Made by a program: the position numbers and the translations under genes | The notes under the pieces: model-generated | Told to the model about the DNA's origin: nothing | Databases searched by the model: none | What the model saw: the letters and a program-made list of their open reading frames with translations, nothing else | Source: Burkholderiaceae bacterium | Lineage (GTDB): Bacteria; Pseudomonadota; Gammaproteobacteria; Burkholderiales; Burkholderiaceae_E | DNA: 64,000 nt | Assembly (NCBI GenBank): GCA_024637155.1 | Contig: JAGXFR010000022.1 | Coordinates: 62,001-126,000, forward strand | Direction: 5' to 3' | Part shown: positions 1 to 64,000 of the stretch, piece by piece | Layout of the letters: every line of letters begins with the position of its first letter | Position numbering within the stretch: position 1 is the first letter of the stretch

Positions 1-408
1 CGAGCCGACGGTGGTGCCCTCGATCCAGCCATTGGCGACCACCAGCCGTTCGGGCGGCAGCAACTCGGTGAGGATCCCGTACTTGGCGGGTGAGTAGGCG
101 GCCGCGCCGAGTCCGACGACCGCATAGGCGACCAGGGGGTGGACCGTCGCGAACATCAGGATGCAGCCGAAGACCTTGACCGCGTTGGTGATGAACATCA
201 CCCGTCCCTTGGGCAGGGCGTCGGCGAAGGAACCGACGAAGGGCGCGAGCAGCACGTAGGAGATGGTGAAGAAGAGCTTGAGCAGCGGCTTCATCCACTC
301 CGGCGCATGCATTTCGATGAGCAACGCAATGCCCGCGATCAGCAGTGCGTTGTCGGCGAGCGAAGAGAAGAACTGCGCCGCCATGATCGTGTAGAAGCCG
401 CGTTTCAC
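1..408 (-). CDS. lplT: lysophospholipid transporter LplT (3' part cut off by window edge)
   Basis: This is the N-terminal 136 residues of an MFS-type inner-membrane transporter that in characterised relatives flips lysophospholipids inward for reacylation. The start is a GTG at 408, and the protein begins VKRGFYTIMAAQFFSSLADN, the family's characteristic opening. Hydrophobic helices are visible around residues 9-30, 45-60 and 75-105, with MFS-type loop sequence between the second and third. An ATG eight codons later is a possible but less likely start. It is divergent from alr, an arrangement common in Burkholderiales. The C-terminal two thirds lie outside the window, so nothing can be said about an attached acyltransferase. 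Confidence 0.85.
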   Translation of the reverse strand, partial: MKRGFYTIMAAQFFSSLADNALLIAGIALLIEMHAPEWMKPLLKLFFTISYVLLAPFVGSFADALPKGRVMFITNAVKVFGCILMFATVHPLVAYAVVGLGAAAYSPAKYGILTELLPPERLVVANGWIEGTTVGS

Positions 409-517
409 CTGCCCCTGTCCCCTGCCTCGTCGACTGCCAATTGTGCCTGCCAACTCCCGTGCAGCCGGACCTGTACGCGGATATCATGCCACTGCTCTGG
501 ACCTTCTCTTCCCTGTG

Positions 518-523
518 TATAGT
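518..523 (+). promoter_or_regulatory. -10-like hexamer TATAGT six bases before alr ATG
   Basis: TATAGT is followed by exactly six bases and then the alr ATG at 530, so transcription would be expected to begin at or next to the A of the start codon. No Shine-Dalgarno-like purine run lies in the ten bases before the ATG. No good -35 is visible. The same geometry recurs before hpnC and map. Confidence 0.4.
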
Positions 524-529
524 TCGCGG

Positions 530-1624
530 ATGGCGCGCCCCCTCGAAGCCACCATCGTACTCGACGCCGTGCGGCACAACCTCGCCGTGGCGCGCGCCTG
601 CGCGAGCGCCGCGAAAACCTGGGCGGTGGTCAAGGCGAACGGCTACGGGCACGGACTCGAGCGCCTGCTGCCGGCGCTCGCGGCGGCCGACGGGCTGGCG
701 CTGATCGAATTCGACAAGGCCTGCGCGTTGCGCGAAGGGGGCTGGCGCAAGCCGATCCTGATGCTGGAAGGCGCCTTTGACGCGGCCGACACCGCCTTGG
801 CCCGCGCTTTCGGTCTCGACCTGGTCGTGCACACCGACGAGCAGCTCGGCTGGCTCGCCGCGGGCGCGACCGCAGCACCGGTGCGCGTCGTCGTGAAATT
901 CAACAGCGGGTTGAGCCGGCTGGGCTTTGACGCGAGCGGCTTGCGCCGCGCGCATGCGCAGCTCTCGGGACTCCCCGGCGTGGCTGCCGTCGGGCTGATG
1001 ACCCATTTCGCCAATGCGGACATTGCCCATGGTGCGGACGACGCGATCGAACGCTTCCAGGCCGCCAGCGCCGGACTGGCCGGCGAGCGCACGCTGGCGA
1101 ATTCGGCGACGGTGCTCTCGGTTCCGGCCGCGCACGGCGACTGGATCCGCGCGGGAATCATGCTCTATGGGGCGACGCCCTTCAGCGATCGCCCGGCCGC
1201 CGCGCTCGGCCTGCGGGCCACGATGCGCTTGCACGCCAGGCTGATTGCGGTGCGCACGCTGCAGGCCGGCGACTCCGTGGGCTACGGATCGACCTTCACC
1301 GCGCGCCAGCCGATGCGCATCGGGGTCGTCGCCTGCGGGTACGCGGACGGCTACCCGCGTCACGCGCCCACGGGCACGCCGGTCACCGTGGACGGGGTGC
1401 CGACGACGACGGTCGGACGCGTGGCGATGGACATGCTGATGGTCGATCTCGAGCGCTGTCCGGGCGCAGGGGTCGGCAGCCGGGTCGAGCTCTGGGGCGA
1501 CGCCGTGCCGATCGACGTGGTCGCGCGCAGTGCCGAGACCATCGGCTACGAATTGATGTGCGCGCTTGCCGCTCGGGTGGCGGTGCGGGTAGAAGCGCTG
1601 TCCGCTCTGCGCAGCGGAGACTGA
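530..1624 (+). CDS. alr: alanine racemase
   Basis: PLP-dependent racemase interconverting L- and D-alanine in the cytoplasm, supplying D-Ala for peptidoglycan. It has 364 residues, normal for the family. The PLP lysine is Lys35 in VVKANGYGHG, and the second catalytic base, a tyrosine, is in VGYGSTF in the C-terminal half. The ATG at 530 is chosen because homology begins there; in-frame codons upstream read as non-homologous sequence. No Shine-Dalgarno is evident and a -10-like hexamer sits six bases upstream, so the message may be leaderless. radA begins two bases after the stop, so the two are probably co-transcribed. Confidence 0.95.
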   Translation: MARPLEATIVLDAVRHNLAVARACASAAKTWAVVKANGYGHGLERLLPALAAADGLALIEFDKACALREGGWRKPILMLEGAFDAADTALARAFGLDLVVHTDEQLGWLAAGATAAPVRVVVKFNSGLSRLGFDASGLRRAHAQLSGLPGVAAVGLMTHFANADIAHGADDAIERFQAASAGLAGERTLANSATVLSVPAAHGDWIRAGIMLYGATPFSDRPAAALGLRATMRLHARLIAVRTLQAGDSVGYGSTFTARQPMRIGVVACGYADGYPRHAPTGTPVTVDGVPTTTVGRVAMDMLMVDLERCPGAGVGSRVELWGDAVPIDVVARSAETIGYELMCALAARVAVRVEALSALRSGD

Positions 1625-1626
1625 GG

Positions 1627-2988
1627 GTGGCCCGCGTACGCTTGCAGTACGCGTGCACCGCCTGCGGCGGGGTGACGGTGAAGTGGCAGGGGCAGTGCCC
1701 GCATTGCAACGCCTGGAACACGCTCGAGGAAGGGCGCGCCGAGCCGGTGGGCGCGGGCCAGCGTTTTCGCGCCGCGAATGCCGCCGCTCAGACGGTCGTG
1801 GCGATGGACGCCGTGCCGCCGGACAACGTGCAGCGCATGGCGACGGGCAGCGGCGAGCTCGACCGCGTGCTCGGCGGCGGAATGGTGGAAGGCTCGGTGG
1901 TGCTGATCGGCGGCGACCCCGGCGTCGGCAAATCGACGCTGCTCCTGCAGGCCCTCGCGCACATGGGCGCCGAGCGTCCGGTGCTCTACGTGAGCGCCGA
2001 GGAATCGGCCGCGCAGATTGCACTGCGCGCGCGTCGGCTCGGGATCGAGGGCGCGAGCGTGGCGCTGCTGGCTGAAACCGAACTGGAGCGCATCCTGCCG
2101 GTGATGGAGAGCACGCGTCCGAGCGTCGTGGTCATCGACTCGATCCAGACGATCTTCTCGTCGCAATTGCCCTCGGCGCCGGGCTCGGTGGCGCAGGTGC
2201 GCGAGTGCGCGGCGCAGCTCACGCGCTTCGCGAAGCAGGCGTGCGTGGGTGTCGTGATGATCGGGCACGTCACCAAGGAAGGAACGCTGGCGGGGCCCCG
2301 AGTGCTGGAGCACATCGTCGACACGGTGCTCTATTTCGAAGGCGAGACCCATTCGTCGCATCGTCTGGTGCGTGCCTTCAAGAACCGTTTCGGTGCGGTC
2401 AACGAACTGGGCGTCTTCGCGATGACCGAAACCGGTCTGCGCGGCGTCGCGAATCCCTCGGCGATCTTCCTGTCCCGGGCCGGGCGGGACGTCGCGGGAT
2501 CCTGCGTGCTGGTCACGCAGGAGGGCAGCCGTCCGCTGCTGGTCGAGGTGCAGGCGCTCGTCGACGGCGCAAACGCGCCCAATCCGCGCCGGCTCTGCGT
2601 GGGTTTCGAGACGAATCGGCTGGCGCTGCTGCTGGCGGTGCTGCACCGTCACGCCGGAGTGGCGCTCTTCGACCAGGACGTGTTCGTCAACGTCGTCGGA
2701 GGGGTGCGGATCTCCGAGCCGGCCGCCGACCTGGCCGTCATGCTTGCGGTGGTCTCGTCGCTGCGCGACCGGCCGTTGTCGCGCGGACTCGCGGTCTTCG
2801 GCGAACTCGGTCTGACCGGCGAGATCCGGCCTGCGCCGCGGGGTCAGGAACGGCTGCGCGAAGCGGCCAAGATCGGTTTTTCACGCCTGATCGTGCCGCG
2901 CGCGAACCTGCCGCGCAAGGCGATCGAGGGGGTGGCGACGGCCGGCGTCGAGCGGCTTGACGAAGCGCTGGACGCGGCCTGGGACTAG
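1627..2988 (+). CDS. radA: DNA repair protein RadA
   Basis: RecA-like, DnaB-type ATPase that drives branch migration of recombination intermediates. It has 453 residues. A four-cysteine zinc finger is at C10, C13, C24 and C27; Walker A GGDPGVGKS is at 95-103; the RadA-specific KNRFG motif is at 252-256; and a Lon-protease-like C-terminal domain follows, as in all RadA. The GTG at 1627, two bases after the alr stop, is the start because the zinc finger follows nine residues later; an upstream ATG in frame would add sequence overlapping alr. The stop codon shares the tetranucleotide CTAG with the stop of convergent hpnE. Confidence 0.95.
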   Translation: MARVRLQYACTACGGVTVKWQGQCPHCNAWNTLEEGRAEPVGAGQRFRAANAAAQTVVAMDAVPPDNVQRMATGSGELDRVLGGGMVEGSVVLIGGDPGVGKSTLLLQALAHMGAERPVLYVSAEESAAQIALRARRLGIEGASVALLAETELERILPVMESTRPSVVVIDSIQTIFSSQLPSAPGSVAQVRECAAQLTRFAKQACVGVVMIGHVTKEGTLAGPRVLEHIVDTVLYFEGETHSSHRLVRAFKNRFGAVNELGVFAMTETGLRGVANPSAIFLSRAGRDVAGSCVLVTQEGSRPLLVEVQALVDGANAPNPRRLCVGFETNRLALLLAVLHRHAGVALFDQDVFVNVVGGVRISEPAADLAVMLAVVSSLRDRPLSRGLAVFGELGLTGEIRPAPRGQERLREAAKIGFSRLIVPRANLPRKAIEGVATAGVERLDEALDAAWD

Positions 2989-4409
2989 CCGCGCTCGCTC
3001 GACGCGGCAGGAATCCCGCCGAGGCTCTGCGCCACCGCGCGCGCGGCCGCCACGCCGCTGCGCACCGCGCCTTCGAGCGTGGCCGGGTAGTCGGGATGGA
3101 CATGGTCGCCGGCCAGCCAGAGGCCGTGCAGGCTCGGAGTCTCATGGGTGCACGCGTCGGGCGTGAGCCGCGGGCGCTGCGGCACGCAGCGCCACGTCGC
3201 GCGCTTCTCGGTCAGCACCCGGGTCGCGTCCGGCGGGGGGACGTGCAACTGCGCAGCGACCTGCATCGCGATGCGCTGCGCCAGCAATTCGGGGGCGAGC
3301 GCCGCGCGGCGGCCGTGCGCGCTGATCACCACGGCGCCGACATGCCAGCCGGCGTGGCGCCCGCGATCGAAGAACCATTGCCCGAAGTGCTCGCGCTGCG
3401 GGTCCTCGACGAGCATCGCAACCTGCGGCAGGGCGCGACCGTCGCGCCAGCCCAGATAGACGGTGGCGATCGCGTCGAACTCGAAGGCGCCGAGCAATCC
3501 GGCCACGCGCGGTGCAGCCGCGCCCAGCAGGCGGGCCGCGTTGGGTGGCGGCACGGCCAGAACGATCGCGGCGAACTCCTCGCTTCCGTTCGCCCCGGGC
3601 GTCGGTGGGTCCACGACGACGCGCCACGCCGCGCCCGATGATTCGGGCGCTTCGATCCGGCGCACCGGCGTGCGCAGGCGCAGCGCGGCGCCGCGCGCGC
3701 TCAGCCAGGCGGCGGCAGGTTCCGGGAAGAGGGCGCCGAGCGTCGTCGTGGGGATCAGGAAGTCGCTGGCGCCACCCGGCGCGCCGAGCGAGTCGCGCAG
3801 CACGTTGACGAAGGTCTGTGCGCACGCCTCGTCCATCGCAGTGTTGAGCGCGGCGATGCACAGGGGATCCCAGAGACGCGCCTGCAGCTGCGGCGGCTGC
3901 GCGAAACGATCGAGCAACTGCGCGACGGTCAACCCGTCGAATCCCTGCCAGCCCCTCCAGCGCAGCGCGCCAAGCAGCCGCACGAGCGCCCAGCGTTCGC
4001 CGCGCGAAAGGCCGCGTGCCCCGACGAGCCCCAGCAGAATCCCGGCGGGGCCGGGCAGCGCGACCCGGCGCACGAGCAGGCCGTTGACCGTGGCGATATG
4101 CAGCCGGCGGCGCGCGAGCGGGATCGGTGACCCGGCGTGGGACGGGGCGGCGGGCGATCCGTCCGGGGGCGCCTCGGGCCCTTCGTGTACCCGTTCGATC
4201 AGGCGCAGGCACTCGCTGTAGGCGCCCAGCATCAGGTGCTGCCCGTTGTCCAGCGAGACCTCGTCGTCGCCCAGCCGGATCGTGCTGCGGCGGGCCCGCC
4301 CGCCCCATTGCGGCGCGGCTTCGAAAACGGTGACCGGGACGCCGGCGCGGGTGAGTTCGGTGGCCGCGGCAAGTCCGGCCCAGCCGCCGCCGATGACGGC
4401 GACGGTCAC
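2985..4409 (-). CDS. hpnE: hydroxysqualene dehydroxylase HpnE
   Basis: FAD-dependent amine-oxidase-fold enzyme that reduces hydroxysqualene to squalene, the last of the three HpnCDE steps. It has 474 residues. The N-terminal dinucleotide-binding motif is VAVIGGGWAGL (residues 3-13), followed by the GGRA element typical of the family. The GTG start at 4409 overlaps the stop of hpnD by the four bases GTGA, and homology begins there; an upstream in-frame ATG would add 89 unrelated residues. It is last in the hpnC-hpnD-hpnE operon and convergent with radA, the two stop codons lying within one CTAG. It could be confused with phytoene desaturases, but the hpnC and hpnD neighbours settle the assignment. 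Confidence 0.9.
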   Translation of the reverse strand: MTVAVIGGGWAGLAAATELTRAGVPVTVFEAAPQWGGRARRSTIRLGDDEVSLDNGQHLMLGAYSECLRLIERVHEGPEAPPDGSPAAPSHAGSPIPLARRRLHIATVNGLLVRRVALPGPAGILLGLVGARGLSRGERWALVRLLGALRWRGWQGFDGLTVAQLLDRFAQPPQLQARLWDPLCIAALNTAMDEACAQTFVNVLRDSLGAPGGASDFLIPTTTLGALFPEPAAAWLSARGAALRLRTPVRRIEAPESSGAAWRVVVDPPTPGANGSEEFAAIVLAVPPPNAARLLGAAAPRVAGLLGAFEFDAIATVYLGWRDGRALPQVAMLVEDPQREHFGQWFFDRGRHAGWHVGAVVISAHGRRAALAPELLAQRIAMQVAAQLHVPPPDATRVLTEKRATWRCVPQRPRLTPDACTHETPSLHGLWLAGDHVHPDYPATLEGAVRSGVAAARAVAQSLGGIPAASSERG

Positions 4410-5254
4410 GGCGGCGGTGGCTGGCCCCGCAGCCACGTGAGCCAGGCCAGCCAGAGCTTGCGCACGGGAGTGAGCGAGACGCGGTGGGTCAGTACGCGGA
4501 ACTGCTCGCGCTCGATCTCGGCGAGCAGCGTCGAATAGATCGCAGCCATGATCAGCCCGGAGCGCTGCGTGCGGCGCTCGCTGCGCGGCAGAAGTGCGTA
4601 GGCTTGCCGGTAGAGCTCGCGCGCGCGCTGGGCCTCGAAGCGCATCAGCGCGACGAATCGCTCCGAGGGCGTGCAAGAGATGATTTCGTGCGGAGTGACG
4701 TCGAACTCGCGCAGATCCTCGAGGGGCAGGTAGATGCGTCCCTTGCGCGCATCCTCTCCGACGTCACGAATGATGTTGGTGAGCTGGAACGCCTGGCCCA
4801 GTCGCTCCGCATACTCGGCGACCGCCGGCGTGCGCGTGCCGAAGATGCCCGCCGCGAGCATGCCGACGACGCCGGCCACGCGGTGACAGTAGAGTTGCAG
4901 ACCCGCGTAGTCGTGGTAGCGGTTCTGGTCGAGGTCCATCTGCATGCCGTCGATCACCTCGAGGAGCAGGCGGCGCTCCAGACCGAACTCCTGGGCGTAG
5001 GCTTGCAGCGCGAGCGCCACCGGGTGCTGGGCGCGCCCCTCGGAGGCGCGGGCGACCTCGTCGCGCCACCAGGCCAGCTTGACTCGCGCGACACCCGGAT
5101 CGTCGGTCTCGTCGACGACATCGTCCACCTCGCGGCAGAAAGCGTACAGCGCCGTGATCGCGCGCCGCCGGCGCTCCGGCAGGAACAGGAAGCTGTAATA
5201 GAAACTCGAACCGCTCGCGGCCGCGCGCTGCTGGCAGAACTCGTCGGGTGTCAT
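4406..5254 (-). CDS. hpnD: presqualene diphosphate synthase HpnD
   Basis: Head-to-head condensing trans-isoprenyl synthase that joins two farnesyl diphosphates into presqualene diphosphate. It has 282 residues from the ATG at 5254, which opens MTPDEFCQQ as in relatives. The two aspartate-rich motifs are present: DDVVDE in CREVDDVVDETDD and the second in NIIRDVGEDARKGR. The stop overlaps the hpnE start. A GTG at 5266, overlapping the hpnC stop, is an alternative start four residues upstream; neither has a strong ribosome binding site. Translational coupling with both neighbours is likely. Confidence 0.92.
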   Translation of the reverse strand: MTPDEFCQQRAAASGSSFYYSFLFLPERRRRAITALYAFCREVDDVVDETDDPGVARVKLAWWRDEVARASEGRAQHPVALALQAYAQEFGLERRLLLEVIDGMQMDLDQNRYHDYAGLQLYCHRVAGVVGMLAAGIFGTRTPAVAEYAERLGQAFQLTNIIRDVGEDARKGRIYLPLEDLREFDVTPHEIISCTPSERFVALMRFEAQRARELYRQAYALLPRSERRTQRSGLIMAAIYSTLLAEIEREQFRVLTHRVSLTPVRKLWLAWLTWLRGQPPPP

Positions 5255-5262
5255 CGCGGCGC

Positions 5263-6105
5263 TCACCGAAGTGGCGCAAGCCAGAGCCACGTCAGCGCCG
5301 GCGCGTCGGCCCAGCGCAGCGCCGGGCGCCGCGCGATGGGGTCGAATTCGCCGCGCTCCAGCTTGGCAAGGACGCGACGCGCGCCGGCCAGCACCGCGCG
5401 CAATTCGCAGCCCAGCCGAAAAGGCACGGCCTTGACCAGCGGTTTGCCGATGCGCAACAGCTCGGCGGCGCGTCGCGACTGCGCGGCGACCAGCGCGCGC
5501 AGCGGCGCCGGGGCGCGGCCGGCGCGCACCGCGGCGTCGAACTGCGCCTCGTCGAGGCCGGCATCGTGGAGTTCATCCAACGGAATGTAGAGCCGGCCGC
5601 GGCGCCAGTCGGGCGCCAGATCCTGCAGGAAATTGATCAATTGCAGGGCGGTGCAGATCGCATCGGAGTGTTTGCGGTTGGTCGCGTCGTCACAGCCGAA
5701 GAGCGTGAGCACCAGCGCCCCGACCGGGTTCGCCGAACGACGGCAGTAGTCGAGCAGGGCGTCGAAATCGGCGTGGCGCGCGCCGCGCGCGTCCTGCTCG
5801 AACGCATCGAGCAGCGCGTGCAGGTGCTCGCGCGCGAGATCGTGGCGCGCGATGACGGGCAGCAGCGGTGTGACGAGCGGGTGCGCAGGCCCTCCCTCGA
5901 GCGCGGCATGCAGGCCCGCGAGCTCCGCGAGACGCGCCGCCGCGGGCAAATCGCCCTCGTCGGCCACGTCGTCGCCGTAGCGCGCGAACCGGTAGATCGC
6001 CGCGAACGCGGGGCGCAGCCGGCGCGGCACGAGCCACGACCCAACGGGGAAGTTCTCGTAGTGCTGTGCGACGCTGATTGGGTTGGCGGCAAGCGGAAGG
6101 CGCAT
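5263..6105 (-). CDS. hpnC: hydroxysqualene synthase HpnC
   Basis: Squalene/phytoene synthase family enzyme, 280 residues, that in characterised HpnCDE systems converts presqualene diphosphate to hydroxysqualene. The first aspartate-rich motif is YGDDVADEGD and the second region is NFLQDLAPDWRRGRLYIP; as in other HpnC the second motif is less canonical than in HpnD. It is first in the squalene operon, whose product would feed hopanoid synthesis; no squalene-hopene cyclase is in the window. The ATG at 6105 has no Shine-Dalgarno, and a -10-like TACAAT ends six bases before it on the same strand. Confidence 0.9.
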   Translation of the reverse strand: MRLPLAANPISVAQHYENFPVGSWLVPRRLRPAFAAIYRFARYGDDVADEGDLPAAARLAELAGLHAALEGGPAHPLVTPLLPVIARHDLAREHLHALLDAFEQDARGARHADFDALLDYCRRSANPVGALVLTLFGCDDATNRKHSDAICTALQLINFLQDLAPDWRRGRLYIPLDELHDAGLDEAQFDAAVRAGRAPAPLRALVAAQSRRAAELLRIGKPLVKAVPFRLGCELRAVLAGARRVLAKLERGEFDPIARRPALRWADAPALTWLWLAPLR

Positions 6106-6111
6106 GGCGGC

Positions 6112-6117
6112 ATTGTA
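6112..6117 (-). promoter_or_regulatory. -10-like hexamer TACAAT six bases before hpnC ATG
   Basis: Read on the minus strand, TACAAT is followed by GCCGCC and then the hpnC ATG. The start of transcription would fall on the start codon. No -35 match is evident. The 54 bases between hpnC and tRNA-Leu must hold promoters for both directions. Confidence 0.4.
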
Positions 6118-6140
6118 GGGTGAAGCTCGCTCTCTTCGGA

Positions 6141-6146
6141 TAGAAT
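6141..6146 (+). promoter_or_regulatory. -10-like hexamer TAGAAT for tRNA-Leu
   Basis: TAGAAT lies 13 bases before the mature 5' end of tRNA-Leu, a usual distance for a tRNA promoter with a short 5' leader. No convincing -35 was found at 16-18 bases upstream, so this is a weak call. Confidence 0.3.
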
Positions 6147-6159
6147 TGCCCGTTTACAC

Positions 6160-6244
6160 GCGGCCGTGGCGAAATTGGTAGACGCACCAGGTTTAGGTCC
6201 TGGCGCTGCAAGGCGTGAAGGTTCGAGTCCTTTCGGCCGCACCA
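6160..6244 (+). tRNA. tRNA-Leu (anticodon UAG)
   Basis: An 85-base class II tRNA with encoded CCA. The acceptor stem pairs GCGGCCG (6160-6166) with CGGCCGC (6234-6240), and the discriminator is A6241. The anticodon stem CCAGG/CCTGG encloses the loop TTTAGGT, with anticodon TAG at 6194-6196, which reads CUN codons. The T loop GTTCGAGTC is normal, and the short variable arm is of the leucine type. It lies 46 bases before trigger factor, a neighbour relation common in Burkholderiales. Confidence 0.97.
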
Positions 6245-6290
6245 GCCTGGTACGCGGTATTCCCATTCATTTCTCTCAATAGTGGTTCTT

Positions 6291-7592
6291 ATGGCAACGC
6301 AAATGGAGAACACCGGCCCCCTGGAGCGCAAGGTGGCCCTATCGGTGGAGATCGCAGCGCTCGACCGGGAGGTCGCGCAGCGCCTCAAGAAGATGGCCCG
6401 CACGCTCAAGATGCCGGGCTTTCGGCCGGGCAAGGTGCCGATGAAGATGATTGAGCGGAGCTACGGACCGCAGCTGCACTCCGAGGCCCTCGGCGAGGCG
6501 CTGTCGCGCGCCTTCTCGGCGGCAATCCAGGAGCACGGCGTGCGCGTCGCGGGCGAACCGCGGATCGAGGCTGCGGAGACCGGCAACGAGGCCGAGATGG
6601 CCTTCACTGCTGTCTTCGAGGTCTATCCGCAGGTCGAGCTGGGTGATCTGTCGGCGCTCGCGGTCGAGCGCGTCACCTGCGCAGTCGGAGACGCGGAGGT
6701 CGACAAGACGGTCGAGATCCTGCGCAAGCAGCGCGTTACGTGGAAGCCGATCGAGCGCGCGGTGCAGGATGGCGACCGGGCGACGATCGACTTCACCGGA
6801 ACGCTCGACGGAACCGAATTCGACGGCGGCTCGGGCAAGGACTTCGCGTTCGTGCTCGGCGAAGGACGGATGCTGCCGGACTTCGAGGTCGGCGTGCGCG
6901 GGATGAAGCCCGGCGAGACCCGGGTTTCGCCAGTGAGCTTTCCGGAGGATTACGGTTCGAAGGATCTCGCCGGGAAGACGGCGCAGTTCGAAATCGTGCT
7001 GGCGAAGGCCGAAGAACCCGAACTCCCCGAAGTCGACGAGCAATTCGCCCGCCAGCTTGGGGTGGAAGATGGCGACGTGGCCCGGATGCGCGCGGATGTG
7101 CGCGCGAATCTCGAGCGCGAGGTGTCGCAGCGCGCGCGGGCGCGCACCAAAACCAATGTGATGGAAGCGCTGCCGCAGGCGGCGAGCTTCGACGTTCCCA
7201 AGGCCCTGGTCGCGTCCGAAGAGGCCGCGCTGACCGAGCGGGCCCGCGCCGACCTGCAGTCGCGCGGGGTCGATGTCGCGAAACTGCCGATTCCCGAGGG
7301 CGTCTTCGCCGAGCAGGCGGAAAAGCGGGTCCGGCTCGGCCTGATCGTTGCCGAGGTCGTCACCAAACAGGGCCTGCAGGCGAAGCCCGACCAGGTGCGC
7401 AAGCAGATCGAGGAATTCGCGCAGGCCTACGAGAGTCCCGATGAGGTGCTGCGCTACTACTTCGGCGATCGCGAGCGGCTGGCGCAGGTCGAGGCCATCG
7501 TGATCGAGCAGAATGTCGTCGACTGGACCCTGGCCAATGCCAAGGTCACCGAGAAGGCGGTCGACTTCGACACGCTGATGGCGGCGTCCTGA
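6291..7592 (+). CDS. tig: trigger factor
   Basis: Ribosome-associated chaperone and peptidyl-prolyl isomerase that meets nascent chains at the exit tunnel. It has 433 residues. The N-terminal domain carries the ribosome-binding signature GFRPGKVPMKMI; the FKBP-type domain follows (GDRATIDFTGTLDG, roughly residues 160-245); and the helical C-terminal arms make up the rest. Starts at 6282 (GTG), 6291 (ATG) and 6303 (ATG) are all in frame; 6291 is preferred by comparison with relatives. None has a clear Shine-Dalgarno. Gene order tig-clpP-clpX-lon couples folding with degradation. Confidence 0.95.
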   Translation: MATQMENTGPLERKVALSVEIAALDREVAQRLKKMARTLKMPGFRPGKVPMKMIERSYGPQLHSEALGEALSRAFSAAIQEHGVRVAGEPRIEAAETGNEAEMAFTAVFEVYPQVELGDLSALAVERVTCAVGDAEVDKTVEILRKQRVTWKPIERAVQDGDRATIDFTGTLDGTEFDGGSGKDFAFVLGEGRMLPDFEVGVRGMKPGETRVSPVSFPEDYGSKDLAGKTAQFEIVLAKAEEPELPEVDEQFARQLGVEDGDVARMRADVRANLEREVSQRARARTKTNVMEALPQAASFDVPKALVASEEAALTERARADLQSRGVDVAKLPIPEGVFAEQAEKRVRLGLIVAEVVTKQGLQAKPDQVRKQIEEFAQAYESPDEVLRYYFGDRERLAQVEAIVIEQNVVDWTLANAKVTEKAVDFDTLMAAS

Positions 7593-7600
7593 CTTGATGC

Positions 7601-7626
7601 CGGGCGGCAGCCGCCGCAGCCGCCCG
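7601..7626. terminator. GC-rich hairpin between tig and clpP
   Basis: CGGGCGGC (7601-7608) and GCCGCCCG (7619-7626) are perfect inverted repeats around a ten-base loop. There is no T tract, so it may be an mRNA-stability element or a weak attenuator rather than a true intrinsic terminator. Confidence 0.3.
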
Positions 7627-7677
7627 CGTGAGAGAGCGCCGCACTGACGCGGCGCGTGGCAAGGGGAGAACGGGATC

Positions 7678-8340
7678 ATGACGCGAAACAGCTTGATCGA
7701 GGACCTGGTCAACGCCCATCTGGACCAGGCACGCGAGCCGCAGGGGCTGGGCCTGGTGCCGATCGTGATCGAGCAGAGCGGGCGTGGCGAGCGGGCCTAC
7801 GACATCTACTCGCGGCTGCTGCGCGAGCGGGTGATCTTCCTGGTCGGGCCCGTGGTCGATCACACGGGCAATCTCGTCGTCGCGCAGATGCTCTTTCTCG
7901 AGTCCGAGAACCCGGACAAGGACATTTCCTTCTACATCAACTCGCCGGGCGGATCGGTATCCGCCGGCCTGGCCGTGTTCGACACGATGGAGTTCATCAA
8001 GCCGGATGTCAGCACCCTGTGCATGGGCATCGCCGCGAGCATGGGCGCGTTCCTGCTCGCCTCGGGCGCGACCGGGAAGCGCTTCGCGCTTCCCAATGCC
8101 CGCGTGATGATTCATCAGCCCTCCGGCGGAGCCCAGGGGCAGGCAGCCGACATCGAGATTCAGGCGCGCGAAATCATCTATTTGCGCAAGCGCCTCAACG
8201 AGATGCTCGCGGCCAAGACCGGACAGCCGCTCGAGCGCATCGAGCGCGACACGGACCGCGACACCTTCCTGTCGGCCGAAGATGCGGTAAGCTACGGTCT
8301 GATTGACAAGGTGCTGGCCAGTCGCGGCGAAATCAGCTAG
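7678..8340 (+). CDS. clpP: ATP-dependent Clp protease proteolytic subunit ClpP
   Basis: Serine peptidase forming the tetradecameric degradation chamber fed by ClpX or ClpA. It has 220 residues. The catalytic triad is Ser121 in GIAASMGAF, His146 in MIHQPSGG and an Asp near 195 in [11 protein letters not shown]. The N-terminus includes a short propeptide-like segment before [20 protein letters not shown] strong ribosome binding site, AGGGGAG, lies about ten bases before the ATG. clpX starts 25 bases after the stop. Confidence 0.97.
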
Positions 8341-8365
8341 CGCCGGCGCGCCGCTCGGGGTCACG

Positions 8366-9631
8366 ATGGCGGAAAAGAAAGGCAGCAGCGAGAAGCTTCT
8401 CTACTGTTCGTTTTGCGGCAAGAGCCAGCACGAAGTTCGCAAGCTCATTGCCGGGCCGTCGGTATTCATTTGCGACGAGTGCATCGAGCTGTGCAACGAC
8501 ATCATTCGTGATGAGGCGCAAACCGACGCCGCGCCCAACGAGGCCGCCTCCGGGCTGCCCACGCCGAGTGAAATCTGCGCCAGTCTCGACCAGTACGTGA
8601 TCGGGCAGGCGGTCGCCAAACGCACGCTCTCGGTGGCCGTCTACAACCACTACAAGCGGCTGCGCACCAAGGCCCAGAAGGACGACGTCGAGCTCTCGAA
8701 GAGCAACATCCTGCTGGTCGGCCCGACCGGATCGGGCAAGACGCTGCTCGCGCAGACCCTCGCCAGACTGCTCGAAGTGCCGTTCGTCATCGCGGATGCG
8801 ACGACGCTGACCGAGGCGGGTTACGTCGGCGAGGACGTCGAGAACATCATCCAGAAACTGTTGCAGAACTGCAACTACGAGGTCGAGAAGGCGCAGAACG
8901 GGATCGTCTACATCGACGAAATCGACAAGATCTCGCGCAAGTCCGACAACCCGTCGATCACCCGCGACGTCTCGGGCGAGGGCGTGCAGCAGGCACTGCT
9001 GAAGCTGATCGAGGGCACGGTTGCCTCGGTGCCGCCACAGGGCGGGCGCAAACACCCGAACCAGGACTTCGTGCAGATCGATACGACCAACATCCTGTTC
9101 ATCTGCGGGGGCGCGTTCGACGGGCTCGAGAAGGTGATCCTCGATCGCTCGGAGCGCTCGGGGATCGGCTTCGGCGCGCAAGTCAAGAGCGCCACCAATC
9201 GTCGGGTGGGGGAAGTCCTGCGCGAAGTGGAACCCGAGGATCTGATCAAGTTCGGCCTGATCCCGGAACTCGTGGGACGGCTGCCCGTGCTGGCGACCCT
9301 CGAGGAACTCGATGAGGCCTCGCTCGTCGAGATCCTGACGGCGCCGCGCAATGCGCTCGTCAAGCAGTATCAACGGCTCTTCGCGATGGAATCGGTGGAG
9401 CTCGAATTCCGGCCGCAGGCGCTGCAGGCGATCGCCCGCCGGGCGCTCAAGAGGAAGACGGGCGCGCGCGGACTGCGCTCGATCCTCGAGTACGTGCTGC
9501 TCGACATCATGTTCGAACTCCCCGGAATGAAGAACGTACAGAAGGTGGTGGTCGACGAGAATTCGGTGCGGGGCGACGGCAAGCCGCTGATCATCTTCGC
9601 CGACGCCCCCAAGGTCGCCAGCACGAAGTAG
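8366..9631 (+). CDS. clpX: ATP-dependent Clp protease ATP-binding subunit ClpX
   Basis: AAA+ unfoldase that recognises tagged substrates and threads them into ClpP. It has 421 residues. The N-terminal zinc-binding domain has C14, C17, C36 and C39; Walker A GPTGSGKT is at 119-126; Walker B is [10 protein letters not shown] near 182; and the C-terminal small domain ([12 protein letters not shown]) is present. The ATG at 8366 gives the normal N-terminus [19 protein letters not shown]; an earlier in-frame start would overlap clpP. It forms an operon with clpP. Confidence 0.97.
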
Positions 9632-9767
9632 GCCTGCCCCGATCCGCTGATTTCCGTCCCGCAAGCAGCCGCAAATCCTCGTTCGATTCGCCTCGGCAAA
9701 GAGGCCACGCGCCCTCCGTGGCGGGTGGGGTCGCGCCACTTGTTTGGGCGTATCCTGTACCGAGAGA

Positions 9768-9795
9768 CTTGAAATCCGGTTCCGTGCCGTCAAAT
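9768..9795 (+). promoter_or_regulatory. possible heat-shock (sigma-32-like) promoter of lon
   Basis: CTTGAAA at 9768-9774 matches the sigma-32 -35 consensus exactly. The -10 region 12 bases later (CCGTCAAAT, 9787-9795) is only a partial match to the CCCCAT-type consensus. It lies about 30 bases before the lon start in the 192-base clpX-lon gap, consistent with Lon being a heat-shock protease. Confidence 0.35.
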
Positions 9796-9823
9796 GCAGC
9801 GCAGGATCGCAATGGAGAACCCG

Positions 9824-12232
9824 ATGTCCGAAACCACCCCCACGACCCGATCGCTACCGCTGTTGCCGCTGCGCGACGTGGTCGTGTTCCCGCACATGGT
9901 CATTCCGCTTTTCGTCGGGCGCCCGAAGTCGATCAAGGCGCTCGAGGCGGCGCTCGAAGTGGGCAAGAGCATCATGCTCGTCGCCCAGCGCAACGCCTCC
10001 AAGGATGATCCCGCGGCAGCGGACATCCACGAGATCGGATGCGTCTCGAAGATTCTGCAGCTGCTCAAGCTCCCCGACGGCACGGTCAAGGTGCTCGTCG
10101 AGGGCACCGAACGTGCGCGCATCGAAGAGATCGACGATGACGGCGGGCACTTCACCTGCCGCTTCGCGACGATCCCGGCCGACCTGGGGGAAGGTCCCGA
10201 AATCGAGGGGCTGCGGCGCGCGATCCTCGCGCAGTTCGACCAGTACGTGAAGCTCAACAAGAAGATTCCCCCGGAAATTCTTGCGTCGCTCGGTGGCATC
10301 GAGGATGGCGGCCGACTGGCCGACACGATCGCCGCGCATCTGCCGATCAAGATCGAGCACAAGCAGGGCGTCCTGGAGCTCATCGGCGTCGGTGAGCGTC
10401 TCGAGCGCCTGCTCGCGCAGATCGAGACCGAACTCGACATCCTGCAGGTCGAGAAGCGCATTCGCGGGCGCGTCAAGCGCCAGATGGAGAAGAGCCAGCG
10501 CGAGTACTACCTGAACGAACAGGTCAAGGCAATCCAGAAGGAATTGGGCGAGGGCGAAGAGGGCGCCGACCTGGACGATCTCGAGAAGAAGATCAAGTCG
10601 GCGCGCATGCCCAAGGAAGCGCTCAAGAAGGCACAAGCGGAGTTCAAGAAGCTCAAGCTGATGTCGCCGATGTCGGCCGAAGCCACGGTCGTGCGCAACT
10701 ACATCGACATCCTGATCGGCCTTCCGTGGAAGAAGAAGAGCAAGATCAGCGAGGATCTGGCGCGCGCCGAGCGTGTGCTCGACGAGGATCACTTCGGCCT
10801 CGAGAAGGTCAAGGAGCGGATTCTCGAGTACCTCGCCGTGCAGCAGCGGGTCGACAAGCTCAAGGCGCCGATCCTGTGCCTGGTGGGGCCGCCCGGCGTG
10901 GGCAAGACCTCGCTCGGGCAATCGATCGCCCGCGCGACGAACCGCAAGTACCTGCGCATGGCGCTCGGCGGCGTTCGCGACGAGGCCGAGATTCGCGGCC
11001 ACCGGCGCACCTACATTGGCTCGATGCCGGGCAAGATCCTGCAGAACATCTCACGCATCGGTGTGCGCAATCCGCTGTTCCTGCTCGATGAGGTCGACAA
11101 GATGGGCACCGACTTCCGGGGCGACCCGGCGAGCGCGCTCCTGGAGGTGCTCGATCCCGAACAGAACAGCACCTTCGTCGACCACTACGTCGAGGTCGAG
11201 TACGACCTCTCCGACGTGATGTTCGTCGCCACCGCGAACACGCTCAACATTCCGCCGGCGCTTCTCGATCGGCTGGAAGTGATCAAGATCGCCGGCTACA
11301 CCGAGGACGAGAAGGTCGGGATCGCGTTGCGCTACCTGCTCCCGAAGCAGGTCAAGAACAACGGGCTCAAGCCCGAAGAGATCGCGGTCAGCGAGGAGGC
11401 GGTCCGCGCCATCATTCGCTTTTACACGCGCGAGGCGGGTGTTCGCGCGCTCGAGCGCGAATTGAGCAAGATCTGCCGCAAGACGGTCAAGATGCTGCTG
11501 CTCAAGCGCTCCGAGGAAAAGGTCGAAGTCGGACCCGAGAGCCTCGAGAAATTCCTGGGCGTGCGTCGCTTCACGTTCGGGGTTGCCGAGCTGGAGGACC
11601 AGGTCGGGCAGGTGACGGGGCTCGCCTGGACCGAGGTCGGCGGCGAATTGTTGACGATCGAGGCCGCCGCGGTTCCGGGCAAGGGCAAGACGCTGTTCAC
11701 AGGCAAGCTCGGCGACGTGATGCAGGAGTCGATCCAGGCAGCGATGACCGTGGTTCGCCGGCGCGCCCAGCGCCTGGGCGTGCCGCTGGATTTCCACGAG
11801 AAGATGGACATCCACATCCATGTGCCCGAAGGCGCGACACCCAAGGACGGACCGAGCGCCGGCGCGGCGATGACCGTGGCGATCGTGTCGGTACTCACGG
11901 GAATTCCCGTGCGCGCCGAGGTTGCGATGACCGGCGAGATCACGCTGCGCGGCGAAGTGCTCGCGATCGGCGGTCTCAAGGAGAAGCTGCTGGCGGCGCA
12001 GCGCGGCAACATCAAGAAGGTGCTGATCCCCGAGGAGAACGTCAAGGACCTCGCCGAGATTCCGGACAACGTCAAGAACAGTCTGGAGATCGTTCCCGTG
12101 CGCTGGATCGACCGCGTGCTCGAGCTCGCGCTGGTGCGCGGACCGCAGCCGGTCGCGGAGGAGAAGTCCGCGAAAGGCAGCGACGAAGCCGCCGGAAAGA
12201 CGGCGGGGGCCGCGGACGTGCGGCCGCACTGA
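9824..12232 (+). CDS. lon: ATP-dependent protease La (Lon)
   Basis: Hexameric AAA+ serine protease that degrades misfolded and regulatory proteins in the cytoplasm. It has 802 residues. The N-terminal substrate domain begins [15 protein letters not shown]; Walker [10 protein letters not shown] is near residue 355; and the catalytic dyad is Ser678 in DGPSAGAAM and Lys721 in [10 protein letters not shown], 43 residues apart as in E. coli Lon. The ATG at 9824 is preferred because GGAGAA precedes it by five bases; ATGs at 9794 and 9812 are in-frame alternatives. The last 25 residues are Ala/Lys/Glu-rich and unconserved. Confidence 0.96.
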
Positions 12233-12245
12233 ACGGGCGCTCGGC

Positions 12246-12275
12246 TTGACACAGGGGGCGGTGCAACGATTTAAT
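12246..12275 (+). promoter_or_regulatory. sigma-70 promoter of hupB
   Basis: A perfect -35 TTGACA (12246-12251) is followed after 18 bases by TTTAAT (12270-12275), in a locally AT-rich patch of a GC-rich region. About 100 bases of untranslated leader separate it from hupB, including two runs of T near 12295 and 12312. Confidence 0.65.
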
Positions 12276-12384
12276 ACGCCCTCTGCGTTCCAGCTTTTTC
12301 GACCGCCGAATTTTTTGCCCGCACGTCAGTTTGATGATGTGGCCACCCAGCCCTAACGAATAGAAAGCAAGGGGGTACTTTTTC

Positions 12385-12657
12385 ATGAACAAGACCGAAC
12401 TGATCGACCACATTGCCGACAAGGCGGACATCTCGAAAGCAGCTGCCGGACGAGCGCTGGATGCGTTTGTCGGCGCGGTTCGGACCACGCTTCGCAAAGG
12501 CGGCACGGTCACGATGGTTGGTTTTGGAACTTTCGCGGTGGGCAAGCGCGCCGCACGCATGGGTCGCAACCCCCGGACCGGCGAGAAGATCAAGATCAAG
12601 GCGGCGAAGCTGCCGAAGTTCCGTCCCGGCAAAGGCCTCAAGGAGGCCCTGAACTGA
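12385..12657 (+). CDS. hupB: DNA-binding protein HU-beta
   Basis: Small histone-like nucleoid protein that bends and constrains DNA as a dimer. It has 90 residues, the family length. It shows the N-terminal helix pair [19 protein letters not shown], the GFGTF turn, and the DNA-contacting beta-arm with [14 protein letters not shown] Shine-Dalgarno AAGGGGG lies about nine bases before the ATG. A consensus promoter precedes it. The position between lon and the tRNA pair is conserved in Burkholderiales. Confidence 0.97.
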
Positions 12658-12679
12658 ACGGGCACGACGTTTATTCGGC

Positions 12680-12685
12680 TATAAT
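12680..12685 (+). promoter_or_regulatory. -10 hexamer TATAAT of the tRNA-Val/tRNA-Asp unit
   Basis: A consensus TATAAT lies 27 bases before the mature tRNA-Val 5' end, just after hupB, and is followed by a G/C-rich discriminator (TTTCGGGC) of the kind seen at stringently controlled stable-RNA promoters. The -35 region, which falls on the hupB stop, is poor. Confidence 0.45.
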
Positions 12686-12712
12686 TTCGGGCTGTCGAGA
12701 GTTCGCCAGCGA

Positions 12713-12788
12713 GGGTGCTTAGCTCAGTTGGTAGAGCGGCGCCCTTACAAGGCGTAGGTCGGGAGTTCGAGCCTCTCAGCACCCACCA
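12713..12788 (+). tRNA. tRNA-Val (anticodon UAC)
   Basis: A 76-base tRNA with encoded CCA. The acceptor stem is GGGTGCT (12713-12719) with AGCACCC (12778-12784), and the discriminator is A12785. The anticodon loop CTTACAA gives anticodon TAC, reading GUN codons. The T arm is GGGAGTTCGAGCCTCTC. It is followed 22 bases later by tRNA-Asp, presumably in one transcript. Confidence 0.97.
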
Positions 12789-12810
12789 GAAGTTGCGAGC
12801 CGATTACAGC

Positions 12811-12887
12811 GGAGTGGTAGTTCAGTTGGTTAGAATACCGGCCTGTCACGCCGGGGGTCGCGGGTTCGAGTCCCGTCCACTCCGCCA
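12811..12887 (+). tRNA. tRNA-Asp (anticodon GUC)
   Basis: A 77-base tRNA with encoded CCA. The acceptor stem is GGAGTGG (12811-12817) with CCACTCC (12877-12883), and the discriminator is G12884, the aspartate identity base. The anticodon loop CTGTCAC gives GTC at 12845-12847. A palindromic terminator follows at once. Confidence 0.97.
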
Positions 12888-12894
12888 ACAAATC

Positions 12895-12919
12895 AAACGG
12901 CCTGCATGCAGGCCGTTTT
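12895..12919 (+). terminator. intrinsic terminator of the tRNA-Val/tRNA-Asp unit
   Basis: A perfect 24-base palindrome (12895-12918) with arms AAACGGCCTGCA and TGCAGGCCGTTT ends in four T residues. It begins eight bases after the tRNA-Asp CCA end. It may also stop transcription from the other strand because it has A residues on its left. Confidence 0.7.
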
Positions 12920-12974
12920 GCCGTCTGCCGCGGCGTTTCGCCGAAACGATTCCCCAGGGGAGTGATACCGAGCC

Positions 12975-13169
12975 ATGTCCAAGTTCATCACCTGTGTTCT
13001 GAGCAGCCTGTTTGCGGCCGGCGTGCTGTTTTCGCAGGGCGCCATGGCGGCACCCGCCGCGGCGGATTGCGCCGCCAAGGCCGTCAGCAAGGAAGGCAAA
13101 CCGCTCGCCGGCGCAGCCAAGGCTTCGTTCATGAAGAAGTGCGAGGCGGACGCGAAGGCCGGCAACTAA
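12975..13169 (+). CDS. small secreted PsiF-repeat protein
   Basis: A 64-residue protein with a signal peptide (charged MSK, hydrophobic core FITCVLSSLFAAGVLF, AMA cleavage near residue 24), leaving a mature peptide of about 40 residues. The mature part is one PsiF repeat: C at 31, KPLAGAAKASFMKKC with the second Cys near 56. PsiF is a phosphate-starvation-inducible periplasmic protein of unknown biochemical role in E. coli, usually with two repeats; here there is one. The two cysteines could form a disulfide in the periplasm. No strong Shine-Dalgarno or pho box was recognised. It is convergent with the gntR gene. Confidence 0.75.
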   Translation: MSKFITCVLSSLFAAGVLFSQGAMAAPAAADCAAKAVSKEGKPLAGAAKASFMKKCEADAKAGN

Positions 13170-13225
13170 GTCTGGCAACTGAGGCAAGCCCAGCCGCAGT
13201 TCGGCGGCGGCCCTGCGCTTTGCCT

Positions 13226-13876
13226 TTACCCGCTGGCGGCGCGCAGTCCGCTGAGATAGTGTGAGCGCATCACCTGCGCGGCGCGCTCGTCGTCGCGGGC
13301 CTCGAGCGCCTGCATCAGGTCGCGGTGTTCGGACAGGGACTCCCGGATCCGGCTCGGCTTGAGCAGTGAGTGATGCCGGTTCAACTTCATCACCTTGCGC
13401 AGGTCGTCGACGATCTGGGCGCGCCAGCGGTTGCCCGCGAGAGCCAGCAGCTGCACATGAAACTGCTCGTTGGTGGCGAAAAAGTTCGCGCGCTGGTTCA
13501 CCTGCTTCTCCAGGCGATCATGCACCGCGCGCAGCTCGGCGATCTGCCGCTCGCTGCCGGCGCGCGCGAGCTCGCGCGCGGCGTCGCTCTCGAGCAGAGC
13601 GAGCAGATGGTAGACCTGCGCCACGTCATCGGCCGACATTTCGGTGACGTATGCGCCGCGGCGCACCTTCATCGTGACCAGGCCTTCGGCGGCAAGCACC
13701 TTGAGGGCTTCACGAAGGGGCGTGCGGCTGATACCGTAATCGGCGCAGAGCCGCTGTTCGTCGATGCGGCTTCCGGGCTCCAGCTCGCGGTTGAAGATCT
13801 GTTCGCGCAGCCGCTCCGCGACCGCCTGATACAGGGCGCGCGGGGCGAGGGAGGGTGCGGGAGCGGACGGCACCAT
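13226..13876 (-). CDS. GntR family transcriptional regulator, FadR/FCD subfamily
   Basis: A 216-residue repressor-type protein. The N-terminal winged helix (YQAVAERLREQIFNREL ... YGISRTPLREALKVLAAEG) is followed by an all-helical FCD ligand domain with the usual metal-binding set of Asp and His residues (ESDAAREL, NEQFHVQL, SHYLSGLR). It is divergent from the methylmalonyl-CoA mutase operon across 121 bases containing a perfect inverted repeat, so it probably controls propionyl-CoA catabolism and itself. The ligand is unknown; an acyl-CoA or small organic acid would fit the subfamily. ATG at 13876. Confidence 0.85.
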   Translation of the reverse strand: MVPSAPAPSLAPRALYQAVAERLREQIFNRELEPGSRIDEQRLCADYGISRTPLREALKVLAAEGLVTMKVRRGAYVTEMSADDVAQVYHLLALLESDAARELARAGSERQIAELRAVHDRLEKQVNQRANFFATNEQFHVQLLALAGNRWRAQIVDDLRKVMKLNRHHSLLKPSRIRESLSEHRDLMQALEARDDERAAQVMRSHYLSGLRAASG

Positions 13877-13901
13877 GGTGGCTAGAGTGATTCTGCGTTT
13901 G

Positions 13902-13927
13902 AATGCATAATTATATGATTATGCATT
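13902..13927. promoter_or_regulatory. operator-like perfect inverted repeat, gntR-mutase intergenic region
   Basis: AATGCATAAT (13902-13911) and ATTATGCATT (13918-13927) are perfect 10-base inverted arms around a six-base centre. The block is strikingly AT-rich. On the minus strand it contains TATAAT (13915-13910), a likely -10 for gntR, so a bound dimer would block gntR transcription and affect the mutase operon. It is the best candidate binding site for the adjacent FadR-type regulator. Confidence 0.65.
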
Positions 13928-13997
13928 ATGGCACAATGTCGAGGTGCGAAGGCTCGCGCCGTCGTGCAATCTGCGCTGCCTTGGAAGGAGAGATCCC

Positions 13998-16163
13998 ATG
14001 TCCGGTTCGCCCACCCCAGAGTTCCCCCGCCACAGCCTCGAGGAGTGGGCGGCGGCGGCCGCCAAGTCGGTGCCCGCGGGACGGGCCGATGCGCTGGAAT
14101 GGGTGACGCCCGAGGGCCTGCGGGTGAAGGCGCTCTACACCGCAGCCGATACCGCCGGGCTGCCTCATGCCGACACGCTGCCGGGCTTCGAGCCCTACGT
14201 GCGCGGCCCGCAGGCGAGCATGTATGCGGTGCGGCCCTGGACGATCCGGCAGTACGCGGGTTTTTCGACCGCCGAGGAGAGCAACCTCTTCTACCGACAG
14301 GCGCTGGCCGCCGGAGGGCAGGGCGTGTCGGTGGCCTTCGACCTGGCGACCCATCGCGGCTACGACAGCGACCATCCGCGGGTGGCCGGAGACGTCGGCA
14401 AGGCGGGCGTGGCGATCGATTCGGTCGAGGACATGAAGATCCTGTTCGACGGGATTCCGCTCGACCAGGTGAGCGTCTCGATGACCATGAACGGCGGGGT
14501 GTTGCCGGTGCTCGCCGGCTATGTGGTCGCCGCCGAGGAGCAGGGCGTGACGCCCGACCAACTCTCGGGGACGATCCAGAACGACATCCTCAAGGAGTTC
14601 ATGGTTCGCAACACCTACATCTACCCGCCGGAGCCCTCGATGCGGATCATCGCCGACATCATCGAGTACACGGCGCAGAAGATGCCGAAGTTCAACTCGA
14701 TCTCCATCTCCGGCTATCACATGCAGGAAGCGGGCGCGAACCAGGCTCTCGAACTGGCCTTCACGCTGGCCGACGGCAAGGAGTACGTGAAGACCGCGCT
14801 CGCCCGGGGGTTGGACGTCGATGCGTTCGCCGGGCGGCTGAGTTTCTTCTGGGCGATCGGGATGAACTTCTATCTGGAGATTGCCAAGCTGCGCGCCGCG
14901 CGCCTGCTCTGGTGCCGGATCATGAAGGGCTTCGGCGCGCAGAATCCGAAGAGCCTGAAGCTGCGCACGCACTGCCAGACTTCCGGCTGGAGCCTGACCG
15001 AGCAGGATCCCTACAACAACATCGTGCGCACGACCGTCGAGGCGATGGCCGCGGTGTTCGGCGGCACGCAGAGTCTGCACACCAACAGCTTCGACGAGGC
15101 GATCGCGCTGCCCACCGAGTTCAGCGCGCGGATCGCGCGCAACACGCAGTTGATCATCCAGGAGGAGACCCACATTCCCAGTGTGATCGACCCCTGGGCG
15201 GGCAGCTACATGATGGAGAAGATGACGCAGGAGATGGCCGATTGCGCCTGGGCGACGATCGAGGAAGTCGAGGCGATGGGCGGCATGACCAAGGCGGTCG
15301 ACTCCGGCTGGGCCAAGCTGAAGATCGAAGCCAGTGCGGCCGAAAAGCAGGCGCACATCGATGCGGGACGGGACACGATCGTGGGCGTCAACAAGTACCG
15401 GTTGGAGCGCGAAGACGCCATCGAAAGCCGCGAGGTCGACAACGTTCAGGTGCGCGACAGCCAGATCGAGCGGCTCGCTCGGATACGCGCCGCACGCGAC
15501 GGAGCGGCGGTGAGCGCGGCGCTCACGGCTCTGACGGATTGCGCACGCAGCGGCACGGGCAACCTGCTCGAACTGAGCATTCAGGCCGTGCGTTTGCGCG
15601 CCACGGTGGGCGAGATCAGCGATGCGCTCGAGAAGGCTTGGGGGCGCCACCACGCCGACACGCAGAAGGTGACCGGGGTCTATGCCGCGGCCTATGAATC
15701 GGCCCAGGGCTGGGCGGCCGTGCAGGAGGAGATCGAGGACTTTGCCCAGGCGCAGGGCAGGCGCCCGCGGGTGTTGATCGCCAAGCTCGGCCAGGACGGT
15801 CACGATCGCGGCGCCAAGGTGGTGGCGACGGCCTTCGCCGATCTGGGCTTCGACGTCGACATCGGACCGCTCTTTCAGACGCCGGCCGAATGCGCGCGCC
15901 AGGCGATTGAGAACGATGTCCATGCGGTGGGGGTCTCGACGCTGGCCGCAGGCCACAAGACCCTGGTGCCCCAGGTCATCGATGCGTTGCGCGAGCAGGG
16001 CGGTGACGACATCGTGGTGTTCGTCGGCGGGGTGATTCCCCAGCAGGACTACGATGCCCTGCGCAAAGTCGGCGTCAAGGGAATCTACGGGCCCGGCACG
16101 CCGATCCCGGTGTCTGCCCGGGACGTGCTTGCGCAGATCCAGGCGCAGTTGGCCCGAGCCTGA
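13998..16163 (+). CDS. scpA: methylmalonyl-CoA mutase (single-chain, B12-dependent)
   Basis: Adenosylcobalamin-dependent isomerase converting (R)-methylmalonyl-CoA to succinyl-CoA. It has 721 residues, the length of the catalytic large-subunit type that carries both the TIM barrel (from about residue 50, including [11 protein letters not shown]) and the C-terminal cobalamin domain. The cobalt-ligating His602 lies in [10 protein letters not shown], followed by the downstream GGVIPQQD element. The ATG at 13998 has a strong GGAAGGAG site; an in-frame ATG at 13944 lacks support. It leads the mutase-meaB-pccB-pccA-VOC gene set. Confidence 0.95.
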
Positions 16164-16177
16164 ACGGCGCGCAGCCC

Positions 16178-17197
16178 ATGAGTGCGCTGACCCCGGCCGA
16201 CCGCGCCCTGCTCGACGCCGTGCGCGGGCCCGCAGGGCCGCAGCAGCGCCGCGCGATGGCCAAGGTGATCACGCTGCTGGAGTCCACACGCCCGGACCAT
16301 CGCGCGCGGGCCGACGAGTTGCTCAACGCCCTGCTGCCGGACACGGGGAGGGCGTTGCGCCTGGGCGTGTCCGGCGTTCCCGGCGGGGGCAAGTCGACCT
16401 ACATCGAGGCGCTGGGCCTGTATCTAACCGACCAAGGCCATCGGGTCGCGGTGCTCGCCGTCGACCCGTCGTCCAGCCTGACCGGGGGCTCGATCCTGGG
16501 GGACAAGACCCGCATGGAGCGTCTTTCGGTGGAGGATGCGGCGTTCATTCGGCCGAGTCCGGCTTCGGGAACCCTGGGTGGCGTGGCCGAAATGACCCGC
16601 GAAGCGCTGCGCGTGTGCGAGGCCGCGGGCTACGACATCGTGATCGTCGAGACGGTTGGCGTGGGCCAGTCCGAGAGCGCGGTTGCCGGCATGACCGACA
16701 TGTTCGTGCTGCTGCAGCTCCCCAACGCCGGCGACGATCTGCAGGCGATCAAGAAGGGCGTGATGGAGCTTGCCGATCTGGTGCTCATCAACAAGGCGGA
16801 TCTCGACGCGACGGCCGCGCTGCGCGCGCAGACGCAGATCGGCACTGCCCTGCGCCTGTTCGGACGCTACCGCGAGGCGCCGCACGCCGCGCCCGACGGC
16901 ACGGTGTGGCACCCGCCGGTATTGCTATTGAGCGCCCTCAGGGGCCAGGGGCTCGCGGAATCCTGGGCCGCAGTGAAGCAGTTCCACGCCGCGCAGGAGG
17001 CCAGCGGCCGACTGGCCGAGCGCCGCCACCAGCAGGATCAGGCCTGGATGTGGGAACGCATCGAATCCGGGTTGAAGGCGCGCTTTCGCGCGCACCCACG
17101 GGTGCGCGCCGAACTGCCGTCGCTGAGCGCGGCGGTGCGCGCGGGCAGCCTCGCGGCCTCGGTGGCAGCGCGGCGCCTGCTGGACTTGATGGACTGA
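16178..17197 (+). CDS. meaB: methylmalonyl-CoA mutase-associated GTPase MeaB
   Basis: G3E-family GTPase that gates cobalamin loading into the mutase and protects it from inactivation. It has 339 residues. The P-loop is GVPGGGKST (about residues 66-74; most relatives have GVPGVGKST), followed by [21 protein letters not shown], the switch region [10 protein letters not shown], and the guanine-specificity NKAD. It starts 14 bases after the mutase stop. Context and sequence agree; the alternative, ArgK, is an old name for the same family. Confidence 0.95.
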
Positions 17198-17249
17198 ATG
17201 CGCATGCGGCGCCTGCGCCGGAATTCACGATTACCGAGGAGTCATTGCC

Positions 17250-18782
17250 GTGCACGACATCATTGAAGAACTCGAACGCAGACGGGCCGCGGCACGCCTG
17301 GGCGGCGGCGCCAAGCGCGTGGAAGCCCAGCATGCCAAGGGCAAGCTGAGCGCGCGCGAGCGCGTCCTGCTGCTGCTCGACGAGGGCACGTTCGAGGAAT
17401 GGGATATGTTCGTCGAACATCGCTGCAACGATTTCGGCATGGCCGACAACAAGATCCCGGGCGACGGCGTGGTCACCGGCTACGGGATGATCAACGGTCG
17501 CCTGGTGTTCGTCTTCAGCCAGGACTTCACGGTCTTCGGCGGTGCCCTGTCCGAGGCGCACGCCGAGAAGATCTGCAAGATCATGGACCAGGCGATGAAG
17601 GTGGGCGCGCCGGTGATCGGTCTGAACGACTCGGGCGGCGCGCGCATCCAGGAAGGCGTCGCCTCGCTGGGCGGCTACGCGGAGGTGTTCCAGCGCAACG
17701 TGATGGCCTCGGGCGTGATCCCGCAGATCAGCATGATCATGGGCCCGTGCGCGGGTGGGGCCGTGTACTCGCCGGCAATGACCGATTTCATTTTCATGGT
17801 CAAGGACAGCTCCTACATGTTCGTCACCGGTCCCGAGGTGGTGAAGACGGTGACCCATGAGGAAGTGAGCGCCGAGGAACTGGGGGGTGCGGTCACCCAC
17901 ACGACGCGCTCGGGCGTGGCCGACATGGCCTTCGAGAACGACGTTGAGGCGCTGATGCTGATGCGCCGTTTCTTCAACTACCTGCCGCTCAACAACCGCG
18001 AGAAGCCGCCGCTGCGTGCGAGCGGCGATCCGGCGGAACGCCTCGATCTGTCCCTCGACACGCTGGTGCCGGACAATGTCAACAAGCCCTACGACATGAA
18101 GGAACTGATCCTCAAGGTTGTGGACGACGGCGACTTCTTCGAACTGCAGCCCGACTACGCGAAGAACATCGTGATCGGTTTCGCCCGCATGGAGGGGCAG
18201 ACGGTGGGCGTGGTGGCGAACAACCCGATGGTGCTGGCGGGCTGCCTCGACATCCGCAGCAGCATCAAGGCGGCGCGCTTCGTGCGCTTCTGCGACGCCT
18301 TCAACATCCCGGTGCTGACCTTCGTCGACGTGCCCGGCTTCATGCCCGGCACTGCGCAGGAATACGGCGGGATCATCAAGCACGGCGCCAAGCTGCTCTT
18401 CGCCTTCGCCGATTGCACGGTGCCCAAAGTCACGGTGATCACGCGCAAGGCCTATGGCGGCGCCTACGACGTGATGTCCTCCAAGCATCTGCGCGGCGAC
18501 GTGAATTTCGCCTGGCCCAACGCGGAGATCGCGGTGATGGGCGCCAAGGGCGCCGTGGAGATCATCTTTCGCGAGGACAAGGGCGACCCGGCGAAGCTCG
18601 CGGCACGCGAGGCCGAGTACCGGGCACGATTCGCCAATCCCTTCGTCGCCGGGAGCCGCGGCTACATCGACGACGTGATTCAGCCGCACGAGACGCGCCG
18701 GCGCATCTGTCGCTCGCTCACGATGCTGCGCGACAAGAAGATCGAGAACCCGTGGCGCAAGCACGGCAACATTCCCCTCTAG
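17250..18782 (+). CDS. pccB: propionyl-CoA carboxylase carboxyltransferase subunit
   Basis: Carboxyltransferase (beta) subunit of a biotin-dependent acyl-CoA carboxylase, 510 residues. It has the two crotonase-like halves; the N half includes the oxyanion region [13 protein letters not shown] and the C half includes [19 protein letters not shown] and [14 protein letters not shown] start at 17250 with GAGGAG eight bases upstream. With pccA it would carboxylate propionyl-CoA to (S)-methylmalonyl-CoA; the mutase and MeaB neighbours favour propionyl-CoA over acetyl-CoA as substrate. Confidence 0.93.
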
Positions 18783-18802
18783 CGCAGCGAGGAACTCCAG
18801 CC

Positions 18803-20875
18803 ATGTTCACGAAGATTCTGATTGCCAATCGGGGAGAGATCGCCTGTCGGGTGATCAAGACGGCTCGCCGGATGGGCATCGCCACGGTCGCGGTGTACTC
18901 CGAGGCCGATCGCGACGCGCGCCATGTCGAGCTCGCCGACGAGGCGGTGTGCATCGGCGCCCCGCCCAGCCGCGAGTCTTACCTGGCGATGGACAAGATC
19001 ATTGCCGCGTGCAAGCAAACCGGCGCGCAGGCGGTGCATCCCGGCTACGGCTTCCTTTCGGAGAACGAGGGCTTTGCACGGCGCGTGGAGGAGGAAGGCA
19101 TCGTCTTCATCGGGCCCAAGCACTACTCGATCGCGGCGATGGGCGACAAGATCGCCTCCAAGAAGCTGGCCATCGCCGCCCGGGTCAACACCATCCCGGG
19201 CTGGAACGACGTCATCGAGACGCCGGAGCGCGCGGTCGAGATCGCGCGCGACATCGGCTACCCGGTGATGATCAAGGCGAGCGCGGGGGGCGGCGGCAAG
19301 GGCCTGCGGGTGGCGTGGAGCGACAAGGAGAGCTTCGAGAGTTTCACGTCGTGCCGCAACGAGGCGCGCAACAGTTTCGGCGACGATCGGGTATTCATCG
19401 AGAAGTTCATCGAGGAGCCGCGCCACATCGAGATCCAGGTGCTCGGCGACGCGCACGGCCACTGCGTCTACCTGTGGGAGCGCGAATGCTCGATCCAGCG
19501 CCGCCACCAGAAGGTGATCGAGGAAGCGCCGAGTTCGTTTATCAGCGAGGAGACCCGCCGCGCGATGGGCGAGCAGGCGGTGGCGCTCGCAAAGGCGGTG
19601 AAATATGAGAGCGCGGGCACGGTGGAGTTCGTGGTCGGCAAGGATCAGAGTTTCTACTTCCTTGAAATGAACACGCGGCTGCAGGTCGAGCATCCGGTGA
19701 CCGAATGCATCACCGGCCTGGACCTGGTCGAGCTGATGATTCGCGTGGCCGCCGGCGAGCAGCTGCCCTTTGCGCAGGAGGGAATCGAGCGCAACGGCTG
19801 GGCGATGGAATGCCGGATCAATGCCGAGGATCCGTTCCGCAATTTCCTGCCCTCGATGGGGCGCCTGATCAAGTACGAGCCGCCGCCGCAGACGCTGGAG
19901 GCTTCGCAGCCGATGCCGCCCCTGGGTCCGGACGGCAAGCCGGTGGGCGGCGTGCGCGTGGACACCGGCGTGTACGAAGGCGGCGAGATCCCGATGTACT
20001 ACGACTCGATGATCGCCAAGCTCGTCGTGCACGGGCGCGATCGCGAGGATGCGATCGTGCGCCTGCGCGAGGCGCTCAACGCCTTCGTGATTCGCGGCAT
20101 CAGCAGCAACATCCCGTTCCAGTCGGCGCTGCTCGCGCATCCGAAGTTCGTCGCCGGAGACTTCAACACCGGCTTCATCGCCGAACACTATCCGAGCGGA
20201 TTCCGCGCCGAGGATGTGCCGCACGACGACCCCCTCTTTCTCGTGGCGCTGGCGGCGTTCATCCGGCGCAAGGCACGCGAGCGCGCCAAGGGAATCAGTG
20301 GCCAGCTGCCCGGACACGAGGTGAAAATCGAGAGCGATTACGTGGTGCTGGTGATGCAGCCCGACGGCCTGCACCGCCGACACCCGGTCCACATCTCCGA
20401 ATTCGTCGGTCTGGCGGGTCTGGCGACGGTGCTGGTCGGGGATCGGAGCTACCGCATCGAGTCGCCGTCGCGCATCAACGATATCCGGGTGACGGGCAGC
20501 TGCAACGGGCGCCCCTTCGTGGCGCAGGCGGATCGCGGCACGGCGAAGAGCGCGCTGGTGTACCGGATTTCGCACAACGGCACCCAGATCGACACGATGG
20601 TGCTCTCGCCGCTGGCCGCCGAGCTGCACCAGTTGATGCGCTTCAAGGCCCCGTCGGACACGAGCAAGCTGCTGCTCTCGCCGATGCCCGGGCTGCTGGC
20701 CGACGTGGCCGTGCAGCAGGGCCAGGCGGTGCAGGCGGGAGAACGGCTGGCCGTGATCGAGGCGATGAAGATGGAGAACATCCTGACCGCGACCCAGGAC
20801 GGCACGGTCGCCGAGGTGCTCGCCAGCAAGGGCGAGAGCCTGAGCGTGGATCAACCCATTCTGCGATTTCTCTGA
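18803..20875 (+). CDS. pccA: propionyl-CoA carboxylase biotin carboxylase/carrier subunit
   Basis: Alpha subunit, 690 residues, that carboxylates its own biotin with bicarbonate and ATP. Biotin carboxylase fills roughly residues 1-450 ([18 protein letters not shown]-grasp glycine loop [24 protein letters not shown]). A middle domain that docks the beta subunit follows, and the biotinyl domain is at the end with Lys656 in EAMKMEN. The ATG at 18803, with GAGGA upstream, matches the family N-terminus; earlier in-frame sequence overlaps pccB. The VOC gene follows, its ribosome binding site overlapping the stop. Confidence 0.94.
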
Positions 20876-20886
20876 GGAGCCGATCG

Positions 20887-21387
20887 GTGAGCAACGCACA
20901 GGGGGGCGTGCCGCCCGCAGCGGCCGGGGAACGGGGTTTTCGGATCCTGGGCATTCAGCAGATCGCCATCGGCGGCCCCGACAAGCAGCGCCTGCGCAGC
21001 CTCTGGGTGGAGATCTTCGGGCTGTCAATCCGCAGCCAGTTCGTCTCGGAGCGCGAGAACGTCGACGAGGATGTGTGCGCGCTGGGCACCGGAGCGCACG
21101 CGGTGGAAGTCGACCTGATGCAGCCGCTGGACCCGGAGCGCAAGCCGGCCGTGCATGCGACGCCGCTGAACCACGTGGGGCTGTGGGTCGATGACCTGCC
21201 CAGGGCAGTGGCCTGGATGACCTCCCGGGGCGTTCGCTTCGCGCCGGGCGGCATTCGCGCGGGCGCCTCGGGACACGACATCTGTTTCATCCACCCCCGG
21301 GGCAACGACGAGTATCCGGTCGGCGGCGAAGGGGTGCTGATCGAACTGGTGCAGGCGCCGCCCGAGGTGATCGCCGCGCTGGGTTGA
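20887..21387 (+). CDS. VOC family protein, methylmalonyl-CoA epimerase-like
   Basis: A 166-residue glyoxalase-fold (VOC) protein with two beta-alpha-beta-beta-beta units. GTG start at 20887 with GAGGAG upstream overlapping the pccA stop. Position suggests the epimerase step between the (S)-methylmalonyl-CoA made by PccAB and the (R) isomer used by the mutase. However, the first metal ligand, normally His in an HIAIAV-type motif, is Gln25 here (QQIAIGG), and the second position reads Asp76; His96 (NHVGLWV) and Glu153 (LIELVQ) are kept. It may be a diverged epimerase or a related lyase. It is the last gene of the module. Confidence 0.7.
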
Positions 21388-21563
21388 ACCGGGCCCGGGG
21401 CCCGCGTGCGGATTGCCCGTCGATGTTGTAAAATCGATCCGATGCGCGGGGTCATTCCGCCACATGCCAAGGGCGAACGCGAGTTCCCCTTTTTTCTTTG
21501 CCGGGCGCCGGTTCATTGCGAGTGATTGGCCGCAGCGCCGCTGCAGGAAGGAGAAGAGCCCCG

Positions 21564-23474
21564 ATGTTCGAAACGATTCGGCAGCACCAGCGGCTGATGT
21601 TGGGTTTTCTGCTGCTGCTGATCATCCCCGCTTTCGCGTTCTTCGGCATCTCCGGATACGACCGGTTCTTCTCGGACGAGGGGGTCGTGGCGCGCGTCGG
21701 CGGTGACCGGATCACGCGCCAGGAGTTCGACCTTGCCCAGCGCCGCCAGATCGAGAATCTACGCCAGGTGCTTGGTGACCAGGTGGACCCGGCCCTCTAC
21801 GATACGCCGGCCGTGCGCGCCGAGATCGTCCAGAGCCTGATCACGCAGCGCATCCTCGCGCAGAAGGCCTTCGCCGAGGGCATCGCCGTTCCCGATGCGC
21901 AGCTGCGTGGCGTGATCGGCCGCATCGATGGCTTGCGCCGCGCCGACGGCAGCTTCGACAGCGAGCGCTACCGCGCGATGCTCCAGTCGCAGGGCAAGAG
22001 CGAAATCGGCTTCGAGTCCGAAGTCCGCCGCGATCTTGCGCTGCAGGTGCTTCCCGAGTCGATTAGTCAGACGGAATTCGTGCCGCGCGCCGTGCTCGAG
22101 CGCCTGATCGCCGCGGCAGAGCAGCGTCGCGAGATTCGGGAAATCGTGTTCCGCGCACAGGACTTCAAGGATCAGGTGCAGCCGGCCGAGGCGGACCTGC
22201 GCAAGTTCTACCAGGACAACGTGAAGGCGTTCGAGACTCCGGAGTCCGCCGATGTCGAGTATCTGGTGCTCAGCGCGGCAAGCGTGGCGAACCAGATCGC
22301 GCTCAATCCCGAAGAGGTTCGCGCGTATTACGAGCAGAATCGTGCGCGCTTCGGCACCGCCGAGGAGCGCCGGGCGAGCCACATCCTGATCGAAGTCGGT
22401 GGCGGAACCACGCGTGACGCGGCACTCGCCAAGGCGCGCGATCTGCTCGCGCAACTGCGCGCGGGCGGTGACTTTGCCGCCCTCGCCAAGGCGAACTCGC
22501 AGGATCCGGGCTCGGCGGCGAACGGCGGCGATCTGGGCTACTTCACCCGCGAGACGATGAGCAAGAGCTTTGCAGAGGCCGCCTTCAAGCTGCCCGAAGG
22601 CCAGATCAGCGAACCGGTGGAAACCGAGTTCGGCATCCACCTGATCCGCGTCACCGGAATCAAGGGCGGGTCCGTGCCCCCCTTCGAACAGCTGCGTGCG
22701 CAGATCGAGGGAGAGATTCGCGCGCAGCAGTCGAACCGCAAGTTCGCCGAGTTGGCCGAGAACTTCACCAACACCGTCTACGAACAGGCCGACAGCCTGC
22801 AGCCCGCCGCGGAGCGATTCAAGCTCCCGATCCTCAAGGCTGCCGGGTTGGGGCGCAGTTCCGTCGACAAACTTCCGGCGGATTCGCCGCTGCGCAGTCC
22901 GAAGCTGCTCGCAGCGCTCTTCGCGCAGGATTCACTGCGCAACCGGCGCAACACCGAGGCAATCGACATCGGCAACTCGACGCTCGTTTCGGCCCGCATC
23001 GCCGAATATCGGCCTGCGAAGGCAGCTCCCTTCGAGGAGGTCCAGCCGCGGGTCCGCGCCAGCTTTGTGGATCAGGAGGCGCGCCGGCTTGCGGTGGCGG
23101 CGGGCCAGAAGCGTTTGCAGGCGCTGCGCGACGGTTCAGCACCGGCAGACGGGTTCGGTCCCGCCAAGACCGTGACGCGCTCCGCAGCGGGGGATTACAA
23201 GCCGGAGACGCTCGAGCAGATCTTCCGGGCGCCGGCGAAACCGTTGCCGGCCTATGTCGGCATCGATCGCGGTGCGGATGGCTATCTGCTGGCGCGCATC
23301 GACGAGGTGTCGCTGCCGAGCGAGGAGGAACTTGCCAAGCGGCGGCCACAGTACCGGCAGCAGGCCATCCAGATGCTCGGCCAGCAGGCGCTCGCCGAAT
23401 ATCTCGCCTCGCTCAAGTCCGAGGCGAAGATCGCGATTCCGGCGCCGCGAGCCAGCGACGCGCCGCTGCGCTAG
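21564..23474 (+). CDS. ppiD: periplasmic peptidyl-prolyl isomerase/chaperone PpiD (SurA N-domain)
   Basis: A 636-residue inner-membrane-anchored periplasmic folding factor. One N-terminal membrane helix (residues about 14-34, [17 protein letters not shown]) is followed by a SurA-type N-domain, a parvulin domain from about residue 265 to 360 ([25 protein letters not shown]), and a long C-terminal chaperone region. It assists outer-membrane protein maturation at the Sec translocon. ATG at 21564 with AGGAAGGAGAAG upstream. In relatives it lies right after the hupB-tRNA pair; here the propionyl-CoA module separates them. Confidence 0.92.
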
Positions 23475-23484
23475 GCTTCGCTCC

Positions 23485-23516
23485 ACACGGCGCCGCCGCG
23501 GCGCGGCACGCCGTGT
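23485..23516. terminator. hairpin between convergent ppiD and mnmH
   Basis: ACACGGCG (23485-23492) and CGCCGTGT (23509-23516) are perfect inverted arms around a very GC-rich 16-base interior. It lies in the 45-base gap between convergent stops and could work on both transcripts, though it has no T tract. Confidence 0.45.
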
Positions 23517-23519
23517 TCC

Positions 23520-24617
23520 TCAGGCGCTCGCCACCATGGCGCGCGCGGCGCGCGCGAGTGCGCCATCCAGGTCGATTCCCGATGTGCCAGCTGGCGCGTC
23601 GTCGGCCGCGAGGGCGATCACCGGCGCCGCCGACAGCGCGCTGAAGTTGCGCCGCATCGAACGGTCATAGGCCGGGTCGTAGTGCTCGGTGAGCAGGGCC
23701 GCGACGACTTCGCGCCACTGCCCCGTGCGTACGAGATCCTGCCAGCGCGCGATGGTGCGCTGCCCGTGCAGTTCGCTCAGGCGCTCGAGCCGCTCGCAGA
23801 GATCCTGCGGGCTGGCGACGAAGTGGGCGTAATCGCGCAGCAGCAGGTCGACGCGCAGTTCGAGTCCGGCGGTGATCACCCGGCACGGCGCGGCACGCAT
23901 GCGCTGCATCAGCGAGTCGGGAAGGTGACACAGGCCGACCCGGCGACTCTCGGACTCGACGAAGACCGGTCGCGCGGGATCCAGCGCGCGCAGGGACGCC
24001 CAGATGCGGCTTTCGAAGGCCTTCTGTCCGGGTTGCGGGCGATCGGGCAGGGGCCCAAGCACCGAGCCACGGTGCTCTGCGAGAGCTTCCAGGTCCAGGA
24101 TCTGCGCCCCGAGCGCGTCGGCGTGCTGGAGGATTTGACTCTTGCCGCTGCCGGTGCGTCCGGCGAGAACGATGAACGTGAAGCGCTCCGGCAAGGTGAC
24201 GAGGTCCTGCAGCACGCGCCGCCGGTACGCGCGGTAGCCCCCGTCGAGAACGCTGGTGCGCCACCCGATGCGCGCCAGCACGGTGGCCAGCGCGCCCGAG
24301 CGGTTCCCGCCGCGCCAGCAGTAGACCAGGGGACGAAACTCGCGCGGACGATCGGCGAGCGGCCCGCCGAGGATGCCGGCGATGTTGGCGCACACGAGTG
24401 CGGCGCCGCGCCGACGGGCCTCGAAAGCGGACTGCTGTCGATCCTGCGTGCCGACTTCGGCGCGCTGGGCGTCGTCGAGCACGGGCAGGTTGATCGCGCC
24501 CGGCAGGTGATCCTCGGCGTATTCCCCGGGGCTGCGCACGTCGATGATGGCGTCGAACTCGCCGAGGCGCGCCACGCACTCGTCGATGGAGAGCGAAAGC
24601 GGATCGCGGGACGTCAT
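23520..24617 (-). CDS. mnmH: tRNA 2-selenouridine synthase MnmH (SelU)
   Basis: Modifies 2-thiouridine at the wobble position of certain tRNAs, via a geranylated intermediate, to 2-selenouridine using selenophosphate. It has 365 residues. The N-terminal rhodanese domain has the active Cys100 in VYCWRGGNRSGA; the P-loop domain follows with GRTGSGKS at 153-160. ATG at 24617; the in-frame sequence upstream is not homologous. The selenophosphate synthase gene selD is not in the window, so whether selenium is used here is open. Confidence 0.9.
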   Translation of the reverse strand: MTSRDPLSLSIDECVARLGEFDAIIDVRSPGEYAEDHLPGAINLPVLDDAQRAEVGTQDRQQSAFEARRRGAALVCANIAGILGGPLADRPREFRPLVYCWRGGNRSGALATVLARIGWRTSVLDGGYRAYRRRVLQDLVTLPERFTFIVLAGRTGSGKSQILQHADALGAQILDLEALAEHRGSVLGPLPDRPQPGQKAFESRIWASLRALDPARPVFVESESRRVGLCHLPDSLMQRMRAAPCRVITAGLELRVDLLLRDYAHFVASPQDLCERLERLSELHGQRTIARWQDLVRTGQWREVVAALLTEHYDPAYDRSMRRNFSALSAAPVIALAADDAPAGTSGIDLDGALARAARAMVASA

Positions 24618-24724
24618 GCGGCCGCCGCGCAGCGGCCCGCGCGCGTGGGTCGGACGCGCCCGCGCGCCACCCGGCGCGCAGTGCGAACCCGGGTCTGCAC
24701 CGTGGTCATCGGCGGGTTTGGCCT

Positions 24725-24730
24725 TACAAT
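24725..24730 (+). promoter_or_regulatory. -10-like hexamer TACAAT upstream of the DUF1178 gene
   Basis: TACAAT lies 42 bases before the ATG in the divergent mnmH/DUF1178 gap. The -35 region is not convincing. Confidence 0.3.
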
Positions 24731-24772
24731 GACAGGGAAGAACATGATCATGGGCAGGAGCGCAGGAGAGCA

Positions 24773-25216
24773 ATGAAGGTATTCGATCTCAGCTGTCAGG
24801 ACGACCACCGGTTCGAGGGATGGTTTGCCTCTGCCGAGGAGTATGACACCCAGCTGAATTCGGGCCTGCTCGTGTGTCCGATGTGCGGCAGCGAGAAGAT
24901 CCGCAAGCTGCCGGCCGCGCCACACCTGAGTCTGAGCCGCGAGCCCGGCGCCGCATCCCCGGCGGCCGCGAGTGCCAGCACCGGAATCAAGCAGGCGCAG
25001 GCGTCGTGGCTGCGGGTGGCGCGCCAGATTGTCGAGAACACCGACGACGTCGGCGAGGCGTTCAGCGACGAAGCGCGCCGGATCCACTATCACGAGGTGC
25101 CGACGCGCGGCATCCGTGGCGTGGCGACGGCTGCCGAACGGGCGGAACTCGAGGAAGAAGGCATCGAGGTGTTCGCGTTTCCGCTTCCCAAGGCAGCCAA
25201 GACGCCGTTGCAGTGA
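24773..25216 (+). CDS. DUF1178 family protein (zinc-ribbon-like, unknown function)
   Basis: A 147-residue protein of a widespread proteobacterial family without assigned function. The N-terminus MKVFDLSCQDDHRFEGWF and the later CPMCGS give a Cys/His plus CxxC pattern like a small zinc ribbon. A linker rich in Ala, Ser and Pro follows (about residues 50-70), then a conserved C-terminal part with VRQIVENTDDVGEAF, ARRIHY and RGVATAAERAELEEEGIEV. AGGAGAG precedes the ATG. It is convergent with the GST gene, 22 bases apart, and divergent from mnmH. Confidence 0.85.
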   Translation: MKVFDLSCQDDHRFEGWFASAEEYDTQLNSGLLVCPMCGSEKIRKLPAAPHLSLSREPGAASPAAASASTGIKQAQASWLRVARQIVENTDDVGEAFSDEARRIHYHEVPTRGIRGVATAAERAELEEEGIEVFAFPLPKAAKTPLQ

Positions 25217-25238
25217 TCGGCGACGCGCATCGCGCGCT

Positions 25239-25934
25239 TCAGTGTTTCCGGTACTGCTCGTCCCCGAAGAGGTTCGCCCTGGCCTGCGGGTCGAGCAGCG
25301 GTCGGCGCTGGTCGGCGAGCACCTGAACGGCGCGTTGCACCGCCGGGCGCGCTGCGATGCGCTCGAACCACTTTGCCACGTGGGGATAGTCGGCGAAATC
25401 GATGCCCTGATTCGCGTGTGAACGCGTCCACGGCCAGATTGCCATGTCGGCGATGGTGTAGGAGCGGCCTGAGACGAACGCGCCGGTCTGCGCCAGGCGC
25501 TTGTCGATGACGCCGTAGAGCCGCGCCGCCTCCTTCGTGTAGCGCTGCACCGCATATTCGATGCGCTCGGGCGCGTAGATGCGGAAGTGATGCGCCTGGC
25601 CGAGCATCGGCCCGACGGTGCCCATCTGAAACATCAGCCATTCGAGCGTGCGATAGCGCTCCCGGTCGGAGCGCGGCAGGAAGCGCCCGGTCTTCCCGGC
25701 CAGGTACAGCAGAATCGCGCCCGACTCGAAGAGCGAGAACGGTTTTCCGTCCGGACCCTCGGAGTCGACGATGGCCGGGATCTTGTTGTTCGGGCTGATC
25801 GCCAGGAAGGCCGGGTCGAACTGCTCCCCGGCGCCGATGTCCACCCCGTGCACGGCGTAGGGCAGCGCGCACTCCTCGAGCATGATGTGCACCTTGTGGC
25901 CGTTCGGCGTCGCCCAGCTGTAGAGATCGATCAT
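25239..25934 (-). CDS. glutathione S-transferase, YfcG-like (nu class)
   Basis: A 231-residue GST. The N-terminal thioredoxin-fold domain begins MIDLYSWATPNGHK, with Asn11 in the TPNGHK motif typical of YfcG/nu-class enzymes, which bind two glutathiones and have disulfide reductase activity. The cis-proline region NNKIPAIVD and the ESGAILLYLA motif follow; the C-terminal domain is helical. It is last in a minus-strand operon with an acyl-CoA-type phosphotransferase, 18 bases away. A detoxification or redox role is likely; the substrate is unknown. Confidence 0.87.
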   Translation of the reverse strand: MIDLYSWATPNGHKVHIMLEECALPYAVHGVDIGAGEQFDPAFLAISPNNKIPAIVDSEGPDGKPFSLFESGAILLYLAGKTGRFLPRSDRERYRTLEWLMFQMGTVGPMLGQAHHFRIYAPERIEYAVQRYTKEAARLYGVIDKRLAQTGAFVSGRSYTIADMAIWPWTRSHANQGIDFADYPHVAKWFERIAARPAVQRAVQVLADQRRPLLDPQARANLFGDEQYRKH

Positions 25935-25952
25935 GTTCCGTCCTCGGGCGGG

Positions 25953-27047
25953 TCACTCGACCCGTTGTGCGATTTTCCATCCCATCTCGGCGAGCGGGCG
26001 CGCGCGGCGCCCGGCGTCGCGGGCCTGCTGGCTCGAGGCCGTGCCGTCGACGACCCGGCGCATGATCCCCTGCAGGATCCCGGCGAGGCGGAACAGGTTG
26101 TAGGCGAGGTAGAAGTCCCAGTTCCCGATTTCGGTGCGCCCGGTGCGCTGGCAATAGCGGGCCACGTACTCGGTTTCCGAGGGAATCCCGAGTTCGGCCA
26201 GATCCAGCCCCGCGATCCCGCGGAACTCGCCGGGGGCGATGTGAAAGCCCATGCAGTGGTACGAGAAATCGGCCAGCGGATGCCCGAGCGTCGAGAGTTC
26301 CCAGTCGAGGATCGCGAGGATCCGCGGCGCGTCGGGCGCGAAGACCAGGTTGTCGAGCCGGTAGTCACCATGCACGATCGCGGTCTCGTCGCCCGGCGGG
26401 ATATGCGCCGGCAGCCATTCGATCAGCCGGTCCATCGCTTCGATGGTCTCGGTTTCCGAGGCGCGGTACTGCCGGCTCCAGCGATCGATTTGGCGCGCGA
26501 AATAGTTGCCCGGCTTGCCGAAATTGGCCAGCCCGACCGCCGCCGGATCGACCGCGTGCAGGGCGGCGATCACGCGGTTCATCTCGTCATAGATCGCGTG
26601 ACGCTCGGACTTGGTCATTCCCGGGAGCGACTGTTCCCAGAGCACCCGGCCGGCGACGAACTCCATCACGAAGAACGCGCGACCGATCACGCCTTCGTCC
26701 TCGCACAGGCAGTACACCTCGGGAACCGGAACGCCGGTGCCGGCGAGCCCCTTCATCACCGCGAACTCCCGCTCGACCGCGTGCGCGGAAGGCAGCAGGC
26801 GCGCCGCGGGTCCGGGTTTGGTGCGCATCACCCAGGTGCGCCCGGGACCCACGAGCTTGTAGGTCGGGTTCGACTGCCCGCCGCGGAACTGTTCGACCGA
26901 CAGCGGGCCGCGAAAGCCCGGCAGATGCTCGTGCAGCCAGGCTTCGAGCGCGGGTACATCGAAGCGGTGCCGCTCGGCCACCTCCATGGTGCCGACGAAG
27001 GTGTCGCCGGGCCGCGCCGCGGGCTTGTCGTCCGATCCTGCCGTCAT
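25953..27047 (-). CDS. APH-fold phosphotransferase, ACAD10/11- and LvaA-like
   Basis: A 364-residue kinase-fold protein. Visible motifs are a glycine-rich segment GGQSNPTYKL (56-65), Lys in VMRTKP, Glu in VEREFAVMKG, the catalytic loop HGDYRLDN (226-233), and the metal site ILDWELSTLGHPLAD (248 on). This exact pattern is that of the kinase domain of mammalian ACAD10/ACAD11 and of LvaA in the Pseudomonas levulinate operon, which phosphorylate 4-hydroxyacyl-CoAs; it is not an antibiotic-resistance pattern. The start overlaps the stop of the histidine phosphatase by four bases. A role in hydroxyacyl-CoA breakdown is inferred from family and from the adjacent 3-hydroxyacyl-CoA dehydrogenase. Confidence 0.85.
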   Translation of the reverse strand: MTAGSDDKPAARPGDTFVGTMEVAERHRFDVPALEAWLHEHLPGFRGPLSVEQFRGGQSNPTYKLVGPGRTWVMRTKPGPAARLLPSAHAVEREFAVMKGLAGTGVPVPEVYCLCEDEGVIGRAFFVMEFVAGRVLWEQSLPGMTKSERHAIYDEMNRVIAALHAVDPAAVGLANFGKPGNYFARQIDRWSRQYRASETETIEAMDRLIEWLPAHIPPGDETAIVHGDYRLDNLVFAPDAPRILAILDWELSTLGHPLADFSYHCMGFHIAPGEFRGIAGLDLAELGIPSETEYVARYCQRTGRTEIGNWDFYLAYNLFRLAGILQGIMRRVVDGTASSQQARDAGRRARPLAEMGWKIAQRVE

Positions 27048-27748
27048 GCTTTCCTCCCGACCAGATACTGTTCGAGCAACTCTTCCATCGTCGTGCGGCG
27101 CGCGCCGTGCTGGAGCAGGTCGGCGGCGAAGACGTTCACGTAGCGCACGACCCAGTCGCGCGCGGCCTCGCCGACGTCGAGCGCGTTGATGCAGGCGGGC
27201 GCCTGCTGCAGGCCGCCGAGCAGGTGCTGCTCGCCGGTGAGCGCCCAGGACAGGATCACGCGATTGACCCCGCCGTGCAACACCAGCAGCGCGTTCTGCC
27301 AGTCGTCGTGGGTGCGCAGGCGCTCGATCGCCGGGACCACGCGCGCAACCAGTTCACCGACCGTCTCCCCGCCCAGAAAGCGCGTTTCGGGACCGGGGCA
27401 GCCTTCGAGCGAACCGAGGAACGCGTCGCGCAACTCGTCGTCGCGCAATCGCGAGAGCGCGCCACCGCGGATCTCGACGAGCTCGGGCCAGCTCTCGCGT
27501 TCGCCGCGCATCCCCATCTCGGCGAGCACCAGGTCGGCAGTCTCAACGGTGCGCGCGAGGCCGCTGACGATCACGCGATCGAACGCGACCCCGGCGCCGG
27601 CGAACATCGCGCCGGCGGCCCGCGCCTCACGTCGCCCCTTCTCGTTGAGCGGCGCGCCATCGGGCTCGAGGGGACGACCGCGCTCGTCGAAGTAGGTGAC
27701 GCTTCCGTGGCGCATCAGGTAGATGCGGCGCCGCGCTGAGCCGCTCAT
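27044..27748 (-). CDS. histidine phosphatase family protein
   Basis: A 234-residue member of the phosphoglycerate-mutase-like histidine phosphatases. The phospho-accepting motif is RHG at 13-15 (RIYLMRHGSV); the later conserved His lies in LLVLHGGVNR, and the Arg/Glu-type element is in SGLARTVETADL. The start at 27748 is two bases after the stop of the 3-hydroxyacyl-CoA dehydrogenase; the stop overlaps the start of the phosphotransferase. The substrate is unknown; its lock-step position with a small-molecule kinase suggests dephosphorylation of that kinase's product or of a by-product. Confidence 0.87.
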   Translation of the reverse strand: MSGSARRRIYLMRHGSVTYFDERGRPLEPDGAPLNEKGRREARAAGAMFAGAGVAFDRVIVSGLARTVETADLVLAEMGMRGERESWPELVEIRGGALSRLRDDELRDAFLGSLEGCPGPETRFLGGETVGELVARVVPAIERLRTHDDWQNALLVLHGGVNRVILSWALTGEQHLLGGLQQAPACINALDVGEAARDWVVRYVNVFAADLLQHGARRTTMEELLEQYLVGRKA

Positions 27749-27750
27749 GC

Positions 27751-29286
27751 TCAATCCGCGTGGTGCAGCGACAGGCCGAGCAGTGCACGACGGCGCAACC
27801 ACTGCGAGGGGCGGTAGCGCGGGTCGCCGGTGACCGCGTGCATGCCTTCGAGAATCGCCGCGATCGTCGCTGCTCCGAGCGTGTCGCCCATCTCGAGCGG
27901 CCCTGCCGGATAACCGAGACCGGCGCGTACCGCGGCGTCGATATCCTCGGGCGCAGCGATGCGCTGCTGCGCGATCTCGCAGCCGATCGACACGATCATC
28001 GCGATCACGCGCTGTGCGATGAATCCGGGGCTGTCGCGCAGCACGCTGACCGCGGCCCCGTCGCTGCCGAAGAGCGCGCGCGCGGCTTCCAGAAACGCGG
28101 GCCGGGTCGCCGGCGTGGGCATAAGCACCCGGCGCCGGCAGTTTCCGGGCGCATGCTCGAAGAGCGTGTCGAGCGCGACCGCGCGGGTTGCGTCGAGACC
28201 GGCCGCCGCGGCGGTCGCGTCGAGCCCGAGGGGCGCGAGCAGAATCAGCGCCTGCTCCGAAGGTTGACTCCCGCCTTCGAGCGTTGCGCCGAGCGCGGAC
28301 GCGGTGGCGCCCAGCGCTGCGGCACGTTCACCGTCGGGCACCCAGACGGGAGGCAGGGCGCCGGTGACAGGCGCCACGGGTTCGTCGATCAGGATCGGCT
28401 GGTTTTCGTCGTAGCGGTAGAAGCCCTCGCCCGACTTGCGGCCGAGCAGTCCGCCGGCCAGGCGCTGTGCGGTGAGCACCGACGGGCGGAAGCGCGGCTC
28501 GTCGTAGAACTGGCGGTAGATCGACTCCATCACCGGGTGCGAGACATCCAGCGCAGTCAGGTCGAGCAGTTCGAAGGGGCCGAGCCGGAAACCGTTGCCG
28601 CCGAAACGCACCTGCTCGCGCAGGATCCGGTCGATGGTCGGCGCATCGGCAACGCCTTCGCTCAGCGCCTTGAGCGCCTCGGTGCCGTAGCCGCGGCCGG
28701 CGTGATTGACGAGGAATCCGGGGGTGTCGGCGGCGACCACGGCCCGATGCCCGCTGGAGCGCACCAGCGCGCTCAGGCGCTCGAGTACCGCCGCGTCGGT
28801 GCGTACGCCCGGGATGACCTCGACGACCTTCATCAGCGGCACGGGGTTGAAGAAGTGGATTCCGGCGACGCGCCCCGGGTGGGTGCAGGCTGCCGCGATC
28901 GCCGTGACCGAGAGCGACGAGGTATTCGTCGCCAGCACCGCATCGGATCCGACGATGGCCTCGAGTCGCGCGAATAGCGCACGCTTCGCATCGAGCCGCT
29001 CGACGATTGCCTCGATCACCAATTCGCAGCCCGCCAGTCCTTCCAGCTGATCTGCCACGGCGATGCGCCCGCGGGCGCCCTGGGCCTCTTCCGCGGACAT
29101 CTTGCCCTTCTGGGTGAGGCGCTCGAAGGTCGCGCCGAGTTCACGCAGCGCATTCGCACTCGCGTCGGGCTGGGTATCGTGAAGCCGGATGTCGCAGCCG
29201 CACTGGGCGAAGAGCTGGGCAATGCCGCGGCCCATCGCGCCGGCACCGACGACGCCGATTCGCTGGAAAGGAGGGTGCTTGGACAT
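27751..29286 (-). CDS. 3-hydroxyacyl-CoA dehydrogenase, PaaH-like
   Basis: NAD-dependent oxidation of 3-hydroxyacyl-CoA to 3-oxoacyl-CoA. It has 511 residues, the length of PaaH/HbdA types with two C-terminal domains. The Rossmann motif is GVVGAGAMGRG (11-21), the catalytic His144 is in GIHFFNPVPLMK, and NTSSLSVT precedes it. Two copies of the GF(L/I)x(N/Q) C-terminal domain opening can be seen (PGFLVNHAGRGYGTEA; PGFIAQRVIAMI). The ATG at 29286 has GGAGA upstream. It is first of four minus-strand genes (with histidine phosphatase, kinase-fold protein and GST). The substrate could be aliphatic or a phenylacetate intermediate; context favours fatty or odd-chain acids. Confidence 0.9.
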   Translation of the reverse strand: MSKHPPFQRIGVVGAGAMGRGIAQLFAQCGCDIRLHDTQPDASANALRELGATFERLTQKGKMSAEEAQGARGRIAVADQLEGLAGCELVIEAIVERLDAKRALFARLEAIVGSDAVLATNTSSLSVTAIAAACTHPGRVAGIHFFNPVPLMKVVEVIPGVRTDAAVLERLSALVRSSGHRAVVAADTPGFLVNHAGRGYGTEALKALSEGVADAPTIDRILREQVRFGGNGFRLGPFELLDLTALDVSHPVMESIYRQFYDEPRFRPSVLTAQRLAGGLLGRKSGEGFYRYDENQPILIDEPVAPVTGALPPVWVPDGERAAALGATASALGATLEGGSQPSEQALILLAPLGLDATAAAAGLDATRAVALDTLFEHAPGNCRRRVLMPTPATRPAFLEAARALFGSDGAAVSVLRDSPGFIAQRVIAMIVSIGCEIAQQRIAAPEDIDAAVRAGLGYPAGPLEMGDTLGAATIAAILEGMHAVTGDPRYRPSQWLRRRALLGLSLHHAD

Positions 29287-29468
29287 GGGAACGATCTCCG
29301 GATGTCCCGTCGGCAACGGGTGCCGACCGGGCGCTGAGCGGATGCTGGGTGTCGCGTCGATTGTAAGCGAGGCCTCGCAACGTCGCACTCGGCTACACTC
29401 CATCGGGGCACAGGCCGCCGCCCGCTGCGGGCGGCGTCGCGCGTTCAACCGCTGCATCGGAGAGCACG

Positions 29469-30119
29469 ATGATCGAACTGGTGGGTTTCGCCGCGAGCAA
29501 CTACTACAACAAGGTCAAGCTCGCGCTTCTCGAGAAGGGGATTCCGTTTCAGGAGCAGCTCAACTGGGCGAGCAAGGACGAGGAAACGCTCGCCTGCAGT
29601 CCGCTGGGCAAGGTGCCGTTCCTTCGTACGGAGCACGGCGCGCTGTGCGAATCGCAGGTGATTCTCGAGTACCTCGAAGCCGCGTACCCGCAGCCTGCGC
29701 TGCTGCCGGCCGATCCGTTCCAGGCTGCGAAGGTGCGCGAGCTGTGCTGGTTTCTCGACGTGCACGTGGAACTGGTCGCGCGTCGCCTCTACGGGCAGGC
29801 GTTCTTCGGAAAGACCGCGAGCGCCGAGGTGATCGAGGCGACGCGTGGCGAACTCGCGCGCAACATCGCCGCGTTTGCGCGCCTGGCGAAATTCGCTCCC
29901 TATATCGCGGGTGACACCTTTACGCTGGGCGACTGCGTGGCGGTGGTCCACCTGCCGGTGATTTCGATGGCCACCGTGCGGATCTACGGCGAGGATTTCC
30001 TCTCCGCTCTGCCGGTGAAGCCGTACATGAAATTTCTCGGAGAGCGTGTAAGCGTCCAGCAGGTGAGCGCGGAGCGCAAGGCGAATTCCGAACTGATGGC
30101 GAGCCGCACGCGCAAGTAG
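29469..30119 (+). CDS. glutathione S-transferase family protein
   Basis: A 216-residue GST with N-terminal thioredoxin fold (MIELVGFAASNYYNKVKLAL), the cis-proline motif GKVPFLRTE, the glutathione-binding CESQVILEYL, and a helical C-terminal domain. The residue near position 10 where Ser/Tyr catalysis is usual is Ser/Asn (ASNYYN). Divergent from the 3-hydroxyacyl-CoA dehydrogenase operon, with GGAGAG just before the ATG. The substrate is unknown; it is not closely similar to the YfcG-like GST at 25239-25934. Confidence 0.85.
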   Translation: MIELVGFAASNYYNKVKLALLEKGIPFQEQLNWASKDEETLACSPLGKVPFLRTEHGALCESQVILEYLEAAYPQPALLPADPFQAAKVRELCWFLDVHVELVARRLYGQAFFGKTASAEVIEATRGELARNIAAFARLAKFAPYIAGDTFTLGDCVAVVHLPVISMATVRIYGEDFLSALPVKPYMKFLGERVSVQQVSAERKANSELMASRTRK

Positions 30120-30189
30120 ACGCAGTGCGGGGCCGGTGACGCGTCGCGGCTGCGCCGGAAGTCGCCGTGGCCGACAACGGGTAGCGGAC

Positions 30190-32132
30190 TCAGGCGCCGG
30201 TTTCGCGCTCGGGTTGCGCCGCGTCCAGCGTGCGCACCAGTTCGTCGCGGCGCACCACGGTGTCCAGCCAGGTCTGTTCGAGCTTTTCGTGCCGGCTGGC
30301 GAGTTCGCCGCGTGCGCGGGCGACCTCGGCCACGCGCGCCGGATCGGCGTAGAGGGCGGGGTCCGCGAATTCGGTTTCCCGCGCGCGCAGTTCGGTGTCG
30401 GTTCGTTCGAGTTCCCGCTCGATGCGCTGCAATTCGCGCTCCAGCGGGCGCAGGCGCTCGGTGCGCTCGGCGCGCTGTGCCGCCGACGCCCTGCGTTCGT
30501 CACGCCGCGACAGGGTGCCACCCGAACCATCTTCCCGGGCCGCCGCAGCGCGGCTCGACGAGGCTGCCGATTCGCGTGATTGCAGCAGCGCAGCGTACTC
30601 CTCGAGGTCTCCGTCGAAGGTCTCCGCCGCGCCGTCGCGTACGATCAGGAACTGATCCACCGCCGCACGCAGCAGGTAGCGATCGTGCGAAACAAGCAGC
30701 AGCGCGCCATCGAATTCCGCCAGCGCCTCGGTGAGCGCGTCGCGCGTGTTCGCGTCGAGGTGGTTGGTCGGCTCGTCGAGCACCAGCAGCTGCGGCTTGT
30801 GCCAGACGAGCAGCGCCAGCGCGAGGCGCGCCTTCTCGCCGCCGGACATCGGGCCGACCGGCCGCGTGGCATCCTCGCCGCCGAGCCCGAAGCGCCCGAG
30901 GAAGGTGCGCAGCACCACTTCGCGCTCGTCGGGGGCGGCGCGCTGCAGGTGGGCGAGCGCGCTCTCATCGCCGCGCAGCCGCTCGAGACCCTGCTGCGCG
31001 AAGTAGCCGACGCGCACCGAGCGCGAAATCTGCAGGGTGCCCGCGAGGGGGGCGAGTTCACCCACCAGGGTGCGGATCAGGGTGGTCTTGCCGGCCCCGT
31101 TGCGCCCGAGGATGCCGATGCGCGCGCCACGTCCGATGGTGAGCCGCACGTCGCGCACGACGGCGTTCTTCCCGTATCCGGCCGACATATCCTCGGCGCG
31201 TACCAACGGGTCGGGACAGTCGCCGGCCGCCGCGAGCGAGAGGTCGAGCGCGCGCGGGCCACGCAGCGGCGTGACGTGCGCGATGCGCTCGAGCGCCTTG
31301 ATGCGGCTTTGCACCTGGCGTGCCTTGGTCGCCTGCGCGCGAAAGCGATCGATGAACGAGCGCAGATGGGCGACGCGCGCCGCGTCGTTGCGCCACTGGT
31401 GCTCGGCCTGCGAGAGTCGCTGGCTGCGCTGCAGTTCCCAGGCGCTGTAGCCGCCGCTCGAGCGCACCAGATGTCCTTCCTCGATCGAAAGCGTCGCACC
31501 GGCCACCCGGTCCAGGAAATCGCGATCGTGCGAGACGATGATCGCGGTGCCCTCGTAGCGAATCAGCCAGCGTTCCAGCCACAGGATCGCGTCCAGATCG
31601 AGGTGGTTGGTCGGCTCGTCGAGGAGCAGCAGGTCGCTGCGGGCAAACAGCGCGCTGGCCAGATTGAGCCGCATGCGCCACCCGCCCGAGAGCGTGTCGA
31701 CCGGAGCGAGCGCGTCGGAATCGGTGAAGCCGAGCCCGTCGAGCAATTCACGCGCGCGTGCCTCGGCGCGGTGGCCGCCCGCCTGCTCCCAGGCATCGTG
31801 GGCCAGCGCGATCGCCGTTCCGTCGCCGTCGGCGTCGGAACTCACCAGCAGCGCGCGCGCGGCCACGAGGTCCGGGTCGGAGTCGACGATGTAGCGCCAG
31901 GCGGGCTTCGCCGATGCGGGCGGAGACTGCTCGAGCCGCACCACGGCCCGGCACGGCTGCTCGATCGTCCCCGCATCGACGCTCAATTCCCCCGCGAGCA
32001 GGCGCAGCAGCGTGGTCTTTCCGCTCCCGTTGGGACCGATCAACGCTACCTTTTCGCCGGGAGAAATCGCGGCATCCGTGTCGGTGAGAAGCGGGCGGCC
32101 GCCGAGCGACACGCCAAGACCACGCAGCCGGA

Positions 32133-32136
<4 letters not shown>
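30190..32136 (-). CDS. ABC-F family ATPase, YheS/Uup-like
   Basis: A soluble tandem ABC ATPase of 648 residues with no membrane domain, the ABC-F class that acts on ribosomes. The first Walker A is GPNGSGKT (34-41) with signature LSGGWRMRLNLA; the second is GRNGAGKT with signature MSGGEKARLALALL; both have DEPTNHLDL/A Walker B motifs. The inter-domain linker (about residues 235-290) is the stretch that reaches the ribosomal P site in ABC-F proteins. An Arg/Ala/Glu-rich coiled-coil C-terminal extension occupies about 540-640. It overlaps prmB by ATGA and is last in the dap operon. The fold and YheS-like order are clear; the exact subgroup is less so. Confidence 0.88.
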
Positions 32137-34321
<2,185 letters not shown>

Positions 34322-35587
34322 TCAGATATTGAGCAGGAATTCGGAGAAGGACGGCGGGTTCGGTTCGCGTCGCTCGCCCGGGGCCGGGGGGGGCGAATGA
34401 AGTGCCCCATAGGCGTCGTCGGGCGGGGCAACGGTGGCCGGCACGCCGAGGGACTCGATGTCGGCGGCGTGCTGCTGCCCGGCGAAGGGCGACGGCGCCG
34501 CTGCAGGGGCGGCCGAGGGTTGGGCCGGCATCGCCTCGACGTTTTCCAGCATCCACAGCAGGTTCGTGGCCGAGTCGGCATGCAGCATCGCTTCTTCGCG
34601 GGTGATCCGCTTGGCGGCAACCAGGCGCACGAGGGCCTGCTCGAAGGTCACCGAGCCCGTCGCCAGGCTCTTCTCCATCGCCTCCTTGATGTCGCTGATG
34701 CGGCCGTGCTCGATCAATTCGGCGATATGCGTGGTGTTCAGCAGCACCTCGACCGCGGGGATGCGCGTCTCATTGTGCGAGCGCACCAGGCGCTGGGAGA
34801 CGATCGCCTTGAGCGTCGCCGACAGATCCGCGAGCACGATGCGTCGGTTCTCGGGCGGGTAGAAGCTCACGATGCGCGTGAGCGCGTGGTAGGCGTTGTT
34901 CGCGTGCATCGTCGAGACCACCAGATGTCCGGACTGCGCGTAGGCGATCGCCTGGGACATCGTGTCGGGATCGCGAATCTCGCCGATCAGGATGCAGTCC
35001 GGGGCCTGGCGCATCGCGGCACGCAGCGCGACCGCCAGCGATTCGGTGTCCGTGCCGATCTGGCGCTGGTTGACGATCGAGCGCCGGTTGCGGAACGTGA
35101 ATTCGATCGGATCCTCGATCGTCAGGATGTGCCCGGCGCGCTCCGCATTGCGGTAGTTGAGCAGCGATGCGAGCGTCGTCGATTTGCCCGACCCGGCCGC
35201 CCCCACGACGAGCATCAGGCCGCGGCGCAGGACGATCAGTTCATTGAGGAACTCGGGCAGTCCCAGGGATGCCGACGTCGGGATGTCGCCCGGAATGTAG
35301 CGGATCACCGCGCTGGTCGTGCCGCGCTGGCGGAAGATGTTGATGCGGAAGGTGCCGACGCCGGCGAGCCCGTAGCCTGCGGTGAGTTCCCAGGTACGCT
35401 CGAACTCTGCCCACTGCTCCTCGGAGACGATTTCGCGCATCAGGCTGCGGATGCGCTCCGGATCCAGCTTCTTCTCGCTGGCGGCGACCACCGCCCCGTT
35501 GACCTTGATCATCACCGGCGAGCCGGGCGAGAGGAACAGGTCCGAGGCCTTGCGCTCGGCCATCAGCTGCAGAAGTCGTTCCATCAT
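34322..35587 (-). CDS. pilU: PilT/PilU family type IV pilus ATPase
   Basis: A 421-residue hexameric retraction-type ATPase. It has the N-terminal PAS-like domain, Walker A GAAGSGKST (129-137), the Asp box (IEDPIEFTF), Walker B (LIGEIRDPDTM) and the His box (STMHANNAYH). PilU features outweigh PilT ones. After about residue 355 a 60-residue Pro/Ala-rich tail follows, ending SFSEFLLNI. The start is one of two consecutive ATGs (35587 or 35584) with GAGGAG upstream. It sits inside the dap operon, 13 bases after dapD; that placement is known in Burkholderiales. No other pilus gene is in the window. Confidence 0.85.
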   Translation of the reverse strand: MMERLLQLMAERKASDLFLSPGSPVMIKVNGAVVAASEKKLDPERIRSLMREIVSEEQWAEFERTWELTAGYGLAGVGTFRINIFRQRGTTSAVIRYIPGDIPTSASLGLPEFLNELIVLRRGLMLVVGAAGSGKSTTLASLLNYRNAERAGHILTIEDPIEFTFRNRRSIVNQRQIGTDTESLAVALRAAMRQAPDCILIGEIRDPDTMSQAIAYAQSGHLVVSTMHANNAYHALTRIVSFYPPENRRIVLADLSATLKAIVSQRLVRSHNETRIPAVEVLLNTTHIAELIEHGRISDIKEAMEKSLATGSVTFEQALVRLVAAKRITREEAMLHADSATNLLWMLENVEAMPAQPSAAPAAAPSPFAGQQHAADIESLGVPATVAPPDDAYGALHSPPPAPGERREPNPPSFSEFLLNI

Positions 35588-35600
35588 CGCCCTGTGCTCC

Positions 35601-36418
<818 letters not shown>

Positions 36419-36422
<4 letters not shown>

Positions 36423-37633
36423 GGTCTTGGCTGTGTCGTGGTGGGAAACGCGGAGGTGAACGCGACGATTCGGCGCGCCGCTTCGAGACAGTTCTCGAGG
36501 CTGTCGACCAGGGCGATCCGGATGAAACCGCGCCCTGGATTGCGGCCGCCGTGCTCGCGCGCGAGGAGGCTGCCGGGAAGGGTCAGGACATGAAACTGGC
36601 GGTACAGCTCGCGGCAGTACGCCACGTCGTCGTCCCCCGGCACGGGCGCCCAGAGATAGAAGCCCGCCTGCGGCCGGCCGGTGTCGAGCACGCTGGCGAT
36701 CAGCGGGGTGACCGCGTCGAACTTGGCGCGATAGAGCGCGCGGTTGGCGCGCACATGCTCCTCGTCGTTCCAGGCGGCGATCGACGCGGCCTGCACCGTG
36801 GGGCCCATCGCGCTGCCGTGGTAGGTCCGGTACAGAAGAAAGGGTGCCAGCAGCGCCGGGTCGCCGGCAACGAAGCCCGAACGCAGGCCCGGTGCGTTGG
36901 AGCGCTTGGACAGGCTCGAAAACGCCACCAGTCCCCGGTTCCCCGCGCCGAGACGATGCGCGGCTTCGAGCACGCCAAGGGGCGCCTGGCCTTCCTCGAA
37001 GTAGATCTCCGAGTAGCACTCGTCGGAGGCGATCGCGAAACCGTGACGCTCGCGCAGCGCGAAGAGCTCCGCCCATTGCGCGAGCGGCATCACGGCCCCG
37101 GTCGGATTTCCCGGTGAGCAGACGTAGAGCAGCCGGGTGCGCTCCCAGACCGCTGCGGGCACGCCCGACCAGTCGCACTGGAAGTCGTTCGTGGGCGACT
37201 GCTCGACGAAGTAGGGCTCGGCGCCTGCGAGCAGGGCCGCCCCCTCGTAGATCTGATAGAAGGGGTTCGGGCACACGACCCGCGCTCCGCCGCTCGGATC
37301 GATGACGGCTTGCGCAAAGGAGAACAGCGCCTCGCGCGAGCCGTTGACCGGCAGCACCTCGCGCGCCGGGTCGACCCCGGGCAGGGCGTAGCGGCGTTCA
37401 ATCCAACCCGCGATGGCCGTGCGCAGCGCCTCGCTGCCCGCCGTGGGCGGGTAGCTCGACATGCCGTCGAGGTTGGCGACCAGCGCATCACGCAGCACCG
37501 CGGGGGTGGGGTGACGCGGTTCGCCGAGCGAGAGGTTGATCGGCGTGTGCCCGGCAGAGGGCTCGACCCCGCGCAGAATCTCGCGCAGACGCTCGAATGG
37601 ATAGGGTTGCAGCAACTTGAGACGTGGGTTCAA
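36419..37633 (-). CDS. dapC: succinyldiaminopimelate transaminase
   Basis: PLP-dependent fold-type I aminotransferase making N-succinyl-L,L-DAP. It has 404 residues. The PLP lysine is Lys243 in [15 protein letters not shown], with the SPGNPTG and SDECYSE motifs before it. The start is TTG at 37631-37633: GGAG lies five bases upstream, the protein then begins [16 protein letters not shown] as relatives do, and no ATG or GTG fits. It is first gene of the dapC-dapD-pilU-dapE-prmB-ABC-F operon; TATAAA on the minus strand at 37671-37666 is a possible -10. Confidence 0.93.
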
Positions 37634-37681
37634 GAGTTCTCCGTAAGATACGGATTCATATAGGCTTTATAAGCAGCGCAT

Positions 37682-38101
37682 TCAGCCGCGGGTGCTGGCT
37701 GGCGTCGTCTGGGCCGGAATCTCGACGGGAGGGGCCGGCAGCCAGCCCGCCTTGCGGTGTTCGGCCACGACATTCGTGTAGATCCCCCCGCGGACGTACC
37801 ACTTGGCGGTGATCCGCAGGAAGCGCGGGGCGAGTGCGGCAACGAGGTCGTCGAGGATGCGGTTGGTGACCGCCTCGTGGAACACGCCCTCGTCGCGAAA
37901 CGACCACATGTAGAGCTTGAGCGACTTCAGCTCGACATTGCGCTGGTCGGGGACATAGGCGATCTGCAGCGTGGCGAAGTCCGGCTGCGCGGTGAGCGGG
38001 CACAGGCAGGTGAACTCCGGCACCTCGATCTGCACGAAGTAGTCCCGCTCCGGTTTGGGGTTGGGAAAGCTCTCGAGCGTCTTGCTGGGTTGGGCGGGCA
38101 T
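37682..38101 (-). CDS. queF: NADPH-dependent preQ1 synthase QueF
   Basis: Reduces the nitrile preQ0 to preQ1 in queuosine biosynthesis. It has 139 residues, the short unimodular QueF type. The catalytic Cys34 lies in [14 protein letters not shown] (most relatives have Ser at residue 32 and Gly for the Ala), with the general-acid Asp41 and the substrate-binding stretch [23 protein letters not shown] at 38101. It is divergent from smc, with 247 bases between. Confidence 0.92.
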
Positions 38102-38212
38102 CGAACGGCGGCTCCGAGCGTGGAAACACGAAACCCGCCAAGGCGTCCCCGGAACGCGGCGGCGGGGGGGACGTGCGCGCTCACGCGAAGGCAATTGCGC
38201 GGGGTCGGATGC

Positions 38213-38253
38213 TATTATACGTACCGACTCAGGGGCCGCTCGTGCGGCTCTTT
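38213..38253 (+). promoter_or_regulatory. smc promoter -10 and leader hairpin
   Basis: TATTAT (38213-38218) is a -10-like hexamer in the queF-smc gap. Just downstream, GCCGC (38235-38239) pairs with GCGGC (38244-38248) around TCGT, followed by TCTTT, which resembles a small intrinsic terminator in the first tens of bases of the transcript. The leader to the smc GTG would be about 125 bases. No well-spaced -35 was found. Confidence 0.35.
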
Positions 38254-38348
38254 GCATTTGCGGGCAGGATGGGCGACGGCGGGAGCCGCGACGGGCAGGA
38301 GAGCTCCGGCGCGGGCCACCTGTGCAGCCCGGATCCAGGACGAAAACG

Positions 38349-41300
38349 GTGCGCCTGAAACAGATCAAGATCGCCGGCTTCAAGTCTTTCGTCGACCCGA
38401 CGGCATTGGACGTACCCGGGCAGTTGGTGGGCGTCGTGGGGCCGAACGGCTGCGGCAAGTCGAACATTATCGATGCCGTGCGCTGGGTGCTCGGCGAGTC
38501 GAAGGCCTCGGAACTGCGCGGCGAGTCGATGCAGGACGTCATCTTCAGCGGTGCGTCCGAACGACGCGCGGCATCCCGCGCTTCGGTCGAGCTGGTCTTC
38601 GACAACTCGGCCGGGCGCATCGGCGGAAGCTGGGGCGCGTACGGGGAGATTTCCGTGCGCCGCGTTCTCACCCGCGACGGCCAGTCGACCTACCAGATCA
38701 ACCACCAGGTCGTGCGCCGGCGCGACGTCCACGAGATGTTCCTCGGCACCGGCCTGGGCCCGCGCGCCTACGCGATCATCGGGCAGGGCATGATCAGCCG
38801 GGTCATCGAAGCGCGCCCCGAGGAGCTGCGCGTGTTTCTGGAGGAGGCCGCCGGCGTCTCGAAGTACAAGGACCGGCGGCGCGAGACCGGGACGCGCCTG
38901 GCGGACACCCGGGAAAACCTGATCCGCGTCGAGGATATCCTGCGCGAGCTCGGTGGCCAGATCGAGCGCCTCGAGCGCCAGGCCGAGGTCGCGCGCCGGT
39001 TCCGGGAGGCGGAGGGAGAACGCGAACGCAAGCAGCGCATGCTCTGGCTGATCCGGCGCGACGAAGCGCATCTCGAGCACGAGCGGGTCACCCGGCTCGC
39101 CGCCGAGGCGGCCACCGCGCTCGACGAACGCCTGGCGGCGCAGCGCGCCATCGAGAGCGAGATCGAGCGGATCCGCGTGCGCCACGATGAGGGCGGCGAC
39201 GCGGTGCACGCGGCGCAGGGCCGCTACTACGAAGCCAATACGGAGGTCGGGCGCATCGAGGGGGAAATACGGCTCGTCTCGCAGACCTCCGGCCAGTTGC
39301 GCGAGCGCATCGCCTCGCTCGTACGTCAGCTCGAAGGCGCGCTCGCGCAGTCGGAACAGGGGGGCCGGGAGCGCGCCGAGGCGCAGGCCCGGCTCGTCGA
39401 GTCCGAGCGCCTGCGCGACGAGCGCGCCGAACGGGTCGCCTTGCTCGCGGCGGAGTTGCCACAACAGCTCGAGGCGTTGCGCGCCGAGCGTGCCGCGCAT
39501 GACGAGGCGCGCGCAGCGGTGGCCGAGGTGCGCCGCGAGCTGGATCTGTGTGCCGCGCGCCGGCACGCGGCGGAGCTGAACCTCGAGCGCATCCAGGCAC
39601 GCCAGCAGCGGCTGCACGCGGAGGCGGCACAACTGCAGCACCGGGAACCCGTCGCCCTCGAGCGCGCGCAGACGGCCCTCGCGCAAGCGCTGCGGGTCGA
39701 GCAGGAACAGAACGAAGGGCTTGCGCAGGCGCAGGCGGCATGGGAAGCCGCAGACGCGCAGCGCGCACCGGCCCAGCAGGCGCTGCGCGAGGCCGAGGGG
39801 CGCCACGCGCAGGTGCAGGCGCGTCGCACCGCGCTGCAGCAGGTGCAGGAGCAATCCGAGAGCCACGCGCGCGGCGGACAATGGTTTGCACGCCACGGCC
39901 TCGACGGGCTGCGCCGCCTCTGGCAGCGGATCCGCATCGCCGAAGGATGGGAAAACGCGCTGGAATCGGTTTTGCGCGAGCGCATCAACGCCTTCGAGCT
40001 GGGGCGGCTCGAGCACGCCGCCGGATTCGCGGCCGACCGACCGCCCACCAAGGTGACCTTCTTCTCGGGCGATCCGAGTTCGGCAGCGGCCCCCGTTCCC
40101 GCCGGATTCACCCCGCTGGCCACGCTGGTCGAGGCCCAGGACGCTGCCGTGCGACAGGTCCTCGAGAGCTGGCTGCACAGCGTGTTCGTTGCGGAAACGC
40201 TGGAATCGGCGCTCGCGCAGCGCGCCGAACTCCCGGATCGCGCACGCTTCGTCACCGCTGCGGGCGACGTGATCGGGCGCGAGACGCTGCACTACTTCGC
40301 GGCCGACTCCGATCAGGAGGGGGTGCTCGCGCGGCGGCATGAACTGGAAGTGCTCGAGCGCGAGGCGAGTGCGCAGCGCGCGCTCGCGGAACAGTCGCGT
40401 GCCCAGGCTGCGCGGGTCGAGACCCTCGCGGCGCAGCAGCTCACCGTCGTGGCGAGCGCGCGCGACGCGCACGCCGCTGCGTCGCGCACCCTTGCCGCGC
40501 TGCGGCTCGAGGCGCAGCGCCTCGAGCAGGCCGACGAACGCGCCCGCAGCGAGCGCGCCCGGGTCGACCTGGAGCAAGGCGAGGCGGAGCAGTCGATCCG
40601 CGAACTGGATTCCTCGATCCGCGCGTTTGCGCTGAGTTTCGACGATTTCGACACCGAGCTCGCGGCTCGCCAGCAGCGCGCCGAAGCGCTGCGCGAGCGG
40701 GTCGAAGCCGTCGAGCGTGAAGTGGCGAAGCGGCGTGACGAGTTGCGCGATGCGGAGCGCGAAGCGCAGGAGGCTTCGTTCACGGTGCGCTCGGTCGCCG
40801 CTTCGATCCAGCGCCTCGGCGAGGTGATCGATGATGCGGGGCGCCGCCACGATGAGGCGCTGGGACAGCGCGCAACGCTGGAAACCGAACTTGCGGCGTT
40901 GGCTTCTGCGCCGGCCGAACAGGCACTCGAGCAGGCGCTCACCCTGCGCATCGGCTGCGAGCAGGCGCTCTCCGCAGCGCGCGCGGCGCTCGCGGCGCTC
41001 ACCGATGACGTGCGTGGCGCCGAGGAGCGCCGACTCGGCATGGAGCGCGAGCAGGAACCGCTGCGTCAACGCATGGTGGAACTGGCCCTGCGCGAGCAGG
41101 CGGCGCGCCTGAACACCGAGCAGTTCCAGCAGCAGTTGCTCGAGGCCTCGGTCGATGCCGAGGCCGAGGTTGTGCTGCGCGCCACCTTCGCGCAGTTGCC
41201 GCGCCCCGCGTGGCTGCAGGCGGAAGTGAACCGGCTCAATGCCGAGATGGCCGCCTGCGGCCAGGTCAATATGGCCGCGCTCGAAGAACTCGACCAGGCC

Positions 41301-41872
41301 AACGAGCGCAAGGGTTTTCTGGACGCCCAGTCGGCCGATCTGAACGAGGCGATGGCCACGCTGGAAGATGCGATTCGCCGCATCGACCGCGAGACCCGCG
41401 CCCTGCTGCAGGAAACCTACGATGCGGTCAACGAGCACTTCGGTGTGCTGTTTCCGCGCCTGTTCGGCGGCGGGGAGGCGCGGCTGGTGATGACGGGTGA
41501 CGAGATCCTCGATGCGGGCATCCAGGTGATGGCGCAGCCGCCCGGCAAACGCAACACGTCCATCCACCTGCTCTCGGGCGGCGAGAAGGCGTTGACCGCC
41601 ATCGCTCTCGTCTTTGCGCTCTTCCAGCTCAATCCGGCTCCCTTCTGTCTGCTCGACGAGGTCGACGCACCGCTGGACGAAGCCAATACGCAGCGCTACT
41701 GTGACATGGTGCGGGAAATGGCCGGCGAGACCCAGTTCCTGTTCATCACCCACAACAAGATCACCATGGAACTGGCCCAACAGCTGATTGGCGTGACGAT
41801 GCAGGAGCGCGGTGTGTCGCGGATCGTCGCGGTGGATCTGGATGCGGCTACCCAGCTCGCGGAGGCGAATGC

Positions 41873-41876
<4 letters not shown>
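38349..41876 (+). CDS. smc: chromosome segregation protein SMC
   Basis: Condensin ATPase of 1175 residues. The N-terminal head begins [14 protein letters not shown], with Walker A GPNGCGKS at 31-38. Long coiled coils rich in Arg, Glu, Ala and Gln flank a central hinge (roughly 500-650, with [15 protein letters not shown] and [13 protein letters not shown]). The C-terminal head has the signature [19 protein letters not shown] and Walker [14 protein letters not shown] start at 38349 with CCAGGA upstream; in-frame sequence before it is not SMC-like. It overlaps zipA by ATGA. The scpA/scpB partners of condensin are not in the window. Confidence 0.95.
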
Positions 41877-45134
<3,258 letters not shown>

Positions 45135-45139
45135 CGAGG

Positions 45140-45871
45140 ATGCTGGGAATCATCGGTGGCAGCGGGATGGCCGTGCTCGACGAGCTTGCCGAACGGCGAC
45201 GCCAGGTCGTGCGCACGCCCTACGGGGATCCGTCGTGCCCGTTTCTGTTCGGACGCCTGGACGGGCAGGAGGTCGTGTTTCTTTCGCGCCATGGCTTCGG
45301 ACACACGATCACGCCTCACCAGATCAACTACCGGGCCAACCTCTGGGCACTCGACGAGATCGGGGTCAAGAGCCTGGTCTCCGTTGCGACGGTGGGTGGA
45401 ATCCGGGCCGATCTGGAGCCCGGCTCGTTGCTGCTGCCCGATCAGATCATCGACTATACCCACGGGAGAGCCGCCACATTCTACGAGGGGCCGGATCAAC
45501 CCGTGATCCACATCGACTTCACCGAGCCCTATGACGCGGGCTTGCGGGCGCGGGTGCTGGCGGCCGCGGCCGCGGTTGGGGAAACGCTCTTCGACGGCGG
45601 CACCTACGGGTGCACGCAGGGGCCGCGTCTCGAGACGGCGGCCGAGATCCGGCGCCTCGAACGCGACGGCTGCGATGTGGTCGGGATGACGGCGATGCCC
45701 GAGGCGTCGCTGGCGCGCGAGCTCGGCATCCCCTACGTGACGCTGGCCGTGATCGCGAACGACGCGGCCGGCCGGGGCGAGAGCGCGCGGCGCATCTCGC
45801 TCGAAGCGATCGGCGGCGTGCTGGATGGGGCGATGAGGCGGGTGCGCACCGTGCTGCGCGCCTTGCGCTGA
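45140..45871 (+). CDS. S-methyl-5'-thioinosine phosphorylase (MTAP/PNP family)
   Basis: A 243-residue nucleoside phosphorylase. It has the phosphate loop GIIGGSGM, the SRHGFGHTITPHQINYRANL stretch, and CTQGPRLETAAEI with GMTAMPEASLAREL, which define the MTAP branch. At the base-binding loop it reads VIANDAAG rather than the TDYDCW of adenosine-specific MTAPs, which points to a 6-oxopurine such as methylthioinosine, as in the Pseudomonas aeruginosa enzyme. It would salvage the methylthioadenosine made by polyamine synthesis after deamination. It starts five bases after ligA and is probably translated with it. Use of methylthioadenosine directly cannot be excluded. Confidence 0.78.
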   Translation: MLGIIGGSGMAVLDELAERRRQVVRTPYGDPSCPFLFGRLDGQEVVFLSRHGFGHTITPHQINYRANLWALDEIGVKSLVSVATVGGIRADLEPGSLLLPDQIIDYTHGRAATFYEGPDQPVIHIDFTEPYDAGLRARVLAAAAAVGETLFDGGTYGCTQGPRLETAAEIRRLERDGCDVVGMTAMPEASLARELGIPYVTLAVIANDAAGRGESARRISLEAIGGVLDGAMRRVRTVLRALR

Positions 45872-45876
45872 GCCAG

Positions 45877-45894
45877 CCGCGCGCTCTCGCGCGG
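45877..45894. terminator. hairpin between convergent ligA/MTIP and map-glnD units
   Basis: CCGCGCG (45877-45883) and CGCGCGG (45888-45894) are perfect 7-base arms around CTCT, filling the 31-base gap between two convergent stops. Without a T tract it may act as a bidirectional roadblock or 3' stabiliser. Confidence 0.4.
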
Positions 45895-45902
45895 GCGCCG
45901 TC

Positions 45903-48506
45903 TCAGCGCTGCGGGTCGAGCACCGCGAGCAGGTCGGTCTCGAGACGCAACTGTTCGCGCGGATTGCTCAGCGACGCGCCGTCCACCAGGAAGACGTCCT
46001 CGGCGCGCTCGCCCAGCGTGGCAACCCGCGCCGTGTAGAGGCTCACGCCGTGGTCACCGAGCACGCGCGCGATCCGGTAGAGCAGCCCGGTGCGATCGCC
46101 CGCGACGATCGAGAGCAGGTAGTGCAGCCCCTGTTCGTCGGGCCGCAGGTCCACCTGCGGCCGGATCGGAAAGGAACGCGAGCGCCGCGAGATGCGGGCG
46201 CGTCCGGGCGTGGGCAGCGGACCGCCACGCTCGAGCTGTCCGGTCAGTTCGGCCTCGATCAGCGAGAGAATGTCGCGGTAGCGGACCGTCCCGGTCGGGT
46301 CGACGACGTGGAAGCTGTCGAGCGCGTAGCCGTGACCCGTCGTGTGGATTCGCGCCTCGAGCACCGAGAGGTTCTTGCCGGCGAAGTAACCGCAGACCCG
46401 CGCGAACAGGTAGTCCTGGTCGAGAAGGTAGACCACGACCTGGAAGCCTTCGCTGCCCGGGGCGAGGCGCGTGCGCACGATCGGCTTGTCGGTGTCCGGA
46501 AAGCGATAGAGCATGCGCGTGTGCCAGGCCACGTCGCGCGCGTCGTTGCGCAGAAAGTAGGCGATGTCGAGCCGGGACCACAGCTCTTCGTAGAGCGACG
46601 GCGCGATCGCCCCGAGGTTGAGCGCCCGAACGGCGTCCCGACGCCGCGCGTCGATCCGATGCGCGGCGTCGGGCCGCTCGCCGTCGAGCACGCGGCGCGT
46701 CGCGTGATACAGGTCTTCGAGCAGGCGTCCCTTCCAGGCGTTCCAGACCTTCGGCCCGGTGCCGCGAATATCGGCGACGGTGAGCAGATAGAGCGCGTTG
46801 AGCCGCTCGTGCGTGCCCACCGTATCCGCGAAACCGCCGATCACTTCCGGATCGCCCAGGTCACGCTTCTGCGCGACCAACGACATCGTCAGGTGGTGCT
46901 CGACGAGAAAGCCCACCAGCGCCGCGTCTTCGGGATCGATCCGGTGCGCGTGACAGAAGTGCAGTGCGTCGACCTTGCCGAGCAGCGAATGGTCGCCGCC
47001 GCGTCCCTTGGCGATGTCGTGAAACAGCGCGGCGACGTAGAGCAGCCACGGCTTCTCCATTTGGGCCATCAGCTGGCTGCAGAAGGGATACTCGTGCGCG
47101 TGTTCGGCGATGGCGAAGCGGCGCACGTTGCGCACGACCATCAGGATATGGGTGTCGACCGTATAGACGTGGAACAGGTCGTGCTGCATCCGCCCGACGA
47201 TGCTGCGAAACGGGGGCAGGCAGCGGCTGAGGATCGACCATTTGTTCATGCGCCGCAGCTCGTGCGTGATGCCGCGCGGCTGCTGCAGGATCTGCAGGAA
47301 CAGGGCGCGGCTCGCCGGGCTGGCGCGTCCGCGCGGGTTGATCCCGTCACGAGCGAGCCACATCGCCCGTAGCGTCGCGGTGGCCATGCCCGAGAGCTCC
47401 GAGTGTTGCTGCATCGTCAGGAAGGCGCGCAGGATCGCCTGCGGATCGCGCTCGAAGATGCGCGGGTCGTTTGCCTCGAGCAGACCGCCACGGTTGCTGA
47501 ACTCCTCATCGATGGGCTCGGGCTTCTCGCCCGGCGCAGCGAACAGGCGCGTCGCGATGTTCTGCATCAGGATCGTGTTGAGCTGGGTGACGGTCTTCGC
47601 GGCGAGGAAATAGCGCTGCATCAGTTCCTCGGACGCGCGACGCGAGTCGCCGTCGACGAAGCCGAGTTCGCGGGCAACCGGGGTTTGCAGGTCGAAGACC
47701 AGCCGGTCCTCGCGCCGTCCGGCAATCCGGTGCAGCGTCGCGCGGATCCCCTTGATCGTGCGCTCCCGGCTGCGCAGCAGGCGAGCCTCGCGCATGGTCA
47801 TCAGGTCGGCGGCCGCCAGATCGGACCAGGTCTCGCCCAGTCCGGCGGCCTGGGCCGTCCACAGGATGACCTGCAGGTCGCGCAGCCCGCCCGGACTCTC
47901 CTTGGTGTTGGGCTCGAGGCTGTAGGGCGTGTCGTCGTACTTGGCGTGGCGCTGGCGCAGCTCGAGTCGTTTGGCGGAGAAGAAGGCGGCGGGCCGGATC
48001 GCGTCGCGCAGCTGCGCGTCGAGGTCTGCCCACAGATGGCGATTCCCGGCAAGCCGCCGCCGCTCGAGCAGGCTGGTCTGCACCGTGATGTCGCCCGCCG
48101 CTTCGGCGAGGCATTGCTCGCGCGTGCGCACGCTGTGCGAGATCTCAAGACCGACATCCCAGCAGGCCGCGACGAAGGACTCGATGCGTTGCGCGACCTC
48201 GCCCCGGGCGGGGGCTGCGGTGGCGAGGAGAATGTCGACGTCCGAATGCAGGAACAGGTCGCGCCGTCCATAGCCGCCGACGGCCACGAGCAGCGCGCTG
48301 CGCGGCATGTGCTGGGCGCGCCACAGCGCGCGCAGTGTGCGGTCGGCATTGCGCGTCAGGGCCGCGATCAGGCGTCCCACCGGAAGACTGTGCCCGGCCG
48401 CGATCAGTCGCTCGCGCTCCTCGCGGTATGCGTCGCGCAGCTGCGCGATCCGCCCGGCCGCGGCATCCGCTGCGAGGTCGGGCGCTCGGGGCGAGGTCGC
48501 GGTCAC
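45903..48506 (-). CDS. glnD: bifunctional PII uridylyltransferase/uridylyl-removing enzyme GlnD
   Basis: Senses glutamine and adds or removes UMP on PII proteins, controlling nitrogen assimilation. It has 867 residues. The nucleotidyltransferase motif is GGYGRRDLFLHSDVD (77-91); the HD domain for UMP removal has HDIAKGRGGDHS near the middle; two ACT domains close the protein (QVVVYLLDQDYLFARV; YLLSIVAGDRTGLLYRI). The GTG start at 48506 is ten bases after the map stop; other in-frame starts overlap map. The map-glnD pairing is common in betaproteobacteria. Confidence 0.95.
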   Translation of the reverse strand: MTATSPRAPDLAADAAAGRIAQLRDAYREERERLIAAGHSLPVGRLIAALTRNADRTLRALWRAQHMPRSALLVAVGGYGRRDLFLHSDVDILLATAAPARGEVAQRIESFVAACWDVGLEISHSVRTREQCLAEAAGDITVQTSLLERRRLAGNRHLWADLDAQLRDAIRPAAFFSAKRLELRQRHAKYDDTPYSLEPNTKESPGGLRDLQVILWTAQAAGLGETWSDLAAADLMTMREARLLRSRERTIKGIRATLHRIAGRREDRLVFDLQTPVARELGFVDGDSRRASEELMQRYFLAAKTVTQLNTILMQNIATRLFAAPGEKPEPIDEEFSNRGGLLEANDPRIFERDPQAILRAFLTMQQHSELSGMATATLRAMWLARDGINPRGRASPASRALFLQILQQPRGITHELRRMNKWSILSRCLPPFRSIVGRMQHDLFHVYTVDTHILMVVRNVRRFAIAEHAHEYPFCSQLMAQMEKPWLLYVAALFHDIAKGRGGDHSLLGKVDALHFCHAHRIDPEDAALVGFLVEHHLTMSLVAQKRDLGDPEVIGGFADTVGTHERLNALYLLTVADIRGTGPKVWNAWKGRLLEDLYHATRRVLDGERPDAAHRIDARRRDAVRALNLGAIAPSLYEELWSRLDIAYFLRNDARDVAWHTRMLYRFPDTDKPIVRTRLAPGSEGFQVVVYLLDQDYLFARVCGYFAGKNLSVLEARIHTTGHGYALDSFHVVDPTGTVRYRDILSLIEAELTGQLERGGPLPTPGRARISRRSRSFPIRPQVDLRPDEQGLHYLLSIVAGDRTGLLYRIARVLGDHGVSLYTARVATLGERAEDVFLVDGASLSNPREQLRLETDLLAVLDPQR

Positions 48507-48516
48507 GCGCGCGTGC

Positions 48517-49326
48517 CTAGGCGCTCGCCGCTGCCAGGTCCGGGCAGGGCGGGGAATTCGCCGAGACGGTGAGCACGTCATGCCCGGTCTCGGTGACTAG
48601 CACCGTGTGCTCCCACTGCGCGGACAGGCTGCGATCGCGGGTGACGATCGTCCAGCCGTCGCCCAGCTGGCGGACGTGGCGCCGGCCGGCATTGATCATC
48701 GGCTCGATCGTGAAGATCATCCCGGGAAGCAGTCGCACGCCGGTGCCCGGGGTCCCGTAGTGCAGGATCTGCGGATCCTCGTGGAAAGAGCGCCCGATTC
48801 CGTGTCCGCAGTACTCGCGCACGACGGAATAGCCGTTGGCGAGCGCGTGGCGCTGGATCACCGCGCCGATGTCACCCACGGTCGCACCCGGGCGCACCTG
48901 TTCGATGCCCAGCCACATGCACTCGTAAGTCACCTCGGTGAGGCGGCGGGCGGCGATTGAAGGATTGCCCACCAGGAAGGTTCGGCTGGTGTCCCCGTGA
49001 AAGCCGTCCTTGATCACGGTGATGTCGATGTTCACGATGTCCCCGTCCTTGAGCGCGCGCTCGCCCGGGATGCCGTGGCAGATCTGCTGGTTCACCGAGG
49101 TGCAGATCGACTTGGGGTAGGGCGGGTAGCCCGGCGGGGCGTAGTGCAGGGGCGCGGGAATCGTCCCCTGCACCTCGGTCATGTAGAGGTGGCACAGCTG
49201 ATCGAGTTCGCCGGTCGTGACGCCCGGGACGACCAGCGGTGCGATGTAGTCGAGAACCTCGGAAGCGAGCCGGCCGGCGACGCGCATCGCGGCGATCTCG
49301 TCGCCTTTCTTGATGATGATGGACAT
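48517..49326 (-). CDS. map: type I methionine aminopeptidase
   Basis: Removes the initiator methionine from nascent proteins; 269 residues. Metal ligands are visible in NIDITVIKDGFHGDTSRTF (two Asp), HGIGRSFHEDP (His), TIEPMI (Glu) and WEHTVLVT (Glu). The protein begins MSIIIKKGDEIAAMR. The ATG at 49326 has no Shine-Dalgarno; a perfect TATAAT ends six bases upstream on the same strand, so the message may start on the ATG. Upstream in-frame codons up to 49386 are not homologous. Confidence 0.95.
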   Translation of the reverse strand: MSIIIKKGDEIAAMRVAGRLASEVLDYIAPLVVPGVTTGELDQLCHLYMTEVQGTIPAPLHYAPPGYPPYPKSICTSVNQQICHGIPGERALKDGDIVNIDITVIKDGFHGDTSRTFLVGNPSIAARRLTEVTYECMWLGIEQVRPGATVGDIGAVIQRHALANGYSVVREYCGHGIGRSFHEDPQILHYGTPGTGVRLLPGMIFTIEPMINAGRRHVRQLGDGWTIVTRDRSLSAQWEHTVLVTETGHDVLTVSANSPPCPDLAAASA

Positions 49327-49332
49327 GATAAG

Positions 49333-49338
49333 ATTATA
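49333..49338 (-). promoter_or_regulatory. consensus -10 TATAAT six bases before map ATG
   Basis: On the minus strand the sequence reads TATAAT, CTTATC, then the map ATG. The expected transcription start is the A of the ATG. The -35 region overlaps the small dyad at 49351-49363 and is a poor match. Confidence 0.5.
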
Positions 49339-49350
49339 GGTTAACCGCCT

Positions 49351-49388
49351 GTCCGTACCGGACCCATGGGCATTGCCTGACGGCAATG
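49351..49388. promoter_or_regulatory. two adjacent dyads in the divergent map-rpsB region
   Basis: GTCCG/CGGAC around TAC (49351-49363) and CATTGCC/GGCAATG around TGAC (49371-49388) are both perfect and lie side by side, about 160-195 bases upstream of rpsB and just upstream of the map -10. They could be protein-binding sites or hairpins in a long rpsB leader. No strong rpsB promoter was recognised; TTGACG at 49432 has no -10 partner. Confidence 0.35.
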
Positions 49389-49547
49389 TCGTGCCCGCGA
49401 GGAACGGCGGTTGAAATCGCGCGCACCACGCTTGACGGGTGCTGCGGGCACTTTCCCTGCCAGGCGGCGGGGGAGTTCGCGGTTGATGCCGGTTCTGCCG
49501 GCGTAGCGTGGCGCGTCAGTCCCAACCCAGACAGGAGTGTAGCAACC

Positions 49548-50294
49548 ATGTCCGTAACCATGCGGCAGATGCTGGAAGCGGGTGTCCATTTCGGCCACCA
49601 AACCCGCTTCTGGAACCCCAAGATGGCCCCGTACATCTACGGCCATCGCAACAAGATCCACATCGTGAATCTCGAGAAGACGCTCGCGTGCTTCAACGAC
49701 GCGATGAACTTCATCGGCAAGCTCGCGGCCAATCGCGGGACGGTGCTCTTCGTGGGCACCAAGCGCCAGGCGCGCGAGATCATAGCCGAGGAAGCGGCAC
49801 GTGCGGGCATGCCCTACGTCGACCAGCGCTGGCTCGGCGGCATGCTCACCAACTTCAAGACGGTCAAGGGCTCGATCAAGCGGCTCAACGACATGGATGC
49901 GATCGTTGCCGAGAGCGGCACCGAGCGCATGTCGAAGAAGGAATCGCTGATGTTCGAGCGTGAGCGCGAAAAGCTCAACAAGAGCCTGGGCGGGATCAAG
50001 GACATGGCAGGGTTGCCCGACGCGATCTTCATGATCGATGTCGGCTTCCACAAGATTGCGGCCACGGAGGCGCGCAAGCTCGGCATTCCCATCGTCGCCG
50101 TGGTCGACACGAACCACTCGCCCGATGGCGTGGACTATGTGATCCCGGGGAACGACGACTCGGGTCGCGCGATCCGGCTCTACGCCCGTGCGGCCGCCGA
50201 CGCGATCCTCGAAGGGCGCCTCGCGGCGCTGCAGGAAGTGGTCGAGACCGAGGGCGAGGAATTCGTCGAGATCGACGACTCCGGCGAGGAATAG
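49548..50294 (+). CDS. rpsB: 30S ribosomal protein S2
   Basis: Small-subunit protein that binds late in assembly and recruits S1. It has 248 residues, beginning [20 protein letters not shown] with the HFGHQ signature and later [11 protein letters not shown] and [29 protein letters not shown]. The ATG at 49548 has AGGAG twelve bases upstream. The acidic C-terminus ([14 protein letters not shown]) is usual. It is first in the rpsB-tsf-pyrH-frr operon. Confidence 0.97.
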
Positions 50295-50332
50295 GCCGGA
50301 ACGGGGCATCGCAGCCTCTTGCGTGAACAACC

Positions 50333-50355
50333 GGGGCTGCGCGACAGCCCCTTTT
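50333..50355 (+). terminator. terminator/attenuator between rpsB and tsf
   Basis: GGGGCTG (50333-50339) pairs with CAGCCCC (50345-50351) around CGCGA, followed by TTTT. It has textbook intrinsic-terminator form but lies inside the rpsB-tsf operon, so partial termination setting the S2 to EF-Ts ratio is likely; an attenuating terminator at this place is known in E. coli. Confidence 0.7.
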
Positions 50356-50409
50356 GCTGATTGAAACGGTCGCGCGGCGCGCGACTGAACGTTTCCCGGA
50401 GGAAGAATC

Positions 50410-51297
50410 ATGGCGGAAATCACCGCGGCACTGGTCAAGGAACTGCGCGAGAAAACCGACGCGCCGATGATGGAATGCAAGCGCGCGCTCGCCGAAGCGC
50501 AGGGCGATCTGGAGCGGGCGGAGGAACTGCTGCGCGTCAAGCTCGGCACCAAAGCCGGCAAGGCGGCCTCGCGCATCACGGCCGAAGGGATTGTGGCGAT
50601 CCTCGTCGCCGAGGACCGCAAACTGGGGGCGATCGTGGAAGTGAACTGCGAAACCGACTTCGTCGCCAAGAACGACGAATTCAGGGCGTTTGCCGCCGGT
50701 CTGGCGGCGCTGGTGCTCGCCAAGGATCCGGCCGATGTGGCCGCGCTCGCGGCGTTGCCGCTGGGCGGATCCACGGTCGAGGCCGTGCGCACCGGGCTGG
50801 TGGGCAAGATCGGCGAGAACGTCTCGGTGCGGCGCTTCGAACGGGTCGTCGCACAGGGAATGCTCTCGTCATACATCCATGGCGGCTCGAAGATCGGCGT
50901 GCTGGTCGATCTGGCCGGCGGTGACGCCGAACTGGGTCGCGATCTGGCGATGCAGATCGCCGCGACCCGGCCCAAGTCGATCGCCGCCGACGGGGTGGCG
51001 GAGAGCGACATCGAGCGCGAGCGCTCGGTCGCCCGGCAGAAGGCTGCGGAGTCGGGCAAGTCGGCCGAGATCGTCGCGAAGATGGTCGAGGGCTCGGTGC
51101 AGAAGTTTCTCAAGGAAGTCACGCTGCTGGGCCAGGTCTTCGTCAAGGACGACAAGCTCTCGGTCGAGCAGTTGCTGAAGTCCAAGTCGGCGCAGGTCAA
51201 GGGGTTCAAGCTCTACGTCGTCGGCGAGGGGCTGGCCAAACGGCAAAACGACTTCGCCGCGGAAGTGGCGGCGCAGGCGGCCGCGGCCGGGCGCTAG
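50410..51297 (+). CDS. tsf: elongation factor Ts
   Basis: Guanine nucleotide exchange factor for EF-Tu; 295 residues. It opens [20 protein letters not shown], with the TDAPMM(D/E)CKRAL signature, and has the core [13 protein letters not shown] that inserts into EF-Tu. GGAGGAA precedes the ATG. It lies downstream of an attenuator-like hairpin and upstream of the structured pyrH leader. Confidence 0.97.
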
Positions 51298-51318
51298 GGC
51301 GCGCGTGCCCGCAACGGG

Positions 51319-51375
51319 GGAGCGCAAAGCGCGGATAATGCGCTCCATCCACCGGCATTGTGAAACGGAGCGCAT
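51319..51375 (+). promoter_or_regulatory. three-part alternative-pairing element in the pyrH leader
   Basis: GGAGCGCA occurs at 51319-51326 and again at 51367-51374, and its exact complement TGCGCTCC lies between them at 51339-51346. The central segment can pair with the first copy (8 bp, 12-base loop) or with the second (9 bp including 51338/51375, 20-base loop). The second copy contains the pyrH Shine-Dalgarno GGAG and abuts the GTG start at 51376, so the two hairpins would leave the site open or closed. A -10-like GATAAT (51334-51339) sits inside the first hairpin; a promoter there would produce mRNA without the switch. Confidence 0.5.
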
Positions 51376-52131
51376 GTGAATCCATCCCAGGCAGTGGAGC
51401 AGGTCGATCCCGTCCCGGCACCCGCCGTCTACCGGCGCGTGCTGCTCAAGCTTTCGGGCGAAGCGCTGATGGGGCCCGACTCGTATGGGATCCATCGCGC
51501 CACGATCGAGCGCATGGTGGCCGAGATCGCCGAGGTCTCGGGGCTGGGCGTCCAGCTGGCGATCGTGATCGGTGGCGGCAACATCTTCCGCGGGGTCGCC
51601 CCCGGAGCCACCGGCATGGACCGGGCGACGGCCGATTACATGGGGATGCTCGCCACCGTGATGAACGCGCTCGCGCTGCAGGATGCGCTGCGCCAGGGCG
51701 GCGTCGAAGCGCGGGTGCAGTCGGCGCTCAAGATCGAACAGGTGGTGGAGCCCTACATCCGTCCCAAGGCGCTGCGCTACCTGGAAGAAGGCAAGGTCGT
51801 GATCTTCGCCGCGGGCACGGGCAATCCCTTCTTCACCACGGATACGGCCGCTGCGTTGCGGGGCGCCGAGATCGGTGCCGAGATCATCCTCAAGGCGACG
51901 ATGGTCGACGGCGTGTATTCCGCGGATCCGAAGAAGGACCCCAGCGCGACACGCTATGCGCGGATCAGCTTCGACGAGGCGATCAGCCGCAATCTGCGGG
52001 TGATGGACGCCACCGCCCTCGCGCTGTGCCGCGACCAGCGCCTGCCGGTCAACGTCTTCTCGATCCGCAGGGAGAATGCGCTGCGCAGGGTGATTGCAGG
52101 GGAGGACGAGGGCACGCTGGTCCATCTCTGA
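51376..52131 (+). CDS. pyrH: UMP kinase
   Basis: Bacterial hexameric UMP kinase of the amino-acid-kinase fold, phosphorylating UMP to UDP and allosterically set by GTP and UTP. It has 251 residues. It shows [13 protein letters not shown], the glycine loop [10 protein letters not shown], and [19 protein letters not shown]. The start is a GTG at 51376, five bases after GGAG, lying in a stretch that can be hidden by base pairing. The first 18 residues are an unconserved Pro-rich leader. Confidence 0.96.
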
Positions 52132-52164
52132 CCGGCGGCTTTCGGATTCGAAACAGGGGGAATC

Positions 52165-52725
52165 ATGACTGTAGCTTCGATACATGACGGCGCCGCCAAC
52201 AAGATGGAGAAGTCGCTCGAGGCGCTGCAAAGCAATCTGACCAAGATCCGCACCGGGCGCCCAACGCCGGGCCTGCTCGATCATGTCCATGTCGACTACT
52301 ATGGCTCGAGCGTGCCGATCAGCCAGGTAGCCAACGTCACGGTGATCGACGCGCGCACGCTGGGCGTCTCGCCGTGGGAAAAGAAAATGGTCGGCGTGAT
52401 CGACCGGGCGATTCGCGAGTCCGATCTCGGGCTGAACCCCGCCACGATGGGCGAACTGATCCGGGTCCCGCTGCCGCCCCTCTCGGAGGAGCGTCGCCGC
52501 GAGCTGACGAAGGTGGTGCGCAGCGAGGGTGAACACGCCAAGGTGGCGGTTCGCAACCTGCGGCGCGACGCGATCGAACACCTCAAGAGAATGCTCAAGG
52601 ACAAGGAGATCTCCGAGGACGAGGAGCACCGCGCGCAGGACGAAATCCAGAAGCTGACCGACCATTTCGTCTCCGAGGTCGACAAGGTTCTCGCGGCCAA
52701 GGAGCAGGAGATCATGACGGTCTGA
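52165..52725 (+). CDS. frr: ribosome recycling factor
   Basis: Splits post-termination ribosomes together with EF-G; 186 residues, the family length. It begins with the helical domain ([32 protein letters not shown]) and has the conserved [15 protein letters not shown] and [10 protein letters not shown] stretches. A G-rich site precedes the ATG. It follows pyrH by 33 bases, as in most bacteria. Confidence 0.97.
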
Positions 52726-52730
52726 ACGCC

Positions 52731-53492
52731 ATGACGCCGTACACCAGCAGCACGACTTCCATCCCCGGGCATGGCGAGGTTCCGCGTCACGTGGCGATCA
52801 TCCTCGACGGCAACGGCCGCTGGGCGACCAAGCGGCTGCTGCCGCGGGTTGCCGGGCATGCACGCGGCGTCGACGCGGTGCGGGTCACGGTGGAGGAGTG
52901 CGCGCGGCGCGGCGTCGAAAACCTGACCCTGTTTGCGTTCAGCTCGGAGAACTGGCGTCGCCCGGCCGAAGAGGTGTCGGTGCTGATGAAACTGCTGCTC
53001 AAGGCGCTGACCAAGGAGGTCGCGAAACTGCACAAGAACGGCATCCGGCTGCGCATGATCGGGGATCTGAGCGCTTTTGAACCGCGCCTGCAGGAACTGA
53101 TTGCCGATGCCCAGCAGCATACGGCGCAGAACCGCCGGATGACGCTCACCATCGCGGTCAACTACGGGGGCCGCTGGGACGTGATCCAGGCGATTCGCCG
53201 CATGCTGCGCGAACGCCCGGAACTCGCCGCGACGCCCGATGCGATCGACGAAGCCGATTTCGCACCCTACCTCGCGCTGGGCGACACGCCCGAGCCCGAC
53301 CTGTTCATCCGCACGGGCGGTGAGCAGCGGATCAGCAATTTTCTGCTCTGGCACCTCGCCTACAGCGAGCTGTATTTCACCGATACCTACTGGCCGGACT
53401 TCGACGCGGCCGCCCTCGAGGCGGCCTTCGCCTCGTATCGCCGGCGTGAGCGCCGGTTTGGGCGCACCAGCGCCCAACTCGCGGCCGACTGA
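52731..53492 (+). CDS. uppS: undecaprenyl diphosphate synthase
   Basis: cis-Prenyltransferase extending farnesyl diphosphate to the C55 lipid carrier for cell wall synthesis. It has 253 residues. The catalytic Asp26 is in [22 protein letters not shown] and the C-terminal [20 protein letters not shown] are diagnostic. It starts five bases after frr; the stop overlaps the cdsA start by one base. Confidence 0.96.
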
Positions 53493-54313
53493 TGCTGCGC
53501 ACGCGCGTCGTGACCGCGCTCGTGCTGCTGGCGCTTTTCGCGCCGGCGATCTTCGTGCTGCCTGCGCCCGTGTGGGCCGTGCTGACGCTGCTGGCCGTCG
53601 CCGTCGCGGTTCATGAGTGGGTGACGCTGCTCGGATTCCAGCGCCGCAGCAGCGCGCTGGCCGCAGTGGGCTTCGGGCTGCTGGCGCTTCTCTGGCTGGT
53701 GGGCTTCGGAATCGAGCCGGCGCCCGCCGCAGCCGCCGCCCTCGGGGCCGCGGCCACGCTCTGGTGGGTGGTCGTGGCGCCGCTGCGCCTGGCCGGGCGT
53801 GACATCGGCGCGGGCGGATGGCCGGTTGCGCTCGTCTTGCTGCTGGCGTGCTGGAGCGCGCTGCTCGAACTGCGCTTTCAGGGCGGCGCTGCGCTGTTCG
53901 TCGCCATGGCAATCGTCTGGGTAGCCGACATTGCCGCCTACTCCGTCGGCCGGGCCTTCGGCCGGCGTCGCCTGGCGCCGTCGATCAGTCCCGGCAAGAG
54001 CTGGGAGGGCGCGATCGGCGGAGCCGTGGCGGTTGCGCTTGCCGGCATCCTGGCCGCCGGCATCCCGGCGCTCGGCGATAGCTTTCCGGCGTTGTTGGTC
54101 AATCGCCTGGGGGTGGCGGCTGCGGCGCTCCTGCTCGCCGCGCTGGCCGGGCTCTCGGTTGTTGGCGACCTGCACGAATCGCTGCTCAAGCGCCGGGCCG
54201 GCGTGAAGGACAGCGGGCGTCTGCTGCCGGGACACGGCGGCGTGCTCGATCGCGTGGATGCGCTGATTCCGACCATGCCCGCCGTGATGTTGCTCGACCA
54301 GCTGTTGCGATAA
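53492..54313 (+). CDS. cdsA: phosphatidate cytidylyltransferase
   Basis: Makes CDP-diacylglycerol from phosphatidate and CTP, the branch point of phospholipid synthesis. It has 273 residues with about eight membrane helices. Conserved elements are [12 protein letters not shown] and the family signature in the last 40 residues, [20 protein letters not shown] then LDRVDAL. It overlaps uppS and dxr by one base each, so translational coupling is likely. Confidence 0.95.
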
Positions 54314-55515
54314 TGCCGTCCATGAATGCAGCCGATCCGCAGTGGGTCACCGTGCTTGGCGCCACCGGATCGATCGGGTGCAGCACGCTGGAGGTGATCG
54401 CGCTGCACCCGAAACGCTACCGGGTCTTCGCACTCACCGGACACCGACAGGTCGACCTGCTGGCCCGTCAGTGCGTTCGCTTCGCGCCCCGCCAGGTGGT
54501 GGTGGCCGACGCCGCCGCCGCGGCACAGCTGCGCGATCTGCTGGCGGCGCTCGGCGCGTCATCGGAGATCCAGGTCGGCTACGGGCGCGAGGCGCTCGAA
54601 CGAGCGGTCGCGGATCCGCAGGTCGACAGCGTGATGGCGGCGATCGTCGGCGCTGCCGGACTCGAACCGACGCTTGCCGCGGCGCGCTCCGGCAAGCGAA
54701 TCCTGCTCGCGAACAAGGAGGCGCTGGTGATGGCCGGCGAGGTGTTCCTCGCGGCATGCCGGTCCGGGGCGGCGGACGTCCTGCCGATCGACAGCGAACA
54801 CAATGCGGTTTTCCAGTGCCTCCCGCAGGGACGCGCCGGGCCGGGCGTGCGACGGATCGTGCTGACCGCTTCGGGCGGGCCGTTTCGGGACATGGCACTT
54901 GCGCAGATGGCCTCGGTCACCCCGGAGCAGGCATGCGCGCATCCCAACTGGTCGATGGGACGCAAGATCTCGGTGGATTCGGCCACCATGATGAACAAGG
55001 GCCTGGAGCTGATCGAGGCCCATTACCTGTTCGGCGTGCCGGCCGCGGCGCTCGAGGTGCTGGTCCACCCGCAGAGCATCGTGCATTCGCTGGTCGAGTA
55101 CGATGACGGGTCGATGCTCGCGCAGCTTGGCAACCCCGACATGCGCACGCCGATCGCCCATGCGCTCGCCTACCCCGAGCGCATCGCGAGCGGGGTCGAA
55201 CCGCTGTCGCTCGCTTGCGTGGGCTCACTTGATTTCGAGGAACCGGACATGGTGCGTTTCCCCTGCTTGCGATTGGCCCGGGAGGCGCTGCATGCCGGGG
55301 CGGGCGCGCCCTGCGTGCTCAATGCCGCCAATGAGGTCGCCGTCGCCGCCTTTCTCGCAAATCAGATCGGTTTCGGCGGCATTGCCGCGGTGTCCGCCCA
55401 GGTGCTCGACCGATGCGGGACCCGGGAGGCGGGGCAGAGCGTGGAAGCCGTGCTCGCGCTCGATCGCGAGGCACGTGCGCTGGCGCACCAGGTGGCCGGG
55501 GAGCTGGCGCGATGA
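54313..55515 (+). CDS. dxr: 1-deoxy-D-xylulose 5-phosphate reductoisomerase
   Basis: NADPH-dependent second step of the MEP isoprenoid pathway, feeding UppS and, in this genome, HpnCDE. It has 400 residues from the ATG at 54313 that overlaps the cdsA stop (TAATG); an ATG at 54322 is also possible. Motifs are the NADPH loop [22 protein letters not shown], the metal and substrate site [13 protein letters not shown], and [17 protein letters not shown]. It overlaps rseP by ATGA. Confidence 0.96.
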
Positions 55516-56873
55516 GCATGGTGCAGACGCTGCTCGCCTTTCTTGGCGCACTCACGTTGCTGATCTTCGTGCACGAGATGGGCCACTACTGGGTGGCGCG
55601 GCGCTGCGGCGTGCGCGTGCTGCGCTTTTCGATCGGCTTCGGCCGGCCGCTGTTGCGCTGGCACAGCGGGGTCGATCGGACCGAGTGGGTCGTCGGGATG
55701 ATCCCGCTCGGGGGCTACGTCAAGATGCTCGACGAGCGCGACCTCGGGCAGGAGGTCGATCCGGCCGAATTCCATCGCGCCTTCAACCGCAAGTCCCTCG
55801 GCGCACGCTCGGCGGTGGTGATCGCCGGACCGGCCGCCAACTTTCTGCTCGCGATCGTGCTCTATGCCGCGCTGGGCTTCATCGGGGTCGAGGAGCCGGC
55901 ACCCATCGTGGGCACGCCGCCGGCGGCCAGCGCTGCGGCGGACGCGGGGCTGCGCACGGGCGACCGGATCGTGGCCGTGGCCGGGGTCCCGCTGCGCTCC
56001 TGGCAGGAACTGCGCCTGCGCCTGATCGAGCCGCTGATCGAGCGCCGCGCCGTGGATCTGGATGTCCAGCGCGACGGTGCCAAGCTGGCTCTGTCCCTGT
56101 CCCTTGCCGGCCTCCCCGAGGGCGAGGAGGAGCGCAATTTCCTGGGCACCCTGGGCATCTCCCTGGCGCCCGGTCCGGTGTTCGTTGGCCGGCTCAGCCC
56201 GGACGGCGCAGCGCAGCGCGACGGACTGCGCGAGGGGGACGAAATCCTTGCGATCGACGCAGAGCCGGTGCGGGGATCACGGGACATGGTGAACCGGATT
56301 CGCGAGAGTCCCGGTCGGATGCTCACGTTTGCGGTGCGCCGCGACGGCGGCACGGTGCGCATCGCGGTGCAGCCCGACGCCGTGCTCTCCGAGCGTCCCG
56401 GCGAGGAGGAATTGCGTGTCGGGCGCATCGGCGCCGCGCTGCAGGAGCGCGTACAGATGGAGACGGTGCGCCATGGAGCGCTCGCGTCCTTCGCCGAAGG
56501 CGCCCGCCGAACCTGGGACATGTCCTGGTTCTCGCTGCGCATGCTCGGCAAGATGGTGCAGGGCGAGCTGTCGCTGCGCAACTTGAGCGGCCCGGTGACC
56601 ATCGCCGATCTCGCCGGCCAGACTGCGCGGATCGGCTGGCAGGCCTACGTCAACTTCCTGGCGCTCATCAGCATCAGTCTCGGGGTGCTCAACCTGCTCC
56701 CGATCCCCGTGCTCGACGGGGGGCATTTGGTATATTACGGCCTCGAGGCGCTGTGGCGACGTCCGCTCCCGGAGCGTTTCATGGAATTCACCCAGAAGGC
56801 CGGCGTCGGCATGCTCGTGCTGTTGATGGCGGTGGCCCTTTTCAACGACCTTGTCCGACTGATCGGGCACTGA
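55512..56873 (+). CDS. rseP: site-2 metalloprotease RseP
   Basis: Intramembrane zinc protease that completes cleavage of the anti-sigma-E factor and clears signal peptides. It has 453 residues. The zinc motif HEMGH is at 21-25 in the first membrane helix, the third ligand region is [13 protein letters not shown] near residue 400, and two tandem PDZ domains lie between (around 115-290). ATG at 55512 overlaps the dxr stop. Its place before bamA fits its role in envelope-stress signalling. Confidence 0.95.
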
Positions 56874-56880
56874 CCAAGCG

Positions 56881-59238
56881 ATGACCCAGACCAGACCGTA
56901 CCAGCGTCGCGCGCTGCGCCTCGTGATCAAACCGCTGGCCGCCGCGATTGCGGCGCTGCTGATGCAGGGGGCCGCCGCGTTCGATCCCTTCACGGTGACC
57001 GACATCCGGGTCGAGGGGGCGCAACGCACCGAGCCCGGCACCGTGTTCAGCTACCTGCCGGTGAAGGTCGGCGAGCGCATCACGCAGGAACAGGCCGACG
57101 AGGCGGTGCGCGCGCTCTTCGCGACCGGCTTCTTCCGCGATGTGCGCCTCGAGGTCGAAGGCAGCGTGCTCGTGGTCTATCTGGAGGAACGCCCCGCCAT
57201 CGCTTCGGTCGAAGTGACCGGAACCAAGGAATTTCCGGCGGAGACCCTGGTCAAGGTGCTGCGCGACATGGGGCTGGGCGAGGCGCGGATCTTCGATCGC
57301 AGCGTGCTCGAGCGGGCCGAACAGGAGCTCAAGCGTCAGTACCTGTCGCGCGGCAGGTACGCGGCGCGGGTGACGACGACGGTGACCCCGCTGCCGCGCA
57401 ATCGGGTGGGTCTCGTGCTGGCAGTCGAGGAAGGAGACTTGGCGCGCATCGCCGAGATTCGCATCATCGGCAACCAGGCGTTCAGCGAGAAGAAACTTCG
57501 CGACGAAATGTCACTTTCGACGCCAACCTGGCTCTCCTGGTACACCAAGACCGACCAGTACGCGCGCGAGAAATTCGCGGCCGATCTGGAGGCCTTGCGT
57601 TCGTATTACCTGGATCGCGGCTATCTCGAGTTCTCGATCGAATCGACGCAGGTCTCGATCACGCCCGACAAGGAGGACGTGCATCTGACGATTGCGGTCA
57701 AGGAGGGCGAGGTCTTCCGGGTCGCGGGCATCAAGATGGGCGGCGACCTGCTGGGCCGCGAGTCCGAACTCGAGGCCCTGCTCACGCTGCGCCCGGGCGA
57801 CGTCTTCTCGGGCGCAAAACTCACCGATTCCACGCAGCGCATGACCACCCGGCTCGGCGAACTGGGCTACGCGTTCGCCAACGTCGTGGCCGTGCCGCGG
57901 CTGGACCGGGACAAGCGCGAGGTCAGCTTCGAGGTGCTGGTCGATCCGGGTCGGCGCGCGTATGTGCGCCGCATCCACATCAGCGGCAACACGCGCACCC
58001 GCGACATCGTGATCCGACGGGAAATGCGCCAGTTCGAGGATGCGTGGTACGACGCCGAAAAGATCCGGCTTTCGCGCACCCGGGTCGAGCGGCTGGGCTT
58101 CTTCACCGAAGTGCGCGTCGAGTCGGCGCCGGTCCCCGGCGCGCCCGACCAGGTGGATCTGAACGTCAACGTCGTCGAGCAGCGCACCGGCAGCCTGATG
58201 CTGGGCGTCGGTTTCTCGAGTACGGACAGCCTGATCCTGTCGGCGTCGGTGAACCAGCAGAATTTCCTGGGAACCGGCAAGGCGTTTGCGTTCGGCCTCA
58301 ACACGACGAAGAGTTCCCGGACGATTTCCATCGCGTACACCGATCCGTACTTCACGCCCGACGGCGTGAGCCGCACCTTCGACCTGTACACGCGCACCTT
58401 CGATGCGGCCGAACTGAATCTGGGTGACTACAAGCTGCGCACGAGCGGAGTCGGTCTGCGCTTTGGGGTGCCCTACACGGAGACGGACCGTGTCTCGATG
58501 GGCCTGCTCGCCGAGAACAACAAGCTCACGCTCGGCGCCGCGGCGCCGCAGCGCTACACGGAGTTCGTCAACGGCATCTTCGATCCGGTCACCGGTCTGC
58601 AGACGCAGGCGGGCGCGGGCGCCTCGGTGAGCGCGCTGCTCGCCAACGTCGGATGGAGCCGGGACGAGCGCGACAGCACGCTCAATCCGACCAAGGGGCG
58701 TTACCAGGTGGCGTCGTTCGAGGTGACGCTGCCGGTCGGAGACCTGCGCTACGCCCGGGCCAACTACCAGCACCAGTGGTACCGGCCAATCACCAAGGAC
58801 ATCACCCTCGCGCTCTTCGGCGACGTCGGCGTGGCGCGCGCGTTCGGCGGCGTCACCTACCCCGTGTTCAAGAACTATTACGCCGGGGGAATCGGCTCGG
58901 TGCGCGGCTTCGAGGGCAGCTCGCTTGGGCCGGGCCGCGACCCGGTCGACAACTCCCCGCTGGGCGGGCAGACGAAGCTGGTGGGCAGCGCGGAACTGAT
59001 CGTGCCGCTGGCCGGTTCGGGCCAGGACCGCAGTTTCCGCACCTTTGTGTTCGTGGATGTGGGCAATGTGTTTCCGCTGGGCTCGATCGACTTCGGCGAA
59101 ATGCGCTACTCGACGGGCCTCGGCCTGAACTGGCTCTCGCCGCTCGGGCCGATGAAGTTCAGCTACGCGTTCCCGATCAACCGCAAGCCCGAAGACCGCG
59201 TGCAGCGCGTACAGTTCCAGATCGGCACCGGTTTCTGA
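56881..59238 (+). CDS. bamA: outer membrane assembly factor BamA
   Basis: Essential Omp85 protein that folds beta-barrels into the outer membrane. It has 785 residues. A signal peptide ends near residue 33 (MQGAAA/FDPF); five POTRA repeats run to about 430; and the 16-strand barrel follows, with the conserved VRGFEGSSLGPG and the terminal phenylalanine of VQRVQFQIGTGF. It begins seven bases after rseP, and the chaperone Skp follows it. Confidence 0.97.
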   Translation: MTQTRPYQRRALRLVIKPLAAAIAALLMQGAAAFDPFTVTDIRVEGAQRTEPGTVFSYLPVKVGERITQEQADEAVRALFATGFFRDVRLEVEGSVLVVYLEERPAIASVEVTGTKEFPAETLVKVLRDMGLGEARIFDRSVLERAEQELKRQYLSRGRYAARVTTTVTPLPRNRVGLVLAVEEGDLARIAEIRIIGNQAFSEKKLRDEMSLSTPTWLSWYTKTDQYAREKFAADLEALRSYYLDRGYLEFSIESTQVSITPDKEDVHLTIAVKEGEVFRVAGIKMGGDLLGRESELEALLTLRPGDVFSGAKLTDSTQRMTTRLGELGYAFANVVAVPRLDRDKREVSFEVLVDPGRRAYVRRIHISGNTRTRDIVIRREMRQFEDAWYDAEKIRLSRTRVERLGFFTEVRVESAPVPGAPDQVDLNVNVVEQRTGSLMLGVGFSSTDSLILSASVNQQNFLGTGKAFAFGLNTTKSSRTISIAYTDPYFTPDGVSRTFDLYTRTFDAAELNLGDYKLRTSGVGLRFGVPYTETDRVSMGLLAENNKLTLGAAAPQRYTEFVNGIFDPVTGLQTQAGAGASVSALLANVGWSRDERDSTLNPTKGRYQVASFEVTLPVGDLRYARANYQHQWYRPITKDITLALFGDVGVARAFGGVTYPVFKNYYAGGIGSVRGFEGSSLGPGRDPVDNSPLGGQTKLVGSAELIVPLAGSGQDRSFRTFVFVDVGNVFPLGSIDFGEMRYSTGLGLNWLSPLGPMKFSYAFPINRKPEDRVQRVQFQIGTGF

Positions 59239-59324
59239 GTGCCGGGCAGGAAGGCCGAAGATTCGGTCCGCCTGCCTTGTGCGACAATTCCCGGATTGCG
59301 AAGCGCATGTTGAGGATGGACCGG

Positions 59325-59828
59325 ATGAAGCTTGTTTCGAGATGGCTTGGGGTTGCCCTGCTGGCTGCGGCGCTGCCGGTGATCGCCCAGGAAGCGGTGC
59401 GCATCGGCTACGTCAACACCGAGCGGATCCTGCGCGACGCAGTCCCCGCGAAGGCCTCCCAGCAGAAGCTGGAACAGGAATTCAGCAAGCGCGACAAGGA
59501 ACTCCAGGAATTGACCGCGCGGCTCAAGGGCATGAGCGAAAAGCTCGACCGCGATGCGAGCGTGCTCTCGGACAGCGACCGCCAGCGCCGGCAGCGCGAA
59601 TTCGCGGAACTCGAGAAGGACTTCCAGCGCAAGCAGCGCGAGTTTCGCGAGGATCTCAACCAGCGCCGCAATGAGGAACTTGCCGCCGTGATCGAAAAGG
59701 CCAACCGCGCGATCCGTCAGATCGCCGAACAGGAGAAGTTCGACTTCGTCCTGCAGGAAGTGGTTTTTGCGAGTCCGCGCGTCGACCTGACCGACAAGGT
59801 GCTCAAGGCACTGAGCACCACCAAGTAA
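59325..59828 (+). CDS. skp: periplasmic chaperone Skp (OmpH family)
   Basis: Trimeric jellyfish-shaped chaperone that carries unfolded outer-membrane proteins to BamA. It has 167 residues. The signal peptide is [22 protein letters not shown] cut after about residue 21; the body is two long charged helices ([20 protein letters not shown]) with a small beta core ([28 protein letters not shown]). Three in-frame ATGs occur (59307, 59316, 59325); 59325 is chosen because GAGGA lies eight bases before it and it yields a standard signal peptide. Confidence 0.92.
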
Positions 59829-59847
59829 TCCTGGAGGGCGTTCCCGC

Positions 59848-60903
59848 GTGCGCAGGCTCGAACGGCCCGTCCCCCTGACGCAGATTGCCGAGCTCCTCGG
59901 CGCACGCCTTGCGCCCGGCGCCGGTGACGCGCGCATCGCGCGCCTGGCGAGCCTCGCCTCAGCCGGCCCCGGAGATCTCGGTTTCCTCAGCGATGCGCGT
60001 TACGCGCCAGATGCCGGACGTTCGCAGGCCACCGCGGTGCTGGTCACCGAGGCCCTGGCGGGGTGCCTGTCCGGCGTGACCCTGGCCGTGCTGGTGCCGG
60101 ACCCCTACGTGGCGTTCGCCAAGGCTGCGCGCTGGTTCGAGACCCAACTCGGCGCCGGGCGGGCCGCGCCGGAAATCCATCCGGCCGCAACGATCGATCC
60201 CGGCGCAAAGATCGGCGCAGCGGTGGCCATCGGAGCGCAGGCCGTGGTCGCGGCCGGCGCCGAGATCGGCGACGGCGTGACGCTTGGACCCGGGGCGGTG
60301 ATCGGAGCGGGAGCGCGGATCGGCGCCGGGTCGCGCATCGGACCCCACGTGACGCTCTACGCGGACTGCGTGATCGGGCGCGATGCGATCGTCCATGCGG
60401 GGACGGTGATCGGTTCGGACGGCTTCGGCTTCGCGCGCGAAGGCGGACGCTGGCTGAAGATTCCGCAACTCGGCGGCGTGGTGATCGGCGACGATGTGGA
60501 GATCGGCGCGAACTGCACGATCGATCGCGGCGCCCTTGAAGACACCGTGATCGGCGACGGCTGCAAACTCGACAACCTCATTCAGATCGCGCACAACGTG
60601 CGCATCGGCGCGCATTCGGCGCTGGCCGGGTGCGTGGGCGTGGCGGGCAGCGCGCGCATCGGCGAGCGCTGCATGATCGGCGGTGGCGCCGGCATTCTCG
60701 GGCATCTCGAGATCTGCGACGACGTGGTGATCTCGGCGATGAGCCTGGTGACGCGCTCGATCCGCACGCCCGGCTTCTATACCGGCGTGTTTCCGCTGCT
60801 CGAGAACCGGGCCTGGGAAAAGGCCGGCGCGGTGGTGCGACAACTGCCCCAGATGCGCGAACGCCTGCGCGAGCTCGAACGACTGACCAGGGAGACCCGA
60901 TGA
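59848..60903 (+). CDS. lpxD: UDP-3-O-(3-hydroxyacyl)glucosamine N-acyltransferase
   Basis: Third step of lipid A synthesis, adding the N-linked hydroxyacyl chain. It has 351 residues. An N-terminal uridine-binding domain (about 1-100, [11 protein letters not shown]) is followed by a left-handed beta-helix of hexad repeats and a C-terminal helix. The catalytic His region is [17 protein letters not shown] start at 59848 with GGAGGG upstream. Overlaps fabZ by ATGA. Confidence 0.95.
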
Positions 60904-61379
60904 ACGTTCTCGAAATACGGGAGGTGCTCGAACACCTGCCGCACCGCTATCCGTTTCTGCTGGTCGATCGGGTCCTCGAACTGGAGAAGGGCAAGCGGAT
61001 CGTCGCGATCAAGAACGTGACCATCAACGAGCCGTTCTTTCAGGGGCACTTCCCGCACCACCCGGTGATGCCCGGGGTGCTGCAGATCGAGGCCCTGGCG
61101 CAGGCGGCGGGAATCCTGTCGTTCCAGACGATGGATCGGCGCTCCGAAGCGAACTCGGTCTACTATTTCGTGGGGATCGACAGCGCGCGCTTCAAGCGCC
61201 CGGTGGTGCCGGGCGATCAGTTGCGGCTCGAAGTCCAGATCGTGCGCGTGTCGCGCTCGATCTGGAAATATGCGGGGCGTGCGTTGGTCGACGGTGCGCT
61301 CGCTGCCGAGGCGGAGCTGATGTGCACGTTGCGCGAGATCCCGCCGCCGGCGGCCGGCAGTGCCGGAGCCGAGGGATAG
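60900..61379 (+). CDS. fabZ: 3-hydroxyacyl-ACP dehydratase FabZ
   Basis: Hot-dog-fold dehydratase of fatty acid elongation, competing with lpxA for hydroxyacyl-ACP. It has 159 residues. Catalytic His50 is in [13 protein letters not shown] and Glu64 in LQIEALAQ. It overlaps lpxD by four bases and is followed by lpxA after seven bases, the standard lpxD-fabZ-lpxA-lpxB order. Confidence 0.97.
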
Positions 61380-61386
61380 CATTGCG

Positions 61387-62175
61387 ATGAGCACCATCCA
61401 CGCCAGCGCGATCGTCGACGCGCGCGCCGAACTGGACTCCACGGTCGAGGTCGGACCCTATGCGGTGATCGGCGCCGGCGTGCGCATCGGTGCGGGCACG
61501 TCGATCGCCGCCCATTGTGTGATCGAGGGTCAGACCACGATCGGGCGCGACAACCGGTTCTTTCCCTTCGGATCGATCGGCGCCGCGCCGCAGGACAAGA
61601 AGTACGCCAACGAGCCGACCATGCTGGAGATCGGCGACGGCAACACCTTCCGCGAATTCGTCACGCTCAATCGGGGCACGGCGCAGGGTGGCGGCGTCAC
61701 GCGTCTGGGCGACGACAACTGGATCATGGCCTACGTGCATGTCGCCCATGACTGCGTGCTGGGAAACCACACGATCCTGGCGAACAGCACCAATCTCGCC
61801 GGGCACGTCGAGGTCGGCGACTACGTGATCCTGGGCGGCTACACCGGTGTGCATCAGTTCTGCAAGGTCGGTGCGCATGCGATGAGCGGCGTGGGCAGTG
61901 TGGTGCTCCACGACATACCGCCCTTCGTGATGGTGTCGGGCAACAGCGCGCAGGCGCACGGCATCAATACGGAGGGCCTGCGCCGGCGCGGTTTCTCTGC
62001 CGAGCGGATCCAGGATCTGCGCCGCGCCTATCGCACGCTCTACAAGTCGGGATTGACGCTCGAGCAGGCACGCGCGCAGTTGCGCAGCGCCTTCGGCGAC
62101 GGCAGCCCGGGCGCATCCGACGTCGCGCTGCTCGCGGACTTCCTCGACCGGGTCACGCGGGGGATCGTGCGCTGA
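61387..62175 (+). CDS. lpxA: acyl-ACP:UDP-GlcNAc O-acyltransferase
   Basis: First enzyme of lipid A synthesis; 262 residues, a trimeric left-handed beta-helix with a helical C-terminal domain. The catalytic His121 is in VHVAHDCVLGNH. The acyl-chain ruler position (Gly173 in E. coli, Met169 in P. aeruginosa) is Val169 here (AHAMSGVGS), which suggests a shorter hydroxyacyl chain than C14. ATG at 61387 is preferred over an in-frame start at 61360 that overlaps fabZ. Confidence 0.95.
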   Translation: MSTIHASAIVDARAELDSTVEVGPYAVIGAGVRIGAGTSIAAHCVIEGQTTIGRDNRFFPFGSIGAAPQDKKYANEPTMLEIGDGNTFREFVTLNRGTAQGGGVTRLGDDNWIMAYVHVAHDCVLGNHTILANSTNLAGHVEVGDYVILGGYTGVHQFCKVGAHAMSGVGSVVLHDIPPFVMVSGNSAQAHGINTEGLRRRGFSAERIQDLRRAYRTLYKSGLTLEQARAQLRSAFGDGSPGASDVALLADFLDRVTRGIVR

Positions 62176-63329
62176 TGTCCACTCGTCCGGTCCTGTCGCT
62201 CGCGGCAGTGGCTGGCGAGAAATCGGGCGATCTGCTGGGCGCGTCGGTGCTCACGGCGCTTGCCGAACGCGCGGGAGGCATGCACTGCGCCGGGATCGGC
62301 GGCCCCGCGATGGCGCAGGCCGGCCTCGAGCGCTGGTGGGACATCGAGGCGCTTTCGGTGCGCGGCTATGTGGAGGTGCTGCGCGAGTACCCGCGCCTGC
62401 ACCGCATGCGCAGCGCCCTGATCGAGCGGGTGCGCAAGTGGAAACCGGCCTGCTTCCTGGGAATCGACGCACCCGACTTCAACCTCGCCGTCGAGGCACG
62501 GTTGCGCGCCGAATCCATCCCGGTGGTGCACTTCATCGGCCCGTCGGTGTGGGCCTGGCGGCGCGGACGCATCGAGCGGATCCGCGCGGCGGTCGATCAT
62601 ATGCTGCTGATTTTCCCGCACGAGGTGGAGATCTATCGCCAGGCCGGCATTCCCGCCACCTACGTGGGCCATCCGATGGCCGACACGATTCCGCTGGAGC
62701 CCGATCCCCGGCGTGCCCGCGCCGAACTCGGACTGGGCAGTGCACCGCAGGTGGCGCTGCTGCCCGGAAGCCGGCCCGCGGAGCTGCAATACATGGCGCG
62801 CCCGTTCATCGACACGGCCGCCTGGATCCATGCGCGTCGCCCCGATGTCGAATTCGTGCTGCCGGTGGCATCGAGCGCGCACTACGAGCGCGTCGTGGCG
62901 CTGGCGCGTGCGGCACAGCTGCCCGATGGCTTGCGGCTGCGGATCATCTCCGGGAGTTCGCACACCGTGCTGGAGGCCGCCGACGCGGTGCTGGTGGCCA
63001 GCGGCACGGCCACGCTCGAGGCGGCGCTCTACAAAAAGCCCATGGTGATCGCGTATCGCATGGCGTGGGGAAGCTACCAGATCATGCGCCGCATGGTCTA
63101 CGTTGAGCACGCCGGACTGCCCAACATCCTGTGCGAGGAGGGGGTCGTTCCGGAGTACCTGCAGGACGCCGTTGAGCCCGCCGCGATGGGCGCAGCGCTC
63201 CTGACCCAGCTCGACGACGAGGGCCTGCGGCGGCGCCTCGCCGAGCGCTTTACGGAGCTGCATCTGACGCTGCGCCGCGGATGCGCCGAGCGCGCCGCCG
63301 AGCGCATTCTGGAGATTGCCCGTGGCTGA
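62175..63329 (+). CDS. lpxB: lipid-A-disaccharide synthase
   Basis: GT19 glycosyltransferase joining UDP-diacyl-GlcN and lipid X into the tetraacyl disaccharide. It has 384 residues. Conserved stretches are [14 protein letters not shown] near the start, [27 protein letters not shown], and the C-terminal [19 protein letters not shown]. The start overlaps the lpxA stop by one base. Its last eight bases overlap rnhB. Confidence 0.96.
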
Positions 63330-63981
63330 GCGGGCGCCGCGCGAGCCGGGGCAGGGCCGCGCAAACGATCCGGCGCTGACCTGCGGCGTCGACGAGGCGG
63401 GCCGCGGACCGCTGGCCGGTCCGGTCTTCGCCGCCGCGGTGATTTTGGACCCGGCGCGACCGATTGCAGGTTTGCGGGACTCGAAGACGCTGTCCCCGCG
63501 GCGCCGGGAAGAACTGGCGCAGGCGGTACGCGATGGCGCGCTTGCCTGGGCGGTGGCCAGCGCGAGCGCGGCCGAGATTGATCAGATCAACATCCTGCAG
63601 GCCACGCTGCTGGCCATGCGGCGCGCGGTCGAGGCCCTGACCCTGGTGCCCGCGCTGGCCCGCGTGGACGGCAACCAGGCTCCGCGCCTTTCCTGTCGCG
63701 TCGAGACGCTGGTGCGCGGTGACGCGCTGGACCCGGCGATTTCCGCCGCGTCGATCCTCGCCAAGACGGCGCGTGACGCGCACATGCACCTGCTGCACGC
63801 ACGCTTTCCCGCTTACGGATTCGACGGCCACAAGGGCTACCCAAGCCCCGAGCACCTGCGCCTGCTGGCGACGCACGGGCCGTGCGCCGAGCACCGCGCG
63901 AGCTTTGCTCCGGTGCGCGCGGCCGCACAGCGCATGGAACGCGCCGAAGTGCACGATCTGTCGGCAGGACCGACGTCGTGA
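63322..63981 (+). CDS. rnhB: ribonuclease HII
   Basis: Cleaves RNA in RNA-DNA hybrids and removes misincorporated ribonucleotides. It has 219 residues. Active-site acidic residues are Asp24 and Glu25 in [13 protein letters not shown], an Asp in RVDGNQAP, and an Asp in the [13 protein letters not shown] stretch. GTG at 63322 with GGAG eight bases upstream; a TTG at 63316 is an alternative. It overlaps lpxB by eight bases and the next gene by four. Confidence 0.94.
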
Positions 63982-64000
63982 CGGCGATCCGCTCCAGCGG
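63978..64000 (+). CDS. start of the next gene, possibly a TrmH/SpoU-type RNA methyltransferase (cut by window edge)
   Basis: A GTG at 63978 overlaps the rnhB stop (GTGA) and is followed by the codons for TAIRSS before the window ends. In Burkholderiales the gene after rnhB usually encodes a SpoU-family rRNA methyltransferase whose N-terminus has a similar ITSRDNP-type motif. Seven codons cannot prove this; the call rests on position. Confidence 0.4.

Follow-up and report, generated by a model that had tools for sequence, protein, structure and literature searches.

A probable sigma-70-type promoter of pyrH coincides with a repeat-and-complement pattern in a Burkholderiaceae bacterium

The tsf-pyrH junction

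The features considered here lie at the junction of tsf and the UMP kinase gene pyrH (Table 1). They were located within a single window, by which we mean the whole 64-kb stretch of DNA that was analysed. In the first-pass annotation, attention had been drawn to an 8-mer, GGAGCGCA, present at 51319-51326 and again at 51367-51374, with its exact complement between the two copies at 51339-51346; these positions and sequences were verified. Also confirmed was the downstream pairing of nine Watson-Crick pairs, 51338-51346 with 51367-51375, which abuts the GTG at 51376. The first copy and the complement together make an inverted repeat (51319-51346) whose 8-bp arms match perfectly and are separated by 12 bases; it straddles the -10 box and is a possible operator.

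The start of pyrH has peculiarities of its own. The sequence ATGTGA at 51374-51379 overlaps the GTG and consists of an ATG followed immediately by a stop, within reach of the Shine-Dalgarno sequence (SD); all four genus members compared have it, and initiation at the GTG might be influenced by it. Within the genus, pyrH encodes about 19 extra N-terminal residues (51376-51430) ahead of a conserved 10-residue segment, and across the family this extension varies widely in both length and sequence.

Table 1. Features at the tsf-pyrH junction, in window coordinates
Feature	Start	End	Strand	Remarks
Conserved 30-bp block (spacer, -10, discriminator)	51317	51346	+	90% invariant positions in four species; includes first copy and centre
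First copy, GGAGCGCA	51319	51326	+	Proposed release strand; in spacer of the proposed promoter
A/T tract	51326	51328	+	6-8 bases upstream of the -10 box; family-wide at such spacing
-10 box, GATAAT, of proposed pyrH promoter	51334	51339	+	Family-wide as [GCT]ATAAT
Centre segment, ATGCGCTCC	51338	51346	+	End of -10, and discriminator; in read-through RNA, 5' arm of the helix over the SD
Predicted transcription start	51347	51347	+	Placed from the -10 position, 8 bases downstream
SD (GGAG) and spacer, GGAGCGCAT	51367	51375	+	3' arm of the helix
pyrH (UMP kinase), GTG start	51376	52131	+	ORF of 251 aa, full length, 88-89% identical to genus relatives

How unusual the pattern appears depends on the scale at which it is judged. 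Both strands of the window together contain 17 occurrences of GGAGCGCA versus 8.7 expected, and an exact 8-mer triple spanning no more than 60 bases was found there in one single instance. Sixty dinucleotide shuffles of the window yielded a mean of 0.23 triples, with at least one triple in 11 of the 60; at about 0.23 expected per shuffled window, the triple is therefore not striking at window scale. When the 81-base stretch was shuffled by itself, a triple arose in 2 of 20,000 trials, for a site that had been picked by a reader from 64 kb. A perfect helix of at least 9 bp over the SD was observed at 2 of the 314 gene starts that a simple script identified in 412 kb of sequence from this genome. 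The repeat pattern is real and uncommon, and not beyond the reach of selective reading. Because the repeats lie mostly inside an apparent pyrH promoter, and because their pairing is not preserved in relatives, we regard the pattern as mostly ordinary.

Conservation within the genus

The genus alignment comprised the source species (G000) and three others (G001, G002 and G003), which share 79-80% DNA identity over 1.2 kb around the pyrH start. The proportion of positions invariant in the four species is 26% to the left of the conserved block and 47% to its right, and about 40% at the third positions of tsf and pyrH codons. A second stretch of conservation (83% invariant) covers the SD and the start. 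All four species carry the -10 hexamer at the corresponding place, and the block ends where the predicted +1 falls; position 51347 is A in the source species and G in the three relatives, a purine in every case.

A scan of the plus strand reported no promoter and no convincing -35 hexamer. The stretch from -36 to -31 falls outside the conserved block, and the family alignment shows no base enrichment at the distance expected for a -35. In Burkholderia cenocepacia, promoters have a -10 consensus of TAnAAT and only a weak -35 (PMC4603805); since many Burkholderiales promoters have a weak -35 (PMC4603805), a missing -35 is compatible with membership of the sigma-70 type. Promoters of the sigma-28 and sigma-32 types were considered and rejected; the spacing and the variable bases match neither. 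Within the genus alone, conservation extends to the left end of the block, GGGGAGCGC, which would form part of the promoter spacer. A plain promoter does not account for this, since no particular sequence is required there; one possibility is that this end represents half of an operator (the inverted repeat of 8 bp straddles the -10 box).

Compensatory change was sought in every pair of both alternative stems across the four species of the genus, and none was found. In G002, GGAGCGCAT has become GGAGCGAAT, with the uncompensated loss of one pair of the SD stem; in G003, GCGCTCC has become GCGCTGC, with the uncompensated loss of one pair from each of the two stems. Because only four genomes of the genus were compared, the zero count rests on few substitutions, namely the two uncompensated losses just described, of which one falls in the arm common to both stems, and one change from C-G to U-G. 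The losses in G002 and G003, which are changes of the kind that the first-pass annotation had itself named as contrary to its proposal, argue that pairing is not the selected property. Beyond the genus, family leaders showed no trace of the SD stem except unrelated shorter helices; among 24 family leaders, helices over the SD were rare and mostly unrelated to the discriminator.

The -10 motif in the family and the order

The family set consisted of 63 leaders, of which 47 had at least 45 searchable bases; gene starts and tsf stops of relatives were assigned by script, and the full 150 bases before pyrH were taken where the tsf stop was not located. The motif [GCT]ATAAT was present in 28 of the 47 tsf-pyrH gaps, as compared with a mean of 0.82 and a maximum of 4 after shuffling. 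Removal of redundancy left 19 leaders with the hexamer, phylogenetically non-independent, in all of which an A/T-rich pentamer occurs at -9 to -5 (background 10%) and position -7 is A or T. G/C predominates between this tract and ATAAT. This family-wide tract is unusual.

The -10 motif is retained in many genera of the family that have no SD helix, and in some genera no -10 is recognisable in the gap. In some genera of the family (leaders L014, L019, L020, L026 and L030), pyrH follows tsf almost directly, so that a separate promoter between them would have little space. The block pattern of the genus, searched ungapped, matched only G001-G003 in the family; G000 was missed because its spacer is one base shorter. 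The same pattern had no match in 250 genomes of the order, a sample without other members of the genus. In other Burkholderiales, a TAnAnT or BATAAT box was found in 40 of 69 sequences searched versus 11.8 after shuffling, and no A/T tract at the family spacing was found in their tsf-pyrH gaps.

In the source genome, BATAAT occurs at a density of 0.74 per kb upstream of genes versus 0.009 per kb in coding sequence, an enrichment of about eighty-fold for which base composition accounts in part; the reverse strand upstream of genes is nearly as rich. The fuller motif of A/T tract, G/C and ATAAT has 4 occurrences in the 3.2-Mb genome, against 1 for a reversed control. Judging from their translations, the other three genes so preceded encode an AsnC/Lrp-like regulator, an integrase-like protein and a response regulator, with no obvious common theme among them.

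Predicted folds

The folding energy of the full-length element was unexceptional (z = -0.51). In isolation, the SD hairpin is predicted to be stable (-16.8 kcal/mol, z = -2.75), and the upstream hairpin has an energy of -12.7 kcal/mol. The helix over the SD comprises 9 bp in G000 and 10 bp in G001. The minimum-energy folds of the G000 81-base stretch and of G001 place the first copy in a local pairing with GCGC at 51329-51332.

The predicted ensembles of the long RNA differ among species. The SD stem has a probability near 1.0 in G000 and G001; in G002, the upstream stem reaches 0.65 and the SD stem 0.33; in G003, the SD stem falls to about 0.1 and the upstream stem to 0. The winning stem is thus the SD stem in two species, the upstream stem in one and neither in one. 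For the long RNA of G000 and G001, the predicted probability that the SD is unpaired is 0.0, as against 0.27-0.44 for the short RNA, a partial opening. If the folds are as modelled, a conserved two-state switch should not give outcomes that vary in this way from species to species.

A promoter of pyrH

In our view the element is most probably a promoter of the sigma-70 type belonging to pyrH itself, with an ordinary ribosome binding site downstream. Promoter activity and the start site are what we infer; the conserved block, the family-wide -10 motif and the lack of covariation are direct observations on the sequences. RNA polymerase would recognise GATAAT at 51334-51339, aided by the family-conserved A/T tract in the spacer, and transcription would initiate near A51347, with the GC-rich centre segment serving as the promoter discriminator just upstream of +1. 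Given a start at about 51347, RNA from the pyrH promoter would therefore lack both the first copy and the centre, and the SD would be comparatively open in these primary transcripts. The first-pass annotation had remarked that initiation downstream of the first two segments could bypass the element, and comparison across the family supports this remark well.

Several properties are those of a Burkholderiales sigma-70-type promoter: the -10 hexamer, the GC-rich discriminator and a purine at the expected start. The position is also familiar, in that the element precedes an operon gene having a separate start in E. coli, where both read-through rpsB-tsf-pyrH-frr and separate pyrH-frr transcripts occur (PMC6131387). 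The element differs from such promoters in its lack of a recognisable -35, in its conserved spacer A/T tract and in the G-rich left end conserved in the genus. Transcripts reading through from rpsB-tsf would include the centre, and in G000 and one relative these would form the 9-10 bp helix over the SD. With the SD folded into a helix, little UMP kinase would then be made from the read-through RNA, as we propose; any such effect on translation is, like the promoter, deduced from sequence. The hiding of the SD in read-through RNA is probably incidental or recent.

Alternative explanations

The two-state RNA switch of the first-pass annotation, in which a pyrimidine nucleotide would cause the first copy to pair with the centre and thereby free the SD, now appears very improbable. 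The three blocks are indeed conserved in the genus and the isolated upstream hairpin is stable, but covariation supports neither stem, pairs are lost in two of the four species, the winning fold differs among species, and in the minimum-energy folds of G000 and G001 the first copy is engaged locally with GCGC. Outside the genus, the element was also not recognised in the family or in 250 genomes of the order. Nothing in the analysis points to a pyrimidine ligand; a scan of 49000-53500 against Rfam gave no match, even at E up to 1, and a search for RNA control of pyrH in the literature at our disposal found nothing. The resemblance to SD-sequestering riboswitches and thermosensors lies in the helix over the SD, but the pyrH leader has no conserved alternative structure, covariation, clue to a ligand or Rfam match. 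Of the earlier interpretation, then, the bypassing promoter is well supported, whereas release of the SD by the first copy is not, given the missing covariation and the inconsistent folds.

Better placed, though still unlikely, is an operator at the DNA level, with the inverted repeat GGAGCGCA-N12-TGCGCTCC around the -10 box binding a repressor or activator of pyrH. Its location on the promoter and its conservation in the genus are in favour, and the sequences on either side of the -10 show slightly greater complementarity when both come from one genome than when they are permuted across genomes (p = 0.04). Set against these, the repeat is imperfect in G003 and unrecognisable outside the genus. 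A regulon operator was rejected, as the exact inverted repeat proved unique in a genome-wide search and the relaxed form was not above control. Only slightly more credible, and still doubtful, is a silencing of read-through RNA, in which the genus has co-opted the promoter discriminator as an anti-Shine-Dalgarno sequence: rpsB-tsf read-through RNA would be silent for pyrH, only RNA from the pyrH promoter would be translated, and UMP kinase would be made solely from its own promoter. A precedent with exactly this layout is gene e of phage T4, whose long early RNA hides the SD while late promoters inside the 5' arm give an open RNA, a 100-fold effect (PMC3014915). At pyrH, too, the short RNA would come from a promoter that coincides with the 5' arm of the helix, and the SD would be hidden in the long RNA only (predicted unpaired probability in G000 and G001 of 0.0 versus 0.27-0.42 in the short RNA); a comparable drop in SD accessibility was seen at just 1.9% of 211 SD-bearing gene starts in the source genome. 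In contrast to gene e, pyrH is a bacterial housekeeping gene, its helix is found in just two of the four species and the effect is a predicted one. The helix would be populated to about 33% in G002 and 10% in G003, compensatory changes in the four species number zero, and the SD helices of the 24 family leaders are rare and mostly of other origin than the discriminator. By these models, silencing could act on read-through RNA only, and strongly in only two of the four species; it is a reasonable mechanism, weakly supported as a conserved function.

Implications

With the element read as a pyrH promoter and an ordinary ribosome binding site, the locus illustrates how, in a GC-rich genome, a conserved -10 box and discriminator can combine with an SD to take on the appearance of an RNA switch. 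A simple comparison separates the two, setting a family-wide -10 motif against uncompensated changes in the stems. Should silencing of read-through RNA nevertheless be true in this genus, it would let an essential nucleotide gene follow a ribosomal-protein operon without inheriting its level of expression.
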